NCBI RefSeq assembly: GCF_005049285.1
Contig: NZ_SOSC01000001.1
Coordinates: 1 to 64,000 of the forward strand
DNA length: 64,000 nucleotides
Direction: 5' to 3'
From: Halorientalis salina
Lineage (GTDB): Archaea > Halobacteriota > Halobacteria > Halobacteriales > Haloarculaceae
Of this stretch, positions 1 to 64,000 are shown one piece after another (within the stretch, counting starts at the first letter, position 1; each line of letters opens with the position of its first letter). Position numbers and translations under genes: made by a program. The notes beneath the pieces were generated by a model. That model ran no database searches. It saw nothing but the letters and a program-made list of their open reading frames with translations, and had not been told where the DNA came from.

Positions 1-117
1 ACAGAACTCGGCAGCACGATTCGCGCAGTAGAGGAACTGTCGCGCAGATTCGTGGAGGTCGTCGCGCCGCTCGTCGGGAACGACGAGTTTGACCGGCGCA
101 GTTCGACGCACCTCCAT
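1..117 (-). CDS. tnpB: TnpB-like RNA-guided endonuclease / IS200/IS605 OrfB, N-terminal fragment (window edge)
   Basis: Only the first 39 codons are inside the window. The translation starts MEVRRTAPVKLVVPDERRDD and continues with a helical segment ending in NRAAEFC, which matches the usual N-terminus of haloarchaeal IS1341-type OrfB/TnpB proteins. The family acts as an RNA-guided nuclease encoded by IS200/IS605 elements. No tnpA is visible on this side, so the element may be of the tnpB-only type. The start at 117 is followed upstream by a TATA-like sequence at a leaderless distance. The rest lies outside the window, so integrity cannot be judged. Confidence 0.7.
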   Translation of the reverse strand, partial: MEVRRTAPVKLVVPDERRDDLHESARQFLYCANRAAEFC

Positions 118-137
118 ATTTCAGATTATCATCTGAT

Positions 138-149
138 GGTTTTTATAAC
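138..149 (-). promoter_or_regulatory. TATA-like promoter element of the tnpB gene
   Basis: Read on the minus strand the sequence GGTTATAAAAAC lies about 25-30 bases ahead of the tnpB ATG at 117. This is the normal spacing for a leaderless haloarchaeal transcript. The 121-136 hairpin lies between it and the start codon. Confidence 0.5.
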
Positions 150-258
150 CTTGGGGGTCGGGTAGCTACCGTCGTGCGGTTTCGTCGTCGGTTGTCGGTT
201 TCCTCTCCGACCTACTCGCTCGCTACACTCGCTCCTTGAGGTCGGAGGCTCCACCTCG

Positions 259-441
259 TATTATGCTGAACTCCGCTATGGCGACCCGGTCGAACAACTC
301 ACCAAGTACGCGAGCTCAGCGGATGCGGACACGCTCTTCGTCGGCCATCACGGCCACTTGGAACACGCCGAGCGGTTTCTCGGCAGTGTCGCCAAGGGGG
401 TCGTCGAACGCGGAGAGATTCCCGTCACTGTCGTCCAGTGA
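259..441 (+). pseudogene. Universal stress protein (UspA), C-terminal remnant
   Basis: Reading in the frame ending with TGA at 439-441 gives a typical UspA C-terminal third: RYGDPVEQL, then a hydrophobic strand DTLFVG, the nucleotide-binding loop pattern G-H-H-G followed by nine residues and G-S, and a final strand IPVTVVQ. No start codon or N-terminal Usp half precedes it; the IS-like end abuts it instead. The upstream two thirds were therefore lost, most simply by insertion or deletion linked to the neighbouring tnpB element. A complete usp gene follows 70 bases downstream, so this was probably a tandem usp pair. Confidence 0.75.
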
Positions 442-511
442 GTGGTCAGGAGATATGTCGACTGGTGGAGTAGCATATGATGATAAGGCCAGTGCCATCG
501 AACGACAAGAC

Positions 512-925
512 ATGGCTGGAATAGTGCTTGCCACCGACGGGAGTGAGTACGCAGAGAAGGCGGGTGCACAGGCCATCGAACTCGCAGCCGACCGCGACGT
601 GCCATTACATGTCCTCTGTGTCGTCGACCGCCGTGAGTTCGATGAGACAGCTCTTAGCTCCGGGGAACTGGCCTGTATCCAGGCCGAAGACCGCGGGCAC
701 GAATGTGTCGCAACCGTAGCCGACGAGGCTGAAGCAACAGGGCTGGATGTCACAACGACCGTCTGCCACGGGATCCCCGAAGATGATATCGTCGAGTACG
801 CTGACGAAATCGAAGCTGACACTATCGTTATCGGTCAACACGGGGACCACACCGTCCATCTCGGTGGTGTCGGGCGACGGATCGAAGACAACAGTACCCG
901 AGAAACGATGGTCGTCTCTTCCTGA
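512..925 (+). CDS. Universal stress protein, UspA family
   Basis: The 137-residue product has the usual single-domain Usp length and layout. It opens with the strand IVLATDGSEYAEKA, has a central LHVLCVVDR strand, then VCHGIPEDDIVEYA and the strand TIVIGQHG. The ATP-loop region G-Q-H-G...G-G-V-G is close to but not identical with the canonical G-x2-G-x9-G-S/T, so nucleotide binding is uncertain. The final strand reads ETMVVSS. The ATG at 512 was chosen because the Usp fold starts immediately there; in-frame sequence upstream belongs to the remnant in another reading frame. Role inferred from family: cytoplasmic stress-response nucleotide-binding protein. Confidence 0.85.
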   Translation: MAGIVLATDGSEYAEKAGAQAIELAADRDVPLHVLCVVDRREFDETALSSGELACIQAEDRGHECVATVADEAEATGLDVTTTVCHGIPEDDIVEYADEIEADTIVIGQHGDHTVHLGGVGRRIEDNSTRETMVVSS

Positions 926-1109
926 GTGGCCAGTACGGGCGGAAAGGGACGCCCCACTGGCTGTGTTTCTGGCAGCCGACGCCCCGTCGCATATACCTGG
1001 AGCGAATCTCTCCGTCGATGGGAGATGGACTGCGCACTAACGGACGCTCCGGCAGCATTCCCAGCAGCCGACGTGTTTCCCGGTGGCTACCAGGAGTCGT
1101 CGACGGTGC

Positions 1110-1874
1110 CTACTGAAACATACTCGGGCCGGTCGGCCCCTGCTCCGTGTCGGATTCCTCTTGAGCGACGCGGCGATATTGCTGGGCGACCTGCTGAAGC
1201 TGGTCGCGTATCTCTTCTGCCTGTTCGTCCAGTTCGCTCGTATCGATATCGAAGTCGACCAGCGGTTCCAGGGCGTTCTCGATGACTGCTTTTGCGGCAC
1301 TGGGGTCCGGAATGTACGGATTCGCCCGGACGACGAGGCCAGCTGCCGACACCCCGCTGTGATAACACTCGTTGATCAGCGTCCCAGTGATACCACCAAT
1401 GGCACCCTGGCCCGACGCCAGTTCGATATTCGCGTCGGTCAACCGCTTTGCCATCTCGTTATCAGTGGCGACGCCGACGACCTCGCCGATCTGGGACTCT
1501 GACTGGGCTGGCATCCCCGCGAGGAAGATGGCTCGCTCGAATTCCGCCGCCAGGTCGTCGAGCACAACCTGCGAAAGTGGTCGAGCGGCGGTCGGTGGGA
1601 TCGGCACGTCACTCTGGAGCGTCAGCAGGTCAGGATCAGTGCCCGAATACACACGGAAGGTATCCTGAATATGCCCGTCTCTGAACGAGGCGACCGACGG
1701 GAGTCCTTCTGACCTGAGCCTGCCGTGATGGCTGAGTTGTAGTTGCTTGCGTATCTGCTCGACGGCAATCGAAGCGACGAGTCCGTGCCCGGGGAGCCCT
1801 TCGATGAGCGTCGGTGTCTCTGCTTCGAGGTCTGTCAAACGGTCGAATCTAACGGACGGCTCTGAGTTAGTCAT
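1110..1874 (-). CDS. PAC2-family (proteasome assembly chaperone-like) protein
   Basis: The 254-residue protein starts MTNSEPSVRFD and has the signature of the archaeal PAC2/COG2047 group: an early TLIEGLPGHGLVAS segment, IPPTAARPLSQVVLDDLAAEF, FLAGMPAQSE, and ASGQGAIGGITGTLINECY. The C-terminal 40 residues are predicted coiled coil, rich in E, Q and R (about 215-250). Family members have an alpha/beta fold resembling the proteasome assembly chaperone PAC2; the archaeal function is not established. An upstream in-frame extension to 1979 lacks family similarity, so ATG 1874 is preferred. It stands alone, convergent with the usp gene. Confidence 0.8.
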   Translation of the reverse strand: MTNSEPSVRFDRLTDLEAETPTLIEGLPGHGLVASIAVEQIRKQLQLSHHGRLRSEGLPSVASFRDGHIQDTFRVYSGTDPDLLTLQSDVPIPPTAARPLSQVVLDDLAAEFERAIFLAGMPAQSESQIGEVVGVATDNEMAKRLTDANIELASGQGAIGGITGTLINECYHSGVSAAGLVVRANPYIPDPSAAKAVIENALEPLVDFDIDTSELDEQAEEIRDQLQQVAQQYRRVAQEESDTEQGPTGPSMFQ

Positions 1875-2106
1875 GGGTGGTCTACGGAGAGCTGACGCGT
1901 TTTCCCGAGCACCGCTGTGGCTGTGACTCGGGGGTAGCAGCGGGTGCTTTGACTGTCTGTTCCGCACAGACCCATCCACCTGCGGTCGCTAAAAACAGGG
2001 GGTCGGAACCACTGTTTCCCGGAAGACCGGCAAGCCGACGATGGTACTCGTCACGCCGATGGTGAGTATCGAGACGATGCCGCGCGTATCGATGACCGGT
2101 TCGTAC

Positions 2107-3745
2107 TCACCGATTGATACCCTCCAACGCCTGCGCTTCATCAGTCCACTCACGCACCAGTTCCTCACTGACCTGTATTTGCTCGGCGACTGCCGTCGGG
2201 TCGGCGGTGGCGAGTGCCGTTAGCGAATCGATACCAGCGTTGCGAAGTTTCTCGGCATACGTTGGACCGACCCCGTCGATATCGGTGAGATCGTACGCTG
2301 TCGCGATTGCCTCACCCGTGATGGCGTCTACGACTTCGGATCTAATGGCCTCGCCAACATTTTCGAGGACAGTCTCCTCAGTACGCCCATCCGTATCAAC
2401 TGTAACAGTAATCTCGGTATCTGCCGTCTCGACGCTGATTTCTACATCAAGCGCGTCTTCGATGAACTGCTCGATGGCCGCCGGTGAATCCGCAACGAGT
2501 GCTCTGGCAATGTCACCGCTCTCGTCGGCGATCCCAATCTCGATCTCGTCCGCTTCTCCGGTGGTCAAATCTGTCTCGATATCGACGCCGAGTGCCTGCT
2601 CGGCACCTTCACCGATGACATCGGCCAGTGTGGGATGTGGAATCTGTTCACGGAACCAGTGGGCGACCTCCGGCCACACGTCCCGATGCGCGTTTGCCGA
2701 CATCGCGAGTCCGACGTGCCCGGTCGGGTACTCGATGGTCGTCACCTCGTCACTCCCGACGAGATCGTTGAACGGTTTGCTCGCTGCAGGGGGGACGAGA
2801 TGGTCGTACTGGGCGAGAATCTGCAGCACTGGCATATCGATGGCCGTGATATCAACGTGTTCCTCACCGATGGTCAGGTCGTTCTCACAGAGTCGGTTGT
2901 CCTGATAGATTTTTTTCGAGGAATTCCACGTAGGTAGCGCCAGCCACGTCGACGCTGTCGGAGAGCCACGTCTCCATCCGTGCGAAATTCCGGACGAAAT
3001 CCGCGTTTTCGAGCCGGTCGTACAACTGAACGTATTTCGAGACGTAATTCGCCACGGGGTCCATCAACGCGAATCCCACATCGAGGAATTCGCCGGGAAC
3101 GTTCCCGAACGTCTCGGTCACGGCTGCCGGGTCGTAGTAGTCGGCGTCGCCCCATCGTTCGAGAACGCCACCAGTCTCATCGAAGTACAGTCCAGTGGCC
3201 ATGAGTCCGAGTGCGTTGACAGTCTCGGGATGCAGTGCGGTGTACATGACCGACAAAGTGCCACCCATACAGTAGCCGAGGATGTTGAGACTGTCCTGGT
3301 CTGTGCGCTCTCGGACCTCGTCGACACAGTTCAGGAGATAGCGATTGACGTAATCGTCGAGCGTGAGGTGCTGGTCGAGTCGCGATGGCTCGTTCCACTT
3401 GACGAGATACACGTCGTGACCGGCTTCGAGTAACCGACGTACCACCGACCGGTCCGGCTGGAGATCCAGAATATACGGTCGATTGATGAGTGCATACACG
3501 ATGAGAATCGGCACGTCGTGTTGCCTGTCGGTTACTGGCTCGTATCGGTGGAGTTCCAGTTTGTTCTCCGTGTAGACAACCTCGCTCGGCGTCTCGCCAA
3601 CTCCGACGGACAGAGCATCTGTCAACCGGTCATCCGCGATGGCTGCTCGCTGCATCGCTTCGGTTCCGACCTCGAGAGTCGTCTGCTGAGCCTCCAGGCC
3701 CATCTCCAGCGGCGTCTGCAGTCGAGGTTGGTCGTCCGAGGACAT
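2107..3745 (-). pseudogene. phaC: PhaC-type polyhydroxyalkanoate synthase with single-base frameshift and C-terminal HhH domain
   Basis: Two adjacent minus-strand reading frames join into one protein of about 545 residues if one base is skipped in the A7 run at 2910-2916. The first part (ATG 3745) holds the alpha/beta hydrolase core of class III PHA synthases, with the nucleophile box GYCMGGT (Cys159). After the shift the second frame continues seamlessly with [12 protein letters not shown] and the catalytic Asp in LAQYDHLVPP and His in GHVGLA. With the extra A the frame ends at a TGA at 2885. A 200-residue acidic extension follows, ending in a helix-hairpin-helix motif (DIDGVGPTYAEKLRNAGI). 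PhaC polymerises hydroxyacyl-CoA with PhaE, which is not seen nearby. Sequencing error, true mutation, or slippage are all possible. Confidence 0.8.
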
Positions 3746-3993
3746 GCACGCTAGTTCCACAATTTTGCAGTTGAAACCCAGTGTCCATGTCTCGAAACGT
3801 CTCTCCTGCCGAGGGACGTGGTGTCCACCTCCGAGGGCCAGTAGTCGATATAGCAGCCGGAACAATGCGTAGCAGCCACAGAGTTCTACTGACAGTCCCA
3901 GAACGCGGAGCGTTCCGGTGTGTGCGTATCGCAGAGCTTGCGAACGGGTATACGGCGGGGATTCCCTCGCTGTCGATGGTGGACCTGGGGAGC

Positions 3994-5853
3994 TTACTTG
4001 GCCAGTTCCAGTCGATTCGTCACTGTCTCGCCGAACAGTGCCTCGAAGAGTTTCTTCTCGGCAGCCCGCAGGTGTTGCGTGAACGTCGTCTGTGAGATGT
4101 CCATCATCGCTGCGACTTCCTCGCCGCTGTGTTCGCGTGGCCAATCGAAAAAGCCTGCAAAGTACGCAGTCTGTGCAGCCTCTCGCTGGCGATCAGTCAG
4201 TGAGGAGTCCAGTGTCGCCCGGAATGCAGCCTCCGTCTGGACGTCTCGCTCCCGTTCGCGCTGGGCGACCAGATCCAACTCTTCGTAAATCGTCCCGAGT
4301 GTGTCGACGACGGTGCGGATGTCGTTCGAACTGGCGACCTGCGCGACCAGCCGCCCGCTATCGCCGGAGAGGGACAGCGATTCGATGCTGCCACCGTACT
4401 CTGCCAGCGTCGCGACGATCGAATCATCATCGACGACGAACCGAAACAGGGTACAGTCGTCATGGTTGCAGACGTGCTGGACGGTATCGATGTGGGCGGC
4501 TTCGGTCGCATAGTCGCGGACTGCTTCGGGGTCGCTCTCCGCGACAGTGACGTACTGGATGCGTTTGCCGTCGCCGTCGGCAGCGATGTGTTCCAACTCG
4601 ACCGTACAGTCCAGCGCTGCCGCGAGGTCGGCGAGTGGCTCGCTGATGCCGGACAACTGGAATTCGAGTTCGGTCACGCTATCGGAGGCGAGCGTCTGCT
4701 TGCTCTCGACCGCACTGATCGCGTCCGCGACGGTTCGGCCGAGTTCCGTGAAGATTTCCTGCTCGATGAGGTCGAACGCGTCCGTGTCGCTGGTCATGAC
4801 GACGAGAACGCCGTACTCGGCACCGCGGTACGCAAGCGGCACGACGACGACGTTCGCATCCCTGGACCCGTCGACTCCCGACGTATTGATGGTGGTAAAG
4901 ACCGGGTCCTGGCCGTCCAGTGCCTCGTCGACCGGCGTCGGCGTGGTGGCACACAACGTCTCGATGTGCTCGTCGAGCGTGGCAGCGTCAGTCCCGGCCC
5001 ACGAGCGGGGGCTGACCGCATCGTCGACGAGGCCGCGACTGCCGATCCAGGCCACGTCAAAGATGGCCTCGCTGGCGAACTGCTCACAGACCGCTCGTTC
5101 TATCTCGTCTCGTGTGGATGCGGACACGAGTTCCCGGTTGATGTCCCGGAGCACCTCGTTGGTATTGTTCAGCAGCTCTAGCCGCTCGTTCTGGTCTTCG
5201 ATGCGGACCTCGCGTTGTTTCCGGTCGGTGATATCGCGCTCGACGGCGACGTAGCGTTCGATCCCTCCCTCGTCGTCGGTGATCGGGGCGATGGTGGTAT
5301 CAACCCAGTAGCGTTCGCCGGACTTTCGCTGATTCGTCAGCTCCCCGACCCAGACCGCGCCGGAACTGATCTGTTCCCAGAGGTCCCTATAGAACTCATC
5401 GTCGTGTTTCCCGGATTGCCACAGCCGCGGGTTCTCCCCGATCACCTCCTCGCGGTCGTAGCCCGTGACCGACTCGACGGCTGGATTCGCGTACTCGATA
5501 GTGCCGTCCGGATCGGTGAGGAAGATGGCGTGACCAGCATGTTCGATGGCCTTCCTGAACCCTCGAAGACGGTCGTTTGCCCTCTGGAGTTGCGTCTTGA
5601 TATTCGCTTCCTCGTCGACGTACGTCGAGAGGTAGTACACCGTCAGTATCGCGAATACGCTCACGATCAGGCCGGGTAGTTCTTCCAGCCCCGAACTGGC
5701 AGTTTGCATCGTGAGTCCCTGGCGCAGTGTCATGAAAGAGAGCAGAAGCGTCAGGAAGCCGAATCGGCGGTCGCGGGTGCGAGAGAGCAACACCAGCGAG
5801 TAGCCCACACCGAGCAGTCGCAGCCCGACCGACACCAGAATGATCCAGTTCAT
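3994..5853 (-). CDS. Membrane-anchored PAS/GAF/HTH_10 regulator, Bat/DmsR-like
   Basis: The 619-residue protein has three hydrophobic segments (about 2-23, 31-48, 57-78), a short linker helix, and a PAS domain (about 95-215: ERDITDRK end, [15 protein letters not shown]). A GAF domain follows (about 245-370), then the bacterio-opsin activator-type domain (about 375-540) and an HTH_10 domain (about 549-605, [20 protein letters not shown] and a recognition helix [16 protein letters not shown]). Bat and DmsR of Halobacterium have this GAF-Bat-HTH_10 core and activate bop and the DMSO reductase genes. It is divergent from a molybdopterin oxidoreductase operon, so control of that operon is a strong inference. 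The membrane segments are an unusual addition. Confidence 0.88.
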
Positions 5854-6179
5854 GTACTCTCGGCCTGGGGTGCTGTCCGACCACGCGGCTGTCTCCCGAC
5901 AGTAATCTCTGTGACCTGACTCGAAAAGCGCATAACAAGGGGTTGACTGTGCGTTCGGATAAATATCAGTATTCAGATCTGCGGCGGCGTGCGCGCCAAA
6001 CTCGGCGTCACCCCCTCCACCAAACAGTATTGGTACCGGGATTATACGGAGCTAATCACTCGATTATCGACTCAAACAGTATTGGTACAACGCTCTCCAC
6101 GGGTGTCTGCGTACATCTACGTGTATGAACAGTAGCACTGACTGGTCGGTTGTGGGCCAACCAACGACGGGTGGTGACG
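5854..6179. other. 326-bp divergent regulatory region between regulator and reductase operon
   Basis: No gene is seen here. The region is AT-richer than its surroundings and holds two copies of the 16-base element CAAACAGTATTGGTAC (6021 and 6073). It also has TATA-like stretches at about 5958-5968 (GATAAATATC) and 6040-6047 (ATTATAC), and a third partial CAGTATT at 5969-5975. It very probably contains the promoters and activator sites of both transcription units. Confidence 0.7.
6021..6088 (+). promoter_or_regulatory. Two direct copies of a 16-bp element, candidate Bat/DmsR-type activator sites
   Basis: CAAACAGTATTGGTAC occurs at 6021-6036 and again at 6073-6088, 52 bases apart, which is close to five helical turns. 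With flanking bases the first copy reads ACCAAACAGTATTGGT, an imperfect inverted repeat with ACC/GGT ends. This resembles in form the ACC...GGT upstream activating sequences bound by Bat-type regulators. Position, duplication and the adjacent HTH_10 gene support the role; binding is inferred. Confidence 0.55.
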
Positions 6180-7205
6180 ATGAGTAGCACAGACGACGGA
6201 GAGACGCTTCCGGGTGTTCCGAACGTCGGCACGGACGACCTCGACGCGATGGTCGATCAAGAACAGGTGGACCCGCGCGATGAGCTGGCGGACGTTGACG
6301 CGGACACGGACCTCGGAATCGCGATGGCCGAGGACGCAAAGCGCGTTTCCCGCGGCGAGCTTTCGGGCGAGGACTACTGGAGCAAGTACGACGAGGCTGC
6401 CAACACGGAGTTTGGCGAAGCGTATCGCAAGACGCCGAACCCATCGGTACAGAGCGGTGACCAGACGATCGATGCGGACGTCGCCGAGGACCTCAGTTGC
6501 ACCGTCGGGTCGATGGAGTCCGTCGCGGTGGAACTGGCTGAAGCGGAGTCAGCGACCGACGACACGAGCAGCGACAAAACCTGGGGGATGGTCATCGACC
6601 TGCAGAAGTGCGTCGGTTGTGACTCCTGTACAGTCGCCTGCAAGGCGGAGAACCGAACGCCACCGGGCGTGTCCTACAACGTCGTGATGGAGGAGGAACA
6701 CGGCGAGTTCCCGAACGTCACGCGCACGAACGTACCGCGCCCGTGCATGCAGTGTGAGAACCCGCCCTGTGTGCAGGTGTGTCCGGTGTCAGCGACGTAC
6801 AAGCTCGACAACGGCGTCGTCAACATCGACTACGACCGCTGTATCGGCTGTCGATACTGTATCATCGCCTGCCCGTACGGCGCACGCTACTTCGACTTCG
6901 GCGAGAACTACGACGACGAGGTCGAGGAGGCGGGCGAGGTGACCAGTCCGGAGTACGGTGTCGACCGCGGCAAGCGAGAAGACGGGAAATCTCCGGTCGG
7001 GAACGTGCGCAAGTGTAGTTTCTGTACGCATCGCCTGGAACGCGGCGAGGAACCGGCCTGCGTCGAAACCTGCGTCGGGGACGCCCGTAACATGGGCGAT
7101 CTCGACGACTCCGATAGCGAGGTGTCGAAGATGGCCGACTCCTCGCGGGCGTTCCAGCTCAAAGAGAGCGAGGGGACGGACCCCAACGTGTACTACCTCA
7201 AATAG
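6180..7205 (+). CDS. Four-cluster [4Fe-4S] electron-transfer subunit of a molybdopterin oxidoreductase (DmsB/TtrB/PsrB-like)
   Basis: The 341-residue protein has four cysteine groups for four cubane clusters: Cys144/147/150/154, Cys189/192/197/201, Cys221/224/227/231 and Cys279/282/294/298. This is the pattern of DmsB, PsrB and TtrB subunits that pass electrons from the membrane anchor to the Mo subunit. About 135 N-terminal residues precede the first cluster; they are acidic, include KRVSRGELSGEDYWSKYDEA and are far longer than in bacterial homologues. No Tat signal is visible, so export would have to ride with the Tat-bearing catalytic subunit. ATG 6180 follows GGTGGTGA. It is first in an operon continuing to 14281. 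Confidence 0.9.
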   Translation: MSSTDDGETLPGVPNVGTDDLDAMVDQEQVDPRDELADVDADTDLGIAMAEDAKRVSRGELSGEDYWSKYDEAANTEFGEAYRKTPNPSVQSGDQTIDADVAEDLSCTVGSMESVAVELAEAESATDDTSSDKTWGMVIDLQKCVGCDSCTVACKAENRTPPGVSYNVVMEEEHGEFPNVTRTNVPRPCMQCENPPCVQVCPVSATYKLDNGVVNIDYDRCIGCRYCIIACPYGARYFDFGENYDDEVEEAGEVTSPEYGVDRGKREDGKSPVGNVRKCSFCTHRLERGEEPACVETCVGDARNMGDLDDSDSEVSKMADSSRAFQLKESEGTDPNVYYLK

Positions 7206-7209
7206 GACA

Positions 7210-8481
7210 ATGGCAACTAACTCCTCACTGTTCGAGTTCGATCCGGGCTTCGAGAACGGGCGCTTACGACTTGCCTGGTACGCCTTCATCGGCGCGCTCC
7301 TCGTGGGCGGTGGCTACGCGATGTGGCTCCGCATCACCCAGGGGATGGCGAGTACCAACCTCACGAGCATCGTGCCGTGGGGCGCGTGGGTCGCCTTCTA
7401 CATCTACTTCGTGGGCCTGTCCGCGGGGGCGTTCCTCGTGAGCACGATGGCGAACGTCTTCGAGATGGAGGGGATGCATCGAATCGACCGCGATGCACTG
7501 TTCGCGGCCATCATTAGCATGGCCGTCGCCCTGCTGTTCGTCTGGGTCGACCTCGGTCGCATGGACCGGATGTACTTCCCCTTTGTGTGGCGACAGCTGA
7601 CGTCCGCACTCTCCTGGGAAGTCCACGCGTACGTGGCCTACATCGCCATCCTCGTCACGGAACTGTACTTCTCGATGCGTATCGACCTGGCGCGTCTCGC
7701 CGACCGCCTGGACGGGTTTCGTGGCAGTCTGTACAAACTGCTGGCGCTTGGCCGACTCGATACGAGCGAGGCCTCCCAGGCGTTCGACCAGCGCTGGCTC
7801 AAGCGAGCCGGTATTCTCGGAATCCCGCTGGCGATCTTCATGGTGCACGGTGGGACGGGCGTGCTGTTCGCAGTCTCGAAAGCCCGTCCGTACTGGAACA
7901 GCGGCCTGTTCCCGGTTATCTTCATCATCTCGGCGCTGCTGAGCGGGACGGCGCTAGTGATGGTGCTGTACGTGCTCCGGACGCGTCTGTTCGACGGCAA
8001 TAGCGTCGACCGGGACTTGCTGGACCGACTTGCGCAACTACTGATCGGCTTCATCGTCATCGATGCGGCGCTTACGGCCATCGAGGCGCTGATCGCGTTC
8101 GCCAGTCTGCACCCGCACGAAGTCGAAACCTGGCAGGTTGTGCTGTTCGGCGAGATGTCGTGGTCGTTCTGGTGGTTCATGGTCGGGTTCAGTTGGGTGT
8201 TCCCATTGGTGTTGCTCACCAAGCGGTCCTGGCGACGGAGTCCGTGGGTAATGGTGCCCGCGGGGCTGAGCGTCGTCATCGGCATCATCGCTGTCCGATT
8301 CAATATCGTCGTCCCCGCCCAGATTCTCCCGGTTATGGAGGGCCTTCCCCACGGGTCGTACTTCCCGTCGCTGGTCGAGTGGGGGACGAGTATCGGCATC
8401 GTCGCAGTCGGATTACTGCTGTACACGCTCGGTGCGGAAACGCTACCATTGACGCCGCTTTCCGGAGGTGACCACGAATGA
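7210..8481 (+). CDS. NrfD/PsrC-type membrane anchor subunit, quinone-reactive
   Basis: The 423-residue protein has about nine hydrophobic helices, for example LAWYAFIGALLVGGGYAMWL, WVAFYIYFVGLSAGAFLVST, ISMAVALLFVWVDLGRMDRM and VPAGLSVVIGIIAVRFNIVV. The pattern Y-x-Y-F-x-G-x-S-A-G in the second helix and the W-x-x-DLGR region are typical of NrfD/PolyS reductase anchors that exchange electrons with menaquinol. It begins four bases after the Fe-S gene and overlaps the catalytic gene by four bases (ATGA). It would anchor the complex on the outer face of the membrane. Confidence 0.9.
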   Translation: MATNSSLFEFDPGFENGRLRLAWYAFIGALLVGGGYAMWLRITQGMASTNLTSIVPWGAWVAFYIYFVGLSAGAFLVSTMANVFEMEGMHRIDRDALFAAIISMAVALLFVWVDLGRMDRMYFPFVWRQLTSALSWEVHAYVAYIAILVTELYFSMRIDLARLADRLDGFRGSLYKLLALGRLDTSEASQAFDQRWLKRAGILGIPLAIFMVHGGTGVLFAVSKARPYWNSGLFPVIFIISALLSGTALVMVLYVLRTRLFDGNSVDRDLLDRLAQLLIGFIVIDAALTAIEALIAFASLHPHEVETWQVVLFGEMSWSFWWFMVGFSWVFPLVLLTKRSWRRSPWVMVPAGLSVVIGIIAVRFNIVVPAQILPVMEGLPHGSYFPSLVEWGTSIGIVAVGLLLYTLGAETLPLTPLSGGDHE

Positions 8482-11400
8482 GTACTGACGACAACAGCGA
8501 AGACGGTGCGTCGGTTTCGCGCCGCGACTTCGTCAAGGCAGTCGGGAGCATCGGTGCCGTCGCAGGTGCCAGTAGCGCCGCGGTCAACATGGACCTGGAT
8601 GGGCTGTGGACGGACGCGAACCAACACTACGTCGGCGACGACTACGGGGAGTACGGTGCCAGTGACGTGATCCACACCACCTGCGGGCAGTGCAACACGT
8701 TCTGTCCCATCAAGGTGCGACTCGACGACGGCAGTGGCACCGGTGAGTACAGTTCGCTCGTCCGCAAACTCGCGGGCAACCCGTACTCGTTTCTGAACAC
8801 CCAACCGTTCGCACAGGTCCCCTACGAGAGCGACCCCGAAGACGTCGCGATGGGCGACGTCGACGGCAGCGGCGACGTCGACGCCGACCGCTGGTCGCTG
8901 TCCGGCGGGCGCATCTGCCTGAAGGGACAGGCGGGCATCCAGACGGCCTTCGACAGCTACCGTGTCCGCAAACCGATGAAGCGGGTCGGCTCTCGCGGCT
9001 CCGGCGAGTGGCGCACCATCTCCTGGGAGCAGGCCATCGAGGAAATCGTCGAGGGTGACGACGAACTCGGCCATCCCGGAATTCGGGAGCTGTGGGCGCA
9101 CGCGCCCCAGGACGAAGTAATGGCCGACTGGGACGCCGTCCAGAGCGGTGAGATGGACAAGTCGACGTTCGACGAGAAGTGGGAAGACAGCCTTATCGAC
9201 ACTGATCACCCCGACCTGGGACCCAAAGCCAACCAGATCGTCGACGTGGGCGGGTTCCGGCGCAACTTCATCCGGACCCGTCTCTGGCACCAGGGACTCG
9301 GCTCGATAAACAGCATCCACCACGCTGGCACCTGTGGGTTCTCAAGCGTCATGGGGAACGTTCGGTCACACGACGGCAAGAAGAAGCGCCAGTACCCCGA
9401 TATAGAGAACTGTGAGTATCTCATCGTGTGGGGGACCAATCCGATGGTCGCCAACAAAGGGCCGACGTGGCTCGCCCCGAAGCTGACCAATGCCATCGAG
9501 GACGGGATGCGCATGGATGTGGTCGACCCGCGGCTCTCGAAGACCGCCGAGAAGGCTGACACGTGGGTCCCGGTCGAACCCGGCGCGGACGGTGCGCTCG
9601 CGCTGGGAATGGCTCGCTGGATCATCGAACACGATCGCCACGATATCGAGTACCTCCAGAACCCGTCGGAGTCGTCCGCGAGTGCCGACGACGAGCCGAC
9701 CTGGAGCGATGCGTCCCATCTCGTCCTCGTCGACGAGGAGACCGGCCCGAAAGCCAGAGCAGCGGACCTCGACCTCGTCCCATCGAACGCCGACAACGCC
9801 GACGACTTCGTGGTGGTCGACGCCGAATCGGGCGAGCCGCGACCCGCCAGTGACGTCGACACCGCCGTCCTCGACGTGGAAATCACTGTCAATGGGCGGC
9901 GCGTCGAGAGCGCGTGGAGCCAGTACCGCGACCGCGTGTACGAATACACGCTGGACGAGTACGCTGACATGGCTGGCATCCCTGTGGAGCAGATCGCGAA
10001 TGTCGCGGACGAGTTCACCAGCCACGGCAAGCAGGCGGCGATCATGGCGTACCGCGGCCCGGCGAAACACACCAACGGCTTCTACAACACGCGGGCCATC
10101 GCCACGCTCCAGCACCTGATCGGCAACTACGACTGGAAAGGCGGGCAGATAACGCCCTACGCGGGGTATAACACCATGTCCGGCCGGTACGAACTCGGAC
10201 AGGTCCCGGACGGGCACTCCCCGTGGGGGATTCCACTACTGCGCGGTGGCATCAACTACGAGGACACCTCGCTGTTCGAGCGCGATGACGGCTACCCGGC
10301 CAAGCGGCCGTGGTTCCCCGTCGCGCCGCCGCAGGCCGCCCAGGAGATCTACGGCAGCGCTGCCGACGAGTACCCCTACGGCGTCGAGGCGCTGTTCATC
10401 CGCCCGTACTCGAACAACCACGTAATGGGGGTCGCTGGCGGCGACCAGATCCCGGCCATCCTGCAGGACACCGACACCATTCCGCTGGTCGTTGCCTCCG
10501 ACACCGTCATCGGCGAGACGAGCAAGCATGCCGATTACATCCTGCCGGAGCCGACCTACCTCGAACGGTGGGAGAACTTCGGGACGTACCCGAACAAGCG
10601 GTTGGCCGACGAAAAGATCAGCCAGCCAGCGGTCTCGGTCGTCCCCAACGCTCGGCCGTTCGAGAACGTGCTCATCGACATGTGGAAACGGCTGGACCTG
10701 CCCGGCGTGGGCGACGAGTCGATCCCCGACGCCGACGGCGACCTGTTCCCGCTCGACCAGGCCGAGGACTTCTACCTGAAGTTGGCGGCGAACATCGCCT
10801 ACGACCGCGACCCCGTTCCGGACGCCAGCCAGGACGAGTTGCAGGTGTTCAAGGAGAGCCACGAGAAGGGACTGGGCGAGCAGTTCGACCTCGACCGCTG
10901 GCAGGCGGCGGTTACGGACGAGGAGTGGCCGAAGGTCGTCACAGTATTGAATCGCGGCGGCCGGTTCGAGGAACCGGTCGACGATTACGCGAGCGACTTC
11001 GAGGAAAAGGGCCACGAGTACGACTTCGCTGGCCGACGTGACGACACGAACGCCTACGACGGGGACCATATGCGCTACAAGCTCGGCTCGCGCGTGGACT
11101 TCTACAGCGAAGTTGTGCCCAACGGAAAACACTCCTACACCGGCGAACGATTCGACCCGCTCCCGCGTGTCGACGACGTCGAACACTACGATGGGACCGT
11201 CCAGGCAGCCGTGAGCGGGGAGGAAAACCGCGACAGGCCGCTGCGGCTCATCAACTGGAAGCCTCGTACCCAGGGGATGCACCGCACGCAGAACAGCCCG
11301 TGGCTGCGTGAAACCCGCCCGGAGAACCCCTTGTGGATGAACCCACAGGACGCGGAAGAGCGCGGTATCGAGAACGGCGACGAGATCGCCATCGACGCCG

Positions 11401-11735
11401 GTCGACGGACTGTCGATGGAATCGCGATGGTCACGAGCGGCATCCGTCCCGGCGTCGTCGGCGCGATGTGGGGATGGGGTCGCACTGGCGACGGTGCGGA
11501 GTCCGAGACTGTCGACGGCCAAACCCGCGGTCCGGTCGAAGCGGATGGCCACACCCCCTACCAGTTCGACGAGCCGATGGCGGATGAGGCGGGACTGGCG
11601 AAAGGCCGTGACGCTGGCTTCGCGATCAACCACATCCAGCCGCTGGACGGGGAACTCGGCGACACCGGGCTCTCGGACCTCGTCGGTGGGAGCAACGCAC
11701 AGTACGACGCCTTCGTCGACGTGGAGCGGCGGTGA
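8478..11735 (+). CDS. Tat-exported molybdopterin catalytic subunit, TtrA/PsrA/Arr-like (respiratory reductase)
   Basis: The 1085-residue protein starts with a Tat signal (SRRDFVKAVGSIGAV, Arg15-Arg16). It has a [4Fe-4S] site at Cys69, Cys72, Cys76 and Cys147, with CGQCNTFCPIK then ICLKG. The Mo-ligand region reads HHAGTCGFSSVMGN, making Cys286 the likely ligand. DmsA has Ser there, whereas Psr, Ttr and Arr groups use Cys. The MoCo domains continue with WGTNPMVAN, DVVDPRLSKTA, ETSKHADYILPEPTYLERW and a C-terminal MGD-binding barrel with NPLWMNPQDAEERG. The gene order Fe-S, NrfD, Mo subunit is that of ttrBCA. Tetrathionate, polysulfide/thiosulfate, arsenate or DMSO are possible acceptors; the sequence alone does not settle it. 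Confidence 0.88.
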   Translation: MSTDDNSEDGASVSRRDFVKAVGSIGAVAGASSAAVNMDLDGLWTDANQHYVGDDYGEYGASDVIHTTCGQCNTFCPIKVRLDDGSGTGEYSSLVRKLAGNPYSFLNTQPFAQVPYESDPEDVAMGDVDGSGDVDADRWSLSGGRICLKGQAGIQTAFDSYRVRKPMKRVGSRGSGEWRTISWEQAIEEIVEGDDELGHPGIRELWAHAPQDEVMADWDAVQSGEMDKSTFDEKWEDSLIDTDHPDLGPKANQIVDVGGFRRNFIRTRLWHQGLGSINSIHHAGTCGFSSVMGNVRSHDGKKKRQYPDIENCEYLIVWGTNPMVANKGPTWLAPKLTNAIEDGMRMDVVDPRLSKTAEKADTWVPVEPGADGALALGMARWIIEHDRHDIEYLQNPSESSASADDEPTWSDASHLVLVDEETGPKARAADLDLVPSNADNADDFVVVDAESGEPRPASDVDTAVLDVEITVNGRRVESAWSQYRDRVYEYTLDEYADMAGIPVEQIANVADEFTSHGKQAAIMAYRGPAKHTNGFYNTRAIATLQHLIGNYDWKGGQITPYAGYNTMSGRYELGQVPDGHSPWGIPLLRGGINYEDTSLFERDDGYPAKRPWFPVAPPQAAQEIYGSAADEYPYGVEALFIRPYSNNHVMGVAGGDQIPAILQDTDTIPLVVASDTVIGETSKHADYILPEPTYLERWENFGTYPNKRLADEKISQPAVSVVPNARPFENVLIDMWKRLDLPGVGDESIPDADGDLFPLDQAEDFYLKLAANIAYDRDPVPDASQDELQVFKESHEKGLGEQFDLDRWQAAVTDEEWPKVVTVLNRGGRFEEPVDDYASDFEEKGHEYDFAGRRDDTNAYDGDHMRYKLGSRVDFYSEVVPNGKHSYTGERFDPLPRVDDVEHYDGTVQAAVSGEENRDRPLRLINWKPRTQGMHRTQNSPWLRETRPENPLWMNPQDAEERGIENGDEIAIDAGRRTVDGIAMVTSGIRPGVVGAMWGWGRTGDGAESETVDGQTRGPVEADGHTPYQFDEPMADEAGLAKGRDAGFAINHIQPLDGELGDTGLSDLVGGSNAQYDAFVDVERR

Positions 11736-12487
11736 TTCCCGTGGCAGAAACCGACGAAGAGCACGGAACGCCGACGACAGCCGCCCGGGACGACCCGGAC
11801 CCAGTCACGATGGCCCGGGCGCGAAGCCGCGTGTACGACCTGCTGGCAGCGACCTTCGACGGCGAGATGGGGCGGCTCGTGTCGGCGCTCGACGATGCGG
11901 TGTTCGTCAGTCTCGCCGAGGTGTTGCCGATCAGTATCGAGACTGGTGATCTGGAGACGGCCGAGACGGATGAGCGGGCGCTTGGGATCGGATACGACAA
12001 TCTGTTCGTCGTTCCCGGTTCCCATTACGTGCCGCCGTTTGCCTCGGCCCATGCGATCGATCCGAGCGAGGAGTTCGAGTCCGACTCGCCGTACCACTCG
12101 GCCGGCGAGGCAGGCGAACTGCTCGGCGATCCAGCGGCCGACATCGCGCACCTGTACGACGCTGCCAGCTTCGAACCGGAGCGGGGTGACGACATCCCCG
12201 ACCACCTGGCTGCGGTGTTCGAGTTCATGGCCGCGCTCTGTGAGCATGAGGCAGCGATACTGGAAGAAGCCGACCCGGACGCCGAGGCGCTTACCAGCGT
12301 CCGCGAGTTGCAGGCGCTGACGCTCTCGCACCTGGGCTGGCTCGACCAGTTCGAGGCGGCCGTCGCCGCCGAGGACACTGTCGAAGGCGTCTTCGCGGCA
12401 CTCGCGCGGATCGCCCGGACGTTCACCGCCTGGGACGCCCGTGACGGCGTGCAGGCAGACGGTACGACCCCCGACAAATCACCCTGA
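11732..12487 (+). CDS. TorD/DmsD-family assembly chaperone
   Basis: The 251-residue, mainly helical acidic protein contains the family features RARSRVYDLLAATFDGE, a mid-protein YDNLFVVPGSHYVPPFASAH (the YxxLFVxP pattern of TorD proteins) and the C-terminal HLGWLDQFEAAV. These chaperones bind the Tat signal of a Mo enzyme and hold it until the cofactor is inserted. The GTG start at 11732 overlaps the stop of the catalytic gene (GTGA), indicating translational coupling; GTG 11741 is an alternative. Its partner is almost certainly the Mo subunit immediately upstream. Confidence 0.88.
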   Translation: MIPVAETDEEHGTPTTAARDDPDPVTMARARSRVYDLLAATFDGEMGRLVSALDDAVFVSLAEVLPISIETGDLETAETDERALGIGYDNLFVVPGSHYVPPFASAHAIDPSEEFESDSPYHSAGEAGELLGDPAADIAHLYDAASFEPERGDDIPDHLAAVFEFMAALCEHEAAILEEADPDAEALTSVRELQALTLSHLGWLDQFEAAVAAEDTVEGVFAALARIARTFTAWDARDGVQADGTTPDKSP

Positions 12488-12503
12488 AGAGCTACTGATT
12501 CCA

Positions 12504-13583
12504 ATGTCATCCAACGAAATTTCCGAAGCTGACCTGCGTGATCGCCTGCGCGCCGTCGCGGACCCGGCGCTCGAACTAGATATCGTCGCCGCCGGTCTCG
12601 TCAGGGACCTCTCTATCGAGGGCGGGACCGCACACGTGGAACTCGCGCTCGGTGCGCCCTACGCGCCGGACGAGTCCGACATCGCGGATCGCATCCGCGA
12701 GGTCGTCGACGAGACTGGACTCGACGCGGAACTCTCTGCCAGCGTCCCGTTGTTCGAGGAGGCCGAAGCGTCCGTGTTGCCCGGCGTCCGAAACGTGATT
12801 GCCGTCGCGTCGGGCAAAGGCGGCGTCGGCAAGAGCACCGTCGCCGTCAACCTCGCCGCCGGGCTTGCCGATCGCGGTGCCGATGTGGGTCTGTTCGATG
12901 CTGACGTGTACGGCCCCAACGTGCCGCGGATGCTCGGCGTCGACGACGACCCTGAAGTGACGACCGTCGACGGGAAAGATCGCATCGAACCGCCGACTGC
13001 CCACGGGCTGGAGTTCATGAGTGTCGGACTGATGATCGAGGACGACGATCCGGTCGTCTGGCGCGGCCCGGTCGCACAGAACACGCTCAGCGACCTCTTT
13101 ACCGACGTCTCCTGGGGGCACCTCGACTACCTGATTATCGACCTGCCGCCTGGCACCGGCGACGTGCAGTTGACTGTCCTGCAACAACTGCCCATCACAG
13201 GCACGGTCGTCGTCACGACACCCCAGTCGGTCGCTGTCGACGACACACGCCGTGGCGTGGAGATGTTCGCGGAGTACCAGACGAACGTACTGGGTGTCGT
13301 CGAGAACATGAGCGGGTTCGTCTGTCCGGACTGCGGGGGCGAACACGACATCTTCGGCGACGAGGGCGGCCAGTTGCTTGCCGACGCGGTCGATGTCCCG
13401 TTCCTCGGTTCGCTTCCGCTCGATCCGTCGATCCGGGCCGGTGCCGACGGCGGTGAGCCGATCGTCCAGGGCGATACCGGTGAGGCGGCTGGCGCCTTTC
13501 AGGACCTGGCGGCGAACGTGGCTAACAAAGTCGGTGTTCTGCGCCGTCACCACAGACAGCAGACGGCCGCTGACAGCGACTGA
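12504..13583 (+). CDS. Mrp/NBP35-family P-loop ATPase (Fe-S cluster carrier) with DUF59 domain
   Basis: The 359-residue protein has an N-terminal DUF59/MIP18-type domain (about 5-85: DRLRAVADPALELDIVAAG) and a deviant Walker A GKGGVGKSTVAVN at about 102-114. It also has DADVYGPNVPRMLG, DLPPGTGDVQLT and a CPDC pair in FVCPDCGGEHD, the bridging cysteines for a labile [4Fe-4S] cluster. Mrp/ApbC proteins deliver Fe-S clusters to apoproteins. Sitting 16 bases after torD and just before mobA, it probably serves maturation of the cluster-rich reductase. Other Mrp copies would be expected elsewhere in the genome. Confidence 0.88.
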   Translation: MSSNEISEADLRDRLRAVADPALELDIVAAGLVRDLSIEGGTAHVELALGAPYAPDESDIADRIREVVDETGLDAELSASVPLFEEAEASVLPGVRNVIAVASGKGGVGKSTVAVNLAAGLADRGADVGLFDADVYGPNVPRMLGVDDDPEVTTVDGKDRIEPPTAHGLEFMSVGLMIEDDDPVVWRGPVAQNTLSDLFTDVSWGHLDYLIIDLPPGTGDVQLTVLQQLPITGTVVVTTPQSVAVDDTRRGVEMFAEYQTNVLGVVENMSGFVCPDCGGEHDIFGDEGGQLLADAVDVPFLGSLPLDPSIRAGADGGEPIVQGDTGEAAGAFQDLAANVANKVGVLRRHHRQQTAADSD

Positions 13584-13585
13584 GG

Positions 13586-14281
13586 ATGACTGGTATGCAC
13601 AGCGACGAGACGCCCACGGACCTGCGCGCGGTCGTGCTCGCCGGGGGACACAGCCGCCGGTTCGGGGAACCGAACAAAGCCCTGGCACAGGCCCACGGTC
13701 GGTCTGTAGTAAGTCGTGTCACAGCGGCAGTCCGATCAGTTGGTGACGCGCCGTCGCTCATCGCGGTCCAGTCCGAGCGCCAGCAAGCGAGGCTCGACGC
13801 AGCCATCGACCAGCCCGTGGAGTACGTTCGCGATGCCCCGGATTTGACTGGACCACTCGCCGGACTCGTTGCGGCCGCTCGCACGGCTCAGACGGACCGA
13901 CTCGCCGTCGTCGGGTGTGACATGCCGCTGCTCGTCGGGGGAGTGCTCCGCTGGCTCGCTCGCCAGTCGTCGACCGCCGATGCTGTTCTCCCGGTCGATA
14001 GCGAGGGAAAGGGCCAGCCAGTCCACGCGATTTATCGAACGGACGCGATCACGGGCTGTGAGTCATCAGTGGGATCGATGCGTGCCTTTGTCGACGATCT
14101 CGACGTATATCCGGTGCCCGTCGAGACAACTCCGGCGTCAGTGCCGCTCTCGCGGTCGCTGACGAACGTAAACACCCAGGCCGATCTCACGGCAGTCCGG
14201 CGGCGGTGGCAACGGTTGGACTGTGACCGCTCGCGACTGGGTAGCGGGACAGTCGGTACAGACACCCGCAGTGAGGGGTGA
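13586..14281 (+). CDS. mobA: Molybdenum cofactor guanylyltransferase MobA
   Basis: The 231-residue product has the MobA/GlmU-type nucleotidyltransferase signature AVVLAGGHSRRFG...NKALA near the start, DLTGPLAGLVAA and the metal-site strand LAVVGCDMPLL. MobA joins GMP to Mo-molybdopterin to make the guanine dinucleotide cofactor needed by DMSO-reductase family enzymes, so its place as last gene of the operon fits. ATG 13586 is three bases after the mrp stop; ATG 13595 is an alternative. The last 30 residues are poorly conserved in type. Confidence 0.85.
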   Translation: MTGMHSDETPTDLRAVVLAGGHSRRFGEPNKALAQAHGRSVVSRVTAAVRSVGDAPSLIAVQSERQQARLDAAIDQPVEYVRDAPDLTGPLAGLVAAARTAQTDRLAVVGCDMPLLVGGVLRWLARQSSTADAVLPVDSEGKGQPVHAIYRTDAITGCESSVGSMRAFVDDLDVYPVPVETTPASVPLSRSLTNVNTQADLTAVRRRWQRLDCDRSRLGSGTVGTDTRSEG

Positions 14282-14313
14282 CACTGACGCGGTCAGCGAC
14301 TGACAGTTCTCCA

Positions 14314-14329
14314 CACGGCTACAGCCGTG
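14314..14329. repeat. Hairpin CACGGCT-AC-AGCCGTG, possible IS end remnant or terminator
   Basis: A perfect 7-bp inverted repeat with a two-base loop lies 32 bases after mobA and is followed by GGGGTTGGGCC. Hairpins of the form CCCACGGCT..AGCCGTGGG are common at one end of haloarchaeal tnpB-type elements, so this may be a solo remnant. No transposase sequence is adjacent. A transcription end hairpin for the reductase operon is an alternative. Confidence 0.35.
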
Positions 14330-14448
14330 GGGTTGGGCCACTGGAAAATAGCAGTGATAAAACAGAGCGTCACGATGCACCGTCCGTCAGAAGTATCGGC
14401 TCCCGGACAGGGACGAAATGTCAAGTGCTCGGCAGCCGGATGTGTGCT

Positions 14449-14844
14449 ATGGCATCCTCCCTTTGTCCGCCCGAGTCACGGTGGACGACCGTCGGACTGG
14501 TGACGTTGGTACTAGTACTCGGATCAGTGCTGCCGTCACCACTTGGCCGTCATCCGGAGTTCAGTCGCGTCGGGCCTGACAAGGCACTCCATTTTCTGGG
14601 CCACGCCAGTTTGGCTGTGACGCTCACTGACGCGCTTGCCGCTGACGGGATCGACCGTATCGGCGCGACAGCGGTTGCAGTCAGCGGTTCGACGGCGCTC
14701 GGTCTGGGACTCGGATTCCTCCAGCAATTCGTCCCTGGTCGGGTCCCCGAGCGCGCGGATCTGGTTGCCGGAATCCTCGGGTCAGTCTGTGGTTGCGTCG
14801 GCTGGTTGTTCCTGTCCGGGAACTATCGGGAAACCAGCCAGTAG
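14449..14844 (+). CDS. VanZ-family membrane protein
   Basis: The product (131 residues from ATG 14449) has about four hydrophobic helices. It shows the VanZ-like pattern of a short periplasmic loop with PSPLGRHPEFSRVGPDKALHFLGHASLAVTL, where the K-x-x-H-x-x-x-Y/H segment is typical, then GLGFLQQFVPGRVPERADLVAG (the E/R-x-x-D-xx-A-N/G motif). Function of the family outside teicoplanin resistance is unknown. ATG 14440 is an alternative start; the open frame extends upstream into the intergenic hairpin but without family similarity. Confidence 0.75.
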   Translation: MASSLCPPESRWTTVGLVTLVLVLGSVLPSPLGRHPEFSRVGPDKALHFLGHASLAVTLTDALAADGIDRIGATAVAVSGSTALGLGLGFLQQFVPGRVPERADLVAGILGSVCGCVGWLFLSGNYRETSQ

Positions 14845-15097
14845 CTTCCAGTCGAAACCGCGTAGCTACTCCCGCGACCACCTATCATCAGTCTGTCTTT
14901 TGGAAGCGCGCTCACAGCTCCATTCGTCCACGGTGGTGTCGCTGTTCGGCGTCAGTGCTGTCGACGATCCCTCCGCCGAGTCTCGGCGAAGAGAAAGCCG
15001 CAGCCGCCGTATAATTCCTACCAAGCGGGAATTGGTGACGGGTTATTTGATTCGTCGTCACGTAGTACCACCCGGCGGCGATGCCGCCACATTGGCC

Positions 15098-15247
15098 ATG
15101 CCATACACACTCGAAATCAGCGACGATCTCAGAGATCGACTGGACGACCACCTCGAAGAGGACGAGACATACGAGGAGTTCATCGCCGAACTGGTCTCCA
15201 TGTACGAGACAGACGGAGCCTTCCTTCAGGAAGGCTATTCCGAGTGA
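15098..15247 (+). CDS. Small acidic DUF7557-like protein (49 residues)
   Basis: The frame from ATG 15098 encodes MPYTLEISDDLRDRLDDHLE and then EDETYEEFIAELVSMYE. The layout, a short beta strand followed by two amphipathic helices, is that of ribbon-helix-helix-like antitoxin or DUF7557 small proteins that recur in haloarchaea. No toxin gene is adjacent. The 250-base stretch before it carries no other recognisable gene. Function unknown. Confidence 0.6.
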   Translation: MPYTLEISDDLRDRLDDHLEEDETYEEFIAELVSMYETDGAFLQEGYSE

Positions 15248-15625
15248 GCGGGCTCTGGAACTGACCCGGGAGCGGCCATCCCTGCCCCCGCCGCTCGGAC
15301 AGTGGTAGATTCTTCTGCCCTATCCCGTGCCCTGAGTGTCTGCCTGTTGGGTCGCAGCTCGGACCGCCCGTTGGATTGTCGACCGTCTGGACACTGGCAC
15401 CCGGCGCGTTCTGTTCGACGCCCAGTATTCCCTGTTCGTATTGCTATCCGCTTGCGTTCCCGTCTCCTTGCCGACGATGATGTTCCCGGTAACCGAGTCG
15501 CCAGCGCCATTCTCCCACTCCGTCTTCAGACCTCGACAGTCGCGTTCGACGTGGCGCAGCGTCAGTACGGTAGCCCGGTCTATCTGTCAGTGGTCGGGAC
15601 CCGAATCCGGGCGTTGCAATGCGTG
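15248..15625. other. 378-bp region without a supported gene
   Basis: Several short open frames exist on both strands but all look like high-GC noise: Arg- and Ser-rich translations without domain signs. There is no tRNA-like or repeat structure that I can see. It separates the small DUF7557-like gene from the convergent end of the cation ATPase gene. Confidence 0.5.
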
Positions 15626-18352
15626 TTATCTGTCGCCGTCCTGACCGCTGTTGGAAGCGCGCCGTCGCCAGTACAGTTTGTGCATCTCGATCGCGACGCC
15701 GACAGTGAGGGCGATGGCTCCCAGAGCCACCCACAGTCTCGGGTCGACGGGGGCTGATTCGAGAACTCGCTGTGCCGGTGGGTAGTACATCGCGCCGACG
15801 TGAATCAGGAAGGCAGCGAGCGTCCCCGTCAGCAAAATCGGACTCCGGAGTGGAGAGAGTCGGAGCATCGATATCGTCTCCGAGCGGGCGTTGCCGATGT
15901 TGACGATCTCGAAGAGGACGAACAGCAGCAAGACGTGATTGCGTACTGCCGTCTCCGAGAGCCCACTGTCGAGGAGCCACGAAAATGTGAGAAACCCAAA
16001 CACACCCATCGCCAGGGCTGCGACGACGGTGCGCTCTCCCATGAGTCGGTTGAAGATGCGTTCGTCCGGGTCGCGTGGTGGCCGGTCCAGGACATCGTTT
16101 TCCTCCGGCTCGAAGGCGAGGGCGACGTCCTGAACACCGTTCGTCACGAGATTCAGCCAGAGAATCTGGACCGGGGCGAGCGGGAGCGGCATTCCAGCAG
16201 CGAGTGCCAGCAACACGAGTAACACCTCGCCTGCGCCAGTCGAGACGAGGAGATAGATCACCTTGCGGATGTTGTCGTAGGCGATTCGGCCCTGTCTGAT
16301 GCCCGCGACGATGGTCGCGAAGTTGTCGTCACTGATGATCAACTCCGCAGCATCCCTGGCAACGTCGGTCCCCGATTCGCCCATGGCGATACCGATGTTG
16401 GCCTGACGCAACGCGGGGGCATCGTTGACGCCATCGCCCGTGACGGCGACGAAGTGTCCGGTTTCCCTGGCTGCCTCGACGATGTCGAGTTTCTGCGAGG
16501 GGGACACCCGGGCGAAGACACGAGTCGTCCGAACCCGCTCCCGGAGCTCGTCGTCGGGGACGTCTGCCAGATCAGCACCAGTCACCACGTCGTCGTCTTC
16601 CTCGGCCAGCCCGAGGTCCCGAGCGATGGCCAGCGCTGTTTCCGGGTGGTCACCCGTCACCATGGTGACGCCGATACCCGCAGCCTTCGCGGATGCGATC
16701 GCCTCCGCGACCCCCTCACGAAGCGGGTCGATCATGCCGACGAATCCAAGAAAGGTCAGGCCGGCTGGTTCCGTCGGCGGCTCCTCGGAGTTGTATGGGG
16801 CATCAAGCACCCCTGCTGCGACCGCGAGCACGCGATAGCCGTCTTCAGCGAGGTCGGTCGCGTCGTTCAGGAGCCGGTCAGTCGACTCCTGCGAACCGGT
16901 AGCTCCTCCATCGCACATTTCGAGGACGCGCTCGGGAGCACCCTTGACGTACACCTCGATGGTCTCGTCGTCAGGCCCGCGATGGTAGGTTGCGGCGAAT
17001 CGCTGCTCGGACTCGAAGGGGATCTCGTCCACTTGCGGTCGCTCGGCCAGTGCAGTTTCTCGGGTGATTCCGGCTTTCCGACTGAACGACAGGAGCGCGA
17101 TGTCGGTCGGATCACCTCGCCAGGTCCACTCGCCGTCCCGATGGTGCAGTGTGCCCTCGTTACAGAGGGCTGCAGCCCTGGCGAGACGTTCGACGGCATC
17201 ACCGGGAACGGCACCATCCCGTCGGACCGCACCATCCGGTTCGTAGCCCTCGCCGGTGACGTCGAGGTCGGTCCCGTCGGGAAGGCGAACCGTTCGCACG
17301 GTGAGTTCGTTGGCCGTCAGCGTCCCCGTCTTGTCGGTCGCAATCAGCGTACAGCTCCCCAGTCCCTCGACAGCGACGAGTCGCCTGACGATGACACCGA
17401 CATCGGCCATGCGACGGCTGGCGACCCCGAGCGCGACCGTCATCCCCACCGGCAGGCCTTCGGGAATCGCCGAGACGGCCAGTGCGACTGCAAAGAGGAA
17501 CATCTCGACCACGCTATACCCCTGGAAAAATATCCCGACCAGCGCGACGAAGACCGCTGCGACGACGACAGCGATACTGATTAGCTGGGTGAATCGCTCC
17601 ATCCGGGCGACGAGCGGCGGATTTCCACCCTCGACCGCCGTGACGTCTTCGGCGAGACGGCCGACGGCCGTCTCGGCACCGGTTCCCACCACCACACCGC
17701 GACCCCGGCCCCGGGTTACGACAGTACCCGAATAGGCCATGTTCCGGCGGTCACCCAGCGGGTCCGCAGGCGCTCCCTGCCAGTCTTCGTCCTTGGAGAC
17801 CGATTCGGATTCGCCGGTCAGCGGGGATTCGTCGACTGCGAGTTCGTGCGTCTGCGTGAGCCGGATGTCGGCCGGAACGCGAAATCCCGATTCGAGTAAC
17901 ACGATATCGCCGGGAACGACGTCTTCTCCGTCGATCTCGACAGCGTCCCCGTCGCGGAGAACCGTTGCTCGGGTCCGGATGAGTTCCTGCAAGGCCTGAC
18001 TGCTTCGCTCGGCCTGCCACTCCTGGAGGCCACCGATAATTGCATTGATGGCGAGAACGGCGACGATGAACCCAGCATCAGTTAGCTCGCCGATAGCGAC
18101 TGACACGGCGGCGGCGATTGCGAGGATATAGATCAGCGGGCTCTTGAACTGCCGGAGGAGAATCTCCCACCACGTGACCACCTCACCAGCTGGCAGTTCG
18201 TTCGGACCGTATTCCGCTCGTCGCCGAGCGGCGTCGGCAGCTGTGAGCCCATCCGGAGCGGAATCACACGTCTCGTAGATCTCCGCAGCGTCACGGGTAT
18301 GCCAGTGCTCGGTCTCGTTGTCGCCAGTACTCGTAGGTTCCTGTCGTGACAT
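15626..18352 (-). CDS. P2-type cation-transporting ATPase
   Basis: The 908-residue protein has all P-type ATPase signatures: an N-terminal cation ATPase domain (NELPAGEVVTWWEILLRQF), the A-domain TGES, the phosphorylation motif DKTGTLTANEL, KGAPERVL in the nucleotide domain, MVTGDHPETA and GDGVNDAPAL. M4 carries SAIPEGLPVG and M6 NLVTNGVQD, which places it with P2-type Ca/Na/K pumps rather than heavy-metal pumps. About ten membrane helices are visible. It probably exports Ca2+ or monovalent cations from the cytoplasm; the exact ion is not determined. ATG 18352 fits the family N-terminus better than the upstream start at 18394. Confidence 0.9.
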   Translation of the reverse strand: MSRQEPTSTGDNETEHWHTRDAAEIYETCDSAPDGLTAADAARRRAEYGPNELPAGEVVTWWEILLRQFKSPLIYILAIAAAVSVAIGELTDAGFIVAVLAINAIIGGLQEWQAERSSQALQELIRTRATVLRDGDAVEIDGEDVVPGDIVLLESGFRVPADIRLTQTHELAVDESPLTGESESVSKDEDWQGAPADPLGDRRNMAYSGTVVTRGRGRGVVVGTGAETAVGRLAEDVTAVEGGNPPLVARMERFTQLISIAVVVAAVFVALVGIFFQGYSVVEMFLFAVALAVSAIPEGLPVGMTVALGVASRRMADVGVIVRRLVAVEGLGSCTLIATDKTGTLTANELTVRTVRLPDGTDLDVTGEGYEPDGAVRRDGAVPGDAVERLARAAALCNEGTLHHRDGEWTWRGDPTDIALLSFSRKAGITRETALAERPQVDEIPFESEQRFAATYHRGPDDETIEVYVKGAPERVLEMCDGGATGSQESTDRLLNDATDLAEDGYRVLAVAAGVLDAPYNSEEPPTEPAGLTFLGFVGMIDPLREGVAEAIASAKAAGIGVTMVTGDHPETALAIARDLGLAEEDDDVVTGADLADVPDDELRERVRTTRVFARVSPSQKLDIVEAARETGHFVAVTGDGVNDAPALRQANIGIAMGESGTDVARDAAELIISDDNFATIVAGIRQGRIAYDNIRKVIYLLVSTGAGEVLLVLLALAAGMPLPLAPVQILWLNLVTNGVQDVALAFEPEENDVLDRPPRDPDERIFNRLMGERTVVAALAMGVFGFLTFSWLLDSGLSETAVRNHVLLLFVLFEIVNIGNARSETISMLRLSPLRSPILLTGTLAAFLIHVGAMYYPPAQRVLESAPVDPRLWVALGAIALTVGVAIEMHKLYWRRRASNSGQDGDR

Positions 18353-18756
18353 CGGTTCGATCCGTCGTCTAGAGCGGCTCCTCCAGTACCCCACCGATCC
18401 AGTCCCTGACCCGCAGTCTACGTCTGTGGGTGCCCAGAGCGGGACCGAGAGACTCCCTGGTCGACTCTCTCTGCCCCCTCACTGGGTGCTTCCACGGCAT
18501 GGGTGAAAAGAGAGTGGACGTGACGCCAACCAGACAATTGCGGTGACTCGGACCGTCGCTCGGGTACGCCAGTCGACTCGACTGAAAACTGTCGCATCCC
18601 CGATGGGTACAGCGTTCTGAGAACAGTGATCCCCTTTTTCGGCTTCAAACAACTGGAAAAACCAGGTGGGACTGTACTGCTCGATTATCTACTGATTGTG
18701 AACAGTCCCGCATCCTTATCTGTCGACCGGGTGTTTGACGAGTGAGGCAGTAGTTA
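18353..18756. other. 404-bp intergenic region between divergent genes
   Basis: It separates the ATPase (minus) from a small membrane protein (plus). I see no convincing gene. It should contain both promoters; candidate weak TATA-like sequence CCTTATCT lies at about 18714-18721 for the plus-strand gene. A short A/T-rich patch (CCCCTTTTTCGG) lies at about 18631-18642. Confidence 0.45.
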
Positions 18757-18993
18757 ATGGGATTCCTCGATTCGTTCGGCGCACTCGTCAGTAGTATCAT
18801 CGCGGCACTCGTCATGCTGCTCTTTGCGATCCTGAGTTTCTTCATCACGGTGTTCATCGTCCAGGTGGGAGCAGGGTTGGCCGGTTACTCGCCGTCCGGG
18901 GACTTCGTCGTCCTCTCGGCTGCGCTCCTGGCAACGGGTGCGATCGTCGCGGGAGCGACCCCGATGTCGAGTCTCAGCGGCGTCGAAGAGTGA
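18757..18993 (+). CDS. Small two-helix membrane protein
   Basis: The 78-residue product starts MGFLDSFGALVSSIIAALVM and consists almost wholly of two long hydrophobic helices (about 8-45 and 52-68), followed by a short tail ending in SLSGVEE. Composition and the clean haloarchaeal start support a real gene. I recognise no named family; it is monocistronic. Confidence 0.6.
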   Translation: MGFLDSFGALVSSIIAALVMLLFAILSFFITVFIVQVGAGLAGYSPSGDFVVLSAALLATGAIVAGATPMSSLSGVEE

Positions 18994-19130
18994 ACGGTCC
19001 GTGAACTCGGTGAACAGGGTGAACCCAGCGGGAGTCACGGTCGACTCTGGTTTCGACGCGACGCGTCTGGGGCCTCTCGATCCGGGGGAACTACGGGGTT
19101 GGCGGAGCCGGGACGTGTCGACTCGGTCGT

Positions 19131-19571
19131 TCAGTCACCGTCGGCGATGAACGCTTCGAGCGCCTCGCGTGCGTTCTCGACGGCGGCCTCCTTGGTCGCG
19201 GGATAGGCTTCGACTTTGGCGCGGAACGTGATGCCGTCGCCCAGCCGGACGTCGCCGTTGAACGCGGCTTGCTTGTCGATGCGGAGGAAGAGCGAACAGT
19301 TCTCGTCGACCCGCTCGTCGAGTTCGGCGGCCAGTTGGCTGGCGGTGTCGAGGTCGCTCAACCGGCCGAGCACGTGACGCATCTCGTCGGCGCGTTCGAC
19401 GCGAGCCGAGAGGACGACGATCCGGTCGCCGTGGTGGCCCTCTGACGTCGCCCGCTCGATCTCGATGTCTTCCGGCAGGAACGTCCGCAGTGCCCCTTCG
19501 ACTCGCTTCTCGTCCTCGGTGGCATAGCAGAACGTCCGGAGGTCGATGTAGTGGAAGGGGACTGACGGCAT
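19131..19571 (-). CDS. RNA-binding protein, COG1325 (exosome-associated type)
   Basis: The 146-residue protein starts MPSVPFHYIDLRTFCYATED and continues KRVEGALRTFLPEDIEIE, SEGHHGDRIVVLSARVER and ENCSLFLRIDKQAAFNGD. This is the pattern of the archaeal RNA-binding domain family COG1325, often linked with exosome genes. Role inferred as RNA binding. It lies nine bases downstream of the DUF1918 gene and may be cotranscribed with it. Confidence 0.78.
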   Translation of the reverse strand: MPSVPFHYIDLRTFCYATEDEKRVEGALRTFLPEDIEIERATSEGHHGDRIVVLSARVERADEMRHVLGRLSDLDTASQLAAELDERVDENCSLFLRIDKQAAFNGDVRLGDGITFRAKVEAYPATKEAAVENAREALEAFIADGD

Positions 19572-19580
19572 CGCGAGTCG

Positions 19581-19781
19581 TTACTCCTCGTCGTCGTCGC
19601 CGGACTCGACGAGATCGAGTTGTTCCTCGGAGAGACCGGCTTCCTGTCCGTCCTCGAAGTTGACGGTGTACGTCTCGTCGCCGAACATCGTCTCCATCAC
19701 CTGCGTGATGGTCCCCTCTTCGCCGTCGTACTCGCTGTGCTCGTCGTGTAAGATGACGCGGTCGTCTTCGTCGAAACTCAT
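19581..19781 (-). CDS. DUF1918/SH3-like small acidic protein
   Basis: From ATG 19781 the product is 66 residues with a KOW/SH3-like beta pattern: DRVILHDEHSEYDGEEGTIT, then FGDETYTVNFEDGQEAGLSE and a DDDEE tail. Small beta-barrel proteins of this kind are annotated DUF1918 in halophiles. The open frame extends upstream to 19982 but the extension is basic and without similarity to the family, so the internal ATG is preferred. Confidence 0.7.
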   Translation of the reverse strand: MSFDEDDRVILHDEHSEYDGEEGTITQVMETMFGDETYTVNFEDGQEAGLSEEQLDLVESGDDDEE

Positions 19782-19966
19782 ACCGTTCGGTACCCCACGA
19801 TTGCCTAAAAAGGGACTGGTTCGGACCGGCCGAGCCAGTTCCGAACGGCGCCTACCGGCTGGTCGTTCGTTTCCCGTCCTCATCGATTTCGAGTACGCAG
19901 CCGAAGGCGGGCGTCTGCCGCGGGATCTGGTGGTGGGACCGGTCGGTGCCCGTGTCGAAGACTTAT

Positions 19967-19981
19967 TGCAGATACACTGCA
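19967..19981. promoter_or_regulatory. Inverted repeat TGCAG-ATACA-CTGCA in divergent promoter region
   Basis: A perfect 5-bp inverted repeat with 5-base spacer lies between the DUF1918 gene and the Nudix gene, directly followed by TATATGG. It is AT-rich against the surroundings and could be an operator or core promoter for the Nudix gene. No regulator is known. Confidence 0.35.
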
Positions 19982-20066
19982 TATATGGACCTATGAATAA
20001 CGTTACGCCCCCCTGTCACGCCGTTCGGTATCGGTCGTGGACTACCGGTTCCCCGTCGAACCGACG

Positions 20067-20633
20067 ATGACGGCCGTCGATACCCTCTGGTACAAGGCCG
20101 ACGAAGCCGACCAGCAGGCCGAACGCACCTATCACCAACTCAGCGACGCCCATTCGGGATACCTGGAGTACGAGCGCTCCCGTCGGGTCTCCCGGCCCCG
20201 GTTCCGGACGCTCGCCGAACGCATCCGCGAGAACGGACTCCCGTACGGCGCACACACGCTGGTATACCGCGAGTCCGGGCAGTTGCTGCTCGTTCGCCAC
20301 GAGGGCGTTGGTATGTGGGTCGTCCCCGGCGGTGAGGTCGACGGCGACGAGACGTTCAAAGACGGCGCTCGTCGCGAACTCAAGGAGGAAGCAGGCGTCG
20401 AGGCCGATTACGACGGCCTGGCCATCCTGGCGCGCGTGTCCTTCCGAAGCGACGGGTATCAGACCTGGGGCGTCCTTCCCGTCTTCGAGGGACGTGCCCG
20501 GACGACCGACCAGACCGTCAGCGACCCGGACGACGAGATCTCCGACGCCCGCTGGTTTACCGACCTCCCCGAGGACACCCGCGACCGCGCGAGACTGCGA
20601 CGCTGGCGGCGGCAGCGCTTCGGCTCCAGTTGA
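20067..20633 (+). CDS. Nudix hydrolase
   Basis: The 188-residue protein (from ATG 20067) has a helical N-terminal region of about 70 residues and then a Nudix domain. The complete Nudix box is G-G-E-V-D-G-D-E-T-F, K-D-G-A-R-R-E-L-K-E-E-A-G-V, with the catalytic REL-x-EE. Nudix enzymes hydrolyse nucleoside diphosphate derivatives; the substrate here is unknown. The N-terminal helical part (KADEADQQAERTYHQLSDAH) recurs in haloarchaeal Nudix proteins. A GTG at 20037 is an alternative start. Confidence 0.88.
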   Translation: MTAVDTLWYKADEADQQAERTYHQLSDAHSGYLEYERSRRVSRPRFRTLAERIRENGLPYGAHTLVYRESGQLLLVRHEGVGMWVVPGGEVDGDETFKDGARRELKEEAGVEADYDGLAILARVSFRSDGYQTWGVLPVFEGRARTTDQTVSDPDDEISDARWFTDLPEDTRDRARLRRWRRQRFGSS

Positions 20634-20722
20634 GGACTGCCCCGATCCCTTTCGATCTCCGGCAGCTTCACCGCTCGTAATAGACGCCAGACACTTTTAC
20701 CGGAGTCGGGAACCAGCAACCG

Positions 20723-21202
20723 ATGGATCGTTCAACGACTGCGCTCGCAGTTGGGGGGATCGTCGCCGTCGTCGTCGCCGGCGTCGCTGCCGCGTTCGTC
20801 TTCGGTGTGGTTCCGACTGGTGGGGACGGCGCACCGCCGCTGAACGAGAGCACCGACGGCAACGAAACGCAGGCCTTCGCGTTCGACGTCAATCGGACGG
20901 AAAAATGCGGCAAGCAGTGTCGGGAGATGACCGTCACCGTTGCGAACACCGACGACGTGGCCGTCGAGAACGTCACGCTCGATTTCGAGGTGTACGCCGG
21001 GGGATCGGACCCGGTCTGGGAGGGTGCCGAACAGGTCGACACGCTGGAATCGGGGTCGTCGGAATCGATGACGATCACGATCCGCGTCGACGAGGACGGA
21101 TACGAGCAGATCCGCTCGAACTTCGGGACGGTGACGCTGCAGACGACCGTCGAGAACGGCAACGTCACGAACCGCTTCGAGGACGAGCGAAACGTCGCCT
21201 AG
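20723..21202 (+). CDS. Membrane-anchored extracellular beta-domain protein
   Basis: The 159-residue protein has one N-terminal hydrophobic helix (about 6-28, LAVGGIVAVVVAGVAAAFVF), an acidic linker, and an extracellular-type beta-rich domain. The domain contains a close Cys pair (KCGKQC) and a strand pattern like FxLYD or CARDB modules (MTVTVANTDDVAVENVTLDF). Several N-x-T sites suggest N-glycosylation. It probably faces the outside of the cell. Function unknown; it is convergent with the next gene. Confidence 0.65.
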   Translation: MDRSTTALAVGGIVAVVVAGVAAAFVFGVVPTGGDGAPPLNESTDGNETQAFAFDVNRTEKCGKQCREMTVTVANTDDVAVENVTLDFEVYAGGSDPVWEGAEQVDTLESGSSESMTITIRVDEDGYEQIRSNFGTVTLQTTVENGNVTNRFEDERNVA

Positions 21203-22023
21203 CTGCCGTACTCTTTGCCCTCGCGCCGGTCGGCGTTCAGCCGCCGCAGCGTCGCGCGGGCGTTGCTCGCGTCGTAGCCGAACAGCACTGTCTCGCTGTA
21301 CTCGCCGGCCACCTCGGCCGCGTCGATGAGGTTGTCGATGTCGACGTCGACCGCGTACAGTTCGATGCTGAAGGGCGTGTCGAGCGCGGACTCGAACCCT
21401 TTGGCCAGGATTTCGAGCCAGTAGGTCGTCGAGTAGGCCATGTCGTACAGCGGGACGACGAACTCGTCGACGTACTCCGAGAGCGCATCGAGGTCCAACC
21501 CGGCCCGTTCGTAGACGTGTCCGGGGTACGGGTCCGGGTAGAGCGTTAGATACAGGTCGCCGGGGACGCGCTCGCGGGCCTCCCGGACGAACTCGGTGAT
21601 GACGTGGGCGCGCCAGGCCTGCCAGTCGTCGAACTCGCTGTCGGCGAACCGCTGTTCACAGCGGTCGCAGTGACAGTACTCCTCGCGAGGGAAGCCCACG
21701 TCGTCGAGGCGAACGTCCTCCGTGACCTCGACGACGTCTTCGAGGATTTCGAGCAGCCCCTCTCGATAGTCGTCGTGGTTGGGGCAGACGTAGGCCCAGT
21801 CGAAGTACTGGCGCTCGCGGGTCGCCAGTTCGCCCTCGTCGCTTATGGGGATGATGTCCGAGTTCGCACCGGCGGCCGCGTTGTCGCCGAAACAGGAGAT
21901 CATGCTGATGCCGTCCTCGACCGGTTCGGCGGCCCGTCCGGTCACGTCCTTGACTTCGTAGAACGACCGGTCGAACTCACCCCAGGCCAACTCTTCTTCG
22001 TTGCGCGTGACGACGCCGTACAT
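21199..22023 (-). CDS. TIM-barrel-like conserved haloarchaeal protein, glycosidase-like fold
   Basis: The 274-residue protein starts MYGVVTRNEEELAWGEFDRS. It contains ISMISCFGDN, DVRLDDVGFPREEYCHCDRC, LYLTLYPDPYPG and DEFVVPLYDMAYSTTYWLEI, alternating strands and helices typical of a TIM barrel such as those of GH-like families. A CxC-x2-C group (CHCDRC) could bind metal. I do not recognise a specific activity. The end overlaps the preceding plus-strand gene tail by four bases. Confidence 0.6.
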   Translation of the reverse strand: MYGVVTRNEEELAWGEFDRSFYEVKDVTGRAAEPVEDGISMISCFGDNAAAGANSDIIPISDEGELATRERQYFDWAYVCPNHDDYREGLLEILEDVVEVTEDVRLDDVGFPREEYCHCDRCEQRFADSEFDDWQAWRAHVITEFVREARERVPGDLYLTLYPDPYPGHVYERAGLDLDALSEYVDEFVVPLYDMAYSTTYWLEILAKGFESALDTPFSIELYAVDVDIDNLIDAAEVAGEYSETVLFGYDASNARATLRRLNADRREGKEYGS

Positions 22024-22105
22024 GCCACGGGCTAGGCGAGCAGAAAGGAAAAGGCGTTGGGAAAACCCCCCGCTAGTTGGCGGACGATACCGGACGCCAC
22101 GTCCG

Positions 22106-22180
22106 TTATTTCTTGACCGCGAGGCGGTAGACGAGGACGATGGCGACCAGGGCGGCGACGAGTTTGAACTTCTTCGACAT
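22106..22180 (-). CDS. Tiny single-helix membrane protein (24 residues)
   Basis: From ATG 22180 the frame encodes MSKKFKLVAALVAIVLVYRL and ends AVKK. It has a basic N-terminus, a 14-residue hydrophobic core and a basic C-terminus. The whole sequence looks protein-like and lies between two confident genes in the same orientation. A longer upstream frame is Arg/Ser-rich and not credible. Real but unverified small protein; confidence is limited by length. Confidence 0.45.
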   Translation of the reverse strand: MSKKFKLVAALVAIVLVYRLAVKK

Positions 22181-22259
22181 TGCGTAACAAAAGTCGGACC
22201 CTCGGGCTATAATTGTTCCGGGAATCCGCAAAAACCGGGAGCGACGGCGCGAGCGACAG

Positions 22260-22724
22260 TCAGTCGACCTGGATGTGGTCGGCGATTCCCTCGCGGATGA
22301 TCGTGTTACAGTACGCACACCGGACGCCTTCGTCGAGGACGTCGAAGTGGGAGTCGACCGGCTCGCTTTTCGTCGTGATGCAGTTGCGGTTCGGGCATTC
22401 GAGGACGCCGACGACCTGCTCGGGCCGTTCGACGCGGTGTTTCTCGATGACGTCGTAATCCCGGACGATGTTGATGGTCGCGGCCGGCGCGATCAGCGAG
22501 AGGACGTCGACTTCGTCCTGGCTCAGTTCCCGACCTTCGACCTTGACGATGTCTTTCCGGCCGAGCCGGTCGCTCGGAACGTTCATCCCGACGCTGACCT
22601 CCTCGCCGCGGGAGCCGTCGATGCCCAGGATGGCGAGGACGTTCAGCGCCTGGCCGCCCGTGATGTGGTCGATGACCGTCCCCTCCGTGATCTTGCTGAC
22701 GCGGAGTTCCTCGTCGTCAGTCAT
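22260..22724 (-). CDS. pyrI: Aspartate carbamoyltransferase regulatory subunit PyrI
   Basis: The 154-residue protein matches PyrI length. It has an N-terminal nucleotide-binding domain ([30 protein letters not shown]) and a C-terminal zinc domain with Cys110, Cys115, Cys136 and Cys139 (CPNRNC and CAYC). It binds CTP/ATP to tune the catalytic subunit in pyrimidine synthesis. The start overlaps the pyrB stop by four bases, so the two are cotranslated. Confidence 0.96.
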
Positions 22725-23635
22725 GCGTTCCCCTCCAGGATGAGATCGAGCAGCGCCATACGAACCGGGACGCCGTTGTGTGCCTGCTGGAAGTAGTGGG
22801 CGTGGGTCGTCTCGTCGACGTCCGCGGCGATCTCGTCGACGCGCGGGAGCGGGTGCATCACGACCAGGTCGTCGCTCGCCGCCTCCAGGGTCTCGGCGTC
22901 GATCTGGTACTCGCCGGCGATCTCGCGGTACTCGTTCTCGTCGGGGAACCGCTCGCGCTGGATGCGGGTCACGTACAGCACGTCGAGGCTGGGCAGCACC
23001 TCGTCGAGTTCCGTGTGTTCCCGCATCGACGCGCCGGTCTCGTGGAGGTCGTAGCGGACGCTCCGGGGCAACTGGAGGCTTTCGGGACTGATGAAGTGCT
23101 GGGTCGCGTCGAACGTCGTCAGCGCGTGTGCCAGCGAGTGGACCGTCCGGCCGTACTTCAGGTCGCCCATGATGCCGACGGTGAGGTCGTCGAAGCCGGC
23201 CGACTCCCGGATCGTGTGCAGGTCGAGCAGCGTCTGGGTCGGGTGCTGGCCCGCGCCGTCGCCGGCGTTGATGAGCGGAACGTCGACGAAATCGCTGGCC
23301 ATCTTCGCGGAGCCTTCCAGCGGGTGGCGCATCACCAGGGCGTCGGCGTATCCCTCGACGACGCGAACGGTGTCCGCGAGACTCTCCCCTTTCTTGACGC
23401 TGGACTGATCGACCGGTCCCATGTCGACGATGTCGCCGCCGAGGCGCTTCATGGCCGCGCTGAAACTCATCTTTGTGCGGGTGCTCGGCTCGAAAAAGAG
23501 CATCCCGAGCAGTTTGCCGGCGTGCCGGTCGGCCACGGCCGAGGGGTCCGCGGCGATCTCGGCAGCCCGGTCCAGGACGGACTCGATGTCCGCCCTGGAG
23601 AGCTGTTTGGCGCTGATGATGTGGTCGTGCCGCAT
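22721..23635 (-). CDS. pyrB: Aspartate carbamoyltransferase catalytic subunit PyrB
   Basis: The 304-residue protein shows the carbamoyl-phosphate site STRTKMSF, the conserved [21 protein letters not shown] and [10 protein letters not shown]. It catalyses carbamoyl phosphate plus aspartate to carbamoyl aspartate, the committed pyrimidine step. ATG 23635 ([14 protein letters not shown]) is the family start; a longer frame to 23677 adds an unsupported leader. It is first in pyrBI. Confidence 0.96.
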
Positions 23636-23723
23636 TAGCGGGTACGCCGTGGCGAACCCCCTTGAATCTCTCGACACGGTGGCTACTCTGACGCCGGTGG
23701 CTCAATCCGTCACTATCTGTGAC

Positions 23724-23749
23724 ACGTACGTACGCTATGTAGTTTACAT
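23724..23749. promoter_or_regulatory. Palindromic AT-rich promoter region upstream of pyrB
   Basis: Between pyrB and the divergent beta-helix gene lie ACGTACGTAC (23724-23733) and ATGTA-GTT-TACAT (23737-23749, perfect 5-bp arms). The position about 100 bases from the pyrB start and 65-90 from the other gene makes it a candidate operator or shared promoter. Confidence 0.35.
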
Positions 23750-23813
23750 GATAAACAGCTAACGGGTGCTGTCAACTCGAGTGGGGTGGACGACGCACGT
23801 CCATTTGATATCG

Positions 23814-25196
23814 ATGTTCGGATCACGTTCCACGGACGACGCGGACGCGGCGCTCACACGAACGAACGGGTGGACGGTCCCTCGGCGGACGTTCCTCTCG
23901 GGTGTGGGAACGGCGGTCGGGATGGGATCGCTCACGGGGAGTGGCCGAGCGGCCCCGAACGGCACCAGCCCGCGAGTACCGGAGGCGACCTACTACGTGT
24001 ATCGGACGAACGACCGCTACCTCGTGGCGAACAGCCCGATTGCGGGGATCGAATTCAACGAACCGGCCGACAGAAACGCCGAGGCGGCGTTCCAGTACGC
24101 CTTCGATAACCTCCCGGAGTCCGGGGGGACTGTCGTCGCCAGTCCCGATACCTTTCGATTCGGGGGCCCTGCGACGCTGGGTACCGGGACGACGCTCGTC
24201 GGTTCGGACGGGACGCGGTTCGTCGGATCGACGACCGGCCAGCGCGACGACCCGTTGCCCAGCGATGCACAGGACAACCCGCTGGCGACGGGGCACGACA
24301 TCGTTCGGCTCCGCGGCGACAACGTCGCTGTCGTGGGGATCGAGTTCGACGCCGACGGTGCTCAACTGGACAACCACGCCGTTCAGGCCGACGGCTGTTC
24401 CGGTGTGTACATCGCCAACAACCGGACCCTCAATGGGTTCCAAATGGCACTCTCCTTCACGGGGTGTGACGACGTGACCGTACAGGGCAACGTGGTCGAT
24501 GGCCCCAACTGGTACGGGATCACCGCCCGCGGTGCCCCGGAGGGGAGCGACATCGACCTCAAACAGTCCACGAACGTCCTCGTGACGTCGAATCGCGTCT
24601 CCGACCTGAAGTTCAACAACATCGCGGTGTACAACGTCCGGGACTTCGCCGTCTCCCAGAACGTCGTCTCCGAGGGCGGACACAGCCTCATCGCGTGTTC
24701 GCCCTCACAGGGCGGGGCTATCGTCGGGAACGTCTGCCGCGACATCGACCGGTTCGGCGGTGACCCTGGCGGTGAAGCGGGGATCGAGATCGAGTACAAG
24801 CGGACGCATATCACCGACGCAGTCGCTGGGACGCCGGCTGAAACGTCGTTCGACATCACGGTCGCCGGCAACCACGTCCGGAACTGCGGCGTCGGCTTCA
24901 TCTCCCGGACGGTGCCCGCCGACCTGGACGACGTGCGCGTCGACGAGGCCCGCCGGAACAAGCGCCCCTACAGCTTCAGCGTCACCGGGAACACTATCAG
25001 CGCGTGTCGGAACGCGGGCATCCGGATCCGCTCGGGCGAGGACGCCGTCCTCGCGACGAACACGCTCCGCCGAAACGGTACCGACCCCGAAAGCGCGGAC
25101 CTCGTCAACGGAAGCGGTGACGAAGCCGCGAACATTGACGTCAACGCCGAGTACACGGCGGGCATTCAGCGGGACCTGAACGTCGTCCGGAACTGA
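23814..25196 (+). CDS. Tat-secreted right-handed beta-helix (pectate lyase-like) protein
   Basis: The 460-residue product from ATG 23814 carries a Tat signal (VPRRTFLSGVGTAVGMG, about 23-39). It is followed by a long series of parallel beta-helix turns recognisable by repeated V/I-x-x-N-x-V/I patterns: GVYIANNRTLNG, DVTVQGNVVDG, NVLVTSNRVSD, DFAVSQNVVSEGG and FSVTGNTISACRNAG. Such folds occur in polysaccharide lyases, epimerases and surface-glycan enzymes. Catalytic residues cannot be assigned, so the substrate is unknown. An earlier GTG at 23766 would put the twin arginines too far in; ATG 23814 is preferred. Confidence 0.8.
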   Translation: MFGSRSTDDADAALTRTNGWTVPRRTFLSGVGTAVGMGSLTGSGRAAPNGTSPRVPEATYYVYRTNDRYLVANSPIAGIEFNEPADRNAEAAFQYAFDNLPESGGTVVASPDTFRFGGPATLGTGTTLVGSDGTRFVGSTTGQRDDPLPSDAQDNPLATGHDIVRLRGDNVAVVGIEFDADGAQLDNHAVQADGCSGVYIANNRTLNGFQMALSFTGCDDVTVQGNVVDGPNWYGITARGAPEGSDIDLKQSTNVLVTSNRVSDLKFNNIAVYNVRDFAVSQNVVSEGGHSLIACSPSQGGAIVGNVCRDIDRFGGDPGGEAGIEIEYKRTHITDAVAGTPAETSFDITVAGNHVRNCGVGFISRTVPADLDDVRVDEARRNKRPYSFSVTGNTISACRNAGIRIRSGEDAVLATNTLRRNGTDPESADLVNGSGDEAANIDVNAEYTAGIQRDLNVVRN

Positions 25197-25252
25197 CGGC
25201 GCTCGCCGGAGCGACCGAACGTACATGTACGAAGACGGAACCACCCACCGGC

Positions 25253-25909
25253 ATGCTCGCTATCGCCGGTGGCAAAGGCGGCTGCGGGAAGACGACGACG
25301 GCCGTCGGTCTGGCGGCAGCACTCGCACGGGAGGGCCAGTCCCCGCTCGTCGCCGACGCCGACCACGAGATGCCCGACCTCCACCTTCGAACGGACGTGC
25401 CGCGCCAACCGGGACTCGACGCGGTCGCCGGCGGCGCACGACCTGCGACCATCGCCCACGCCCCGAGCGATCAGCCGGACATCGCCGTCGTACCGGCCGG
25501 TATCGGTCCCGATGCCGCCCCGGCCGGGCTCGACCGCCTCGATCAGTGGTCCGGTCCCGTCCTGCTGGACTGCCCGGCCGGTGCGGCCCGGGACGCGGCC
25601 GTCCCGTTGCGGGTCGCCGACCGAACCCTCCTCGTCACCAATCCCGAGCCCCAGACGATACGGGACACGGCCAAGACGGCTGCGATGGCGCGCACTCTTG
25701 GTGCCCCACCGATCGGCGTGGTCTGGATCGATCGTTCGGTTGCGGGGCGTGCTACCGAAACGACGGTATCGGAGGAGGCCGCGCGGAAACTGTTCGGATG
25801 CGGCGTGTGTACACGGGTTCCCGCCGCTAGCGAACCCGTGTTGCAAGTGGAAAACGTTCGTACAGCCTATCAGGCAGCCGCAAGAAAGGTGCGCAAACGG
25901 AATATTTAA
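25253..25909 (+). CDS. MinD/ParA-like deviant Walker ATPase
   Basis: The 218-residue protein starts MLAIAGGKGGCGKTTTAVGL, a deviant Walker A with the signature lysine (GGKGGCGKTT). It continues with the switch I-like DADHEMPDLH, VLLDCPAGAARDA and LVTNPEPQTIRD. MinD-type proteins position cell-surface or division machinery by ATP-dependent dimerisation; no partner is named here. It is followed after 29 bases by a RecA-fold protein without P-loop, suggesting a two-gene unit. Confidence 0.85.
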   Translation: MLAIAGGKGGCGKTTTAVGLAAALAREGQSPLVADADHEMPDLHLRTDVPRQPGLDAVAGGARPATIAHAPSDQPDIAVVPAGIGPDAAPAGLDRLDQWSGPVLLDCPAGAARDAAVPLRVADRTLLVTNPEPQTIRDTAKTAAMARTLGAPPIGVVWIDRSVAGRATETTVSEEAARKLFGCGVCTRVPAASEPVLQVENVRTAYQAAARKVRKRNI

Positions 25910-25938
25910 TCTGCTGGATATGCTTGGTTTCGAGTGGC

Positions 25939-26568
25939 ATGGAGAATCGGCTCCGGACCGGGATAGACGTTCTCGACCGGAAACTGAACGGGGGGATCCC
26001 GGCCGGGAGTATCGTCGCGTTGTGCGCCTCGCCTGCGAGCCAGGCGGAGCTGTTTCTGTACGAACTGACGGCGACGCGCGGCACGCTGTACCTCTCGCTC
26101 GACCGTTCGGAGGAGGCCGTCTCCGACAGCATCAGGAACTCGCCGACCGAAACCGGCGACCCGACGGTCCGACACATTCCCGGCGAGGCACCGCTGGACA
26201 ACGCGGGGAAACTCGTCTCCGCGCTCCCGGAGACCTCGAACCTCATCATCGATCCGGTCAACGTCCTGGAAACCCAGGAGCCGCCGTCGCGGTTCCGGAA
26301 CTTCATGAACGACGTACAGAACCACATTTTCAACACGGGGAGTCTGGCGATCCTCCACTGTTTGACCGGCCACGACGTTCCCGGACTCCGGGACTCGACC
26401 GAACACTTCGCCGACGTGGTCTTTCAGCTCGAAACCACGACGACCGGCGACGACGTCGAAAACAGGCTCGCCATTCCGAAGTTCCGCGGCGGCCGTGCGC
26501 CCGCGGACGTCATCAAACTCGATCTCGTCGAGGAAGTCTCGATCGACACCTCGCGCGACATCGCATAA
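25939..26568 (+). CDS. RAD55/KaiC-like RecA-fold protein with degenerate P-loop
   Basis: The 209-residue product from ATG 25939 begins RLRTGIDVLDRKLNGGIPAG, the standard KaiC/RAD55 opening. Where GGxGxGKT should follow it reads ALCASPASQAELFL, with no lysine. Later elements of the fold remain (TLYLSLDRSEEA, NLIIDPVNVLE, LAILHCLTGH, DVVFQLETTTTGDD). It therefore probably does not bind ATP in the normal way and may be a regulatory partner of the MinD-like ATPase immediately upstream. I do not know a named haloarchaeal role. Confidence 0.8.
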   Translation: MENRLRTGIDVLDRKLNGGIPAGSIVALCASPASQAELFLYELTATRGTLYLSLDRSEEAVSDSIRNSPTETGDPTVRHIPGEAPLDNAGKLVSALPETSNLIIDPVNVLETQEPPSRFRNFMNDVQNHIFNTGSLAILHCLTGHDVPGLRDSTEHFADVVFQLETTTTGDDVENRLAIPKFRGGRAPADVIKLDLVEEVSIDTSRDIA

Positions 26569-26606
26569 ACCGGAAGGCCCGCCCGGAGCGAAAACCCGCG
26601 AAGTCG

Positions 26607-26762
26607 TTACTCCGGTCGGGGCGTGCTGATGTTCTGCATCATCTCGTGACAGCCCGGGCACGTCGTGACCTTCTCGGCGCTACAGAGCCGCTTGCCACAG
26701 GCTGGACACTCGTAGAGTTGTGCATCCTCGTCACAGGGTGCTGGGTCGGCCGGCGTGGGCAT
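26607..26762 (-). CDS. Small double zinc-finger protein (51 residues)
   Basis: From ATG 26762 the frame encodes 51 residues with two zinc knuckles: ECPACGKRLCSAE and TTCPGCHEMM. The spacing C-P-A-C...C...C-P-G-C-H is that of rubrerythrin-like or zinc-ribbon microproteins common in haloarchaea. The stop is TAA at 26607-26609. It is convergent with the RAD55-like gene. Such proteins are often regulators of metabolism or biofilm, but no function can be assigned here. Confidence 0.75.
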   Translation of the reverse strand: MPTPADPAPCDEDAQLYECPACGKRLCSAEKVTTCPGCHEMMQNISTPRPE

Positions 26763-26800
26763 GTGAATGAGTACCTAACACACCGGGTTAACTGTTGTGT

Positions 26801-26812
26801 TACCAATTGGTA
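26801..26812. promoter_or_regulatory. 12-bp palindrome TACCAATTGGTA upstream of zinc-finger gene
   Basis: A perfect palindrome lies 39 bases ahead of the zinc-finger start. A second inverted repeat (AACACA 26777-26782 with TGTGTT 26796-26801) abuts it. The AT-rich, symmetric layout suggests an operator in the promoter of the small gene. Confidence 0.4.
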
Positions 26813-26865
26813 TCCATCTGTCCAAAACCATCTCCATTTGGCAGAACTGCAGTTAAAACCGGACG

Positions 26866-26880
26866 TATGTCAAAAAAGAC
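26866..26880 (-). terminator. U-tract terminator after the FKBP-type gene
   Basis: On the minus strand a run of six T residues (26877-26872) follows the isomerase stop by about 13 bases. Archaeal transcription commonly ends at such U tracts. Confidence 0.45.
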
Positions 26881-26889
26881 CGTGTAGAC

Positions 26890-27864
26890 TTACTCGTCCG
26901 CGGCGTCGCCGATCTCCTCGACGATCTCTTCGGCGTCGACGTCGGCGTCTTCGAGGGCTTCCTCGATGTCCTCGCCGCCAGCACCGCCCATACCGCCCAT
27001 CATGCCGCCCATGCCCATGCCCATCCCGGAGCCGTCGATGATCTCCTGGATGATGACGCGGTCGATGCCGAGCAGGTCAGTGACCTGCTGACAGATCTGT
27101 TGTTTCTGCATCATCCACTGCTGATTCATCGTCAGCTGCATGTTCGCCTCGATGTACAGCGTCTCCTTTTCGACCTCGACGGTCTCGGTCTCGGGTTCCG
27201 CGTCCTCGTCGTCCTCGTCAGGCTGGACGACCTCTTCTTCCTCGACGGTGTCGGTCTGTAACCACATCTCCAGCTCCATGTCGAGGTACATCTCGAAGAG
27301 GCTCTGGGCCTGCTCCATCCGGTCGTCGACCGTGCCGACGACCTCGTAGTCGTACTCGATGTCCTCGCCGGCCAGCGGGTGGTTGAAGTCGACGCGCGCG
27401 CGGCCGCCGATGATCGTCTCGACGCGACCCTGCTCCTGGTCGATCTGGACCTGCGCGCCGGGGTAGCGGTCGTCCTCGGGGATCTTGTTGGCACTGACCG
27501 TGCGGACCTCTTCGTCGTCGAACTCGCCGAACGCTTCCGCGGCGGGGACCTCGACGGACCCGGACTTGCCGACTTCGCCGCCGATGATGTCTTCTTCGAC
27601 GGCCTCGAAGAGGAAGCCCTCGCCCAGAACGAGCGTTCGGGGTTCGAAGGTCCGTTCCTCGTCGTCGATGCCCTCTTCCTCGGCGACCTCGGGATCGGTC
27701 GTGTCGACGATCATGCCCTCTTCGACGGTGCGGGCGGTGTAGTCGAGTTCGATGAAATCGCCGTTCTGGAGTCCCTCGGTGGACTCCTCGGTCTCAACGT
27801 CTTCTTCGGTCTCGGCTACGTCATCGGCCTGCTCGGCCTCGTCGGCCTCGGCTTCGTCACTCAT
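26890..27864 (-). CDS. FKBP-type peptidyl-prolyl isomerase (SlyD-like), long form
   Basis: The 324-residue protein starts with about 35 very acidic residues. A SlyD-like FKBP core follows (NGDFIELDYTARTVEEGMIV, RTLVLGEGFLFEAVEEDIIG), with the IF domain and the sequence GGRARVDFNHPLAGEDIEYD. The C-terminal part is a second domain with a Met/Gly-rich stretch (GMGMGMGGMMGGMGGAGGED, about 285-305). Role: prolyl isomerisation and chaperoning, cytoplasmic. ATG 27864 was chosen because the upstream frame is Ser/Arg-rich noise. The T6 tract downstream fits a terminator. Confidence 0.85.
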   Translation of the reverse strand: MSDEAEADEAEQADDVAETEEDVETEESTEGLQNGDFIELDYTARTVEEGMIVDTTDPEVAEEEGIDDEERTFEPRTLVLGEGFLFEAVEEDIIGGEVGKSGSVEVPAAEAFGEFDDEEVRTVSANKIPEDDRYPGAQVQIDQEQGRVETIIGGRARVDFNHPLAGEDIEYDYEVVGTVDDRMEQAQSLFEMYLDMELEMWLQTDTVEEEEVVQPDEDDEDAEPETETVEVEKETLYIEANMQLTMNQQWMMQKQQICQQVTDLLGIDRVIIQEIIDGSGMGMGMGGMMGGMGGAGGEDIEEALEDADVDAEEIVEEIGDAADE

Positions 27865-28000
27865 ATCGAGACAGTCAGGGCTTGTACTCTTAAGGTCAAC
27901 GTTTCGGCACAGCAGCGGTGTCGGGGACCCGAGACGTTGCTGTCGGCCCCGTGCGCACGGAATCCGACTGCTTTTGTGCCGGCCGGCGAACCCACCAGGT

Positions 28001-28561
28001 ATGTACGAGGTCGAGGTCAAGGTCCAGGCCGACCACGAACGCGTGCGCGACCGCTTGGGCGAACTCGGTGCCGAGTCCATCGGGACGGTCACGCAGGTCG
28101 ACACCTACTTCGACGCCCCGCACAGGGAGTTCACCGAGACCGACGAGGCGCTCCGCATCCGCCGCGAGAGTCGGGACGACGAGACGAACGCTCGCCTGAC
28201 CTACAAAGGGCCGCTCGTCGATGCCGAGTCCAAGACGAGAGAGGAAGTCGAAGCGGCCGTCGCGAACGGCGACGACGTACGCGCGATCCTGGAGGCGCTG
28301 GGTTTCTCGCCGGCCGCGACAGTCCGAAAGGAGCGTGAACGGTTCCGATACGACGAGTTCACCGTCACGCTCGACAACATCGACGGGTTGAACACGTTCG
28401 TCGAAGTCGAGACGCACGCCGACACCGAAGACGCCGTCGAAGCGAACCGCGAAGCGGCCTTCGAGTTGCTCGAACGCCTGAACCTCGACCCGGACGACCA
28501 GATCCGCACCTCGTATCTCGGCTTGCTGCTCGCTGACGGGGACGGCGATACCTCTCAGTAA
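28001..28561 (+). CDS. CYTH-domain protein (class IV adenylate cyclase / CyaB-like)
   Basis: The 186-residue protein opens MYEVEVKVQADHERVRDRL, with the E-x-E-x-K motif of CYTH proteins. It continues VDTYFDAPHREFTETDEALRIR, then LTYKGP, FRYDEFTVTLDNIDGLNTFVEVE and DQIRTSYLGLL. CYTH enzymes act on triphosphate substrates (thiamine triphosphate, ATP, polyphosphate). Archaeal CyaB-like members are often called class IV adenylate cyclase but may be triphosphatases. ATG 28001 fits the motif position exactly. Confidence 0.85.
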   Translation: MYEVEVKVQADHERVRDRLGELGAESIGTVTQVDTYFDAPHREFTETDEALRIRRESRDDETNARLTYKGPLVDAESKTREEVEAAVANGDDVRAILEALGFSPAATVRKERERFRYDEFTVTLDNIDGLNTFVEVETHADTEDAVEANREAAFELLERLNLDPDDQIRTSYLGLLLADGDGDTSQ

Positions 28562-28572
28562 TCGTTATTCTG

Positions 28573-28584
28573 CGGAAATTTCCG
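28573..28584. promoter_or_regulatory. Palindrome CGGAAATTTCCG in the promoter of the SAM synthetase gene
   Basis: A perfect 12-bp palindrome is followed after three bases by a TATA-like GTTATAGAA (28588-28596) about 28 bases ahead of the start codon at 28621. The position overlapping the BRE/TATA area suggests a repressor site or promoter. Confidence 0.45.
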
Positions 28585-28620
28585 TAAGTTATAGAATCCC
28601 CACCTGCCAAGGGATGGCTA

Positions 28621-29823
28621 ATGACCGAGCGGAACATTCGCGTCCAGCCGACCAACCGGCTGGCAGTCGAAGACCAGGAAGTCGAGATCGTCGAGCGAAA
28701 AGGGATCGGACACCCCGACTCCATCTGTGACGGCGTCGCCGAGAGCGTCGCGCGCGCGCTGGCCCAGACCTACCTCGATCGGTTCGGGAAGCCGCTCCAC
28801 TACAACACCGACGAGACGCAACTCGTCGCCGGCACCGCCGCCCCGGCCTTCGGCGGCGGCGAGATGCTCGAACCGATCTACCTCCTCATCGTCGGCCGCG
28901 CCACCAAGGAGTACGAGGGCACGAAGATTCCGGCCGAGACCATCGCCCTCGAGGCCGCTCGCGACTACATCAACGAGGAACTGCCGCGCCTCGACGTCGG
29001 CAAGGACGTCGTCGTCGACGTGAAACTCGGCGAGGGGAGCGGCGACCTCCAGGAGGTCTTCGGCGAGGACGGGTCGGTCCCGATGGCCAACGACACGAGT
29101 TTCGGCGTCGGTCACGCGCCGCTAACCGAGACCGAACAGATTGTCTACAACACGGAGCGCAAGTTGAACACCGAGTACGCCGAGGAAAACCCGGAGGTCG
29201 GGCCGGACATCAAGGTGATGGGCAAACGCGAGAACGATCACATCGACGTGACCGTCGCCGTCGCGATGGTCGACGAGTACGTCGCGGACATGGACGAGTA
29301 CCGCGATGCCGTCGACGGGGTCCGGGAGTACGTCACCGAGTTGGCGACCGACTACACGGACCGCTCGGTCGAGGTCGAGGTCAACACCGCCGACGACTAC
29401 GACGAGGGGTCGATCTATCTCACCACGACTGGCACGTCGGCCGAACAGGGCGACGACGGGTCGGTCGGCCGCGGCAACCGCGCCAACGGCCTCATCACGC
29501 CCAACCGGCCGATGAGCATCGAGGCGACGAGCGGCAAAAACGCCGTCAACCACATCGGGAAGATCTACAACCTGCTCTCGACGGACATCGCCGAGACGGT
29601 CGGCGAGGAGGTCGACGGCATCCGGGAGCTCCAGATCCGCCTGCTTTCCCAGATCGGCCGCCCCATTGACGAGCCACACGTCGCCGACGCGGACGTCGTC
29701 ACCGAGGACGGCGTTGCCGTCTCGGACATCGAGGACGACGTCTCGGCCGTCATCGACCGGGAACTCGCCGACGTGACGAGTATCACGAAACGGGCTATCG
29801 ACGGCGAACTGTCGACGTTCTGA
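28621..29823 (+). CDS. mat: Archaeal S-adenosylmethionine synthetase (methionine adenosyltransferase)
   Basis: The 400-residue protein is of the archaeal MAT type: [39 protein letters not shown], then [20 protein letters not shown] and [18 protein letters not shown]. It makes S-adenosylmethionine from methionine and ATP. Length matches the family. The start at 28621 is preceded by a plausible TATA and palindrome; the gene appears monocistronic. Confidence 0.96.
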
Positions 29824-29853
29824 GGGGGAGTCGGTCGCCGTACATTTTGGGGC

Positions 29854-30414
29854 TTACTCGTCGGCCTGGACCATGTCGTCGAAGGTGGTTTTCAGCCGGC
29901 TGAGAACCTGATCGTCGTGTGCGTTCGGGTCGATGTGGAAGTGACCGACGGCACCGGTCGTGTGGAGTTGGCCGGTGAACATGTGCAGGAACTTGTAGGC
30001 GCTCTCGACGTCGACGAACTGGAGCAACGCTGTAACGGAGTCGAAGCAGACGAAGATATCGTTGTCAGTCTCCGAGAGCGCCGTCAGTGCGTTGTTGATT
30101 TCCATCCCCAGTCCGGTGAGGTCGTTGGGGTTGGCGGTGAAGACTTCGACGTTCTCGTTCCCGGTGTCGTAGTCCGATACGTCGGCCGACGCTCGGTCGT
30201 TGACGTTGACGATGGCCGTGTTCGCCGGGAGGTCCCCGACCAGGTCGGTCCACTCCTCTATGAGGTGGTCGGGCGATCGGTGGTAGACGATTCGGAGGAG
30301 GTCCATTTCGGCTGGCGGGGAATCGGTCAGGAGGTGGTAACACGACTCCGTCTTTCCGTCGCTCATCGCCGAGGCCAACACCAGGACGTTCGCCGGCTCG
30401 ACGTCGGGGCTCAC
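29854..30414 (-). CDS. DUF7504-like RecA-fold protein, partner of KaiC gene
   Basis: The 186-residue protein starts MSPDVEPANVLVLASAMSDG and keeps a GKTES remnant of a P-loop. Fold-typical segments follow: TAIVNVNDRASADVSD, NDLTGLGMEINNAL, NDIFVCFDSVTALLQFV and LHTTGAVGHFHIDPNAHDDQ. Its start overlaps the stop of the KaiC-type gene by four bases, so the two are cotranslated. Such short RecA-like proteins accompany HTR-like/KaiC proteins in haloarchaea; a signalling role is inferred. Confidence 0.75.
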   Translation of the reverse strand: MSPDVEPANVLVLASAMSDGKTESCYHLLTDSPPAEMDLLRIVYHRSPDHLIEEWTDLVGDLPANTAIVNVNDRASADVSDYDTGNENVEVFTANPNDLTGLGMEINNALTALSETDNDIFVCFDSVTALLQFVDVESAYKFLHMFTGQLHTTGAVGHFHIDPNAHDDQVLSRLKTTFDDMVQADE

Positions 30415-31961
30415 AGTCCCACCCCGTCCTCGCCGGCCCGCGGCGGCCGCTGGATGCGCATGTACGGTTTCTCTTCGGTGTATTCCACCAGTCGCGTCGA
30501 GCCGAGGAATCCGGCCGGCGACTTCTTGAGTTTGAGGTACTGGAGGCCCTTGTCGTTGATCCAGGTTCTGAGCACCTGCCAGGAACCGTTCTTGTAGAAC
30601 TCGGCCAGCTGGTCGTTCATCGTTCCCGGATTGAAGAAGTATAGTGACGTGTCTTCGTCCCGCATCAGGTTCTCCTCCTGCCAGAACCGGACCTGCTTCA
30701 GTTCGTCGTTCGTCATCACGGGAAGCTGTGCTTCGACGTTGATGACCGTGAACAGGTCCTTCTCGCCGCGCCGCTCGTCGATGGTCTGGAACACCTCGTC
30801 GGCGCTCTCGTCGTCGTGGACCCGCGGTTTGAACACGTTCCGGCGGGTGTTCTCCCAGATGTTCGGGTAGTCGACGAGGAACATGTGATCGTTTTCCAGC
30901 AGGTGGTCCATGTCGCCGATGTCCCGCTCGATGATCGCTTCCAGGCGTTTCGGTGGTAGTTCGACCGGCGGCACGAAGGCGATGGCCATGTCCCGGTCGA
31001 CGGCCGCCCGCATCAGGTTCGTGATGATCGAGTGGGGACTGGCCTGGCCGTCGTGTTGGAGCAGCATCGTCCCGCCCGTGACGATGCCGCCGCCCAGGAG
31101 CGCGTCCAGCCCGTCGATGCCCGTCGGCATGAAGTCCTCGGGGACGAACTCGCCGGGATGAGTCCGCATCCGGGGAATGAGCCTGATCCCTTCGTCAGCG
31201 AACTCCGTCTGGAACACGCGCGTGTCGTGGTCGACGCCCCGCATCTTCATGATCTCCAGGAAGCGGTGGTAGTCGCCCTCGACGTTCTCGCGCCAGAGCC
31301 GGATGACGCCGTGGGTGTTGTACTGGACCGAATCGGCGACTGCGACGGTGGCGCGCCCGGATTTCGACCCGGGCTCGCTCTCCTCGGCGGTCAACAGCGC
31401 CGTCGCCTCGAAGTCGTCGGAGAACAGTCGAATCAGGTCCAGGATCGCCCGGCGAAACAGATCGTAGTCCTCGCCCATCGCGGAGAGACCCGACACGCTG
31501 TCGAGAACGACGCGGTCGACGGGCGCGTACTGTCGGAGGTGCTTGACGATGTACTCCGGTTCGAAGGGGGCAGAATAGCCCTCTCCGACCGAATCACCGC
31601 CGTCGAGCGTCTTCAGGGTGAGTTCTCGGTCCTCGTCTTCGAGCGTGTAGCCCGAAGTCGCGTGCAGCGTCGTGATCGTCAGGTTCTCGTCGTCCAACTC
31701 GAAGTCGTACCCAGCGAACGTGTCCCTGAGTTCGTCCTGGGTCTGCTCGGTGCTGATGAACAGACAGGAGTCGTCGCGTGCCACCCCTTCCTGGAGGAAC
31801 TGCATCCCGAAGGTCGACTTCCCGGTCCCCGGCCCACCGCTCAGCAGGATCGCCCGGTTCTCCGGAAGCCCCCCACGGAGCAGTTCGTCCAGTACGGGAC
31901 TGCCAGAGGGAACCTTCCGTACCGCACCGGTCGGTTCGGCCGGATCTGTATCTCGGCTCAT
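30411..31961 (-). CDS. Two-domain KaiC-like (HTR-like) ATPase
   Basis: The 516-residue protein has a first KaiC domain with intact Walker A (SGGPGTGKST, about 41-50) and DRVVLDSVSGLSAMG. A second domain starts at PTGIDGLDALLGGGIVTGG, where the P-loop is lost (MLLQHDGQASPHS). The C-terminal third includes a domain with IRDEDTSLYFFNPG-like segments ending KSPAGFLGSTRLVEYTEE. Related proteins are the HTR-like proteins of Halobacterium, thought to act in signal output. Only one active ATPase ring is expected, unlike cyanobacterial KaiC. Confidence 0.85.
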   Translation of the reverse strand: MSRDTDPAEPTGAVRKVPSGSPVLDELLRGGLPENRAILLSGGPGTGKSTFGMQFLQEGVARDDSCLFISTEQTQDELRDTFAGYDFELDDENLTITTLHATSGYTLEDEDRELTLKTLDGGDSVGEGYSAPFEPEYIVKHLRQYAPVDRVVLDSVSGLSAMGEDYDLFRRAILDLIRLFSDDFEATALLTAEESEPGSKSGRATVAVADSVQYNTHGVIRLWRENVEGDYHRFLEIMKMRGVDHDTRVFQTEFADEGIRLIPRMRTHPGEFVPEDFMPTGIDGLDALLGGGIVTGGTMLLQHDGQASPHSIITNLMRAAVDRDMAIAFVPPVELPPKRLEAIIERDIGDMDHLLENDHMFLVDYPNIWENTRRNVFKPRVHDDESADEVFQTIDERRGEKDLFTVINVEAQLPVMTNDELKQVRFWQEENLMRDEDTSLYFFNPGTMNDQLAEFYKNGSWQVLRTWINDKGLQYLKLKKSPAGFLGSTRLVEYTEEKPYMRIQRPPRAGEDGVGL

Positions 31962-32095
31962 TGCTGTCTATTTATCCTGGGACCTTACGGACAGCGACCA
32001 TTTGGAATTACTGGTCGTTACAGTGCTAGAGGACGAGAGGCCCGACCTTCGACCGAGCCGAAACCGCTTTGCCTCGTCGGGGTCACCTGCCCGAC

Positions 32096-32617
32096 ATGGC
32101 GCGGGTCTGTATCGTCGGCACGCCGGAGACGAACCTCCGGTACGAACTCCTCTCGCGAGAGACGGCGCGGAACGCACTCGCCACCTACGACCTGCGCGAA
32201 CCCTTCGAGAACACCGTCGCCGTCGAGACGGTGAGTCTCGGCTCGGCCGTCGCCCTCCTCGGCGACCTGAACTGGTATCTCGTCCGCTTCGCCCGCGACG
32301 TGTTCGTCATGGAGCCCAGCGTCAGCGAAACCGAGTGGCTCTCGCGGGACCTCGCTGCCGCGCTGCGGGACGACGACGTCACCGACGACGACGCCCAGCG
32401 ATTCCTCAAGATCTACGGCGTCGTCGAACCGGACCCGCCCGAGCGCGACGACGAGGACGACGAGCAACCCGCGACCGAGCAGCCGCCGGAGCTGGTCGAA
32501 CCGATGTACGTCACCCGAACGGGCCGCGAGTTACCCGAGTACGACCTCCGGGAGGTCGACGACACGCTGACCGTCCGGGTCACCGAATCGGAGTTCGGCG
32601 GCGAGAAACAGCGGTAG
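32096..32617 (+). CDS. DUF5804-like haloarchaeal protein
   Basis: The 173-residue protein begins MARVCIVGTPETNLRYELLS and continues DLREPFENTVAVETVSLGSA, LNWYLVRFARDVFVMEPSVS. It then has a highly acidic linker (about 120-145) and ends YDLREVDDTLTVRVTESEFG. It matches my memory of the DUF5804 family, whose function is unknown. ATG 32096 fits; the gene is convergent with the cysteine synthase gene. Confidence 0.65.
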   Translation: MARVCIVGTPETNLRYELLSRETARNALATYDLREPFENTVAVETVSLGSAVALLGDLNWYLVRFARDVFVMEPSVSETEWLSRDLAAALRDDDVTDDDAQRFLKIYGVVEPDPPERDDEDDEQPATEQPPELVEPMYVTRTGRELPEYDLREVDDTLTVRVTESEFGGEKQR

Positions 32618-32635
32618 GGGACCCGAATTCTGCAG

Positions 32636-33637
32636 CTAGCGGTCGAACATCCCGGTCGACATGTACCGCTCGCCCGAGTCCCAGAACACGGTGACGACGA
32701 GCGGACAGTCCACGAATTCCTCGCTTCCCGGATCGGCCGGTCCCTCGCCGTCCATGACGATCCCCGGCGGCGGCCCCTGCTCGTCGGGCGAGGGGGGACA
32801 GGTCACCTCGGGGTCCGCGAGCCGCTCGGCGACGCGATGGGCGACGAGATTCGTTCCACCGCTGGACTGGCCGACGAGGACGCCCTCCTCGCGGGCGAGA
32901 CGGCGACACTCGGCTTCGGCCGCGTCGATTCCGACGGTCTCGACCGAGTCGATGATCTCGGTGTCGAGGTTCTCGGAGACGAAGCCCGGTCCCATCCCCT
33001 GGAAGTCGTCGTCGCCGGACTCGCCCGTCGACAGGACGGCGTTTGCGTCCGGTTCGACGGCGACGACCTCCATCTCGGGGTATTCCTCTTTCAGTCGGTT
33101 GGCCGTCCCCGATAGCGTGCCGCCGGTGCCGACACCGGCGACGAACGCGTCGGGTTCGCGGTCGCCGACCTGCCGGATGATCTCCTCGCCGGTCGTCCGG
33201 TAGTGGGCCTCCGGGTTGGCGGGGTTCTCGAACTGGCGGGTCTGGACCATGCCTTTCTCGGCTTCCAACTGATCGGCTCGCTCCCTGGCATCGGTCATGT
33301 CGCCGTCGATCAGTTCGAGCTCCGCCCCGTAGGCCGCCATGATGTTGCGGCGCTCCTCCGATTTGGACGCGGGCATGACGATGGTTACGTCGTAGCCCTT
33401 CGCCGCAGCGGCCAGCGAGAGTCCGATTCCCGTGTTGCCGCTGGTCGGTTCGACGAGGTGGTCCCCGGGTTCGATCTCCCCCGCGGACTCGGCAGCCTCG
33501 ATCATCGCCAGCGCCGGGCGGTCCTTGGCCGATCCGCCGGGGTTCTTCGATTCGATCTTCGCCGCGACTGTCGCGCCCGGCGGGGACCGGACCTGTACCA
33601 GCGGCGACCCGATGGCTTCGAGAACGGACGAATGCAT
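32636..33637 (-). CDS. cysK: Cysteine synthase (O-acetylserine sulfhydrylase family)
   Basis: The 333-residue PLP enzyme shows the Schiff-base lysine in NPGGSAKDRPA (Lys38), PTSGNTGIGLSLAAAAKGY, the phosphate loop GVGTGGTLSGTA, and GEGPADPGSE plus a C-terminal SGERYMSTGMF typical of CysK/CysM/CBS-type enzymes. It replaces the acetyl or phospho group of activated serine with sulfide to give cysteine. ATG 33637 (MHSSVLEAIGSPLVQV) is the family start. Confidence 0.93.
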   Translation of the reverse strand: MHSSVLEAIGSPLVQVRSPPGATVAAKIESKNPGGSAKDRPALAMIEAAESAGEIEPGDHLVEPTSGNTGIGLSLAAAAKGYDVTIVMPASKSEERRNIMAAYGAELELIDGDMTDARERADQLEAEKGMVQTRQFENPANPEAHYRTTGEEIIRQVGDREPDAFVAGVGTGGTLSGTANRLKEEYPEMEVVAVEPDANAVLSTGESGDDDFQGMGPGFVSENLDTEIIDSVETVGIDAAEAECRRLAREEGVLVGQSSGGTNLVAHRVAERLADPEVTCPPSPDEQGPPPGIVMDGEGPADPGSEEFVDCPLVVTVFWDSGERYMSTGMFDR

Positions 33638-33763
33638 TGGCCACCGATAGGCAGGCCCGGGGTAAATGCCCCCTGCCTCCGGCAGCGCGTGCCTCCGACG
33701 GTGACACCCGCACCAATCAGGGTTCGGCCGCGGGTTTTTGCCACTCCCGGGACAAGGCACGCC

Positions 33764-34219
33764 ATGGCCAGTGGAGGGACCGACGGACTGGCGGGGCAGG
33801 TCCGCGAGACGTACGTCGCGGCGATACAGCACGACCTCGTCGAGTTCGATGCGGACGCCAGACTCGTCGGCGTCGTCCGGCGACCGACCGGCTGGTTCCA
33901 CACCGCCGTCGACGAGAACCGCCCGGAACTGGGACCCCCTGAAACCCTGCTCGACGAGGTCAAAGACGAACAGGAGGACCTCAAAATGCAGGGGATGTGC
34001 GACGAGGGTGCACACAACGCCGCCTGGGAGAACTGTTCGTTCGCCGACCGCTACGGGGAGTACCTCGCGGAATCCGGGGCCGCCCGAGCCGCGGTAGACG
34101 ACCTGGCGAGTGCGGTCGAGACTGGGACGACGGTCGTCCTCGTCTGTTTCGAGGGCGAGAACAAGCGCTGTCACCGACACGCGCTGGTCGAGGAAATCGA
34201 GGGACGGCTGAACAGCTGA
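33764..34219 (+). CDS. DUF488 domain protein
   Basis: The 151-residue product has an N-terminal RETYVAAIQHDLVEF and a central FHTAVDENRPELGPPETLLD. At the C-terminus is the DUF488 signature ending VVLVCFEGENKRCHRHALVE, with the conserved Cys-Phe-Glu and Cys-His-Arg. The family is often linked to nucleic acid metabolism but its activity is not known. Start ATG 33764. Confidence 0.75.
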   Translation: MASGGTDGLAGQVRETYVAAIQHDLVEFDADARLVGVVRRPTGWFHTAVDENRPELGPPETLLDEVKDEQEDLKMQGMCDEGAHNAAWENCSFADRYGEYLAESGAARAAVDDLASAVETGTTVVLVCFEGENKRCHRHALVEEIEGRLNS

Positions 34220-34286
34220 CGGAGCTGCTCGGGGCGCGATTAGCCGAACCCGGCCGGTTAAGCCCCTCGGCGACTAACAGTCATTC

Positions 34287-34694
34287 ATGACCGAGGACGG
34301 ACACCTCACCACGATGGAACCGGATCCCGTATGGGACGCGAAGAGCTACGAAGACACCGTCGACACGCTGGCCGACCACGCCGACGACCTCGTGTTCAAG
34401 GTCTGGGGCGGCGACTGGTGTAAGGACTGTCGTTCCCAGTTGCCCGCGTTCGGCGCGGCGCTGAAAGCCGCAGAGGTTCCCGAGGAGAACGTCGAACACT
34501 ACCCGACCGAGAAGGAAGACGACGGCTCGAAGACCGGCCCCGGCGTCTCCGAGTACGGCATCGAGTACATCCCGACGGTCGTCGTGGAGCGCGCCGAGAC
34601 CGGGGAAGAGGTCGCTCGCTTCGTCGAGGACGAAGACGTGCCCATCGCCGTGTACCTGGCCGACCAGCTCGCAGGGCTCGAACTCGACGCCTGA
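34287..34694 (+). CDS. Thioredoxin-fold protein
   Basis: The 135-residue protein has the thioredoxin strand LVFKVWGGDWCKDCRSQLPA, with the active pair Cys45-Lys-Asp-Cys48, and the cis-Pro region YIPTVVVERAETGEEV. It likely acts as a cytoplasmic disulfide reductase; an acidic, haloarchaeal composition is evident. Start ATG 34287. It follows DUF488 in the same direction after 67 bases but need not be cotranscribed. Confidence 0.88.
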   Translation: MTEDGHLTTMEPDPVWDAKSYEDTVDTLADHADDLVFKVWGGDWCKDCRSQLPAFGAALKAAEVPEENVEHYPTEKEDDGSKTGPGVSEYGIEYIPTVVVERAETGEEVARFVEDEDVPIAVYLADQLAGLELDA

Positions 34695-34791
34695 TAACTG
34701 CGTGCTTCGTTTCTGGTCGTCGTACCCGCCCACCGTCGCCGCACCGGTAGCTTGCGGATAACAAACCCGCCGGCGATCGGCAACCGATCGT

Positions 34792-35982
34792 ATGGAAGAC
34801 GACGGTGATCCATCGGCAGGCATCGATCGCCGCCGTGTGCTCGGAATGCTCGGCGGAGCGACGGCCACCATCGCGGGCTTCTCTGGGCTCACGACGGCCA
34901 CGCGGGCGGGCGACGATGGCCGAACGTACAGACTAGTCCAGGGAGATCAGTGTCACGAACTGACGCCGCTTACGGACGATGAACTCGCCACCGCGTTCTA
35001 CGACTGGGACACGTGGGAGACGAAGTACAGTTCGGAGGGGACGACCGACCTCCAGCGACCCGACACGAGCATCCTGTTTCTCTACGAGACGCCGGACGGG
35101 GTCGTCCATCTGGTCGTCGTTCACGGGAAGTTGGGCGGCGACCACGACGGGGGGTCGGCCACCTTCGAGTTTCACGACATGCCGGAGCACGGTGACTGGA
35201 TCGTACAGGACGACTACTACGACGGGTCGACGAACTACGACAACTGGTCCGTGGACAGCGACCACCACACCGTCGACTGGACGTGGGCCGGTGGCCGAAC
35301 GGATGGCGGCCTCTACGGCCCGTTAGGAGACGATTTCGAGGTCCGCATCGAACCCCTGTTCAACGGGGACGCGGCGCTCTACGGCGAGTACTACGACGGC
35401 GAGGTGACCGAGTGGGAGGCGCTCTCGGGCGACCGGTCGGACCCCGACCGAATCACGCTCGACATGAGCCGACCGATTCGGCTCGAAGTCGGAGCCTGCG
35501 CAGAGGACGGGGACGGCCGGGACGACACCGACGATGGTGACGATGACGACAGTGATGAAGACGATGGAACCGGGGGCGACCACGAGGACGGCGGTCACGA
35601 CGATGAAGACGAAAGCGACGGTGACGATGACCGTGACAGCGACGACGATGACAGGGGAGACGAGGACGAAGACGACGAAGACGGCGATGACGACGAAGAC
35701 GGCGATGACGACGAAGACGGCGATGACGACGAAGACGGCGATGACGACGAAGACGGCGATGACGACGAAGACGGCGATGACGACGAAGACGGCGATGACG
35801 ACGACGATGAGGACGAGGAAGAAGAGGAGGAAGAAGACGACAACGATGGTGATGACGATGAAGGGGCGGAGAATCCACCACCGGGACACGGTGGAACGCC
35901 GCCAGGTCACGGTGGTAAACCACCCGGTCAAGGCAAGTCACCCGGCGAACGCGGCCCACCCGGAAGGCGTGGCAGTGAGTAA
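34792..35982 (+). CDS. Tat-exported protein with Asp-rich hexapeptide repeats and PPG tail
   Basis: The 396-residue protein has a Tat signal (DRRRVLGMLGGATATIAGFS, twin Arg near 13-14). A folded acidic domain follows (about 40-240, with QGDQCHELTPLTDDELATAF and many aromatic residues). Then comes a long D/E-rich region (about 245-360) containing DGDDDE repeats, an acidic block, and a C-terminal Pro-Gly part (PPGHGGTPPGHGGKPPGQG). The acidic repeats suggest a surface or secreted Ca-binding or wall-like protein. I do not recognise the N-terminal domain. The repeat region is prone to length change. Confidence 0.7.
   Translation: MEDDGDPSAGIDRRRVLGMLGGATATIAGFSGLTTATRAGDDGRTYRLVQGDQCHELTPLTDDELATAFYDWDTWETKYSSEGTTDLQRPDTSILFLYETPDGVVHLVVVHGKLGGDHDGGSATFEFHDMPEHGDWIVQDDYYDGSTNYDNWSVDSDHHTVDWTWAGGRTDGGLYGPLGDDFEVRIEPLFNGDAALYGEYYDGEVTEWEALSGDRSDPDRITLDMSRPIRLEVGACAEDGDGRDDTDDGDDDDSDEDDGTGGDHEDGGHDDEDESDGDDDRDSDDDDRGDEDEDDEDGDDDEDGDDDEDGDDDEDGDDDEDGDDDEDGDDDEDGDDDDDEDEEEEEEEDDNDGDDDEGAENPPPGHGGTPPGHGGKPPGQGKSPGERGPPGRRGSE
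35680..35805 (+). repeat. Tandem 18-bp repeat, seven copies
   Basis: The unit GACGGCGATGACGACGAA (encoding DGDDDE) is repeated without interruption: six perfect copies from 35680 to 35787 and a seventh differing at its last base (35788-35805). Being in frame it stays open on copy-number change. The antisense reading is hydrophobic and not a gene. Confidence 0.95.
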
Positions 35983-36072
35983 CGGGAAAGCTGGTCGAAC
36001 GTTCAGAGGTCACCCTGTCGGCGATAGGGATCGAGGGGACGGACCGAGGGGTCGGACCGGTGCCAACCTCTG

Positions 36073-38202
36073 TCAGCGGGCTTCGCCCTGGAACCAGTCC
36101 AGTGCGTCCGTGACATCGTGCTGCGGCGGCGAACAGGTGAACTGCTGGCAGGCGTAGACGGTCGGTTCGTCGTCGCGTTGCTCCCGATCGGCCCAGATCG
36201 GCGGCGCGTCGTCGAGTTCGAGGGCCTCTAGCCACTCGTCGAGGCCGTCGACGGTCGGCGGTCGAACCGAGAGAATCCGACCCGGAAGGTACGCTCGGCT
36301 GATGGACTCGTGCCAGGACTCGGGCAGTCCGTCGGCCGCAACGGTCAACTCACGGGCACCGCTGGCGTAGTGATCGGAAGCGAGCACCAGCGACGAGTGT
36401 TGCAACGGATTCGACTCGACGGACCCGCCGTGGGTTTCCAGGACCCGCTCGGCGACGTCGGCGAACCCCTCGCGCGGGACGAAGTGGTCCAGCGCCAGGA
36501 GCAACTCCGCGGCGACGCCGGCGCTGGAGGGGGTCGACTGGTCGTTGAGTTCCTGTGGCCGGGCGACCAGTTCCTCGCCGTCGGCGGGCGTGAAATAGAG
36601 CGTGCCTGCCTCGGCGTCCCAGAAGTCGACCTCGATGGTCCGGGCCAGTTCGAGGGCGAAGGCGAGGTGGGCCACGTCGCCGGTCGCCTGGTACAGGTCG
36701 AACGCGCCCCGGGCCAGGAAGGCGTAGTCTTCGAGGTAGCCGTCGACTTTGACATCCCCGTCCTTGAACCGCCGGGAGAGTCGCCCCTCCTCGGCATCCC
36801 AGAGTCGGTCCCGAACGAATTCGAGCGCATTCGCGCCGGTCTCAGCCAGATGGTCGTCACCGGTGACCAGCGCGCCCTCGGCGAACGCCGAGATCATCAG
36901 GCCGTTCCAGCTGGCCAGAACCTTCTCGTCGCGGGCCGGTCGCGGTCGCTCGCTCCGGGCCTCGAAGACCTGCTCGCGGGCGGTTTCTAGCCTGTCCTCG
37001 ACTTCGGACTCGTCCATCTCGTACGTCTCGGCGAGGTCGGGCACGCTCGCGACGACGGTCAGGACGTTGCTCTTCTCGAAGTTGCCGGGTTCGGTGACGC
37101 CGAAGCGGTCACAGAAGAGGTCGGCGTCGGTCTCGTCGTCGACCGCCTCGCGGACCCCCGCGGGTGTCCAGACGTAGAAGGCACCCTCCTCGTCCTCGCC
37201 GGATTCACCCTCGCTCTGGGCGTCGAGCGTGCTGAAGAATCCCCCCTCCTCGTGAGTCAGTTCCCGCTCGACGAACGCGAAGGTCTCGTGGGCGACCTCG
37301 CGGTACCGCTCGGTGCCGAACGCCTGGTAACCGGCCAGCAGCGTGCGCGGGATCTCGGCGTTGTCGTACAGCATCTTCTCGAAGTGGGGGACGACCCAGT
37401 CGCGGTCGGTGCAGTACCGGTGGAACCCTCCGCCGGCGTGGTCGTAGAGGCCACCGTCGACCATCGCGTCCAGGGCTTCCTCGGCCACTTCGCGGTAGAC
37501 GTCTCGGCCCGTTCGCTCGTGAGCGCGCATGAGGATGTGGATGCGACCGGCCTGCGGGAACTTTGGGCCGCGTCCCCAGCCCCCTTCCTCGCGATCGGCC
37601 CCCCGAACCGCTGCCTGTGCGGCCGATTCGAGGGTGTTCTCGTCCGGCCCCGCTTCGGCCGGTTCGGGCGTCTCTTCGAGTTCGCCGCGGACGGCTTCGG
37701 TCCACTGCTCGGCCCGGTCTTCGAGTTCGTCGCGGTCAGTCTCCCAGCTGTCGCTGATACGGTCGAGCAGGTCGCCGAAGCCGGGCTGGCCCCGCTTTGG
37801 CTCGCTCGGGAAGTAGGTCCCGACGAAGAAGGGCTTGCCCTCGGGCGTGAGCCAGACCGAGAGCGGCCAGCCGCCGCGTCCGCTCGTCATCTGGCAGATG
37901 GTCTGATAGATGCTGTCGACGTCGGGGCGCTCCTCGCGGTCGACCTTGATCGGGACGAAGTCCTCGTTCAACTTGCGGGCGATCTCCTCGTCCTCGAAGG
38001 ATTCGTCTTCCATCACGTGACACCAGTGGCAGGCCGAGTAGCCGACCGAGAGGAAGATCGGCACGTCGCGCTCTTTCGCCGCGTCCAGGGCCTCGTCGTC
38101 CCAGGGTTGCCAGTTGACGGGGTTGTCGGCGTGCTGTCTGAGATACGGGCTCTCCTCCTCGTCGAGTCGGTTTCGCTCCGTGGGGGCCTGACCGTCGGTC
38201 AT
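36073..38202 (-). CDS. DUF255 thioredoxin-domain protein (YyaL/spermatogenesis-associated 20 family)
   Basis: The 709-residue protein begins with NRLDEEESPYLRQHADNPVN and a thioredoxin-like domain with CHWC (Cys58, Cys61; VGYSACHWCHVMEDESFEDE). A GGWPLSVWLTPEGKPF segment and a large alpha/alpha toroid related to N-acylglucosamine epimerases/glycosidases (about 180-700) follow. Family function is unknown, possibly protein quality control or sugar processing. ATG 38202 fits the family; the upstream frame from 38229 adds little. Confidence 0.88.
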   Translation of the reverse strand: MTDGQAPTERNRLDEEESPYLRQHADNPVNWQPWDDEALDAAKERDVPIFLSVGYSACHWCHVMEDESFEDEEIARKLNEDFVPIKVDREERPDVDSIYQTICQMTSGRGGWPLSVWLTPEGKPFFVGTYFPSEPKRGQPGFGDLLDRISDSWETDRDELEDRAEQWTEAVRGELEETPEPAEAGPDENTLESAAQAAVRGADREEGGWGRGPKFPQAGRIHILMRAHERTGRDVYREVAEEALDAMVDGGLYDHAGGGFHRYCTDRDWVVPHFEKMLYDNAEIPRTLLAGYQAFGTERYREVAHETFAFVERELTHEEGGFFSTLDAQSEGESGEDEEGAFYVWTPAGVREAVDDETDADLFCDRFGVTEPGNFEKSNVLTVVASVPDLAETYEMDESEVEDRLETAREQVFEARSERPRPARDEKVLASWNGLMISAFAEGALVTGDDHLAETGANALEFVRDRLWDAEEGRLSRRFKDGDVKVDGYLEDYAFLARGAFDLYQATGDVAHLAFALELARTIEVDFWDAEAGTLYFTPADGEELVARPQELNDQSTPSSAGVAAELLLALDHFVPREGFADVAERVLETHGGSVESNPLQHSSLVLASDHYASGARELTVAADGLPESWHESISRAYLPGRILSVRPPTVDGLDEWLEALELDDAPPIWADREQRDDEPTVYACQQFTCSPPQHDVTDALDWFQGEAR

Positions 38203-38309
38203 GTCTCGGGATACGGGACCGGGACACAAAAGCCCGGGAGACTGGGAACGAGACGGGGAGCCGTCGGTTTATGACAACGCTTACGTGACCGTGGGTCGGG
38301 ATTTCTCGT

Positions 38310-39599
38310 ATGACAGAGAGAGTGCTGCTGGTTGGTGGCGGTGGCAGGGAACACGCCATCGCCCGCGCGCTGGCCGACTCCGAGGCCGACCTGTTCGCCT
38401 GTGCCGGGAACCGCAACCCTGGCATCGCAGCCGTCGCCGAGGGCTTCGAGACGCTCGACACGACCACTCCGCCCGCGGTCGTCTCCTACGCCGAGGACGT
38501 CGACGCCAACCTCGCCGTCATCGGTCCGGAAGCGGCACTGGAAGCGGGCGTCGCCGACGCCCTCGACGACGCGGGCGTCTACACGTTCGGTCCCCAGGAG
38601 AACGAAGCCCGCATCGAGACGGACAAGGGGTTCCAGCGCCGCTTCATGGAGGAAAACGACGTCCCGGGCTGCCCCGATTTCGAGGAGTTCCGGGACATGG
38701 ACGCCGCCTGCGAGTACGTCGACGAGTACGACGGCGACCTCGCGATCAAGCCCGCCGGCCTGACCGGCGGGAAGGGCGTCCGCGTCATGGGCGACCAGAT
38801 CGACGCCGAGGAAGCCAAGGCGTACATCCGCGACTCCGACTACGACCGCATCGTTCTCGAAGAACGCCTCGTCGGCGAGGAGTTCACCATCCAGGGCTTC
38901 GTCGCGAACGGCCAGCTTCGAGTCACCCCCGCGGTCCAGGACCACAAGCGCGCCTACGAGGGCGACGAGGGGCCGAACACCGGTGGGATGGGCAGTTACA
39001 GCGACGGCTCGCTGGAACTCCCCTTCATGTCCGAAGACGAGTACCGCGAGGCCGTCGACGTGATGGAAGCAGTCGTCGACGCCCTCGACGGCTACAAAGG
39101 CGTGCTCTACGGCCAGTTCATGCTCACCGCCGACGGCATCAAGGTCGTCGAGTTCAACGCGCGCTTCGGCGACCCGGAAGCGATGAACACGCTGCCGGTG
39201 CTCGCGACGGACTTCCTTGACGTCCTGACGGCCGCTCGCGACGGCGATGACCTCCCGAAACTCTCCTTCGAGCGCCAGGCCACGGTCTGTAAGTATGCCG
39301 TCCCGGACGGGTACCCAACCGATCCCGAGGCCGGGGCAAAAGTGACCATCGACGACGAGAGCGCCGGGGACGCCATCCTCTTCTACGCCAGCGTCGACGA
39401 GCGCGACGACGGCATCTACACCACGACCTCCCGATCCTTTGCCGTCGTCGGCGTGGCCGACTCCATCACCGAGGCCGAGGAGATGGCCGAGGACGCCCTG
39501 GAGAAAGCCGGCACCGAAGGGCTGCGCGTCCGTCACGACATCGGCAAACCCGATCTCGTCCAGCAGCGCATCGACCACATGACCGAACTCCGCGACTAG
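38310..39599 (+). CDS. purD: Phosphoribosylamine-glycine ligase PurD
   Basis: The 429-residue enzyme starts MTERVLLVGGGGREHAIARA. It has the ATP-grasp core with KPAGLTGGKGVRVMGDQIDA, GPNTGGMGSYS and FNARFGDPEAMNTLPVL, as in PurD. It joins glycine to phosphoribosylamine in purine synthesis. Start ATG 38310; length matches the family. It is divergent from the DUF255 gene. Confidence 0.96.
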   Translation: MTERVLLVGGGGREHAIARALADSEADLFACAGNRNPGIAAVAEGFETLDTTTPPAVVSYAEDVDANLAVIGPEAALEAGVADALDDAGVYTFGPQENEARIETDKGFQRRFMEENDVPGCPDFEEFRDMDAACEYVDEYDGDLAIKPAGLTGGKGVRVMGDQIDAEEAKAYIRDSDYDRIVLEERLVGEEFTIQGFVANGQLRVTPAVQDHKRAYEGDEGPNTGGMGSYSDGSLELPFMSEDEYREAVDVMEAVVDALDGYKGVLYGQFMLTADGIKVVEFNARFGDPEAMNTLPVLATDFLDVLTAARDGDDLPKLSFERQATVCKYAVPDGYPTDPEAGAKVTIDDESAGDAILFYASVDERDDGIYTTTSRSFAVVGVADSITEAEEMAEDALEKAGTEGLRVRHDIGKPDLVQQRIDHMTELRD

Positions 39600-39629
39600 G
39601 CGGTTCGTTTTTACTTCCGTGCGTCGTCT

Positions 39630-40139
39630 GTGCGGGCAGTGCCAGGTTCAGAGGAGACCCACCGACACGACCGCACGACCGCCCACGCCACGCCGGGCCC
39701 GCTGAACTCCCTCCAGCACTGGCTGGACGCCCGCAACCCGCTCGTCGTCTGTCTCAACTACGCCGTCATCGTCGTGGCCCGCATCGCGCCGAGCCTGCGA
39801 TTGAAGAGCTGGCTGTTGCGCCGCATCGGCGTCACGGTCGGTGAGGGCGTGTCGTGGGGGCTGGAGTCGACGCCGGACGTGTTCTGGCCCGAACTGGTCA
39901 CCGTCGAAGACCACGCGATCATCGGCTACGACGTAACTCTTCTCTGCCACGAGTTCCTGCAAGACGAGTACCGGACGGGAGAGGTCGTCGTTGGTGAGGG
40001 GGCAATGATCGGTGCGGGGGCTATCGTTCTCCCGGGCGTCGAAATCGGCGAAGGGGCACAGGTGGCGGCGAACTCGCTGGTCACCGAGGACGTGCCGCCG
40101 GAGACGACCGTGGCGGGCGTGCCGGCCGAAGCGGTGTAG
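39630..40139 (+). CDS. Left-handed beta-helix acyltransferase (hexapeptide family)
   Basis: The protein (169 residues from GTG 39630, or about 166 from GTG 39639) has a hydrophobic helical N-terminal part (LNYAVIVVARIAPSL). A hexapeptide repeat domain follows: VGEGVSWG, DHAIIGYDVTLLCHEFLQDE, VGEGAMIGAGAIVLPGVEIG, EGAQVAANSLVTEDVPPETT. These are O-acetyltransferases of the maltose/galactoside or LbetaH group. Substrate unknown. It follows purD after 30 bases. Confidence 0.8.
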   Translation: MRAVPGSEETHRHDRTTAHATPGPLNSLQHWLDARNPLVVCLNYAVIVVARIAPSLRLKSWLLRRIGVTVGEGVSWGLESTPDVFWPELVTVEDHAIIGYDVTLLCHEFLQDEYRTGEVVVGEGAMIGAGAIVLPGVEIGEGAQVAANSLVTEDVPPETTVAGVPAEAV

Positions 40140-40140
40140 C

Positions 40141-40920
40141 TCAGTTCCGAATCCGGACGATGCCGCCCCTGAAGACCTGCTGGTTCGGGATAATGAACTC
40201 CTCGCCGTCGTTCTCGATGTGGGTGACGAACAGGTCGACCTCCTGGACGATGCCCCGGTTGTCGCCGACGCGGATCTCGTCGCCGATGCTGTACGGTTCG
40301 TTCAACAGCAGGTAGACGCCGGCGGCGCCCGCGGCGAGGAGGTCCTTGAACGCCAGTCCGCCGAGGAACACGACGCCAAAGACGTACGCGGTGAGCATTA
40401 TCAGCAGGGCGTTGGTCGCGACGCCGAGTTGACTCAGCGCGATCAGCGCGGCGATGTAAAAGACGCTGTACTTGATGAGCGTCGGAATCACGCCGACCTC
40501 GGGGAGTTTCACGCCGCGCAGTCGCTCGCTGACGAGCAGCGCGGCTTTTTCGCCGAGTACCAGTCCGGCGATGACGGCCAGTGCGGCGATGAACACCTGC
40601 GGGAGGAAGGTTGCGATCGACGTCCAGAACGTGTAGGTGTCCAGCAACTGGGCCATCTGCAGTGCAGCCAGCGCGCCGCTGACGTAGATGGTCAGCGCCA
40701 CGAGCTGTGAGAGGACGCCGACCGTCGAGGTACCCAGTCCGCGAGCCGTTCGCTCGAAGGCGGTTCCCTCGACCGTCTCGGAGAGTCCGAACGCCTCCAG
40801 GACCCGTCGGGCGAGCCGACTGACTGTATAGCCGATGACCAGTCCGACGATGAAGATGCCGCTGGCCAACAGGAACCGGGAGGTCGTGATGTACTGGGCG
40901 AAGCTCTGGTGGAACGACAT
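40141..40920 (-). CDS. Mechanosensitive channel of the MscS family, short form
   Basis: The 259-residue protein has several membrane helices (about 14-32, 67-90, 104-122, 143-162). The pore helix/beta domain of MscS follows (GGLAFKDLLAAGAAGVYLLL, PYSIGDEIRVGDNRGIVQEV, FIIPNQQVFRGGIVRIRN). It ends just after the beta domain, with no large C-terminal cage. It releases solutes on hypo-osmotic shock. Its ATG overlaps the dacZ stop by one base (TGATG), pointing to coupled translation and to c-di-AMP-linked osmotic control. Confidence 0.9.
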   Translation of the reverse strand: MSFHQSFAQYITTSRFLLASGIFIVGLVIGYTVSRLARRVLEAFGLSETVEGTAFERTARGLGTSTVGVLSQLVALTIYVSGALAALQMAQLLDTYTFWTSIATFLPQVFIAALAVIAGLVLGEKAALLVSERLRGVKLPEVGVIPTLIKYSVFYIAALIALSQLGVATNALLIMLTAYVFGVVFLGGLAFKDLLAAGAAGVYLLLNEPYSIGDEIRVGDNRGIVQEVDLFVTHIENDGEEFIIPNQQVFRGGIVRIRN

Positions 40921-41732
40921 CAGTACTCCTCCGGGTCCAGTTCGAGGATCAGTTCACCACCCTTGAACGCACGGACGAGGCCGTCGCTCTCGCTCAGAAC
41001 CACGGCGATCGCGTTCGTGTCCCGCGTGATCGCTCCGGCAGCCATGTGTCGCGCCCCGAGTCCCTTCGGAATGTCGACGCCCTCCGCGGCGGGTTCGAGA
41101 TAGCGGTACGCGGAGACGATCTTCCCCGAATCGGAGATGACGAACGCGCCGTCGAGCCGGGAGAACTCCTTCAGCATGACGTTGACGATGGGGTCCCCGA
41201 CGTGGACGTGTGACTTCTCGAATGGGTTGTAGGAGAGCGGCCGGGACTTGTTCATCACTTTCCCGGCGTCGCCGACGACGAACAGCGCACCGACCGGCTT
41301 TCCTTTCTGGCCTTTTTTCCCGAGTTCGATGGCAACCTCCAGCACGTCACGAATGACCGCCGGTTCCGCGCGGGAGTTGGTGAACAGGCCGTAGACGCCG
41401 GAGGGGGAGAACTGGTTGGCTTTGACCCGCATTATCGTGTCGATGTTCTCGTCGAAGGTCTTGGTCGCACAGGCGATCTCTGCACCCTCGTCGATCAGGT
41501 CTTTTCCCAGCGCGCCTTCGATGCCGAACCTGACGCGACTCGACACGTCGTTGAACTCCAGCGGTAACTCGACGAAGTTCTCGGCCCCGACGGCGTTTTC
41601 CTCGGCGACGACCACGACCAGCGTGTCCGCTACCTCCTCGAAGTTTCCATAGAACGACGAACTCGGAGCGAACAGGAAGACGGCATCCACGTCCGCAACG
41701 ATGTCCCCGAGCAGATCACGCAGGTCACTCAT
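40920..41732 (-). CDS. dacZ: Diadenylate cyclase, DisA_N domain (DacZ type)
   Basis: The 270-residue protein has the archaeal DacZ layout: an N-terminal pyruvate-kinase-like alpha/beta region (to about 125) and a DisA_N domain with the catalytic DGA (LDGAFVISDSGKI, 194-196) and the nucleotide-binding GLGARHMAAGAITRDT (Arg228-His-Met). It converts two ATP to cyclic di-AMP, reported as essential and dosage-critical in Haloferax. The downstream, one-base-overlapping gene is an MscS channel. Confidence 0.93.
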   Translation of the reverse strand: MSDLRDLLGDIVADVDAVFLFAPSSSFYGNFEEVADTLVVVVAEENAVGAENFVELPLEFNDVSSRVRFGIEGALGKDLIDEGAEIACATKTFDENIDTIMRVKANQFSPSGVYGLFTNSRAEPAVIRDVLEVAIELGKKGQKGKPVGALFVVGDAGKVMNKSRPLSYNPFEKSHVHVGDPIVNVMLKEFSRLDGAFVISDSGKIVSAYRYLEPAAEGVDIPKGLGARHMAAGAITRDTNAIAVVLSESDGLVRAFKGGELILELDPEEY

Positions 41733-41866
41733 TGTTGTATCAACCGAACTAGCACGAAAAAGCTTTGCGGGGCGTCATGCGGACGTCTCACCTCCGTCAC
41801 ACGTCCACTCGTGCCCGTTCCGGGCGACTGTCTCCGACCTGTACTGTCCAGGAGCAACCGGCTCGT

Positions 41867-41876
41867 AATTATATAT
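41867..41876 (+). promoter_or_regulatory. TATA box of the alpha/beta hydrolase gene
   Basis: AATTATATAT lies about 25-33 bases before ATG 41900, in otherwise GC-rich DNA, fitting a leaderless or near-leaderless transcript. Confidence 0.6.
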
Positions 41877-41899
41877 GTCCCGCAACCGTTTCGTCTGCC

Positions 41900-42724
41900 A
41901 TGGCAGACCTTCCCGAAGACCCTGACCCTGCGACCGAGATGTACCGACACCGGACAGAGACGGTTTCCGTCGACCGCGGTGAGGGGCCGCCCCTCGTTCT
42001 CAGCCACGGCACGCTGATGGACTGGACCATGTTCCAGCCCCAGCTCGACGCGTTCGCCGATGACTACCGCGTCGTCACCTACAACAACCGCGCCCGCACC
42101 GACAACTGGCAGGGGCCCTACGACCTCGACGACCTCGCCGACGACTGCCGGACGCTGATGGAAGCAAAAAGTATCGATTCGGCCGTCCTCGGTGGGATGT
42201 CGATGGGGGGATTCATGGCGCTCCGATTCGCCCTTCGCTACCCCGATGCCCTCGAAGGTATCGTCCTCATCGACAGCATGGCCAAGCCCCATCCCGAGGA
42301 TGACCAGGAGCAGTACAACGACATGGTTCAACAGACGAAAGCCGCCGGAGACGTCCCCGAACAGATGGCCGATATCGTCTCGAACATGCTGTTCGGTCGC
42401 ACGTCGATCGAGCAGCGGACGGACCTCGTCGAGCACTGGAAGAACCGCTGGCTCACGTATCCCGGTGAGGCAGTACACGACGAGGTCAAGTCCTGGCTCC
42501 ACCGCTCGGGTGTCGAGGACCGACTGGACGAGATCGAGGTACCCGTGTTGATCGTCCACGGCGAGGAAGACATCTCGATCGAACCGGAAATGTCCGAACC
42601 GATGGTCGATCAGCTTCCCAACGCCCGGATGGAGACGGTCCCCGAGGCCGGACACTCCTCGAACCTGGAGAACCCCGAACCGGTCAACGACGCCATCAGG
42701 TCGTTCCTTGAAGACGTGTACTAG
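41900..42724 (+). CDS. Alpha/beta hydrolase
   Basis: The 274-residue protein has the strand-turn LVLSHGTLMDWTMFQPQ and the nucleophile elbow GGMSMGGFMALRFALRYPD. The Asp-containing VPVLIVHGEEDISIEPE and the His in EAGHSSNLENPE complete the triad Ser/Asp/His. Substrate unknown; resembles 3-oxoadipate enol-lactonase or bromoperoxidase-type family members. ATG 41900 follows a strong TATA. Confidence 0.9.
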   Translation: MADLPEDPDPATEMYRHRTETVSVDRGEGPPLVLSHGTLMDWTMFQPQLDAFADDYRVVTYNNRARTDNWQGPYDLDDLADDCRTLMEAKSIDSAVLGGMSMGGFMALRFALRYPDALEGIVLIDSMAKPHPEDDQEQYNDMVQQTKAAGDVPEQMADIVSNMLFGRTSIEQRTDLVEHWKNRWLTYPGEAVHDEVKSWLHRSGVEDRLDEIEVPVLIVHGEEDISIEPEMSEPMVDQLPNARMETVPEAGHSSNLENPEPVNDAIRSFLEDVY

Positions 42725-42778
42725 CGAGCGTTCGAGGTTCGAATCTCTCGCGGCGCGACCCGCAACCCTGGGAACCCG

Positions 42779-44101
42779 TTACTTCGTTCGCGGCTGTGTC
42801 CCGACCGCATCGAGAAATCGGTCGAACGCCCCGCTCTCCGGATGGACATGTGCATACGTGCCGACCGTTCGGTACTCCGTCAACCCGTCCTGTTCGTCGA
42901 CGATGCCGTCGCCGCGTTCTACGTCGAAGGCGAACGTGGCGTCCCGGTCGACGCTCGCGCTGCTGTAGTGGAATTCGTGCCCACGAAGGTAGCTGCCATC
43001 AGATGCGGTCAGCGTGTCGGTCTTCGCCCGGAATTCCACGTGGTCGAGCGCCTGGTAGCGGTCGTGCATCTCCACGTCGGACGGGAGGACCCCGGCCATC
43101 TCGCCGCGCTGGCCATCGGCCGTCGTCAGCGATTCGCTGAGGGCCATCAGGCCACCGCACTCGCCCAGTACTGGGAGACCGTCGCTGGCCCGGTCGCCAA
43201 TGGTGTCGAGTGCCGGGCTCTCCGCCAGTTCCTCGACGTGGAGTTCCGGATAGCCGCCGGGGAGGTACACCCCGTCGCAGTCGGGGAGGTCGTCGCCCGC
43301 CGTTGGGGCGAACGTCACCACGTCGGCGGCCTCCCGGAGCCGTTCGATCGTCGCCGGATACCGGAAGCAAAACGCCGCGTCGTCGGCGACCGCGATGCGT
43401 GCGTCGGCGCTCGCAACTGGTTCGTCGTCACCGGTCGATTCCGGCGGCTCACGGGCGATATCGAGCAACTGGTCGGTCCGGAGGGGCTCGCCGGCCCCGG
43501 ACAGCGTCTCGTCGTCCAGCGGGGATTCCGACCCCATGTGGAGTCCGAGATGCCGGTCCGGGATCTCCAGGTCCGGGGTGGGCGGAATCCGACCGAGATA
43601 GGCGAGGTCGTCGGGGAGCGCGTCTCGGATGCCCTCGGCGTGACGGCCGCCGTGCGCACGCTGGGCGATGACTCCGGCAACGTCGATATCTCGGTCGATC
43701 GCGCTCGCATACTCCTGGAAACCCAGCGCCGTCGCGGCGACGCTCTCCATCCCGGCCTTGGCGTCGACCACCAGCACGACCGGGATGTCCAGCGCCTCGG
43801 CGACCATCGCCGTGCTGGAGCAGTCGCCGTCGTAGAGTCCCATAACGCCCTCGACGACGCAAACGTCGCCAGTACCGCGGTGATAGTTCCGCCGAAGTCC
43901 GTCCTCGCCTTCCAGCCACAGGTCCAGCGTCCGCGACGGGGTGTCCGCTACGACGGTATGATGGCTCGGATCGATGAAGTCGGGACCTGCCTTCGCGGGT
44001 TGAACGGCGTGGCCCGCGCCCTGCAGTGCGCGAATCGTCGCCAGCGTCGCGACGGTCTTCCCGACCCCGGATTTCGTCCCCGCCAGCACGAAACCCTTCA
44101 C
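42779..44101 (-). CDS. cbiA: Cobyrinate a,c-diamide synthase CbiA
   Basis: The 440-residue protein starts at GTG 44101 with KGFVLAGTKSGVGKTVATLA (P-loop of the BioD-like synthetase domain). It continues VEGVMGLYDGDCSSTAMVAE and ends in a class I glutamine amidotransferase domain with the nucleophile Cys in LPVLGECGGLMALS and an LRGHEFHYS site. It amidates cobyrinic acid in B12 synthesis. The GTG overlaps the cobT stop (GTGA). The rest of the pathway is not in the window. Confidence 0.92.
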   Translation of the reverse strand: MKGFVLAGTKSGVGKTVATLATIRALQGAGHAVQPAKAGPDFIDPSHHTVVADTPSRTLDLWLEGEDGLRRNYHRGTGDVCVVEGVMGLYDGDCSSTAMVAEALDIPVVLVVDAKAGMESVAATALGFQEYASAIDRDIDVAGVIAQRAHGGRHAEGIRDALPDDLAYLGRIPPTPDLEIPDRHLGLHMGSESPLDDETLSGAGEPLRTDQLLDIAREPPESTGDDEPVASADARIAVADDAAFCFRYPATIERLREAADVVTFAPTAGDDLPDCDGVYLPGGYPELHVEELAESPALDTIGDRASDGLPVLGECGGLMALSESLTTADGQRGEMAGVLPSDVEMHDRYQALDHVEFRAKTDTLTASDGSYLRGHEFHYSSASVDRDATFAFDVERGDGIVDEQDGLTEYRTVGTYAHVHPESGAFDRFLDAVGTQPRTK

Positions 44102-45108
44102 GGCTCCGCCTCCGTCACGTCGCTGTCGAGCAGCCGATCGTACACCGTCAGGACTCGCTGGCGGACATCGGCCATCGGCAGCGATGCCTGTTCGGCCAGT
44201 GCTAGCGCACCGCCCATTCCGACGCCCTCCTTGGCCTCGCCGGCGACGTAGGCGTTCGTCGCGGGATGGTCGATGGTCTCGAAGCCTGGGTCGGTCACGG
44301 TCACATCCACGTCGAGCGTCGACGCGGCATCCCGGAGCTCGATCGACTCGTCGTCGGCGACGAACGAGGTCGTCGCCAGCGAAATCGGTCCCTCGATCCC
44401 GTAGTGACGGGCAGCCGCGGCCGCGGCGAGCATCTGGGTTCCGCCCGCGAGCGTAACTGCCGTGTCGGACTCGACGAGACCCCGTATTAGCCCCGTCATC
44501 GTCGCCAGCACCGGATCGCCCATCCGGCGGAGGGCGACGTTCGGTTCCCCCGCCGCACCGCCGGGTTCGACGTCGCTCGCGGTCAGTCCCGCCGAGACGA
44601 CCGACTCCTTCAGTTCCAGGGGGTTCTCGGGCAGCGACGAGGAGACGGTCGCTTCCTCGCCGAGCGCCCGTAGCACGCCCAGCGCCGTCGTCGTTCCGCC
44701 GGGAATCGTCTCCGCGAGGTACACCGCGTCGTCGGGGATCGCCTGCCCGAACTGCCGTGCAGCGGCGACGAGTCCCTGGGCCGCCGGCACGGGGTCCTGT
44801 TCGCGAACGTCGCCCCCCGTCCGCGCCCCGACCGTGACCGTCGGTGCTCCGCTCGGTTCCGCCAATCCGCCGTCGACCACGGTCACGTCGAGATGCAGTA
44901 GCTCCGCGACCGCTCGGGTGACGACGGCCGGCGTCGGACACCCAGTCGGGCTAACCGGCACCACCGGCGCGCGCACCGGCTCGCCGTACGTGACGATCTC
45001 GGCATCGGCACCTGGCGTGTGAACCATCGCCTCCGGGTCCGCGCCTGCGGCACTGATACCGTCGATGGCGGCCGTCTCTGTGGTGCCCGCGACAAGTACG
45101 AGACGCAT
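44098..45108 (-). CDS. cobT: Nicotinate mononucleotide-dependent phosphoribosyltransferase, archaeal CobT (UPF0284)
   Basis: The 336-residue protein begins MRLVLVAGTTETAAIDGISA and has VPVSPTGCPTPAVVTRAVAE, YLAETIPGGTTTALGVLRAL, and TLAGGTQMLAAAAAARHYG near the C-terminus. These are typical of the archaeal CobT-like group TIGR00303. It is expected to activate the lower-ligand base of cobamides. It is first in a two-gene unit with cbiA; an AT-rich promoter with AAGTATACTT lies upstream. Confidence 0.88.
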   Translation of the reverse strand: MRLVLVAGTTETAAIDGISAAGADPEAMVHTPGADAEIVTYGEPVRAPVVPVSPTGCPTPAVVTRAVAELLHLDVTVVDGGLAEPSGAPTVTVGARTGGDVREQDPVPAAQGLVAAARQFGQAIPDDAVYLAETIPGGTTTALGVLRALGEEATVSSSLPENPLELKESVVSAGLTASDVEPGGAAGEPNVALRRMGDPVLATMTGLIRGLVESDTAVTLAGGTQMLAAAAAARHYGIEGPISLATTSFVADDESIELRDAASTLDVDVTVTDPGFETIDHPATNAYVAGEAKEGVGMGGALALAEQASLPMADVRQRVLTVYDRLLDSDVTEAEP

Positions 45109-45150
45109 CTACCAGTCCTCCGCGAGCCGAGTTGCTTCCATACTCGTTGC

Positions 45151-45172
45151 GTTAACACAAGTATACTTTAAC
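45151..45172 (-). promoter_or_regulatory. Promoter/operator region of cobT-cbiA with AAGTATACTT palindrome
   Basis: GTTAA...TTTAAC frames the perfect 10-bp palindrome AAGTATACTT (45159-45168) about 50 bases ahead of the cobT ATG. The AT-rich core could serve as TATA and operator. A cobalamin riboswitch is not seen. Confidence 0.4.
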
Positions 45173-45211
45173 TCATGTGCTCGCGGCCGCGGCGACTGTT
45201 TCGTCGGTTGA

Positions 45212-45218
45212 TTTATAC
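45212..45218 (+). promoter_or_regulatory. TATA box of the 75-residue DUF7385-like gene
   Basis: TTTATAC is centred about 27 bases before the ATG at 45242, the standard spacing for a leaderless haloarchaeal transcript. Confidence 0.6.
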
Positions 45219-45241
45219 ACGCCGGGTCGCCCATGTGAAAC

Positions 45242-45469
45242 ATGGAAGATTACGACGAACTGGTGTCATCGCTGACGCCGCGACAGGAGAGCGACTCGGT
45301 CAGCATCTACCAGAACACCGTCGGACTCGCGTGTCCGGCCTGCGAGGAGGCCTTCGACAACCTCATCGTCTGCAAAGCCGAGTTCAACTCGCTCGAACTC
45401 GACTTCGCGATGGACATCTGCACCGCTACCCACGACGGTAATCCGCTCCTTTTCACCCACAAGCACTGA
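45242..45469 (+). CDS. Small haloarchaeal DUF7385-like zinc-binding protein (75 residues)
   Basis: The product begins MEDYDELVSSLTPRQESDSV and contains GLACPACEEAFDNLIVCKAE, a Cys-x2-Cys pair with a further Cys, and ends LLFTHKH. The pattern suggests one zinc site (CPAC plus C/H at the end). It matches my recollection of the haloarchaeal DUF7385 family; function unknown. It is divergent from cobT and convergent with the NFACT gene. Confidence 0.7.
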   Translation: MEDYDELVSSLTPRQESDSVSIYQNTVGLACPACEEAFDNLIVCKAEFNSLELDFAMDICTATHDGNPLLFTHKH

Positions 45470-45481
45470 TCCGTCCGGTCC

Positions 45482-47662
45482 TCACTCCTCGACGATCCGA
45501 CTCCCGCCCGGGGGCAGGAACTCCTGAATGCGGTCGGGGCTGGCGACTTTCCGGACGAACGTCTCGTCGGCGAACCGGCCCTTCAGCTCCCGGTAACACA
45601 TCTTCGCCATGTCGTTTTGCGCGTACTGGCCGGGTTCGACACGGATTGCCGTCTCGGTGTCGGGGAGGATGGCCGTCGGCGGCCCGCCGATGACCCGGGT
45701 GTCCGGCTCACAGCGGATGCCGACCGCAACCTCGGCTTCCACGTCCCGGAAGTACTCGCGGTCGCCCCTGATAGCGAACCCGCCCTTTTCGAGGTACTCG
45801 CCGCTCTCCGGGGTTTTCGAGACCTGGTCGGGGTCGACCATGTACACGTCGTCGGCGAACTTCCCTTCCTTCCAGACCGACGAGTAGGCGAGCGCGAACT
45901 GTGCGGCCTCGTCGAGCGTCGACTGGGGGAAATCCACGTCACGGGCGGGTTCGCTGGGACCGGTGGCCTTGAGAATCGTCACCGGACCGCCGTGAGCCTG
46001 GGCGTGGAAGAACTTGTCGCCACCGCTCATGTACTTCTTGACCAGTTCCTCGTTCTGGTCGGCGTTGCGCCCGCCGATGACGAGGAAGTCGTCGCTGGTG
46101 CGGAACCAGCGGTACTCCTCGTACCAGTGTTCGGACTGGCGCACCGGAATCGACGCCTTCGAGAGCCAGTCGACGTCCTCGATCTCCTCGTCTTCCTCGG
46201 CCGGCTCCCCGTCGCTGTCTTCCTGTTCCCACTCCTCGCGGCGCTGTTCGATCTCCGCCAACTCCTCGCGCTGGTCCTCGATGGCGGCCTCTGCGCCCTC
46301 CTTTTTCTCCTCGATGCGTTTGGCCTCGGTATATCGCTGGTCGGCGTTCTTCTCGACGCCCATCGTCGTGTCGACCGTCACGCGGTGGTCACCGAGTTCG
46401 ATGGTGACCGTCCCCTGGCTTCCGTCGACGCCCTGGACGGCTTCTGCGGCGTCGATCCCCTGTTCGGCCCCTTGCTCGAACTTCTCGGCGATGTCGTCCC
46501 AGGGCACGTCCTCGGCGCGTGCGGCCTGCACCGTCGAGAGGATTTCGTCGACGAGGTCGTAGTTCGCGTACAGGAGTTCGGCCTTCTCGCGTTCGGCCTC
46601 GGCCTCGGACTCGAAGTCCTCGATGGCACCCTCCTGCTGGGCGATGATGCGTTTTTTCTTCTCGATTTCGGCCTCGAAATCCGGTCGCTGGCGACTGCCG
46701 CCGGTGCTCTCGTCTTCCCCGGCCGCCTTGCGCTCGTCGGCGTCGAAGTTCGTATAGTAGTCGTCCAGCGCCTCGGTGAAGGTGTCGAAGGCCTCGCTCG
46801 GCCGGTCCTCGTACTCTTCCATCGGGATCGGCGTCACGTCGACGCGAGGCCCGCGGTCGCTCTCGTTCCCGTCGCCTTCCTCGTCCTCGCTGTCGTCACC
46901 CTCGCCGTCGTCCGGCGCGTAGTACACTCTCGGGTCGAGGTCGGCGCTGGCGATGCGATCCCGGAGGTCTTCGATGACGCGGAACAGCGCTTCGTAATCG
47001 GATTCGTCGGCGTCCGCGATGGCCTTGGTTTTCTCGACGCCGGCGCGGGTACACAGTTCCTCGCCCCAGAAGCCCCCGAAGTCCAGTTGCGTCGCGAGCG
47101 TGCGCACCACGTCGCTGTCCGAGTCGTCCATCCGGGCGACGAAGGCCTCGAAGTCTGCCGTGAGCGGATTGAAACGGGCGGAGGGGAACTCGTACTGCGA
47201 GCCGGGCGCGACGGTTCGGGATTTGAGTCGCACGGTTTCGAGGCAGTCGATCACCTCGCCGTTGGTGTCGAGGACGGCGACGTTCCCGTCCCCGAACAGT
47301 TCCGCGACGATGGTCGTGTCCTGGTCCTCGCGCTCGAAGTGGAACTCGACGATGCGGTCGAACTGGTACTGCTCGATGCCGACGAGGTCCGCCCCTGACA
47401 GGCGGTTCCGCAACATCATCGCGAAGTTCGGCGGCCGTCCCGGGGCGTCCGGGACGTTCTCCTGGGCGGCGACGCGAATGTGTTTGGTATCGCCCACGTC
47501 GACGAGCAGTTCCACGCGGCCCCGATCGAAGTCCCGGCACTTGAGCCGGACGAGGCCGTCGTCGTAGAGGTAGGCCTTGTCCGCCTTCGCGCCCTCGTAG
47601 CGCCCCAACTCGCCGGTCAGCGCCGCGAGGTCGACGCTGGTGAGCTCCCGCTTTCGGTCCAT
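45482..47662 (-). CDS. rqcH: NFACT/RqcH-type ribosome quality-control protein (NEMF homologue)
   Basis: The 726-residue protein has the NFACT-N domain from residue 1 (MDRKRELTSVDLAALTGELG and LVGIEQYQFDRIVEFHF). A long coiled coil follows at about 340-480, rich in E, K and R. The NFACT-R domain lies near the C-terminus (EEYRWFRTSDDFLVIGGRNA, GGDKFFHAQAHGGPVTILKA). In bacteria and eukaryotes RqcH/NEMF binds obstructed large subunits carrying peptidyl-tRNA and adds tails to stalled chains; the archaeal member is inferred to do the same. ATG 47662 is supported by the N-domain start. Confidence 0.9.
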   Translation of the reverse strand: MDRKRELTSVDLAALTGELGRYEGAKADKAYLYDDGLVRLKCRDFDRGRVELLVDVGDTKHIRVAAQENVPDAPGRPPNFAMMLRNRLSGADLVGIEQYQFDRIVEFHFEREDQDTTIVAELFGDGNVAVLDTNGEVIDCLETVRLKSRTVAPGSQYEFPSARFNPLTADFEAFVARMDDSDSDVVRTLATQLDFGGFWGEELCTRAGVEKTKAIADADESDYEALFRVIEDLRDRIASADLDPRVYYAPDDGEGDDSEDEEGDGNESDRGPRVDVTPIPMEEYEDRPSEAFDTFTEALDDYYTNFDADERKAAGEDESTGGSRQRPDFEAEIEKKKRIIAQQEGAIEDFESEAEAEREKAELLYANYDLVDEILSTVQAARAEDVPWDDIAEKFEQGAEQGIDAAEAVQGVDGSQGTVTIELGDHRVTVDTTMGVEKNADQRYTEAKRIEEKKEGAEAAIEDQREELAEIEQRREEWEQEDSDGEPAEEDEEIEDVDWLSKASIPVRQSEHWYEEYRWFRTSDDFLVIGGRNADQNEELVKKYMSGGDKFFHAQAHGGPVTILKATGPSEPARDVDFPQSTLDEAAQFALAYSSVWKEGKFADDVYMVDPDQVSKTPESGEYLEKGGFAIRGDREYFRDVEAEVAVGIRCEPDTRVIGGPPTAILPDTETAIRVEPGQYAQNDMAKMCYRELKGRFADETFVRKVASPDRIQEFLPPGGSRIVEE

Positions 47663-47738
47663 ACTGTGGGGTTCAGCGGGCGCCCAAAGAGGGTGTCGTT
47701 CGGCCTTGGACAGTCCAGTGGGCGGGCTGACGGCGCAT

Positions 47739-48773
47739 TCACGCCCTCCCAGCGATCCGCTCGCCGGTCTCCAGCCCACACCGGAGCGCGGCGTGAACGC
47801 GCGCCTCCCCCGCCACCCAGTCCCCGGCGAAAAACAGGTCGTGTTCCGTCGCCCGTTCGCGCAGGTCGTCGTCGAACGTCCCGTCAGGCTGGGCGTAGCG
47901 CCAGTGCTGGGTGTCCGTCCAGTCCGGCTTCGCCAGGTCGACGTTGTCTACCAGGTCGGCCACCAGATCCGAGGCCGCGTCCGTCAGTTCGGTGTCGGGG
48001 ATGTCGTAGTTCTCGACCGACCAGTCGGGACTCATCTGGGCGACGAGCAGTCCCTCACCGTCCGAGACGTGGCCGTCCTTGCACCCTTCATTGGACACCC
48101 AGCCGACGTCGTGGTCCTTGTCCGTGTTGACCAGCGCGTAGTAGGGCCATTCGACCTCGAAGGGGTAGTGCAGGACGGCCGAAACGATGGTTCGATAGGG
48201 AATCCCCGCGGTTTTGCGCCGGAGTTCGCGGCAGAGCCGGTGTTCCCAGTTGGCGGCTCCGAACAGGTCGGAGGTCTGTGGGGCCGGGGGCGTGAGCAAG
48301 AGTGCATCGAAGGTGCCGAGGTTCGAGTTCTGGTCGTCCCGGAGTTGCCAGCCGCCGTCGGCGCGCACCGGTTCCTCGACGCGGACGCCGTTTTCGACCG
48401 TCGCATCGGTTTCGGCGAACAGTCGCTTCCCGAGTTGGGTGATCCCCGCCTCGTAGGTCCACTTGTGTTCGTCCGCGTCCCGTCCTTCCGAGATCGTCCC
48501 CTCGACGTCGAAGGTCCAGATCGGTTCCTCGATGTCCACGAGGCCGTCGTCGTCGATGGTCCCCGTGATGAGATCGGACACGCGGTCGTCGCCGGCTTTG
48601 ACGTAGTTCGCCCCGTAGTCGTAGGTACAGCCGTTCTTCCGGCGCGTGGCCGCCCGTCCACAGACGCCGCGGCTCTTCTCGAACACCGTCACGTCGACGT
48701 TCGCGTCCCGAAGTGCGTACGCCGCGCCGGCTCCCGCGGCACCGGCACCGACGATCGCTACCTCGTCAGTCAT
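47739..48773 (-). CDS. FAD-dependent oxidoreductase, renalase-like
   Basis: The 344-residue protein has the FAD dinucleotide fold VAIVGAGAAGAGAAYALRDA and the second motif SRGVCGRAATRR...YDYGANY as in renalase/amine oxidase-like proteins. It has a C-terminal FAD-binding FFAGDWVAGEARVHAALRCG. Renalase-type enzymes oxidise dihydropyridine nucleotides. Substrate not known. ATG 48773; the longer frame from 48815 is not supported. Confidence 0.85.
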   Translation of the reverse strand: MTDEVAIVGAGAAGAGAAYALRDANVDVTVFEKSRGVCGRAATRRKNGCTYDYGANYVKAGDDRVSDLITGTIDDDGLVDIEEPIWTFDVEGTISEGRDADEHKWTYEAGITQLGKRLFAETDATVENGVRVEEPVRADGGWQLRDDQNSNLGTFDALLLTPPAPQTSDLFGAANWEHRLCRELRRKTAGIPYRTIVSAVLHYPFEVEWPYYALVNTDKDHDVGWVSNEGCKDGHVSDGEGLLVAQMSPDWSVENYDIPDTELTDAASDLVADLVDNVDLAKPDWTDTQHWRYAQPDGTFDDDLRERATEHDLFFAGDWVAGEARVHAALRCGLETGERIAGRA

Positions 48774-48897
48774 AGCTCGAAAGTCGGCCCCGACCGTGAG
48801 AAAACTTCCGTTCACTCGTACGGCGTACTGTCGCTGTGTACTCCTCCAATCGCCAGCGGTTGGCGATTGATGCGGCGAAGACCGACAGCAGTCCGTC

Positions 48898-49650
48898 TCA
48901 GAGCGTCTCTGCCAGCCGACGAACTGCGTCGGCTCCGCCGCGGATCAGCGGCGTTCCGTGTCCCATGCAGGCCAACTCGAACTCACCGGAGCGATCAGAA
49001 AACCGTCGGATACTCTCCCCGATCCGGTCCATGTCGTAGGAATCCAGCCAGAACGGCGGCGTCAACTCGCCCTCGTCCTCCCAGACGAGGTCGCCGAGAA
49101 AGGCCGCTCCCTCGTCGTGGACGTAGACAGTGTGACCGGGATTGTGGCCGGGCGTGTGGTAGGCCGTGAACCGGCCGATCCGATCGCCGTCAGCGACGGA
49201 CTCGACGGTCACGTCGTCCGGGAGCGGCGCGACGTGGCGGACGAGGCGGTGGAACAGCCCCTTGTGGTGGAGCAGTCCGGGATCGTCGCTCCCGTCCAGC
49301 AGCCGCACGTCGGCCCCACCCAGGTACACTGGTGCCCGCAACTCGTCTTCGATGCGGTTCAGCCCCATCGTGTGATCGAGATCGTAATGCGTCAACAGGA
49401 CGCGATCGACGTCGCCGACGCTGTACCCGGCGTCCGCGAGTTCCGAGCGGATGGGCTTGAGATTCCAGAACAGTCCGGCGTCGACGAGCGTGACGCCACT
49501 CTCGTCGGCCGCAGTCGTTCCGCCGTCCGCCGTCTGCCCGTCCCCGAAAATCGAACCGTCGGTATCGTCGACGAGATAGGCGTTCGTCGCAAGCGGCGGG
49601 AGCAACCCCAGATCCAGAAACCACACGCCGTCAGCCAACTGCGTTGCCAT
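48898..49650 (-). CDS. Metallo-beta-lactamase fold hydrolase
   Basis: The 250-residue protein has the MBL layout: DLGLLPPLATNAYLVDD, the metal motif LTHYDLDHTMGLNRI, then HTPGHNPGHTVYVHD and FLGDLVWEDEGE, and a terminal MGHGTPLIR. The metal motif reads H-Y-D-L-D-H, so the second His of H-x-H-x-D-H is Asp; metal binding may differ. Substrate unknown. It lies upstream of, and in the same direction as, the renalase-like gene. Confidence 0.85.
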   Translation of the reverse strand: MATQLADGVWFLDLGLLPPLATNAYLVDDTDGSIFGDGQTADGGTTAADESGVTLVDAGLFWNLKPIRSELADAGYSVGDVDRVLLTHYDLDHTMGLNRIEDELRAPVYLGGADVRLLDGSDDPGLLHHKGLFHRLVRHVAPLPDDVTVESVADGDRIGRFTAYHTPGHNPGHTVYVHDEGAAFLGDLVWEDEGELTPPFWLDSYDMDRIGESIRRFSDRSGEFELACMGHGTPLIRGGADAVRRLAETL

Positions 49651-49775
49651 CGCTCGGTCTTAGGGCCCGGAGCGGAAAAAGTCGCTCCCTGGATACGTGT
49701 CCAGGTCACGACGCTGGCATCGGTCTCTCGCCTCCCATCTCGGGGCTTCTTGACGCTGGCGTGGGTCCGACCCGT

Positions 49776-50141
49776 ATGAGACGGAAACTCTACCTCATCG
49801 CCGGCCTCGTTCTCGCGGTCTCGTCGTTCCCCACGCTCGTACTCATCCCCGACCTCTCACTGCTGGACCAGGTCGGTAGCGCCCTCACTGGCCTCGGCGG
49901 CCTCCTGTTCGTCGCCGCCGCACTCAGTGACCGATCCGTACTCGACTCCTCGTCCGTCGAGTGGTTCCACCTCGCGGGTGCCGGCGATATCGCGATCGGC
50001 CTCGGACTGCCGACCTCGCTGGCGGCGACGAGCGACGATATCGTCCTCGTCGGGGCCGCGTCCCTCGCCGGCCTCGTCCTCGTCATCATCGGCATGGACA
50101 TGCTCCGCGGCGGCGAGTACGTCGACGTCAGCGGCCGCTGA
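49776..50141 (+). CDS. Small four-helix membrane protein
   Basis: From ATG 49776 the 121-residue product shows four hydrophobic stretches: LYLIAGLVLAVSSFPTLVLI, ALTGLGGLLFVAAAL, LAGAGDIAIGLGLPTSLAAT and VLVGAASLAGLVLVIIGMDM. No signature of a known transporter is seen. It ends next to the duplicated 3' end of elp3. Function unknown. Confidence 0.65.
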   Translation: MRRKLYLIAGLVLAVSSFPTLVLIPDLSLLDQVGSALTGLGGLLFVAAALSDRSVLDSSSVEWFHLAGAGDIAIGLGLPTSLAATSDDIVLVGAASLAGLVLVIIGMDMLRGGEYVDVSGR

Positions 50142-50154
50142 GAACCCTCGGACG

Positions 50155-50184
50155 CTACAACCGCTTCGAGACGTACGGTCCGTC
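50155..50184 (-). repeat. Copy of the elp3 3' end (30 bp), outer direct repeat
   Basis: This 30-base stretch matches 50410-50439 with two mismatches. On the minus strand it encodes the last residues of Elp3 plus stop (DGPYVSKRL and stop), although the gene now ends at the inner copy. The two copies flank a 225-base insert and look like a target duplication or attachment-type repeat. Confidence 0.8.
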
Positions 50185-50207
50185 CGTGCATGACCTTTTT
50201 CGTCGGC

Positions 50208-50378
50208 GGGGTCGCTCACTTCGTTCCCGACCCTCTTCTCGCAAAAGCTGTTCCCGCGAGCTTGCGAGCGGGAGCTTGTCAGAGCTTGCTCTGACAGTGG
50301 ACCAAAACGGCCGCTCGCTCTCCGCCTCGCGGCTTCGCCGCTCGTCCGTCCCGAGATGCTCGTTGTACTCGCATCTCG
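50208..50378. repeat. Hairpin-rich insert between the elp3 end duplications
   Basis: Several inverted repeats follow one another: GGGTCG...CGACCC (about 50209-50233), near-palindromic TCCCGCGAGC/GCGAGCGGGA (about 50252-50273), TGTCAGAGC-TT-GCTCTGACA (50277-50296, perfect 9 bp), GCGGC-TTC-GCCGC, and CGAGATGC...GCATCTCG (50352-50378, perfect 8 bp). It encodes no protein. It resembles intergenic MITE-like or REP-like blocks containing TCGCTCACTTCGTTC that occur in haloarchaea. Confidence 0.65.
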
Positions 50379-50409
50379 CGTCGCTCCCGGTACAACTGGT
50401 AACGACTGC

Positions 50410-50439
50410 CTACAGCCGCTTCGAGACGTACGGCCCGTC
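50410..50439 (-). repeat. Copy of the elp3 3' end (30 bp), inner direct repeat
   Basis: This copy is the real end of the elp3 reading frame (DGPYVSKRL then stop). It pairs with 50155-50184, 255 bases away in the same orientation, with two base differences. Confidence 0.85.
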
Positions 50440-52071
50440 TTGCTTGTACCCGAGTTTCTCCCGGTAGTACTGCCGGACGCCGATCCCCGAGAGCACCGCC
50501 AGTTTCTCGTAACCGCCCTCGACAGCCAGGTCCTCGGCCTTCGCGAGCAGACGGCGACCGTAGCCGCGGTGTTGATGCTGGTCGGCTTCGCTCTGCTGGC
50601 CAACCCCGACTTGACTCCCGTACACGTGGAGTTCTCGGACGACAGCGGCATCGGCCAGTTCCCGCCGCACCGGGTTGTTCGGGAACCGAAGCCGACAGAA
50701 CCCGATCAGCAGGTCTTTCTCGCGGTCCTCGAAGCTGATGAAGTGCTCGCGGCCGCCGCCGACCTCGTATTTCATCACGTCGAGTTCGACCTCCTCGGGT
50801 TCCTCGTCGTTCATGCCGACCTCGCGACAGCGGATGCAATCGCAGGTCCAGCCGTGTTCCTCCATCCGCTGGCGGGCCAGCTGTCGGAGGTTCGACTTCC
50901 AGACGCCGCCCTCGATGAAGTCCGCCGGGATGTCCCGCTGGACACGCTGGAGTCGCGTGTATTCCGGGATCATCGATTTGATCTCGGCGACCAGTTCGGC
51001 CGCCTGTTCGTTGCCCAGCGGCTCGTAGTCGCCGCGGTGATACATGTCGTACGTCGCGGTCCCCTCGACGATCAGCGTCGGGTAGATCTTGAGGAAGTCC
51101 GGCCGCCAGTCCGAATTCTCGAACAGTCGGCGGAAGTCCTCCAGACACATCTCCTCGCTCATCCCAGGCTGGCCGGGCATCATGTGGAAGCCGACCTTGA
51201 ACCCCGAGTCCCGAAGCCGGCGGTTCGCGTCGAGGGACTCCTGGACGCCGTGGCCTCGGTGCATCTCGCGGTTGATGCGTTCGTAGGTCGTCTGGACGCC
51301 GACCTCGACTTTCGTCCCGCCCAGGTCGAGCATTCGATCGATCTGCTCGGGGTCACACCAGTCGGGCTTGGTCTCGAACGTCGTCGCGATGTTGCGGATC
51401 GAGTTCGTCTCGTTTTCCGCGATGACGTCCTCCAGATAGCGGAACTCGTATTCCTCGGGACTCTCGGCGAAGCTCTCACCCTCGGCGGGTTCGGGTTGGC
51501 TCTCCGGGTCGTAGTCGTTCATCGCCTCGATGGCGCGCTTGACGAACCACTCCTGGTAGTCATGAGAACGGGCGGTCATCGTCCCGCCCATCAGGATGAG
51601 TTCGACCTTGTCGACCGGGTGGCCGATCTCCCGGAGTTGCTCCAGTCGGAGCGTCACCTGTCCGTACGGGTCGTAGTCGTTTTGCTTCCCGCGTGCGGCC
51701 GCGGGTTCGTGACCGGTGTAGCTCTGGGCCGAGGAGAACTCCGAGTCCGGCCCGCCGGGACAGTAGAGACACTTCCCGTGGGGACACCGCTCGGGCGAGG
51801 TCATGATCGCGACCGGCGAGACGCCCGATGCCGTCCGAACGGGTTTGCGCCGGAGGACCTCCTCTAGCTCCTCGCGGCGCTCCAGGGGCGCGAAATCGAG
51901 GAGTTCGGAGTTCTTGGGGACCTTCGGCGCGGAGTACTCCGAACAGACCTCGAGTTTGGCCTTCTCGACGTCGTCGCGTTCGAGGTCGCCGGCCAGGATG
52001 CGGTCGACGAGTTCCTGACAGACCTGCTCGAAGGCCTCCGTCTCGGTCGGGTCGGCTGTCTCTGTACTCAT
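50410..52071 (-). CDS. elp3: Archaeal Elp3: radical SAM / GNAT tRNA uridine-34 modification enzyme
   Basis: The 553-residue protein has a radical SAM domain with the cluster cysteines in RCPHGKCLYCPGGPDSEF. It also has MGGTMTARSHDYQEWFVKRA, QTTYERINREMHRGH, FHMMPGQPGMS and KIYPTLIVEGTATYDMYHRG. A C-terminal GNAT domain follows (HQHRGYGRRLLAKAEDLAVE and KLAVLSGIGVRQYYREKLGY). It starts the carboxymethyl modification of U34 in tRNA. ATG 52071 (MSTETADPTETEAFEQ) is the common haloarchaeal start; ATG 52089 is possible. The 3' end is duplicated downstream. Confidence 0.93.
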   Translation of the reverse strand: MSTETADPTETEAFEQVCQELVDRILAGDLERDDVEKAKLEVCSEYSAPKVPKNSELLDFAPLERREELEEVLRRKPVRTASGVSPVAIMTSPERCPHGKCLYCPGGPDSEFSSAQSYTGHEPAAARGKQNDYDPYGQVTLRLEQLREIGHPVDKVELILMGGTMTARSHDYQEWFVKRAIEAMNDYDPESQPEPAEGESFAESPEEYEFRYLEDVIAENETNSIRNIATTFETKPDWCDPEQIDRMLDLGGTKVEVGVQTTYERINREMHRGHGVQESLDANRRLRDSGFKVGFHMMPGQPGMSEEMCLEDFRRLFENSDWRPDFLKIYPTLIVEGTATYDMYHRGDYEPLGNEQAAELVAEIKSMIPEYTRLQRVQRDIPADFIEGGVWKSNLRQLARQRMEEHGWTCDCIRCREVGMNDEEPEEVELDVMKYEVGGGREHFISFEDREKDLLIGFCRLRFPNNPVRRELADAAVVRELHVYGSQVGVGQQSEADQHQHRGYGRRLLAKAEDLAVEGGYEKLAVLSGIGVRQYYREKLGYKQDGPYVSKRL

Positions 52072-52208
52072 TCGCAGTTGTGTTTCCATCGTCCGTTCGG
52101 CCGAATAAGCGTGTCGTCTCGCTCACCCCGTCGGGGGTCGACGCCGCCGTTTTCGTCCGTACCTATATTTCCCACCAGTCACAAGCACTGTCAGAGAGAG
52201 GCGTGTCT

Positions 52209-52556
52209 ATGCAGGCCATCTGGGACGACGACGGGACGCTTCGGGAATCGTTCAGGTCGGACATGCGCGAACTGGCCGACCGGGCCAGCGGCGACCTCGA
52301 AGGCGACGACGAGTCGACGCTGTTCTGTTCGTTCGAGCCGACCTCGAACCGGTCGTCGATGCGCGTCGGCGTCTACTACGCCAACGGCCGCCAGACCCTC
52401 CGGTTCGACACCATCCGCGAGGAGATCGAACTGGCGATGGTCAATCACTACGAGATCGATCGGGCGAGACTCGTCATCGGCTCGGAGAAGGGCAGCCGAA
52501 CGTTCAGCCTCGACGCCGCAAGCGGCGAGTACTCCGTCTCGAAAGAATCAGTGTAA
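52209..52556 (+). CDS. Conserved hypothetical protein (115 residues)
   Basis: From ATG 52209 the protein starts MQAIWDDDGTLRESFRSDMR and has a predicted alpha/beta fold: TLFCSFEPTSNRSSMRVGVY, TLRFDTIREEIELAMVNHYE and FSLDAASGEYSVSKESV. It is acidic and reads like a real haloarchaeal protein. I do not recognise the family. A TATA-like CTATATTTCC lies about 45 bases upstream. Confidence 0.65.
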   Translation: MQAIWDDDGTLRESFRSDMRELADRASGDLEGDDESTLFCSFEPTSNRSSMRVGVYYANGRQTLRFDTIREEIELAMVNHYEIDRARLVIGSEKGSRTFSLDAASGEYSVSKESV

Positions 52557-52566
52557 GGTCGCCGCC

Positions 52567-54714
52567 TCAGATCTGGGCGACCACGGCTTCGAGGACCGCG
52601 TCCAGCACCGCGTCGCGCTCGCCCGAGAGGAACTCCAGGCACCCGTCGCGTGCGCTTTTTGCTGCCAGTCCCGCGTTGTCGGCCTGTTCCGACGCCCTCT
52701 CGGCGACGGCGCGAACGTCTACGTCGGCGTCGCTCCGGATGTACAGTTCGTCCGACGCGAGGCCGACGACGACGTCCGCGTCGTCGCGGTGGCGGCGGTG
52801 CAGTTCGTCGAGCAGGAGGTTCGTCGGCGGGAACTCGTAGCGGTGTGCGAACGCGTCCGTGTCGAGAACGATCACGTCGACGCCCTCGACCGTCCGGCGT
52901 TCGAGGTTGGCCTCTGCGGTCTCGACCTCCGCGTCGAGTTTCTCCCGGAACTGCTCGCTGACGTGGCCGGCCAGCCCGCGGTCGGCCTCGTTCTCGGGGA
53001 ACAGGAGGTCGGCGATGAGTTCGCGCTTGTCCTCGTAGGACTGGTAGAACGCCTCCAGCGCGATCGCTTCGCGGATCTCACGGACCGAATCGGCGTCGTA
53101 GCCCGCGTCCGCTGCGGCCTCGACGTAGGATTCGGGCGTGTTCTCCCAGAAGCTCACGGCGGGGAGGTGGCCCAGTTCCGCGCGCACGTCCTCGTTGACG
53201 TGGGCCGCGACGGTGGCTGCCAGCGCGCTCGCGGTCGTGCGGTCGCCGTTGCCGGCCAGCGACGGCGACACCGTCGTCGAGACGGCGTCGACGACTTCCT
53301 CGTCTGCCTCCGCCGCGTCGACGACGACGCGGTCGGCCCCGTACACCGAGAGGAGGTCGAACCCGTCCAGGGACTCCCGGGTGGCACCGGCGGCGACGAA
53401 CACGAACAGTGGCAGTTTCTCGTCGTGCCGCTGGCGGTTGTCGAGCATCCCCGTCACGTCGTTCGTCGCGTCTTCCATGTCGTAGACGCCGTCTTCGAGC
53501 GGGCGACGGTCGAAGTAGTGGTACTCGGCGTCGGCGGCACCGTGCTGCTCGCGAATGAGCGGGAGTGCGGCTCGCTCGATGGCGACACCGCCGACGTAGC
53601 CGTCGACGGTGGCGTTGTGTCGGACGACGACCGGGCGGTCTTCGAGGACCGCGCGCCGAACCGTCGTCGCGGCCTCGCGAACGTCGTCGAGGACCGCATC
53701 GACCGCGGGGTCCGCGGCGAGCGGCTCAACGTCCTCGGGGCGGGCGCGCTCGGTCAGCGCGTCGGCCATCCGCTCGGTTACCGTCTCACGCTCGTCGTCT
53801 TCGAGGACGACCAGCGCCTCGGTCTCGACCTGGAGTTCGCCGCGTCGCTCGCGAACCTCGCCGTCGAGTCGGACGATGTCCGCGTCCTCAACCTGGGGGT
53901 AGGCACGGACGCCCGCCTCTTTGAAGGCGGCACAGTCGACCGCACCCGACTCGTCGCGGACCTCGAACACCGTCGGCCCGCTCGTCTGGCGAATGTCCGA
54001 GATTTCGCCCTCGATACGGACGTCCTCGCCGACGCGGTCGTCGAGCGATCCGATGGTGACCAGTTCGAGGTCACCGCTCGCCTTTTCCTCGACGACTGCC
54101 TGGCCGCCGGAACCGCCACTTTCGGCGGTCTGTTCGCTCGTCGCTTCGGTCGTCGCTTCAGTCGTCTCGGCTGGCGTTTGGGTTTCCTCGTCGGATTCGT
54201 CGGCTGCTTCGCCTGACTCCCCGGCCGATCGTCGGTCGTTCGTCTCGCTCGACTCGTCCTCGACCTCGCCCACGTTGGTACGGACCGGACCGTCGTCGTC
54301 ATCGTCGTCCGTGTCCCCGTCGTCAACCTCCGAGGCCAGCAGCGCGTGATCCTCGTCGGGATCGTCGATGAGCGTGCCGCGGAACTCCCGCTCGGACTGT
54401 CGGATCGACCAGCCGAGGTCGATGTTCCCGTTGTCTCTGACGTTCTTTACCTGGACGAACACGTCGTCGCCTGCGTCCCAGTCGAGGCTCTCGAGTCGCT
54501 GGTCGAGTTCGCTCCGGTGGAGCAGACCGGTCACCCGGTCGCCGATGTCGATGAAGACGCCGAACTCGGCGTAGCCGTCGACCGTGCCACGGTAGAACCG
54601 TCCCGGCGTCAACTGGTCTGCACTCGATCCGCGAAACTCGAAGACCGCGTCTTGCTGGTGTGTCTCGCAGATGTGTCCGTCGACAGACGTTCCGCAAATG
54701 ATACAGCTTCCCAT
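52567..54714 (-). CDS. RecJ/Cdc45-like protein with S1 and OB domains, DHH residues lost
   Basis: The 715-residue protein has an N-terminal zinc-binding stretch (CIICGTSVDGHICETH), an S1 domain (about 40-100, GRFYRGTVDGYAEFGVFIDI), an acidic linker, an OB-fold (about 230-310, VTIGSLDDRVGEDVRIEGEI) and a DHH-type domain. Motif I, normally H-x-D-x-D-G, reads RHNATVDGYVGG, and the DHH position reads VVVDAAEADEEV. The C-terminal GGGH-like loop is also lost. The nuclease is thus probably inactive, as in Cdc45-like archaeal RecJ homologues. ATG 54714 starts at the zinc segment. Confidence 0.85.
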   Translation of the reverse strand: MGSCIICGTSVDGHICETHQQDAVFEFRGSSADQLTPGRFYRGTVDGYAEFGVFIDIGDRVTGLLHRSELDQRLESLDWDAGDDVFVQVKNVRDNGNIDLGWSIRQSEREFRGTLIDDPDEDHALLASEVDDGDTDDDDDDGPVRTNVGEVEDESSETNDRRSAGESGEAADESDEETQTPAETTEATTEATSEQTAESGGSGGQAVVEEKASGDLELVTIGSLDDRVGEDVRIEGEISDIRQTSGPTVFEVRDESGAVDCAAFKEAGVRAYPQVEDADIVRLDGEVRERRGELQVETEALVVLEDDERETVTERMADALTERARPEDVEPLAADPAVDAVLDDVREAATTVRRAVLEDRPVVVRHNATVDGYVGGVAIERAALPLIREQHGAADAEYHYFDRRPLEDGVYDMEDATNDVTGMLDNRQRHDEKLPLFVFVAAGATRESLDGFDLLSVYGADRVVVDAAEADEEVVDAVSTTVSPSLAGNGDRTTASALAATVAAHVNEDVRAELGHLPAVSFWENTPESYVEAAADAGYDADSVREIREAIALEAFYQSYEDKRELIADLLFPENEADRGLAGHVSEQFREKLDAEVETAEANLERRTVEGVDVIVLDTDAFAHRYEFPPTNLLLDELHRRHRDDADVVVGLASDELYIRSDADVDVRAVAERASEQADNAGLAAKSARDGCLEFLSGERDAVLDAVLEAVVAQI

Positions 54715-54812
54715 TAGGGTGTGCAAATAGACCCGGCCTAAAACTGTTGTCGAAACACGGCGCATATTGTGACTTCCTGCTGGGGACACGTCCCCCGAGT
54801 CCGAACGCCCCG

Positions 54813-55076
54813 CTACTCGAACACCGTCCCGTCGGCCTGGAGCGCTTCGAGGCCGCTGGCGACCGCCTCGGCCTGTTCGGGGAACAGGGCGATCTCGACT
54901 TCGTTGCCCTGGTCGTCGGCGAAGGCGAGTTTGACACGCTTGTCGCCGAACTCGCGAACGTCGACGGATTCGACGTCGTACAGCTTACTCGTCGCGGACT
55001 TGTTCGCCGGACCGACGTTCTTGATCGAGCCGTCCTTGAGTTCGACCATGAAGTCGTCGAGTTGCAGGCTCAGCAT
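54813..55076 (-). CDS. Conserved hypothetical beta-rich protein (87 residues)
   Basis: From ATG 55076 the product reads MLSLQLDDFMVELKDGSIKN, VGPANKSATSKLYDVESVDV, RVKLAFADDQGNEVEIALFP and ends VFE. It is an acidic single beta domain with one helix. Family not recognised. It lies between the RecJ-like gene and the Yip1-type gene in the same direction; the start is 47 bases after the Yip1 stop. Confidence 0.6.
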   Translation of the reverse strand: MLSLQLDDFMVELKDGSIKNVGPANKSATSKLYDVESVDVREFGDKRVKLAFADDQGNEVEIALFPEQAEAVASGLEALQADGTVFE

Positions 55077-55123
55077 GAGGGTCGCTACGCGGGGCAGGGG
55101 TGAACCGTTTGGGGTCGGTCGCC

Positions 55124-55735
55124 TCACACCGGTACGGAGATCCCGGCCGTCGCCAGGAGGTCACCGACGGCGGCGAAGCCCCGGAACCCGTACCCGAAGA
55201 CGATCGCGGCCGGGACGGCGGCGAGTAGCGCCGCGCGCGCCGTCCCGACACCGTGGACCTCGCTGGTGCCGACGACAAGCAACACCGTCCCGTACAGCGC
55301 ACAGACCGCTCGCAGGGCCGGAATCGGTGGCCCGGCCAGCAGACAGGGCGCGATGGCGTAGGAGAGCACCTGCACCGTCTCGCTGACGCCGGCCCGGTCG
55401 GGCGCACCGGCCATCAGGACCAGCGTCTGGAGCGCGGCAGTCAGATGCAGCGTCGCGGGCATCACGAGCACGACCGCCAGCGCCAACCCGAGCGCCTTCG
55501 AGGCGAGGGGCTGCCCGCCGAACACCGGGTAGGCACCGGTCACGAGCGCCATCCGTGTCGCCTCCTCGACGAAGACGATCGCAGCAGCGAACACCAATCC
55601 CGGGGCCTGATCGCCTGGAGCGACGCCGGTCCGAAAGAAGCGCCGCGGGCGTACCAGCACTTCCAGCCACGCGCGAGCGACGGCAATCGGGCCCCTGTCG
55701 CGACCGCCCGTCGGGTTCTCGACCCACTGTGTCAC
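55124..55735 (-). CDS. Yip1-family membrane protein
   Basis: The 203-residue protein starts at GTG 55735 with TQWVENPTGGRDRGPIAVAR and the Yip1-like amphipathic LVRPRRFFRTGVAPGDQAPG. Five membrane helices follow, for example VFAAAIVFVEEATRMALVTG, LALAVVLVMPATLHLTAALQ, VLSYAIAPCLLAG and LRAVCALYGTVLLVVG. The Tyr-Ala-x-x-P/C turn in helix 3 fits Yip1. Function in archaea unknown. No ATG lies at the right place, so GTG is assumed. Confidence 0.75.
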   Translation of the reverse strand: MTQWVENPTGGRDRGPIAVARAWLEVLVRPRRFFRTGVAPGDQAPGLVFAAAIVFVEEATRMALVTGAYPVFGGQPLASKALGLALAVVLVMPATLHLTAALQTLVLMAGAPDRAGVSETVQVLSYAIAPCLLAGPPIPALRAVCALYGTVLLVVGTSEVHGVGTARAALLAAVPAAIVFGYGFRGFAAVGDLLATAGISVPV

Positions 55736-55799
55736 ACTCGCCAGTAGGGCGGGTCGGGGTTTGACGATTGCGGGTTCCGGTCGGAATCGACCGGTTCGG

Positions 55800-56390
55800 C
55801 TAGTCGTCGGCCCCGACGTTCTCGGTGCTCTCGAAACAGGCCGGCTCGGGTTCGATGTTCGCGTACTGCACGACTCGACGCCCGAGGACCGCGACGCGCT
55901 CGGCCGTCTCCTCGTCGGTCCAGCTCCAGTCCTCGGAATCACCTTCGAAGGCATTCGATGCGCGGGGGATCGCGGCCTGATGGGGAAGGACCCAGGCGTC
56001 GAGCGCACGGCAGACTGACCGGAGATGATCCAGCGCCGTAATGGGAAAACTCCCGCCCGCGACGGCGAGCAGGCCGACGGTCTCGTTCTCGAACTCGTCG
56101 AACCCGCAGTAGTCCAGCGCGTTTTTCAGCGGTGCCGAGTACGAGCCGTGATACACCGGCGTCCCGAGCAGAATGGCGTCGGCCTCGCGGACCAGTCGCG
56201 TGAACTCGGCCGCATCGCCGGCCTCGCCGCGGTCGGCGTCGTACACCGGGAGGTCCCACTCCCTGAGGTCGAGTAGTTCAGTGCTCGCGCCGATCCCTTT
56301 CGCTGCATCGAGTGCGTGCGTGAGTGCTTTCCGAGTGTGGCTCTCATCCCGCAGACTGCCGGTGATCGCGACGACGTGTGGCTCCGTCAT
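55800..56390 (-). CDS. NAD(P)H-dependent FMN reductase, flavodoxin fold
   Basis: The 196-residue protein begins MTEPHVVAITGSLRDESHTR, the FMN phosphate loop G-S-L-R. It continues LDLREWDLPVYD, GTPVYHGSYSAPLKNALDYC and LLAVAGGSFPITALDHLRSV. It belongs to the NADPH-dependent FMN reductase family (COG0431). It would reduce FMN or quinones; the target is unknown. Start ATG 56390. Confidence 0.9.
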   Translation of the reverse strand: MTEPHVVAITGSLRDESHTRKALTHALDAAKGIGASTELLDLREWDLPVYDADRGEAGDAAEFTRLVREADAILLGTPVYHGSYSAPLKNALDYCGFDEFENETVGLLAVAGGSFPITALDHLRSVCRALDAWVLPHQAAIPRASNAFEGDSEDWSWTDEETAERVAVLGRRVVQYANIEPEPACFESTENVGADD

Positions 56391-56433
56391 GGTCTCGGTG
56401 TGTGCGAGCAGCCCCTTAGGTTCGGGCGGTGCC

Positions 56434-58968
56434 TCACTCGGGTCCCGGCGTTGCGGACGGCGTAGCCTGGTCGGTCACTGCGGGGACCGACAAAGTGATG
56501 GTGGTCCCGGAGTCGTCGGCGTCGATGTCGAGTGTGCCGCCACACTGCACGACCAGCCAGTTGACGAGCCAGAGTCCCAGCCCGCTTCCGTGTTTGAGCG
56601 CGGATTCGTCGCCGGACTGCAGGACCCGGAGTTCGTGGTCCGGGAGCCCCGGGCCGTCGTCGGCGACGGTCACTGTCACCGCCGTGCCCGCGTCGTCGAC
56701 GCGGCCCTCGAGCCTGAGGTTTGGGTCACCCTCGTTGTGTTCCAGTGCGTTGTGTGCCAGTTCCGCGAGCGCCGGCCTGAGTGCCGCGTCGACGCTCACT
56801 GCCCGGTCCGGCGACGAGGTGTCGACGGTCGCGTCGGGGAACTCCTCGGTGACCTCCAAGCGCACCGCGTCGAGTGTCGACCCGAGTGTGATCGTCTCCC
56901 CGTCGTGTTCGTCCGCGTCGATGAGCCGTTCGATCCGATGGGCTTTCTCCGAGAGCTGTATCAGGTCGTCCGCGGCGTCCCGTATCCGCTGGACCGGTTC
57001 GCGTACCGCGCCCCCGTCGTCGTCGTGTAACACCAGGTCCGCGTTTCCGGTGATGACGCTCATCTCGTTGCGGAGGTTGTGACGGAGGACCCTGTTGAGG
57101 ACGGTCAGACGCTGCTGTCTGACCCGCTTGTCGGTGATGTCGACTTCGATAGCCACGACCGCCATCAGCTCGCTGTCCATGTCGGTAACCGGGGCGATGG
57201 TCCGGCGTGCCCAGTATCGCTCACCGTTCTTACGCTTGTTGGACACTTCGCCCTCCCAGACCGACCCGGACTCGACGGTGTCCCACACGTCGTCGCTACT
57301 GGTTTCGTCCCCGCCAGTCAGGAACGTCAGCGGCCGCCCGACCGTCTCGGATGGCGTGTGGCCCGTGATCTCCTCGACAGCGGGGTTCACGTACTGAATC
57401 GTCCCCTCCGCATCCAGGATGTATAGCCCGTAGCCGGCCTGGTTCACTGCTTTCTGATAGCGCTGGGCTTCCTCCCGGGTCCGGATGGCAGAAATCGCGT
57501 GCTGGAGCGTCTCGCGGATCTCCACGAACATCGCCCGCTCGGATTCGGAGAACCCGTCGGCGTCGGTGGTGTAAACCCCGAGCACGTCGTCGCCCTCTCC
57601 GTCCGGGTCCAGCGACATCCTCGCACAGGCCGAGATATCCAGCTCTCGTGCCCGGCGCTTCCAGGCCGTCTCCCCGTCGGTCGACTGGACCTCGACGCTG
57701 TTGGAACTGCCGTCCGTTTCGACTACTGCGTCGACCACCGGGTCCGTCCCGTCGTCACCCTGTGGTCCCAGCGCGATACTGTCGAGGTAGTCGTCCACGT
57801 CGCCGGCGACGTGTTTGGAGTGGGCCGTGTCGCCGTCGCCACTGGCTACCCAGACGAACCGATAGGCCGGAACCGTCGCCAGTTCTTCGACGACGCGCTC
57901 TTTGACCGCCCGGTGGGTTCGGGCTTCGACGATGGCCTTCGAAACCGCCGAGTGAGCGCTCGTGACGTGTTCGAGGTGGACCAGCCGCGTGACGTCCGAC
58001 AGCGTGATGGCAGACGCGATGAACTGCGGCCCGGCATCGATCGCACTTCTCGTCGCCTGGACGTGTCGCGTCGTCCCATCGACGGTTCGGGTCACGACGC
58101 GTTTCTCGCCGATCGACAGCGTCGAAAGCGACGTATCCAGCGCTGCAAGCGACTCCGTTCCTTCGCGGAGGCCTGGGTACATCTCCGTCGCCTGGTCGTT
58201 GTGGCTAACGACGTGTCCGTTTTCGTCGAGCAGCAAGACCCCCTCCGAGAGGATGTCGACGAGTTGTGAGTGGCCGGGCGTGCTCAACTCCATGAACGTG
58301 TCCTCGGCGAACACGAGTACCCCCACGGCGAAGACGGCGACACCGAGTGGCTCGTAGTTGACCTGCAACAGGAGTTCCGGGAACAGGGACGCGAGCAGAT
58401 ACGGGAGCGCGGGTAGTGCCGTCATCCCGACCAGGACGTACAGGGTCAACGGCGTGTCCCGTTCCCGGAACGCGTCGTACAGGACCCACAGCCCGACCGC
58501 GGAGAGCGCGTAGGCCACGCCCATCGTCAGCCAGTGGATACTGCTGTGACTGACTGCCATGTGTGGGAACGGTACTGGATTCATCGCTGGCGTGAAATAC
58601 TGCCCGTGTATCGGGTTCGTCACCTTCACGACCGTCGCCAGTCCGTACACCGCCGCGCCGGCGGCGACGAGCCTGCGGTCGCGGTGGTACTGCCGACCCG
58701 TATACGCCGACACGAAGTACAGCCACGCGAAGACCGTCCCGAACCCGACGACCAGTCCCGCCGTGTAGGCGACCTCCTTCAGCCAGAGTGTCGGGACCAG
58801 AAACTGCACCACGACTGCCAGCGCCCACAGCCCGGAGAGTAGCAGTAATCCGGCCAGACCGCGCCGCATATCGCGCGATGGAAGCCGGCGCGTCTGCACG
58901 ACGCTCCCCAGACAGGCCAGTGCCGCGCCCCCGAACAGGACGAGGTATGTCGCCTGCAGTACGTCCAT
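56434..58968 (-). CDS. 7TM histidine kinase with PAS, GAF and PAS domains
   Basis: The 844-residue protein has seven N-terminal membrane helices (about 5-225, histidine kinase 7TM type) and a PAS domain (about 235-335, VDILSEGVLLLDENGHVVSH). A GAF domain (about 350-495) and a second PAS (about 505-620, GYGLYILDAEGTIQYVNPAV) follow. The phospho-acceptor box is LRHNLRNEMSVI, and the ATPase has ELAHNALEHNEG, VADDGPGLP and GSGLGLWLV. It senses a signal via membrane or PAS/GAF domains. No response regulator is adjacent. Confidence 0.92.
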   Translation of the reverse strand: MDVLQATYLVLFGGAALACLGSVVQTRRLPSRDMRRGLAGLLLLSGLWALAVVVQFLVPTLWLKEVAYTAGLVVGFGTVFAWLYFVSAYTGRQYHRDRRLVAAGAAVYGLATVVKVTNPIHGQYFTPAMNPVPFPHMAVSHSSIHWLTMGVAYALSAVGLWVLYDAFRERDTPLTLYVLVGMTALPALPYLLASLFPELLLQVNYEPLGVAVFAVGVLVFAEDTFMELSTPGHSQLVDILSEGVLLLDENGHVVSHNDQATEMYPGLREGTESLAALDTSLSTLSIGEKRVVTRTVDGTTRHVQATRSAIDAGPQFIASAITLSDVTRLVHLEHVTSAHSAVSKAIVEARTHRAVKERVVEELATVPAYRFVWVASGDGDTAHSKHVAGDVDDYLDSIALGPQGDDGTDPVVDAVVETDGSSNSVEVQSTDGETAWKRRARELDISACARMSLDPDGEGDDVLGVYTTDADGFSESERAMFVEIRETLQHAISAIRTREEAQRYQKAVNQAGYGLYILDAEGTIQYVNPAVEEITGHTPSETVGRPLTFLTGGDETSSDDVWDTVESGSVWEGEVSNKRKNGERYWARRTIAPVTDMDSELMAVVAIEVDITDKRVRQQRLTVLNRVLRHNLRNEMSVITGNADLVLHDDDGGAVREPVQRIRDAADDLIQLSEKAHRIERLIDADEHDGETITLGSTLDAVRLEVTEEFPDATVDTSSPDRAVSVDAALRPALAELAHNALEHNEGDPNLRLEGRVDDAGTAVTVTVADDGPGLPDHELRVLQSGDESALKHGSGLGLWLVNWLVVQCGGTLDIDADDSGTTITLSVPAVTDQATPSATPGPE

Positions 58969-59067
58969 GTCCTACGAGCAACTATCCGGGTCGAAAGAAT
59001 AAACAACAGTCCGAGTTCCCAGTTGTTGAGAGAACGTTTCGCTTTCGGACGCGAGCGTGTTCCGCGT

Positions 59068-60246
59068 TTACATGTCGGGCCACGCCTTCGCGGCGCGGCC
59101 GGGGCCGGTGATCGAGTTGATCCAGCGAGCGGCGATGGCCTTCTTCAGGTTCCGGGCCATGAAGCCGCCGAACGTGTCGCCGGGGATCAGACTCATCGGG
59201 AACTGCGTCACGTCGTGAGCGACAGCGTCCTCGCCGACTGAGATGGCCGTACCTTTGCTCTCGAACGTCCAGTCATCGAGGGGCTGACCGCGCATCTGTC
59301 GGGCCATGTTCTTCCCGATGTGGTCGGCGGCCTCCCAGGCGGCCTCGGCGGTCGGCGGCGCGGGGTTCTCGCCGGGCTGGTCGATGAGGGCACAGTCGCC
59401 GATGGCGAAGACGCGCTCGTCCTCGGTCTGGAAGTTCATCTCCGTGTGAATGCGGTGATTGCGGTCGTCTTTCTCCAGATCGACGTCGCGGACGGCGTCG
59501 CGGCCCGTGATCCCGCCGGTCCAGATGAGGACGTCGTAGTCGAGTTCCGTCTCGTCACCGACGTAGATGGTCTCCTCGTCGACCTCGCCGATGAACTCGC
59601 CCGTCATGATGTTGACGTCGCGCTCCTCCAGCAGTTTGCGGAGTTTGGCCTGGACCTCGGGGTCGTTCCCGGGGAAGATCTCGTCGAGTCCTTCGACGAG
59701 GTGGATGTCGATGGGGGCGCGGTGGTCCTCGCGGAAGCCGGCGATCTCGCCGGCCGTCTGGATACCCGAGAGGCCGGCACCGCCGACGACGACCTGTGCG
59801 GGGTCGGACTGGGAGGCAGCGCGAGCGGCCTCCTTGACGTCCTGGTGAATGCCCATCGCGTCGTCGAGGCTCTTCAGCGTGTGGGAGTACTCTTCGAGGC
59901 CGTCGATCCCGAAGAAGGCGGTCTGGGAGCCGATCGCGACCAGCAGGTAGTCGTAGTCGATAGTAGAGTCGTCGTCGAGTTCGATCGTCCGGTCCTCGGT
60001 CTCGATGTCGACGACCTCGCCCTGCACGAATCGCGTGCTCGGGGACTTGATGTCGTCGACCGGGATCGTGACTTTCTCCTGAATGCTCGGATCACGAATG
60101 CAGCGGTGGGACTCGTGGAGGACGAGGTGATAATCGACGTTCGAGACCCACGTGATGTCCGCGTCGTTCCCCAGTTCGGATTCGAGGCTCTTGATTGCGC
60201 CCGCACCCGCGTATCCCGACCCGAGTACGACTACGTTCTCTGTCAT
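59068..60246 (-). CDS. Type II NADH dehydrogenase-like FAD oxidoreductase (NDH-2)
   Basis: The 392-residue protein has the FAD fold VVVLGSGYAGAGAIKSLESE, the NAD fold VVVGGAGLSGIQTAGEIAGF, DYLLVAIGSQTAFFG and the second FAD motif RVFAIGDCALIDQPGENPAP. Together with AEAAWEAADHIGKNM these match NDH-2 and sulfide:quinone reductase relatives. It lacks an obvious catalytic Cys pair of sulfide:quinone reductases. It probably passes electrons from NADH to menaquinone at the membrane. ATG 60246 follows the FAD-fold start; a longer frame to 60300 is not needed. Confidence 0.85.
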   Translation of the reverse strand: MTENVVVLGSGYAGAGAIKSLESELGNDADITWVSNVDYHLVLHESHRCIRDPSIQEKVTIPVDDIKSPSTRFVQGEVVDIETEDRTIELDDDSTIDYDYLLVAIGSQTAFFGIDGLEEYSHTLKSLDDAMGIHQDVKEAARAASQSDPAQVVVGGAGLSGIQTAGEIAGFREDHRAPIDIHLVEGLDEIFPGNDPEVQAKLRKLLEERDVNIMTGEFIGEVDEETIYVGDETELDYDVLIWTGGITGRDAVRDVDLEKDDRNHRIHTEMNFQTEDERVFAIGDCALIDQPGENPAPPTAEAAWEAADHIGKNMARQMRGQPLDDWTFESKGTAISVGEDAVAHDVTQFPMSLIPGDTFGGFMARNLKKAIAARWINSITGPGRAAKAWPDM

Positions 60247-60453
60247 GGGTGCCTCTCGGGTGTCACCTGATACAAAGGCTTTGAAATCGTGACGTACCAA
60301 CCGGCAGTTGTTACCGACAGAAAGCCGGTTCTATCCGGCGATATTTACCACGGCGACGGCCCGGTCGCGTAGAATCATATCCAAGTTGTCACTGTCAAAG
60401 AGATGTAATGACGACCGTCGGGCTCCGTCTCCGTGACGGGGTCGAGCGAGCCC

Positions 60454-60987
60454 TTATTTCGCGACCTCGCCGACTGGTGCTTTCATGTCGTCGATGGTGA
60501 GAATGAGGATGTTGCTGGTGTCGTCTTTACCGCTGACGGTACCGATGATGCGGAGTTTCGAGAGCGGGGTCGGGCCGACGGTGACGGTGTCGCCCTCGTG
60601 GAAATCGGAGATCGAACCCTGGAGTTTGATCTCGGCGCGACACTCCTCGGGGTGGTGGACGCTCGTGAGGTCTATCTCTTCGACGTTGGCCGTTTCGACG
60701 GGTTCGCCGTTGTGGGCGAGGGGCACGTCTGCCGCCTGGTCCATGTCCTGGACCTGCAGCGCGTCGTATGCGTTCGCAGTTGGCTTGTAGCCACCTTTGG
60801 GGCCAGGTACACCCTCGACCAACTGGAGGGCCTTGAGACTCTGCATCTGGTTGCGGATCGTCCCCGGGTTACGGTCGACCTGTTCGGCGATGTCTTCGCC
60901 CTTGACCGCTGACTCGGACTCCCGATAGAGATTGACGAGTTCCTGAAGGATGTTCTTCTGACTCGGAGTGAGTTCGATTGATGACAT
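60454..60987 (-). CDS. Winged-helix transcription regulator with C-terminal beta domain
   Basis: The 177-residue protein starts MSSIELTPSQKNILQELVNL and has a winged HTH (about 5-65) with recognition helix RNPGTIRNQMQSLKALQLVE and wing GPKGGYKPT. The second half is a beta-rich domain (about 85-175, DFHEGDTVTVGPTPLSKLRI) ending DDMKAPVGEVAK. Similar haloarchaeal proteins are often listed as Rrf2-type or TrmB-like. Targets unknown. ATG 60987 fits a TATA-like site 27 bases upstream. Confidence 0.75.
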   Translation of the reverse strand: MSSIELTPSQKNILQELVNLYRESESAVKGEDIAEQVDRNPGTIRNQMQSLKALQLVEGVPGPKGGYKPTANAYDALQVQDMDQAADVPLAHNGEPVETANVEEIDLTSVHHPEECRAEIKLQGSISDFHEGDTVTVGPTPLSKLRIIGTVSGKDDTSNILILTIDDMKAPVGEVAK

Positions 60988-61007
60988 AACGGAACGTTCG
61001 TGGTAGT

Positions 61008-61019
61008 TTTCCTTAAACC
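61008..61019 (-). promoter_or_regulatory. TATA box for the winged-helix regulator gene
   Basis: On the minus strand GGTTTAAGGAAA lies about 27 bases ahead of the ATG at 60987. TTTAAG-type elements are typical TATA boxes of leaderless haloarchaeal genes. Confidence 0.55.
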
Positions 61020-61145
61020 CGGCGGATAAATGAGTATCGTTCCACGAATCCAAAATCCGACGGCAAGCAGTCGAATGACGCGTCTCGATAGTGACAATAT
61101 CCGGCAAGCGATACACATTTAGTCGTCCCCTTGGGTTTCAGAGGT

Positions 61146-62075
61146 ATGCAGGGAAAGCGTGTGCTCGTGACCGGCGGCGCGGGGTTCATCGGATCGAACC
61201 TCGCCAACGGGCTCGCGGCTGACAACGACGTGATCGCGCTCGACGACGGCTATCTCGGTACCCCCGAGAACTTAGACGACGACGTCGAGTACGTCGAGGC
61301 CAGCGTCCTCGACGATGATCTCCCGGCCGACGTCGATGTGCTCTTTCACCTCGCGGCGCTGTCCTCGCTGAACATGCACGAGGACGACCCCCAGCTGGGG
61401 GCCCGGGTCAACGTCGAGGGGTTCGTCAACACGGTCGAGCAAGTACGGAAGGAAGGGTGTGACACCGTCGTCTACGCCTCGACCTCCTCGATCTACGGCA
61501 GCCGGACCGAACCCTCTCCCGAGGACATGCCGGTGGCGGTCAACACCGGGTACGAGGCCTCGAAACTGGCTCGCGAGCGCTACGGCGAGTATTACGCGAA
61601 CTATCACGACATGAACGTCGCCGGCCTGCGCTTCTTTTCGGTCTACCAGGGCTACGGCGGCGCGGAGGAACACAAAGGCGAGTACGCCAACGTGATCGCG
61701 CAGTTCGCCGACGACATGGCCGGCGGCGAGCCGCCGGTGTTGTACGGCGACGGTACCCAGACCCGTGACTTCACTCACGTGAGCGATATCGTCCGCGGGA
61801 TCGAACTGGCCGCCGATCACGAGTTGACGGGGATCTACAACCTCGGCACCGGCGACGCCTACAGTTTCAACACGGTCGTCGAGATGCTCAACGACGAACT
61901 CGGGACCGACATCAACCCCGAGTACGTCGAGAACCCGATCCCCGAGGACGTCTACGTCCACGACACGTGCGCCGACTTCTCGAAGATACGCGAGGCGACC
62001 GGCTGGGAGCCCGAAATCGACTTCGAGGAGGGCATCCGTCGGGTCTGTGCCCAGTACACCGGCGCGAACGTCTAG
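61146..62075 (+). CDS. NAD-dependent epimerase/dehydratase (GalE-like extended SDR)
   Basis: The 309-residue protein begins MQGKRVLVTGGAGFIGSNLA (NAD-binding GxxGxxG). It has FHLAALSSLNMHEDDPQLGA, the catalytic Ser/Thr in YASTSSIYGSRTEP and Y-E-A-S-K (NTGYEASKLARERYGEYYA), and the substrate-side RFFSVYQGYGG. It acts on a nucleotide sugar, possibly UDP-glucose 4-epimerase or a dehydratase. It stands alone, so the polysaccharide pathway is not identified. ATG 61146 is the natural start. Confidence 0.9.
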   Translation: MQGKRVLVTGGAGFIGSNLANGLAADNDVIALDDGYLGTPENLDDDVEYVEASVLDDDLPADVDVLFHLAALSSLNMHEDDPQLGARVNVEGFVNTVEQVRKEGCDTVVYASTSSIYGSRTEPSPEDMPVAVNTGYEASKLARERYGEYYANYHDMNVAGLRFFSVYQGYGGAEEHKGEYANVIAQFADDMAGGEPPVLYGDGTQTRDFTHVSDIVRGIELAADHELTGIYNLGTGDAYSFNTVVEMLNDELGTDINPEYVENPIPEDVYVHDTCADFSKIREATGWEPEIDFEEGIRRVCAQYTGANV

Positions 62076-62122
62076 CCCGTCGGACAGTCGATTTTTGTGC
62101 GTTCGGGAGAGTGCAGGTACTG

Positions 62123-63043
62123 ATGGACAGGAACGTACGCGTCATCGGGGTACCGATGGATCTGGGAGCCGACCGACGTGGCGTCGACATGGGCCCGTCG
62201 GCCATCCGCTACGCCGGTCTGGCCGCTGAACTGGAGGCGATCGGAGCGACGTGTGTCGACTGGGGCGACGTTCACGTCCCGCGACCGGAGGGAACCGATC
62301 CGGACGCCGGCGCACCGACCGACGGCGACGCCAAGTTCCTGACCGAGACCGAGACCGTCTGTACGCGGCTCTCGCACGAAGTCACAGAGGCCGTCGACGA
62401 CGGGGAACTCCCACTCGTGCTCGGCGGTGACCACTCGATCGCCATCGGGAGCGCCGGCGGGGTGTCCCGCGACGAGTCGACGGGGATCGTCTGGTTCGAC
62501 GCCCACGGGGATTTCAACACGCCCGCGACGACGCCGAGCGGGAACGTCCACGGGATGAGCCTCGCCGCGATCCTCGGTCTCGGGGAGTTCGCCGACACCG
62601 ACTGGGCCCCCGCACGGAACGTCGCCGAGGAGAACGTCGCCATCATCGGCCTCCGGAGCCTCGACGAGGGCGAGCGATCGAACATCCGCGACAGCGACGT
62701 GACTGCCTACACCATGACGGACATCGACGACCGCGGCGTGACCGACGTGGTCGAGGAAGCCATCGAGGTGGCGACGGACGGGACGGACGGGGTCGCCGTC
62801 AGTCTGGACCTGGACTGGCTCGACCCGACGGAGGCCCCCGGCGTGGGGACGCCGGTTCGCGGTGGCGTCTCCTACCGCGAGGCCCACGCCGCGATGGAAC
62901 TGGTCGCCGAACACCTCTCGGAACCGGGGCTGTTGCGCAGCTTCGAACTGGTCGAGGTCAACCCGATTCTGGACCAGCACAACCAGACCGCTGAGCTGGC
63001 CGTCGAACTGGTCGCCAGCGCCCTCGGGAAGATCATCCTCTGA
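62123..63043 (+). CDS. Arginase/agmatinase-family ureohydrolase
   Basis: The 306-residue protein has the Mn-binding signatures LVLGGDHSIAIGSAGG, VWFDAHGDFNTP and SLDLDWLDPTEAPGVGTPVR, and RSFELVEVNPILDQHNQTAE near the end. Family members hydrolyse arginine, agmatine or formiminoglutamate. The GTPVRGG substrate side with S-Y-R-E-A-H fits the arginase-like branch. ATG 62123 opens DRNVRVIGVPMDLGADRRGV. Substrate remains an inference. Confidence 0.88.
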   Translation: MDRNVRVIGVPMDLGADRRGVDMGPSAIRYAGLAAELEAIGATCVDWGDVHVPRPEGTDPDAGAPTDGDAKFLTETETVCTRLSHEVTEAVDDGELPLVLGGDHSIAIGSAGGVSRDESTGIVWFDAHGDFNTPATTPSGNVHGMSLAAILGLGEFADTDWAPARNVAEENVAIIGLRSLDEGERSNIRDSDVTAYTMTDIDDRGVTDVVEEAIEVATDGTDGVAVSLDLDWLDPTEAPGVGTPVRGGVSYREAHAAMELVAEHLSEPGLLRSFELVEVNPILDQHNQTAELAVELVASALGKIIL

Positions 63044-63047
63044 GCGC

Positions 63048-63863
63048 TCAGCCTCGGCTTCGATACGGGGGTCGCGGCGGGGACGACCGCGTGACGGACA
63101 CCGTGTCCGACGACCCGGTCAGATCGGCGACGACCGTCATCGCGCTGATCTGGACGGCGAAGACGAGTTCGTCGAGCAGGACCCCGATCAGCGGGACCTC
63201 GCCCATCAGTCCGCTGCCCAGCCCCAGCACCAGCACGATACCGAGGACTCGAACCCCGTGGCCCGCGACCCGCCGCCAGCTTTCTCGCACGCTCCGTCGA
63301 AGGCCGTGTCCCCGAACGACCAGCGGGAGCGCGACGAAGAGGCGGAGCAGGACGAACAGGATCGCGAGCACCACCGGGAGTGCCAGGACGGGAACTAGCG
63401 CTGCGAGTCCGACGAGCAGCCCGAACCCGGCGAGGATGCCGACCGTCAGACCCACTGCTCGCAGGAACCGCTCCGGTGTGAGGTCGTCGAACCCGGCTCG
63501 AAGGTCGCCACTGTCGATGGCGGCGATGCCGATAACGACGACGGCCAGGGTTCCGAGCGACGTGACGGTCAGCATGACCAGCCGTGCGGCCAGCCAGGGG
63601 AGCCGCAGGCCGTAGAAGGCACCGAGCGACGCGCTAACTGGGGGACCGTCCGTTCCGCTGATCGTGCCGTCGACGGTGACCTGGAACGGACTGACCAGCG
63701 TCGTCGTCGTGGACGGCACCGGGTCCAGAAGCATGAGTTGCTCGACGCCGACCGAAAGGAGTCCAGCGACGAGAAAGAGCACAACGACGGTCGGGTGCCA
63801 GGACAGCCGACGCAGGGCTTCGCGGAGCGTGTCCCAGACACGCACGGGCTGTCGGTCGGTCAC
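63048..63863 (-). CDS. Multi-spanning membrane protein, DUF7544/DUF4013-like
   Basis: From GTG 63863 the 271-residue product has about five or six membrane helices (HPTVVVLFLVAGLLSVGVE, LPWLAARLVMLTVTSLGTLA, AVGLTVGILAGFGLLVGLAA, LPVVLAILFVLLRLFVALPL, VRVLGIVLVLGLGSGLMGEV). It has a conserved-looking basic segment (RGHGLRRSVRESWRRVAGHG) typical of the haloarchaeal DUF7544/DUF4013 group. Function unknown. Its GTG overlaps the stop of the PQQ-propeller gene, so they are cotranslated. Confidence 0.7.
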   Translation of the reverse strand: MTDRQPVRVWDTLREALRRLSWHPTVVVLFLVAGLLSVGVEQLMLLDPVPSTTTTLVSPFQVTVDGTISGTDGPPVSASLGAFYGLRLPWLAARLVMLTVTSLGTLAVVVIGIAAIDSGDLRAGFDDLTPERFLRAVGLTVGILAGFGLLVGLAALVPVLALPVVLAILFVLLRLFVALPLVVRGHGLRRSVRESWRRVAGHGVRVLGIVLVLGLGSGLMGEVPLIGVLLDELVFAVQISAMTVVADLTGSSDTVSVTRSSPPRPPYRSRG

Positions 63864-64000
63864 GCCGACCCCTCCAGTGCGTACACCGCGTCTGCGTCGG
63901 AGAGGTACACCGTCCCGTCCCCTACCGCTGGCGAGGACACGTTGTACGTGCCTTCGAAGCGCCACAGTTCGTCGCCGGTCTCGGCGTCGTGTGCGAGCAG
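63860..64000 (-). CDS. PQQ-like beta-propeller repeat protein, C-terminal end (window edge)
   Basis: The 46 visible codons read LLAHDAETGDELWRFEGTYN, VSSPAVGDGTVYLSDADAVY and ALEGSA before TGA at 63862-63860. The A-x-D-x-x-T-G-x-x-x-W and S-x-P-x-V-x-x-G-x-V-Y pattern is that of PQQ-like repeats of outer-surface beta-propellers. The gene extends beyond the window to the right. It overlaps the membrane-protein gene start by three bases (GTGA). Confidence 0.85.
   Translation of the reverse strand: MLAHDAETGDELWRFEGTYNVSSPAVGDGTVYLSDADAVYALEGSA

Follow-up and report, generated by a model that had tools for sequence, protein, structure and literature searches.

The elp3 locus of Halorientalis salina

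The elp3 gene of Halorientalis salina lies on the minus strand of the window (the whole 64-kb stretch of DNA that was analyzed) and converges on a small gene on the plus strand. The features of the locus are as follows.

50410..52089, minus strand: elp3 (559 aa), the gene with the duplicated 3′ end; open reading frame with relatives in 38 of 39 related genomes
50410..50439, minus strand: tail copy 1, the functional 3′ end of elp3, encoding DGPYVSKRL and the stop codon TAG; from sequence and repeat comparison
50308..50409, minus strand: 3′ UTR with GC-rich stems, which stops just short of the first T-run; from sequence and stems
50192..50307, minus strand: a degenerate and enlarged copy of element E, TTTTGGTCCA...AGCTTTTGCG...hairpin...GACGAAAAAGGT(CA); from the consensus of other loci
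50250..50297, minus strand: two-hairpin block inside the left arm of E, containing the perfect 9-bp stem; from stems and sequence comparison
50208..50233, minus strand: central hairpin of E, GGGTCGGGAACGAAGTGAGCGACCC; from sequence, the homologous stem covarying in the family
50194..50200, plus strand: CCTTTTT then C, a predicted T5C-type terminator for the convergent gene; from sequence, T5C being known from Haloferax volcanii (PMC7237163)
50185-50190: short filler joining tail copy 2 to E; from sequence
50155..50184, minus strand: tail copy 2, the elp3 end at its native position; from comparison with relatives
49776..50141, plus strand: convergent gene (121 aa) for a small membrane-like protein; from tblastn, which also placed it beside elp3 in several other Halorientalis

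The duplication of the elp3 end, claimed in an earlier note on this DNA, was reproduced as two direct copies (50155-50184 and 50410-50439) that are spaced by 255 nt and identical at 28 of 30 positions. Both copies encode DGPYVSKRL* (the last nine elp3 codons and the stop codon), and the two differences between them are synonymous. Apart from a tandem-repeat region at approximately 35.7 kb, no other direct repeat in the 64-kb window scored 26/30 or better at a distance of up to 600 nt, and the best direct repeat in five codon-block shuffles of the window did not exceed 23/30. Short-period direct repeats with lags of 72, 90, and 108 and matches of up to 30/30 were seen at 35660-35810.

The perfect stems reported in the insert between the copies were also present (9 bp, 50277-50285/50288-50296; 8 bp, 50264-50271/50311-50318), and the insert is closed on the side of copy 2 by AAAAGGT, whose single occurrence in the 64 kb is at this site. 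The 225-bp insert is hairpin-rich, as had been described, but it is not a single unit; it comprises the 3′ UTR and a core of E (approximately 60-70 bp) enlarged by the nested two-hairpin block. This block was found with 91% identity at two more E-like places in the H. salina genome, and a comparable enlargement of E with different hairpins was observed at hisH (L062) and in G322. The single-strand fold energy of the whole 285 nt (50155-50439) was unremarkable (z = -1.45), and the evidence for structure comes from covariation in the E family rather than from the folding energy of the window copy. A search of the 64-kb window against Rfam 15 gave no matches at the gathering score. No tRNA was found in the window, and thus it holds no tRNA att site.

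Structure and distribution of element E

E is a dispersed family of small structured non-coding elements in haloarchaea. With its context, the consensus is stop - GC hairpin - TTTTT-SG-YCCAS-N-TTTTT - SCGAGNAG - hairpin - CCCGASNNNG - AAAAAGGTGG, and the core measures 61-79 bp in most copies and 147 bp, including a left part, in genus g19. Terminal inverted repeats are present (CCA-SN-TTTTT / AAAAA-GG-TGG), with 100% of helix-1 cells paired and with compensatory swaps. The stem formed by CCA/TGG and TTTTT/AAAAA and the inner hairpin show strong covariation (0.242 versus 0.056 in shuffles, with 94.7% of the cells paired), and three E sequences carry the compensatory swap from CCA/TGG to CGA/TCG. 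A variant element with a matching change on both arms, TTTTAGTCCAGGTTTT...AAAAAGTGG, was noticed at L071, L078, L258, and other loci.

The counts of E in the H. salina genome rest on covariance-model and pattern matches. The covariance model R1 gave 69 matches at E ≤ 0.01, which correspond to approximately 60 elements because some matches represent one palindrome found on both strands; the copy in the window was absent from this list. The motif AAAAGGTSS was counted 65 times in the genome, and 14 of these sites were followed by a clear copy of sequence lying 140-300 nt upstream, which was, with few exceptions, the tail of the adjacent upstream gene. Across 120 genomes sampled from the phylum, R1 matched in most Halobacteriales, with sparse and weak matches beyond this order. 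As no exact match to the E pattern was obtained in viral contigs and no match to the window copy in plasmid records, carriage by viruses or plasmids was rejected.

Gene neighborhoods of E

At 11 of the 61 R1 places in H. salina, the right end of E adjoins a duplicate of the tail of the gene upstream. Three further genes (elp3 and those at L081 and L095) are tail-duplicated although missing from the R1 list, and at least 13 H. salina genes have the right end of E near (mostly 0-7 nt) a second copy of their own tail. The earlier note had proposed a search for the same block at other duplicated gene ends, and such ends were found both in H. salina and in other genomes. An element unique to elp3 was ruled out, as other genes carry E too. 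Judging from their tail sequences, many of the host genes look like conserved housekeeping genes; among them are elp3 and hisH, together with genes that resemble pheT and a thiolase gene.

At approximately 16 other R1 places (about a quarter of the 61), the distance between the right end of E and a convergent gene's stop codon is 0-3 nt, and this is the prevailing kind of neighborhood in G068. Examples include L101, L233, L234, L237, L238, and L305-L332; such precision exceeds what termination would require. Tail duplication is absent from more than half of the E copies. Several copies in G013 (L275-L279) directly adjoin sequence resembling a tRNA 3′ end (GGGATTCGAACC...).

The position of the junction varies between genes and species without a fixed core, and several junctions have no microhomology. 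The repeats flanking E range from approximately 9 to more than 80 nt, with gene-tail repeats given as 27-110 bp. One strand of E carries two T-runs, and the complementary strand carries a single one. Because T-runs occur on both strands and a T5C motif was 95% efficient as a terminator in Haloferax volcanii (PMC7237163), E likely serves as a bidirectional terminator.

The arrangement at elp3 in other haloarchaea

The last 30 nt of elp3 were found again downstream of the gene in other genomes, with other spacers. A degenerate elp3-tail pattern matched 294 of 392 Halobacteriales genomes, which form the denominator of the elp3 counts. Two matches on the same strand were present in 18 genomes, and they were closely spaced in at least 13 of the 294, representing seven families; these 13 pairs were established from coordinates or fetched sequence. 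Further duplicated elp3 tails were seen in H. marina, H. pallida, and, weakly, G020. Several of the tails comprise just 8-9 codons and are too short for allele assignment. With a handful of degenerate exceptions, AAAAGGTGG or AAAAGGTCG is found ahead of copy 2. An odd junction, GCACGGACGGACCG, is common to H. salina elp3 and G298, which belongs to another genus; this is suggestive, and the two may have a common origin.

According to the earlier note, conservation of the arrangement across distant genera would speak for an old regulatory structure. The arrangement is instead sporadic, with differing spacers and junctions, and a conserved regulatory structure at elp3 was ruled out by this sporadic occurrence. 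At L038 (G007), a sequence approximately 300 nt downstream of elp3 resembled, by eye, the end of an IS200-type transposase gene.

Empty sites, tail copies, and arrays

Sister species were searched for empty sites, as the earlier note had advised, and empty elp3 ends with the convergent gene nearby were found. The elp3 gene of H. regularis (G002) lacks an insert, and 16 nt separate its own stop codon from that of the convergent gene. The corresponding gap is 13 nt for tail copy 2 in H. salina and 16 nt in H. marina (G001). Given the similar gap in the empty sister, copy 2 is the native end, and tail 1, the UTR, and E are the added part. Judged from these empty sites, insertion probably took place as an event.

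The tail copies diverged as coding sequences do. In 27 tail pairs, which were pooled and some of which are not independent, 53 codons differed synonymously and 13 nonsynonymously, while 23.5% synonymous differences were expected at random (p about 3e-22). The tails of copy 2 mostly end in a stop codon, which differs from that of copy 1 in approximately ten pairs. In many pairs, the similarity stops at the stop codon, and in G283, L090, L111, and L076, it extends into the UTR or to the T-run. The mainly synonymous differences imply that both copies evolved as coding ends; one of the tails may derive from another lineage, or recombination between the two may have exposed both to selection time and again. 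Neutral decay of a copy in place is disfavored by the synonymous pattern and the differing stop codons. The idea of a mobile unit that rebuilds a gene end, put forward in the earlier note, is partly supported by the empty sites and the blocks elsewhere, but the tails are diverged coding-like alleles and not a fresh duplication.

At hisH, the tail-E arrangement occurs in three of the five Halorientalis examined (H. salina, G003, and G002), with 1-2 elements and 2-3 tails, and the sisters G005 and G006 are empty. The hisH tails are nearest to each other within one genome (0, 2, and 7 differences, compared with 9-16 between Halorientalis species), which suggests that much of the exchange occurs between cells of the same species or through gene conversion, and less of it through intergeneric transfer. 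In arrays, the tails outnumber the elements by one (n elements, n+1 tails), as seen for the L076 gene and hisH in H. salina, hisH in G002, and elp3 in G286, and in each of these four arrays, the last tail is not followed by E. Tandem elements were also found at a gene ending in AENRMHAQNGLL in G002 and at elp3 in G322, and identical tandem units are present in G002. Host genes recur among congeners with differing junctions. Both this recurrence and the array rule are predicted by unequal recombination between tail repeats.

Comparison with known systems

The family appears to be undescribed so far; a literature search, limited for subscription papers, retrieved no description of hairpin blocks beside duplicated gene ends. 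Integrative elements that use gene 3′ ends as att sites resemble E in having a restored gene end on one side and a leftover piece of it on the other. However, they have an integrase and a fixed core, whereas E (approximately 60-300 bp) has neither integrase nor coding capacity. The likeness to att-site integration drawn in the earlier note therefore fails for lack of a fixed core and coding capacity and for the variable length of the duplication. An att-site integrative element was likewise rejected at elp3, as 225 bp is too short for an integrase and the junction differs between genes and species.

MITEs, like E, are short, non-coding, and dispersed with inverted-repeat ends, but their target duplication is short and fixed, whereas the flanking repeats of E are long and variable. 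REP/BIME sequences are extragenic palindromes at gene ends with a possible terminator role, as is E, and differ from it in sequence; no tail duplication is known for REP. The SMR-A and SMR-B elements of Haloquadratum walsbyi are non-coding, approximately 80-110 bp long, and have inverted terminal repeats unrelated to known transposons (PMC3119063). They were reported to leave their target unduplicated and to insert into other mobile elements, which for SMR-A are IS605-type elements and PATEs (PMC3119063). E shares with SMRs its inverted repeats, haloarchaeal hosts, and lack of coding capacity, may be of comparable length, and is set apart from the SMR description by its location at gene 3′ ends, often with gene-tail repeats of 27-110 bp. 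PATEs and IS605-type ends are also haloarchaeal, with palindromes near their ends; PATEs lack terminal inverted repeats and produce no duplications (PMC3119063), whereas E has both terminal inverted repeats and flanking duplications. The haloarchaeal T5C terminators (PMC7237163) share the T-runs with E, which adds structure, dispersal, and tail duplications.

Proposed mechanism and alternatives

E together with two allele-like tails suggests a tiny gene-end cassette that recombination, and not an enzyme of its own, spreads and reshuffles. We propose, with about an even chance of being right, that a terminator-like E lies between copies of the host tail and that homologous recombination amplifies, removes, and swaps the tail-E unit. 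The right end of E (AAAAAGGTGG) would join a point approximately 27-110 nt before the stop codon of a gene, and this first joining would yield gene - tail 1 - UTR - T-run - E - tail 2 - downstream. Homologous recombination between the direct tail repeats would then be able to multiply the tail-E unit (n+1 tails for n elements) or to delete it, and the unit may be exchanged with the same gene in another cell, including one of another lineage. Since a gene tail travels with the unit, E would be able to enter the recipient gene without breaking it. This recombination model could account for the arrays, the native position of copy 2, and the coding-like tails; it leaves the first joining and the abutment on stop codons unexplained.

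A non-autonomous transposon-like element that inserts at termination regions, with the tails as a long target duplication of variable length, is a possible but rather doubtful explanation. Capture at a staggered break might provide its route, with a duplication spanning the gene tail interior to the T-run. The cleanest case is G283, whose copies show no difference past the stop codon as far as TTTTTCCCCA, after which E starts; the copies at L090 and L111, which extend to the T-run or into the UTR, and the junctions without microhomology also fit insertion. The synonymous divergence and the differing stop codons are unlike the neutral decay expected of copy 2, and long variable duplications are atypical of DDE or HUH transposons. 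The strongest support for transposition comes from the young copies in genus g19. The 147-bp form, whose left part (GCATCCGC-hairpin-GCGGTTCAC-hairpin) is conserved, occurs there in many near-identical copies that have sharp ends and are mostly flanked on both sides by a 9-11 nt direct repeat, CTGTANTGA. A longer intergenic repeat (GGCGCGCCACCGC...CTGTAGTGAGC) was often seen ahead of the homogeneous form at L260-L274 and L364-L376. For the young g19 copies, L266 (G053:C1:663300-664580) was compared with G302 in search of matched empty and filled sites; no clean pair was obtained, as the left and right flanks of L266 matched two separate loci (C11 and C18). The split flanks probably reflect recombination between two E copies that rearranged the chromosome. 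It is chiefly the young copies that hold our confidence in the recombination model at a moderate level.

E may be a vertically inherited bidirectional terminator, with tails that arose as slippage duplications at its hairpins and were kept alike by gene conversion. The presence of E at the same host genes in several Halorientalis, the closeness of hisH tails within genomes, and the identical tandem units of G002 agree with slippage, which we nevertheless consider improbable, since the arrays read through end in a tail without E, G005 and G006 are empty at hisH, and the breakpoints fall at the same end of E in unrelated genes, with short filler. Least credible is an antisense role for copy 2, by which the 3′ UTR of the convergent mRNA would carry the complement of the elp3 tail and be ended by the reverse T5 of E. 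The geometry is suitable, as 50142-50200 on the plus strand would hold the tail complement and then TTTTTC, but wobble-preserving changes between the copies were in no excess (27 versus 25), and the arrangement is sporadic among relatives.

The recombination model could be carried further to an enzyme-free selfish cassette, in which E carries a host 3′ end as a permanent homology arm and homologous recombination alone moves it; we advance this only tentatively. If true, E would be transferred between cells at the same gene, and a working gene end would always be rebuilt. The model would account for the recurring hairpin blocks beside duplicated haloarchaeal gene ends, and non-coding elements of this kind could persist harmlessly at essential genes. 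As each tail copy records alleles of one gene tail, the copies would offer a countable marker of recombination, and it becomes testable whether repeat families spread by homologous recombination alone in a group with frequent gene exchange.
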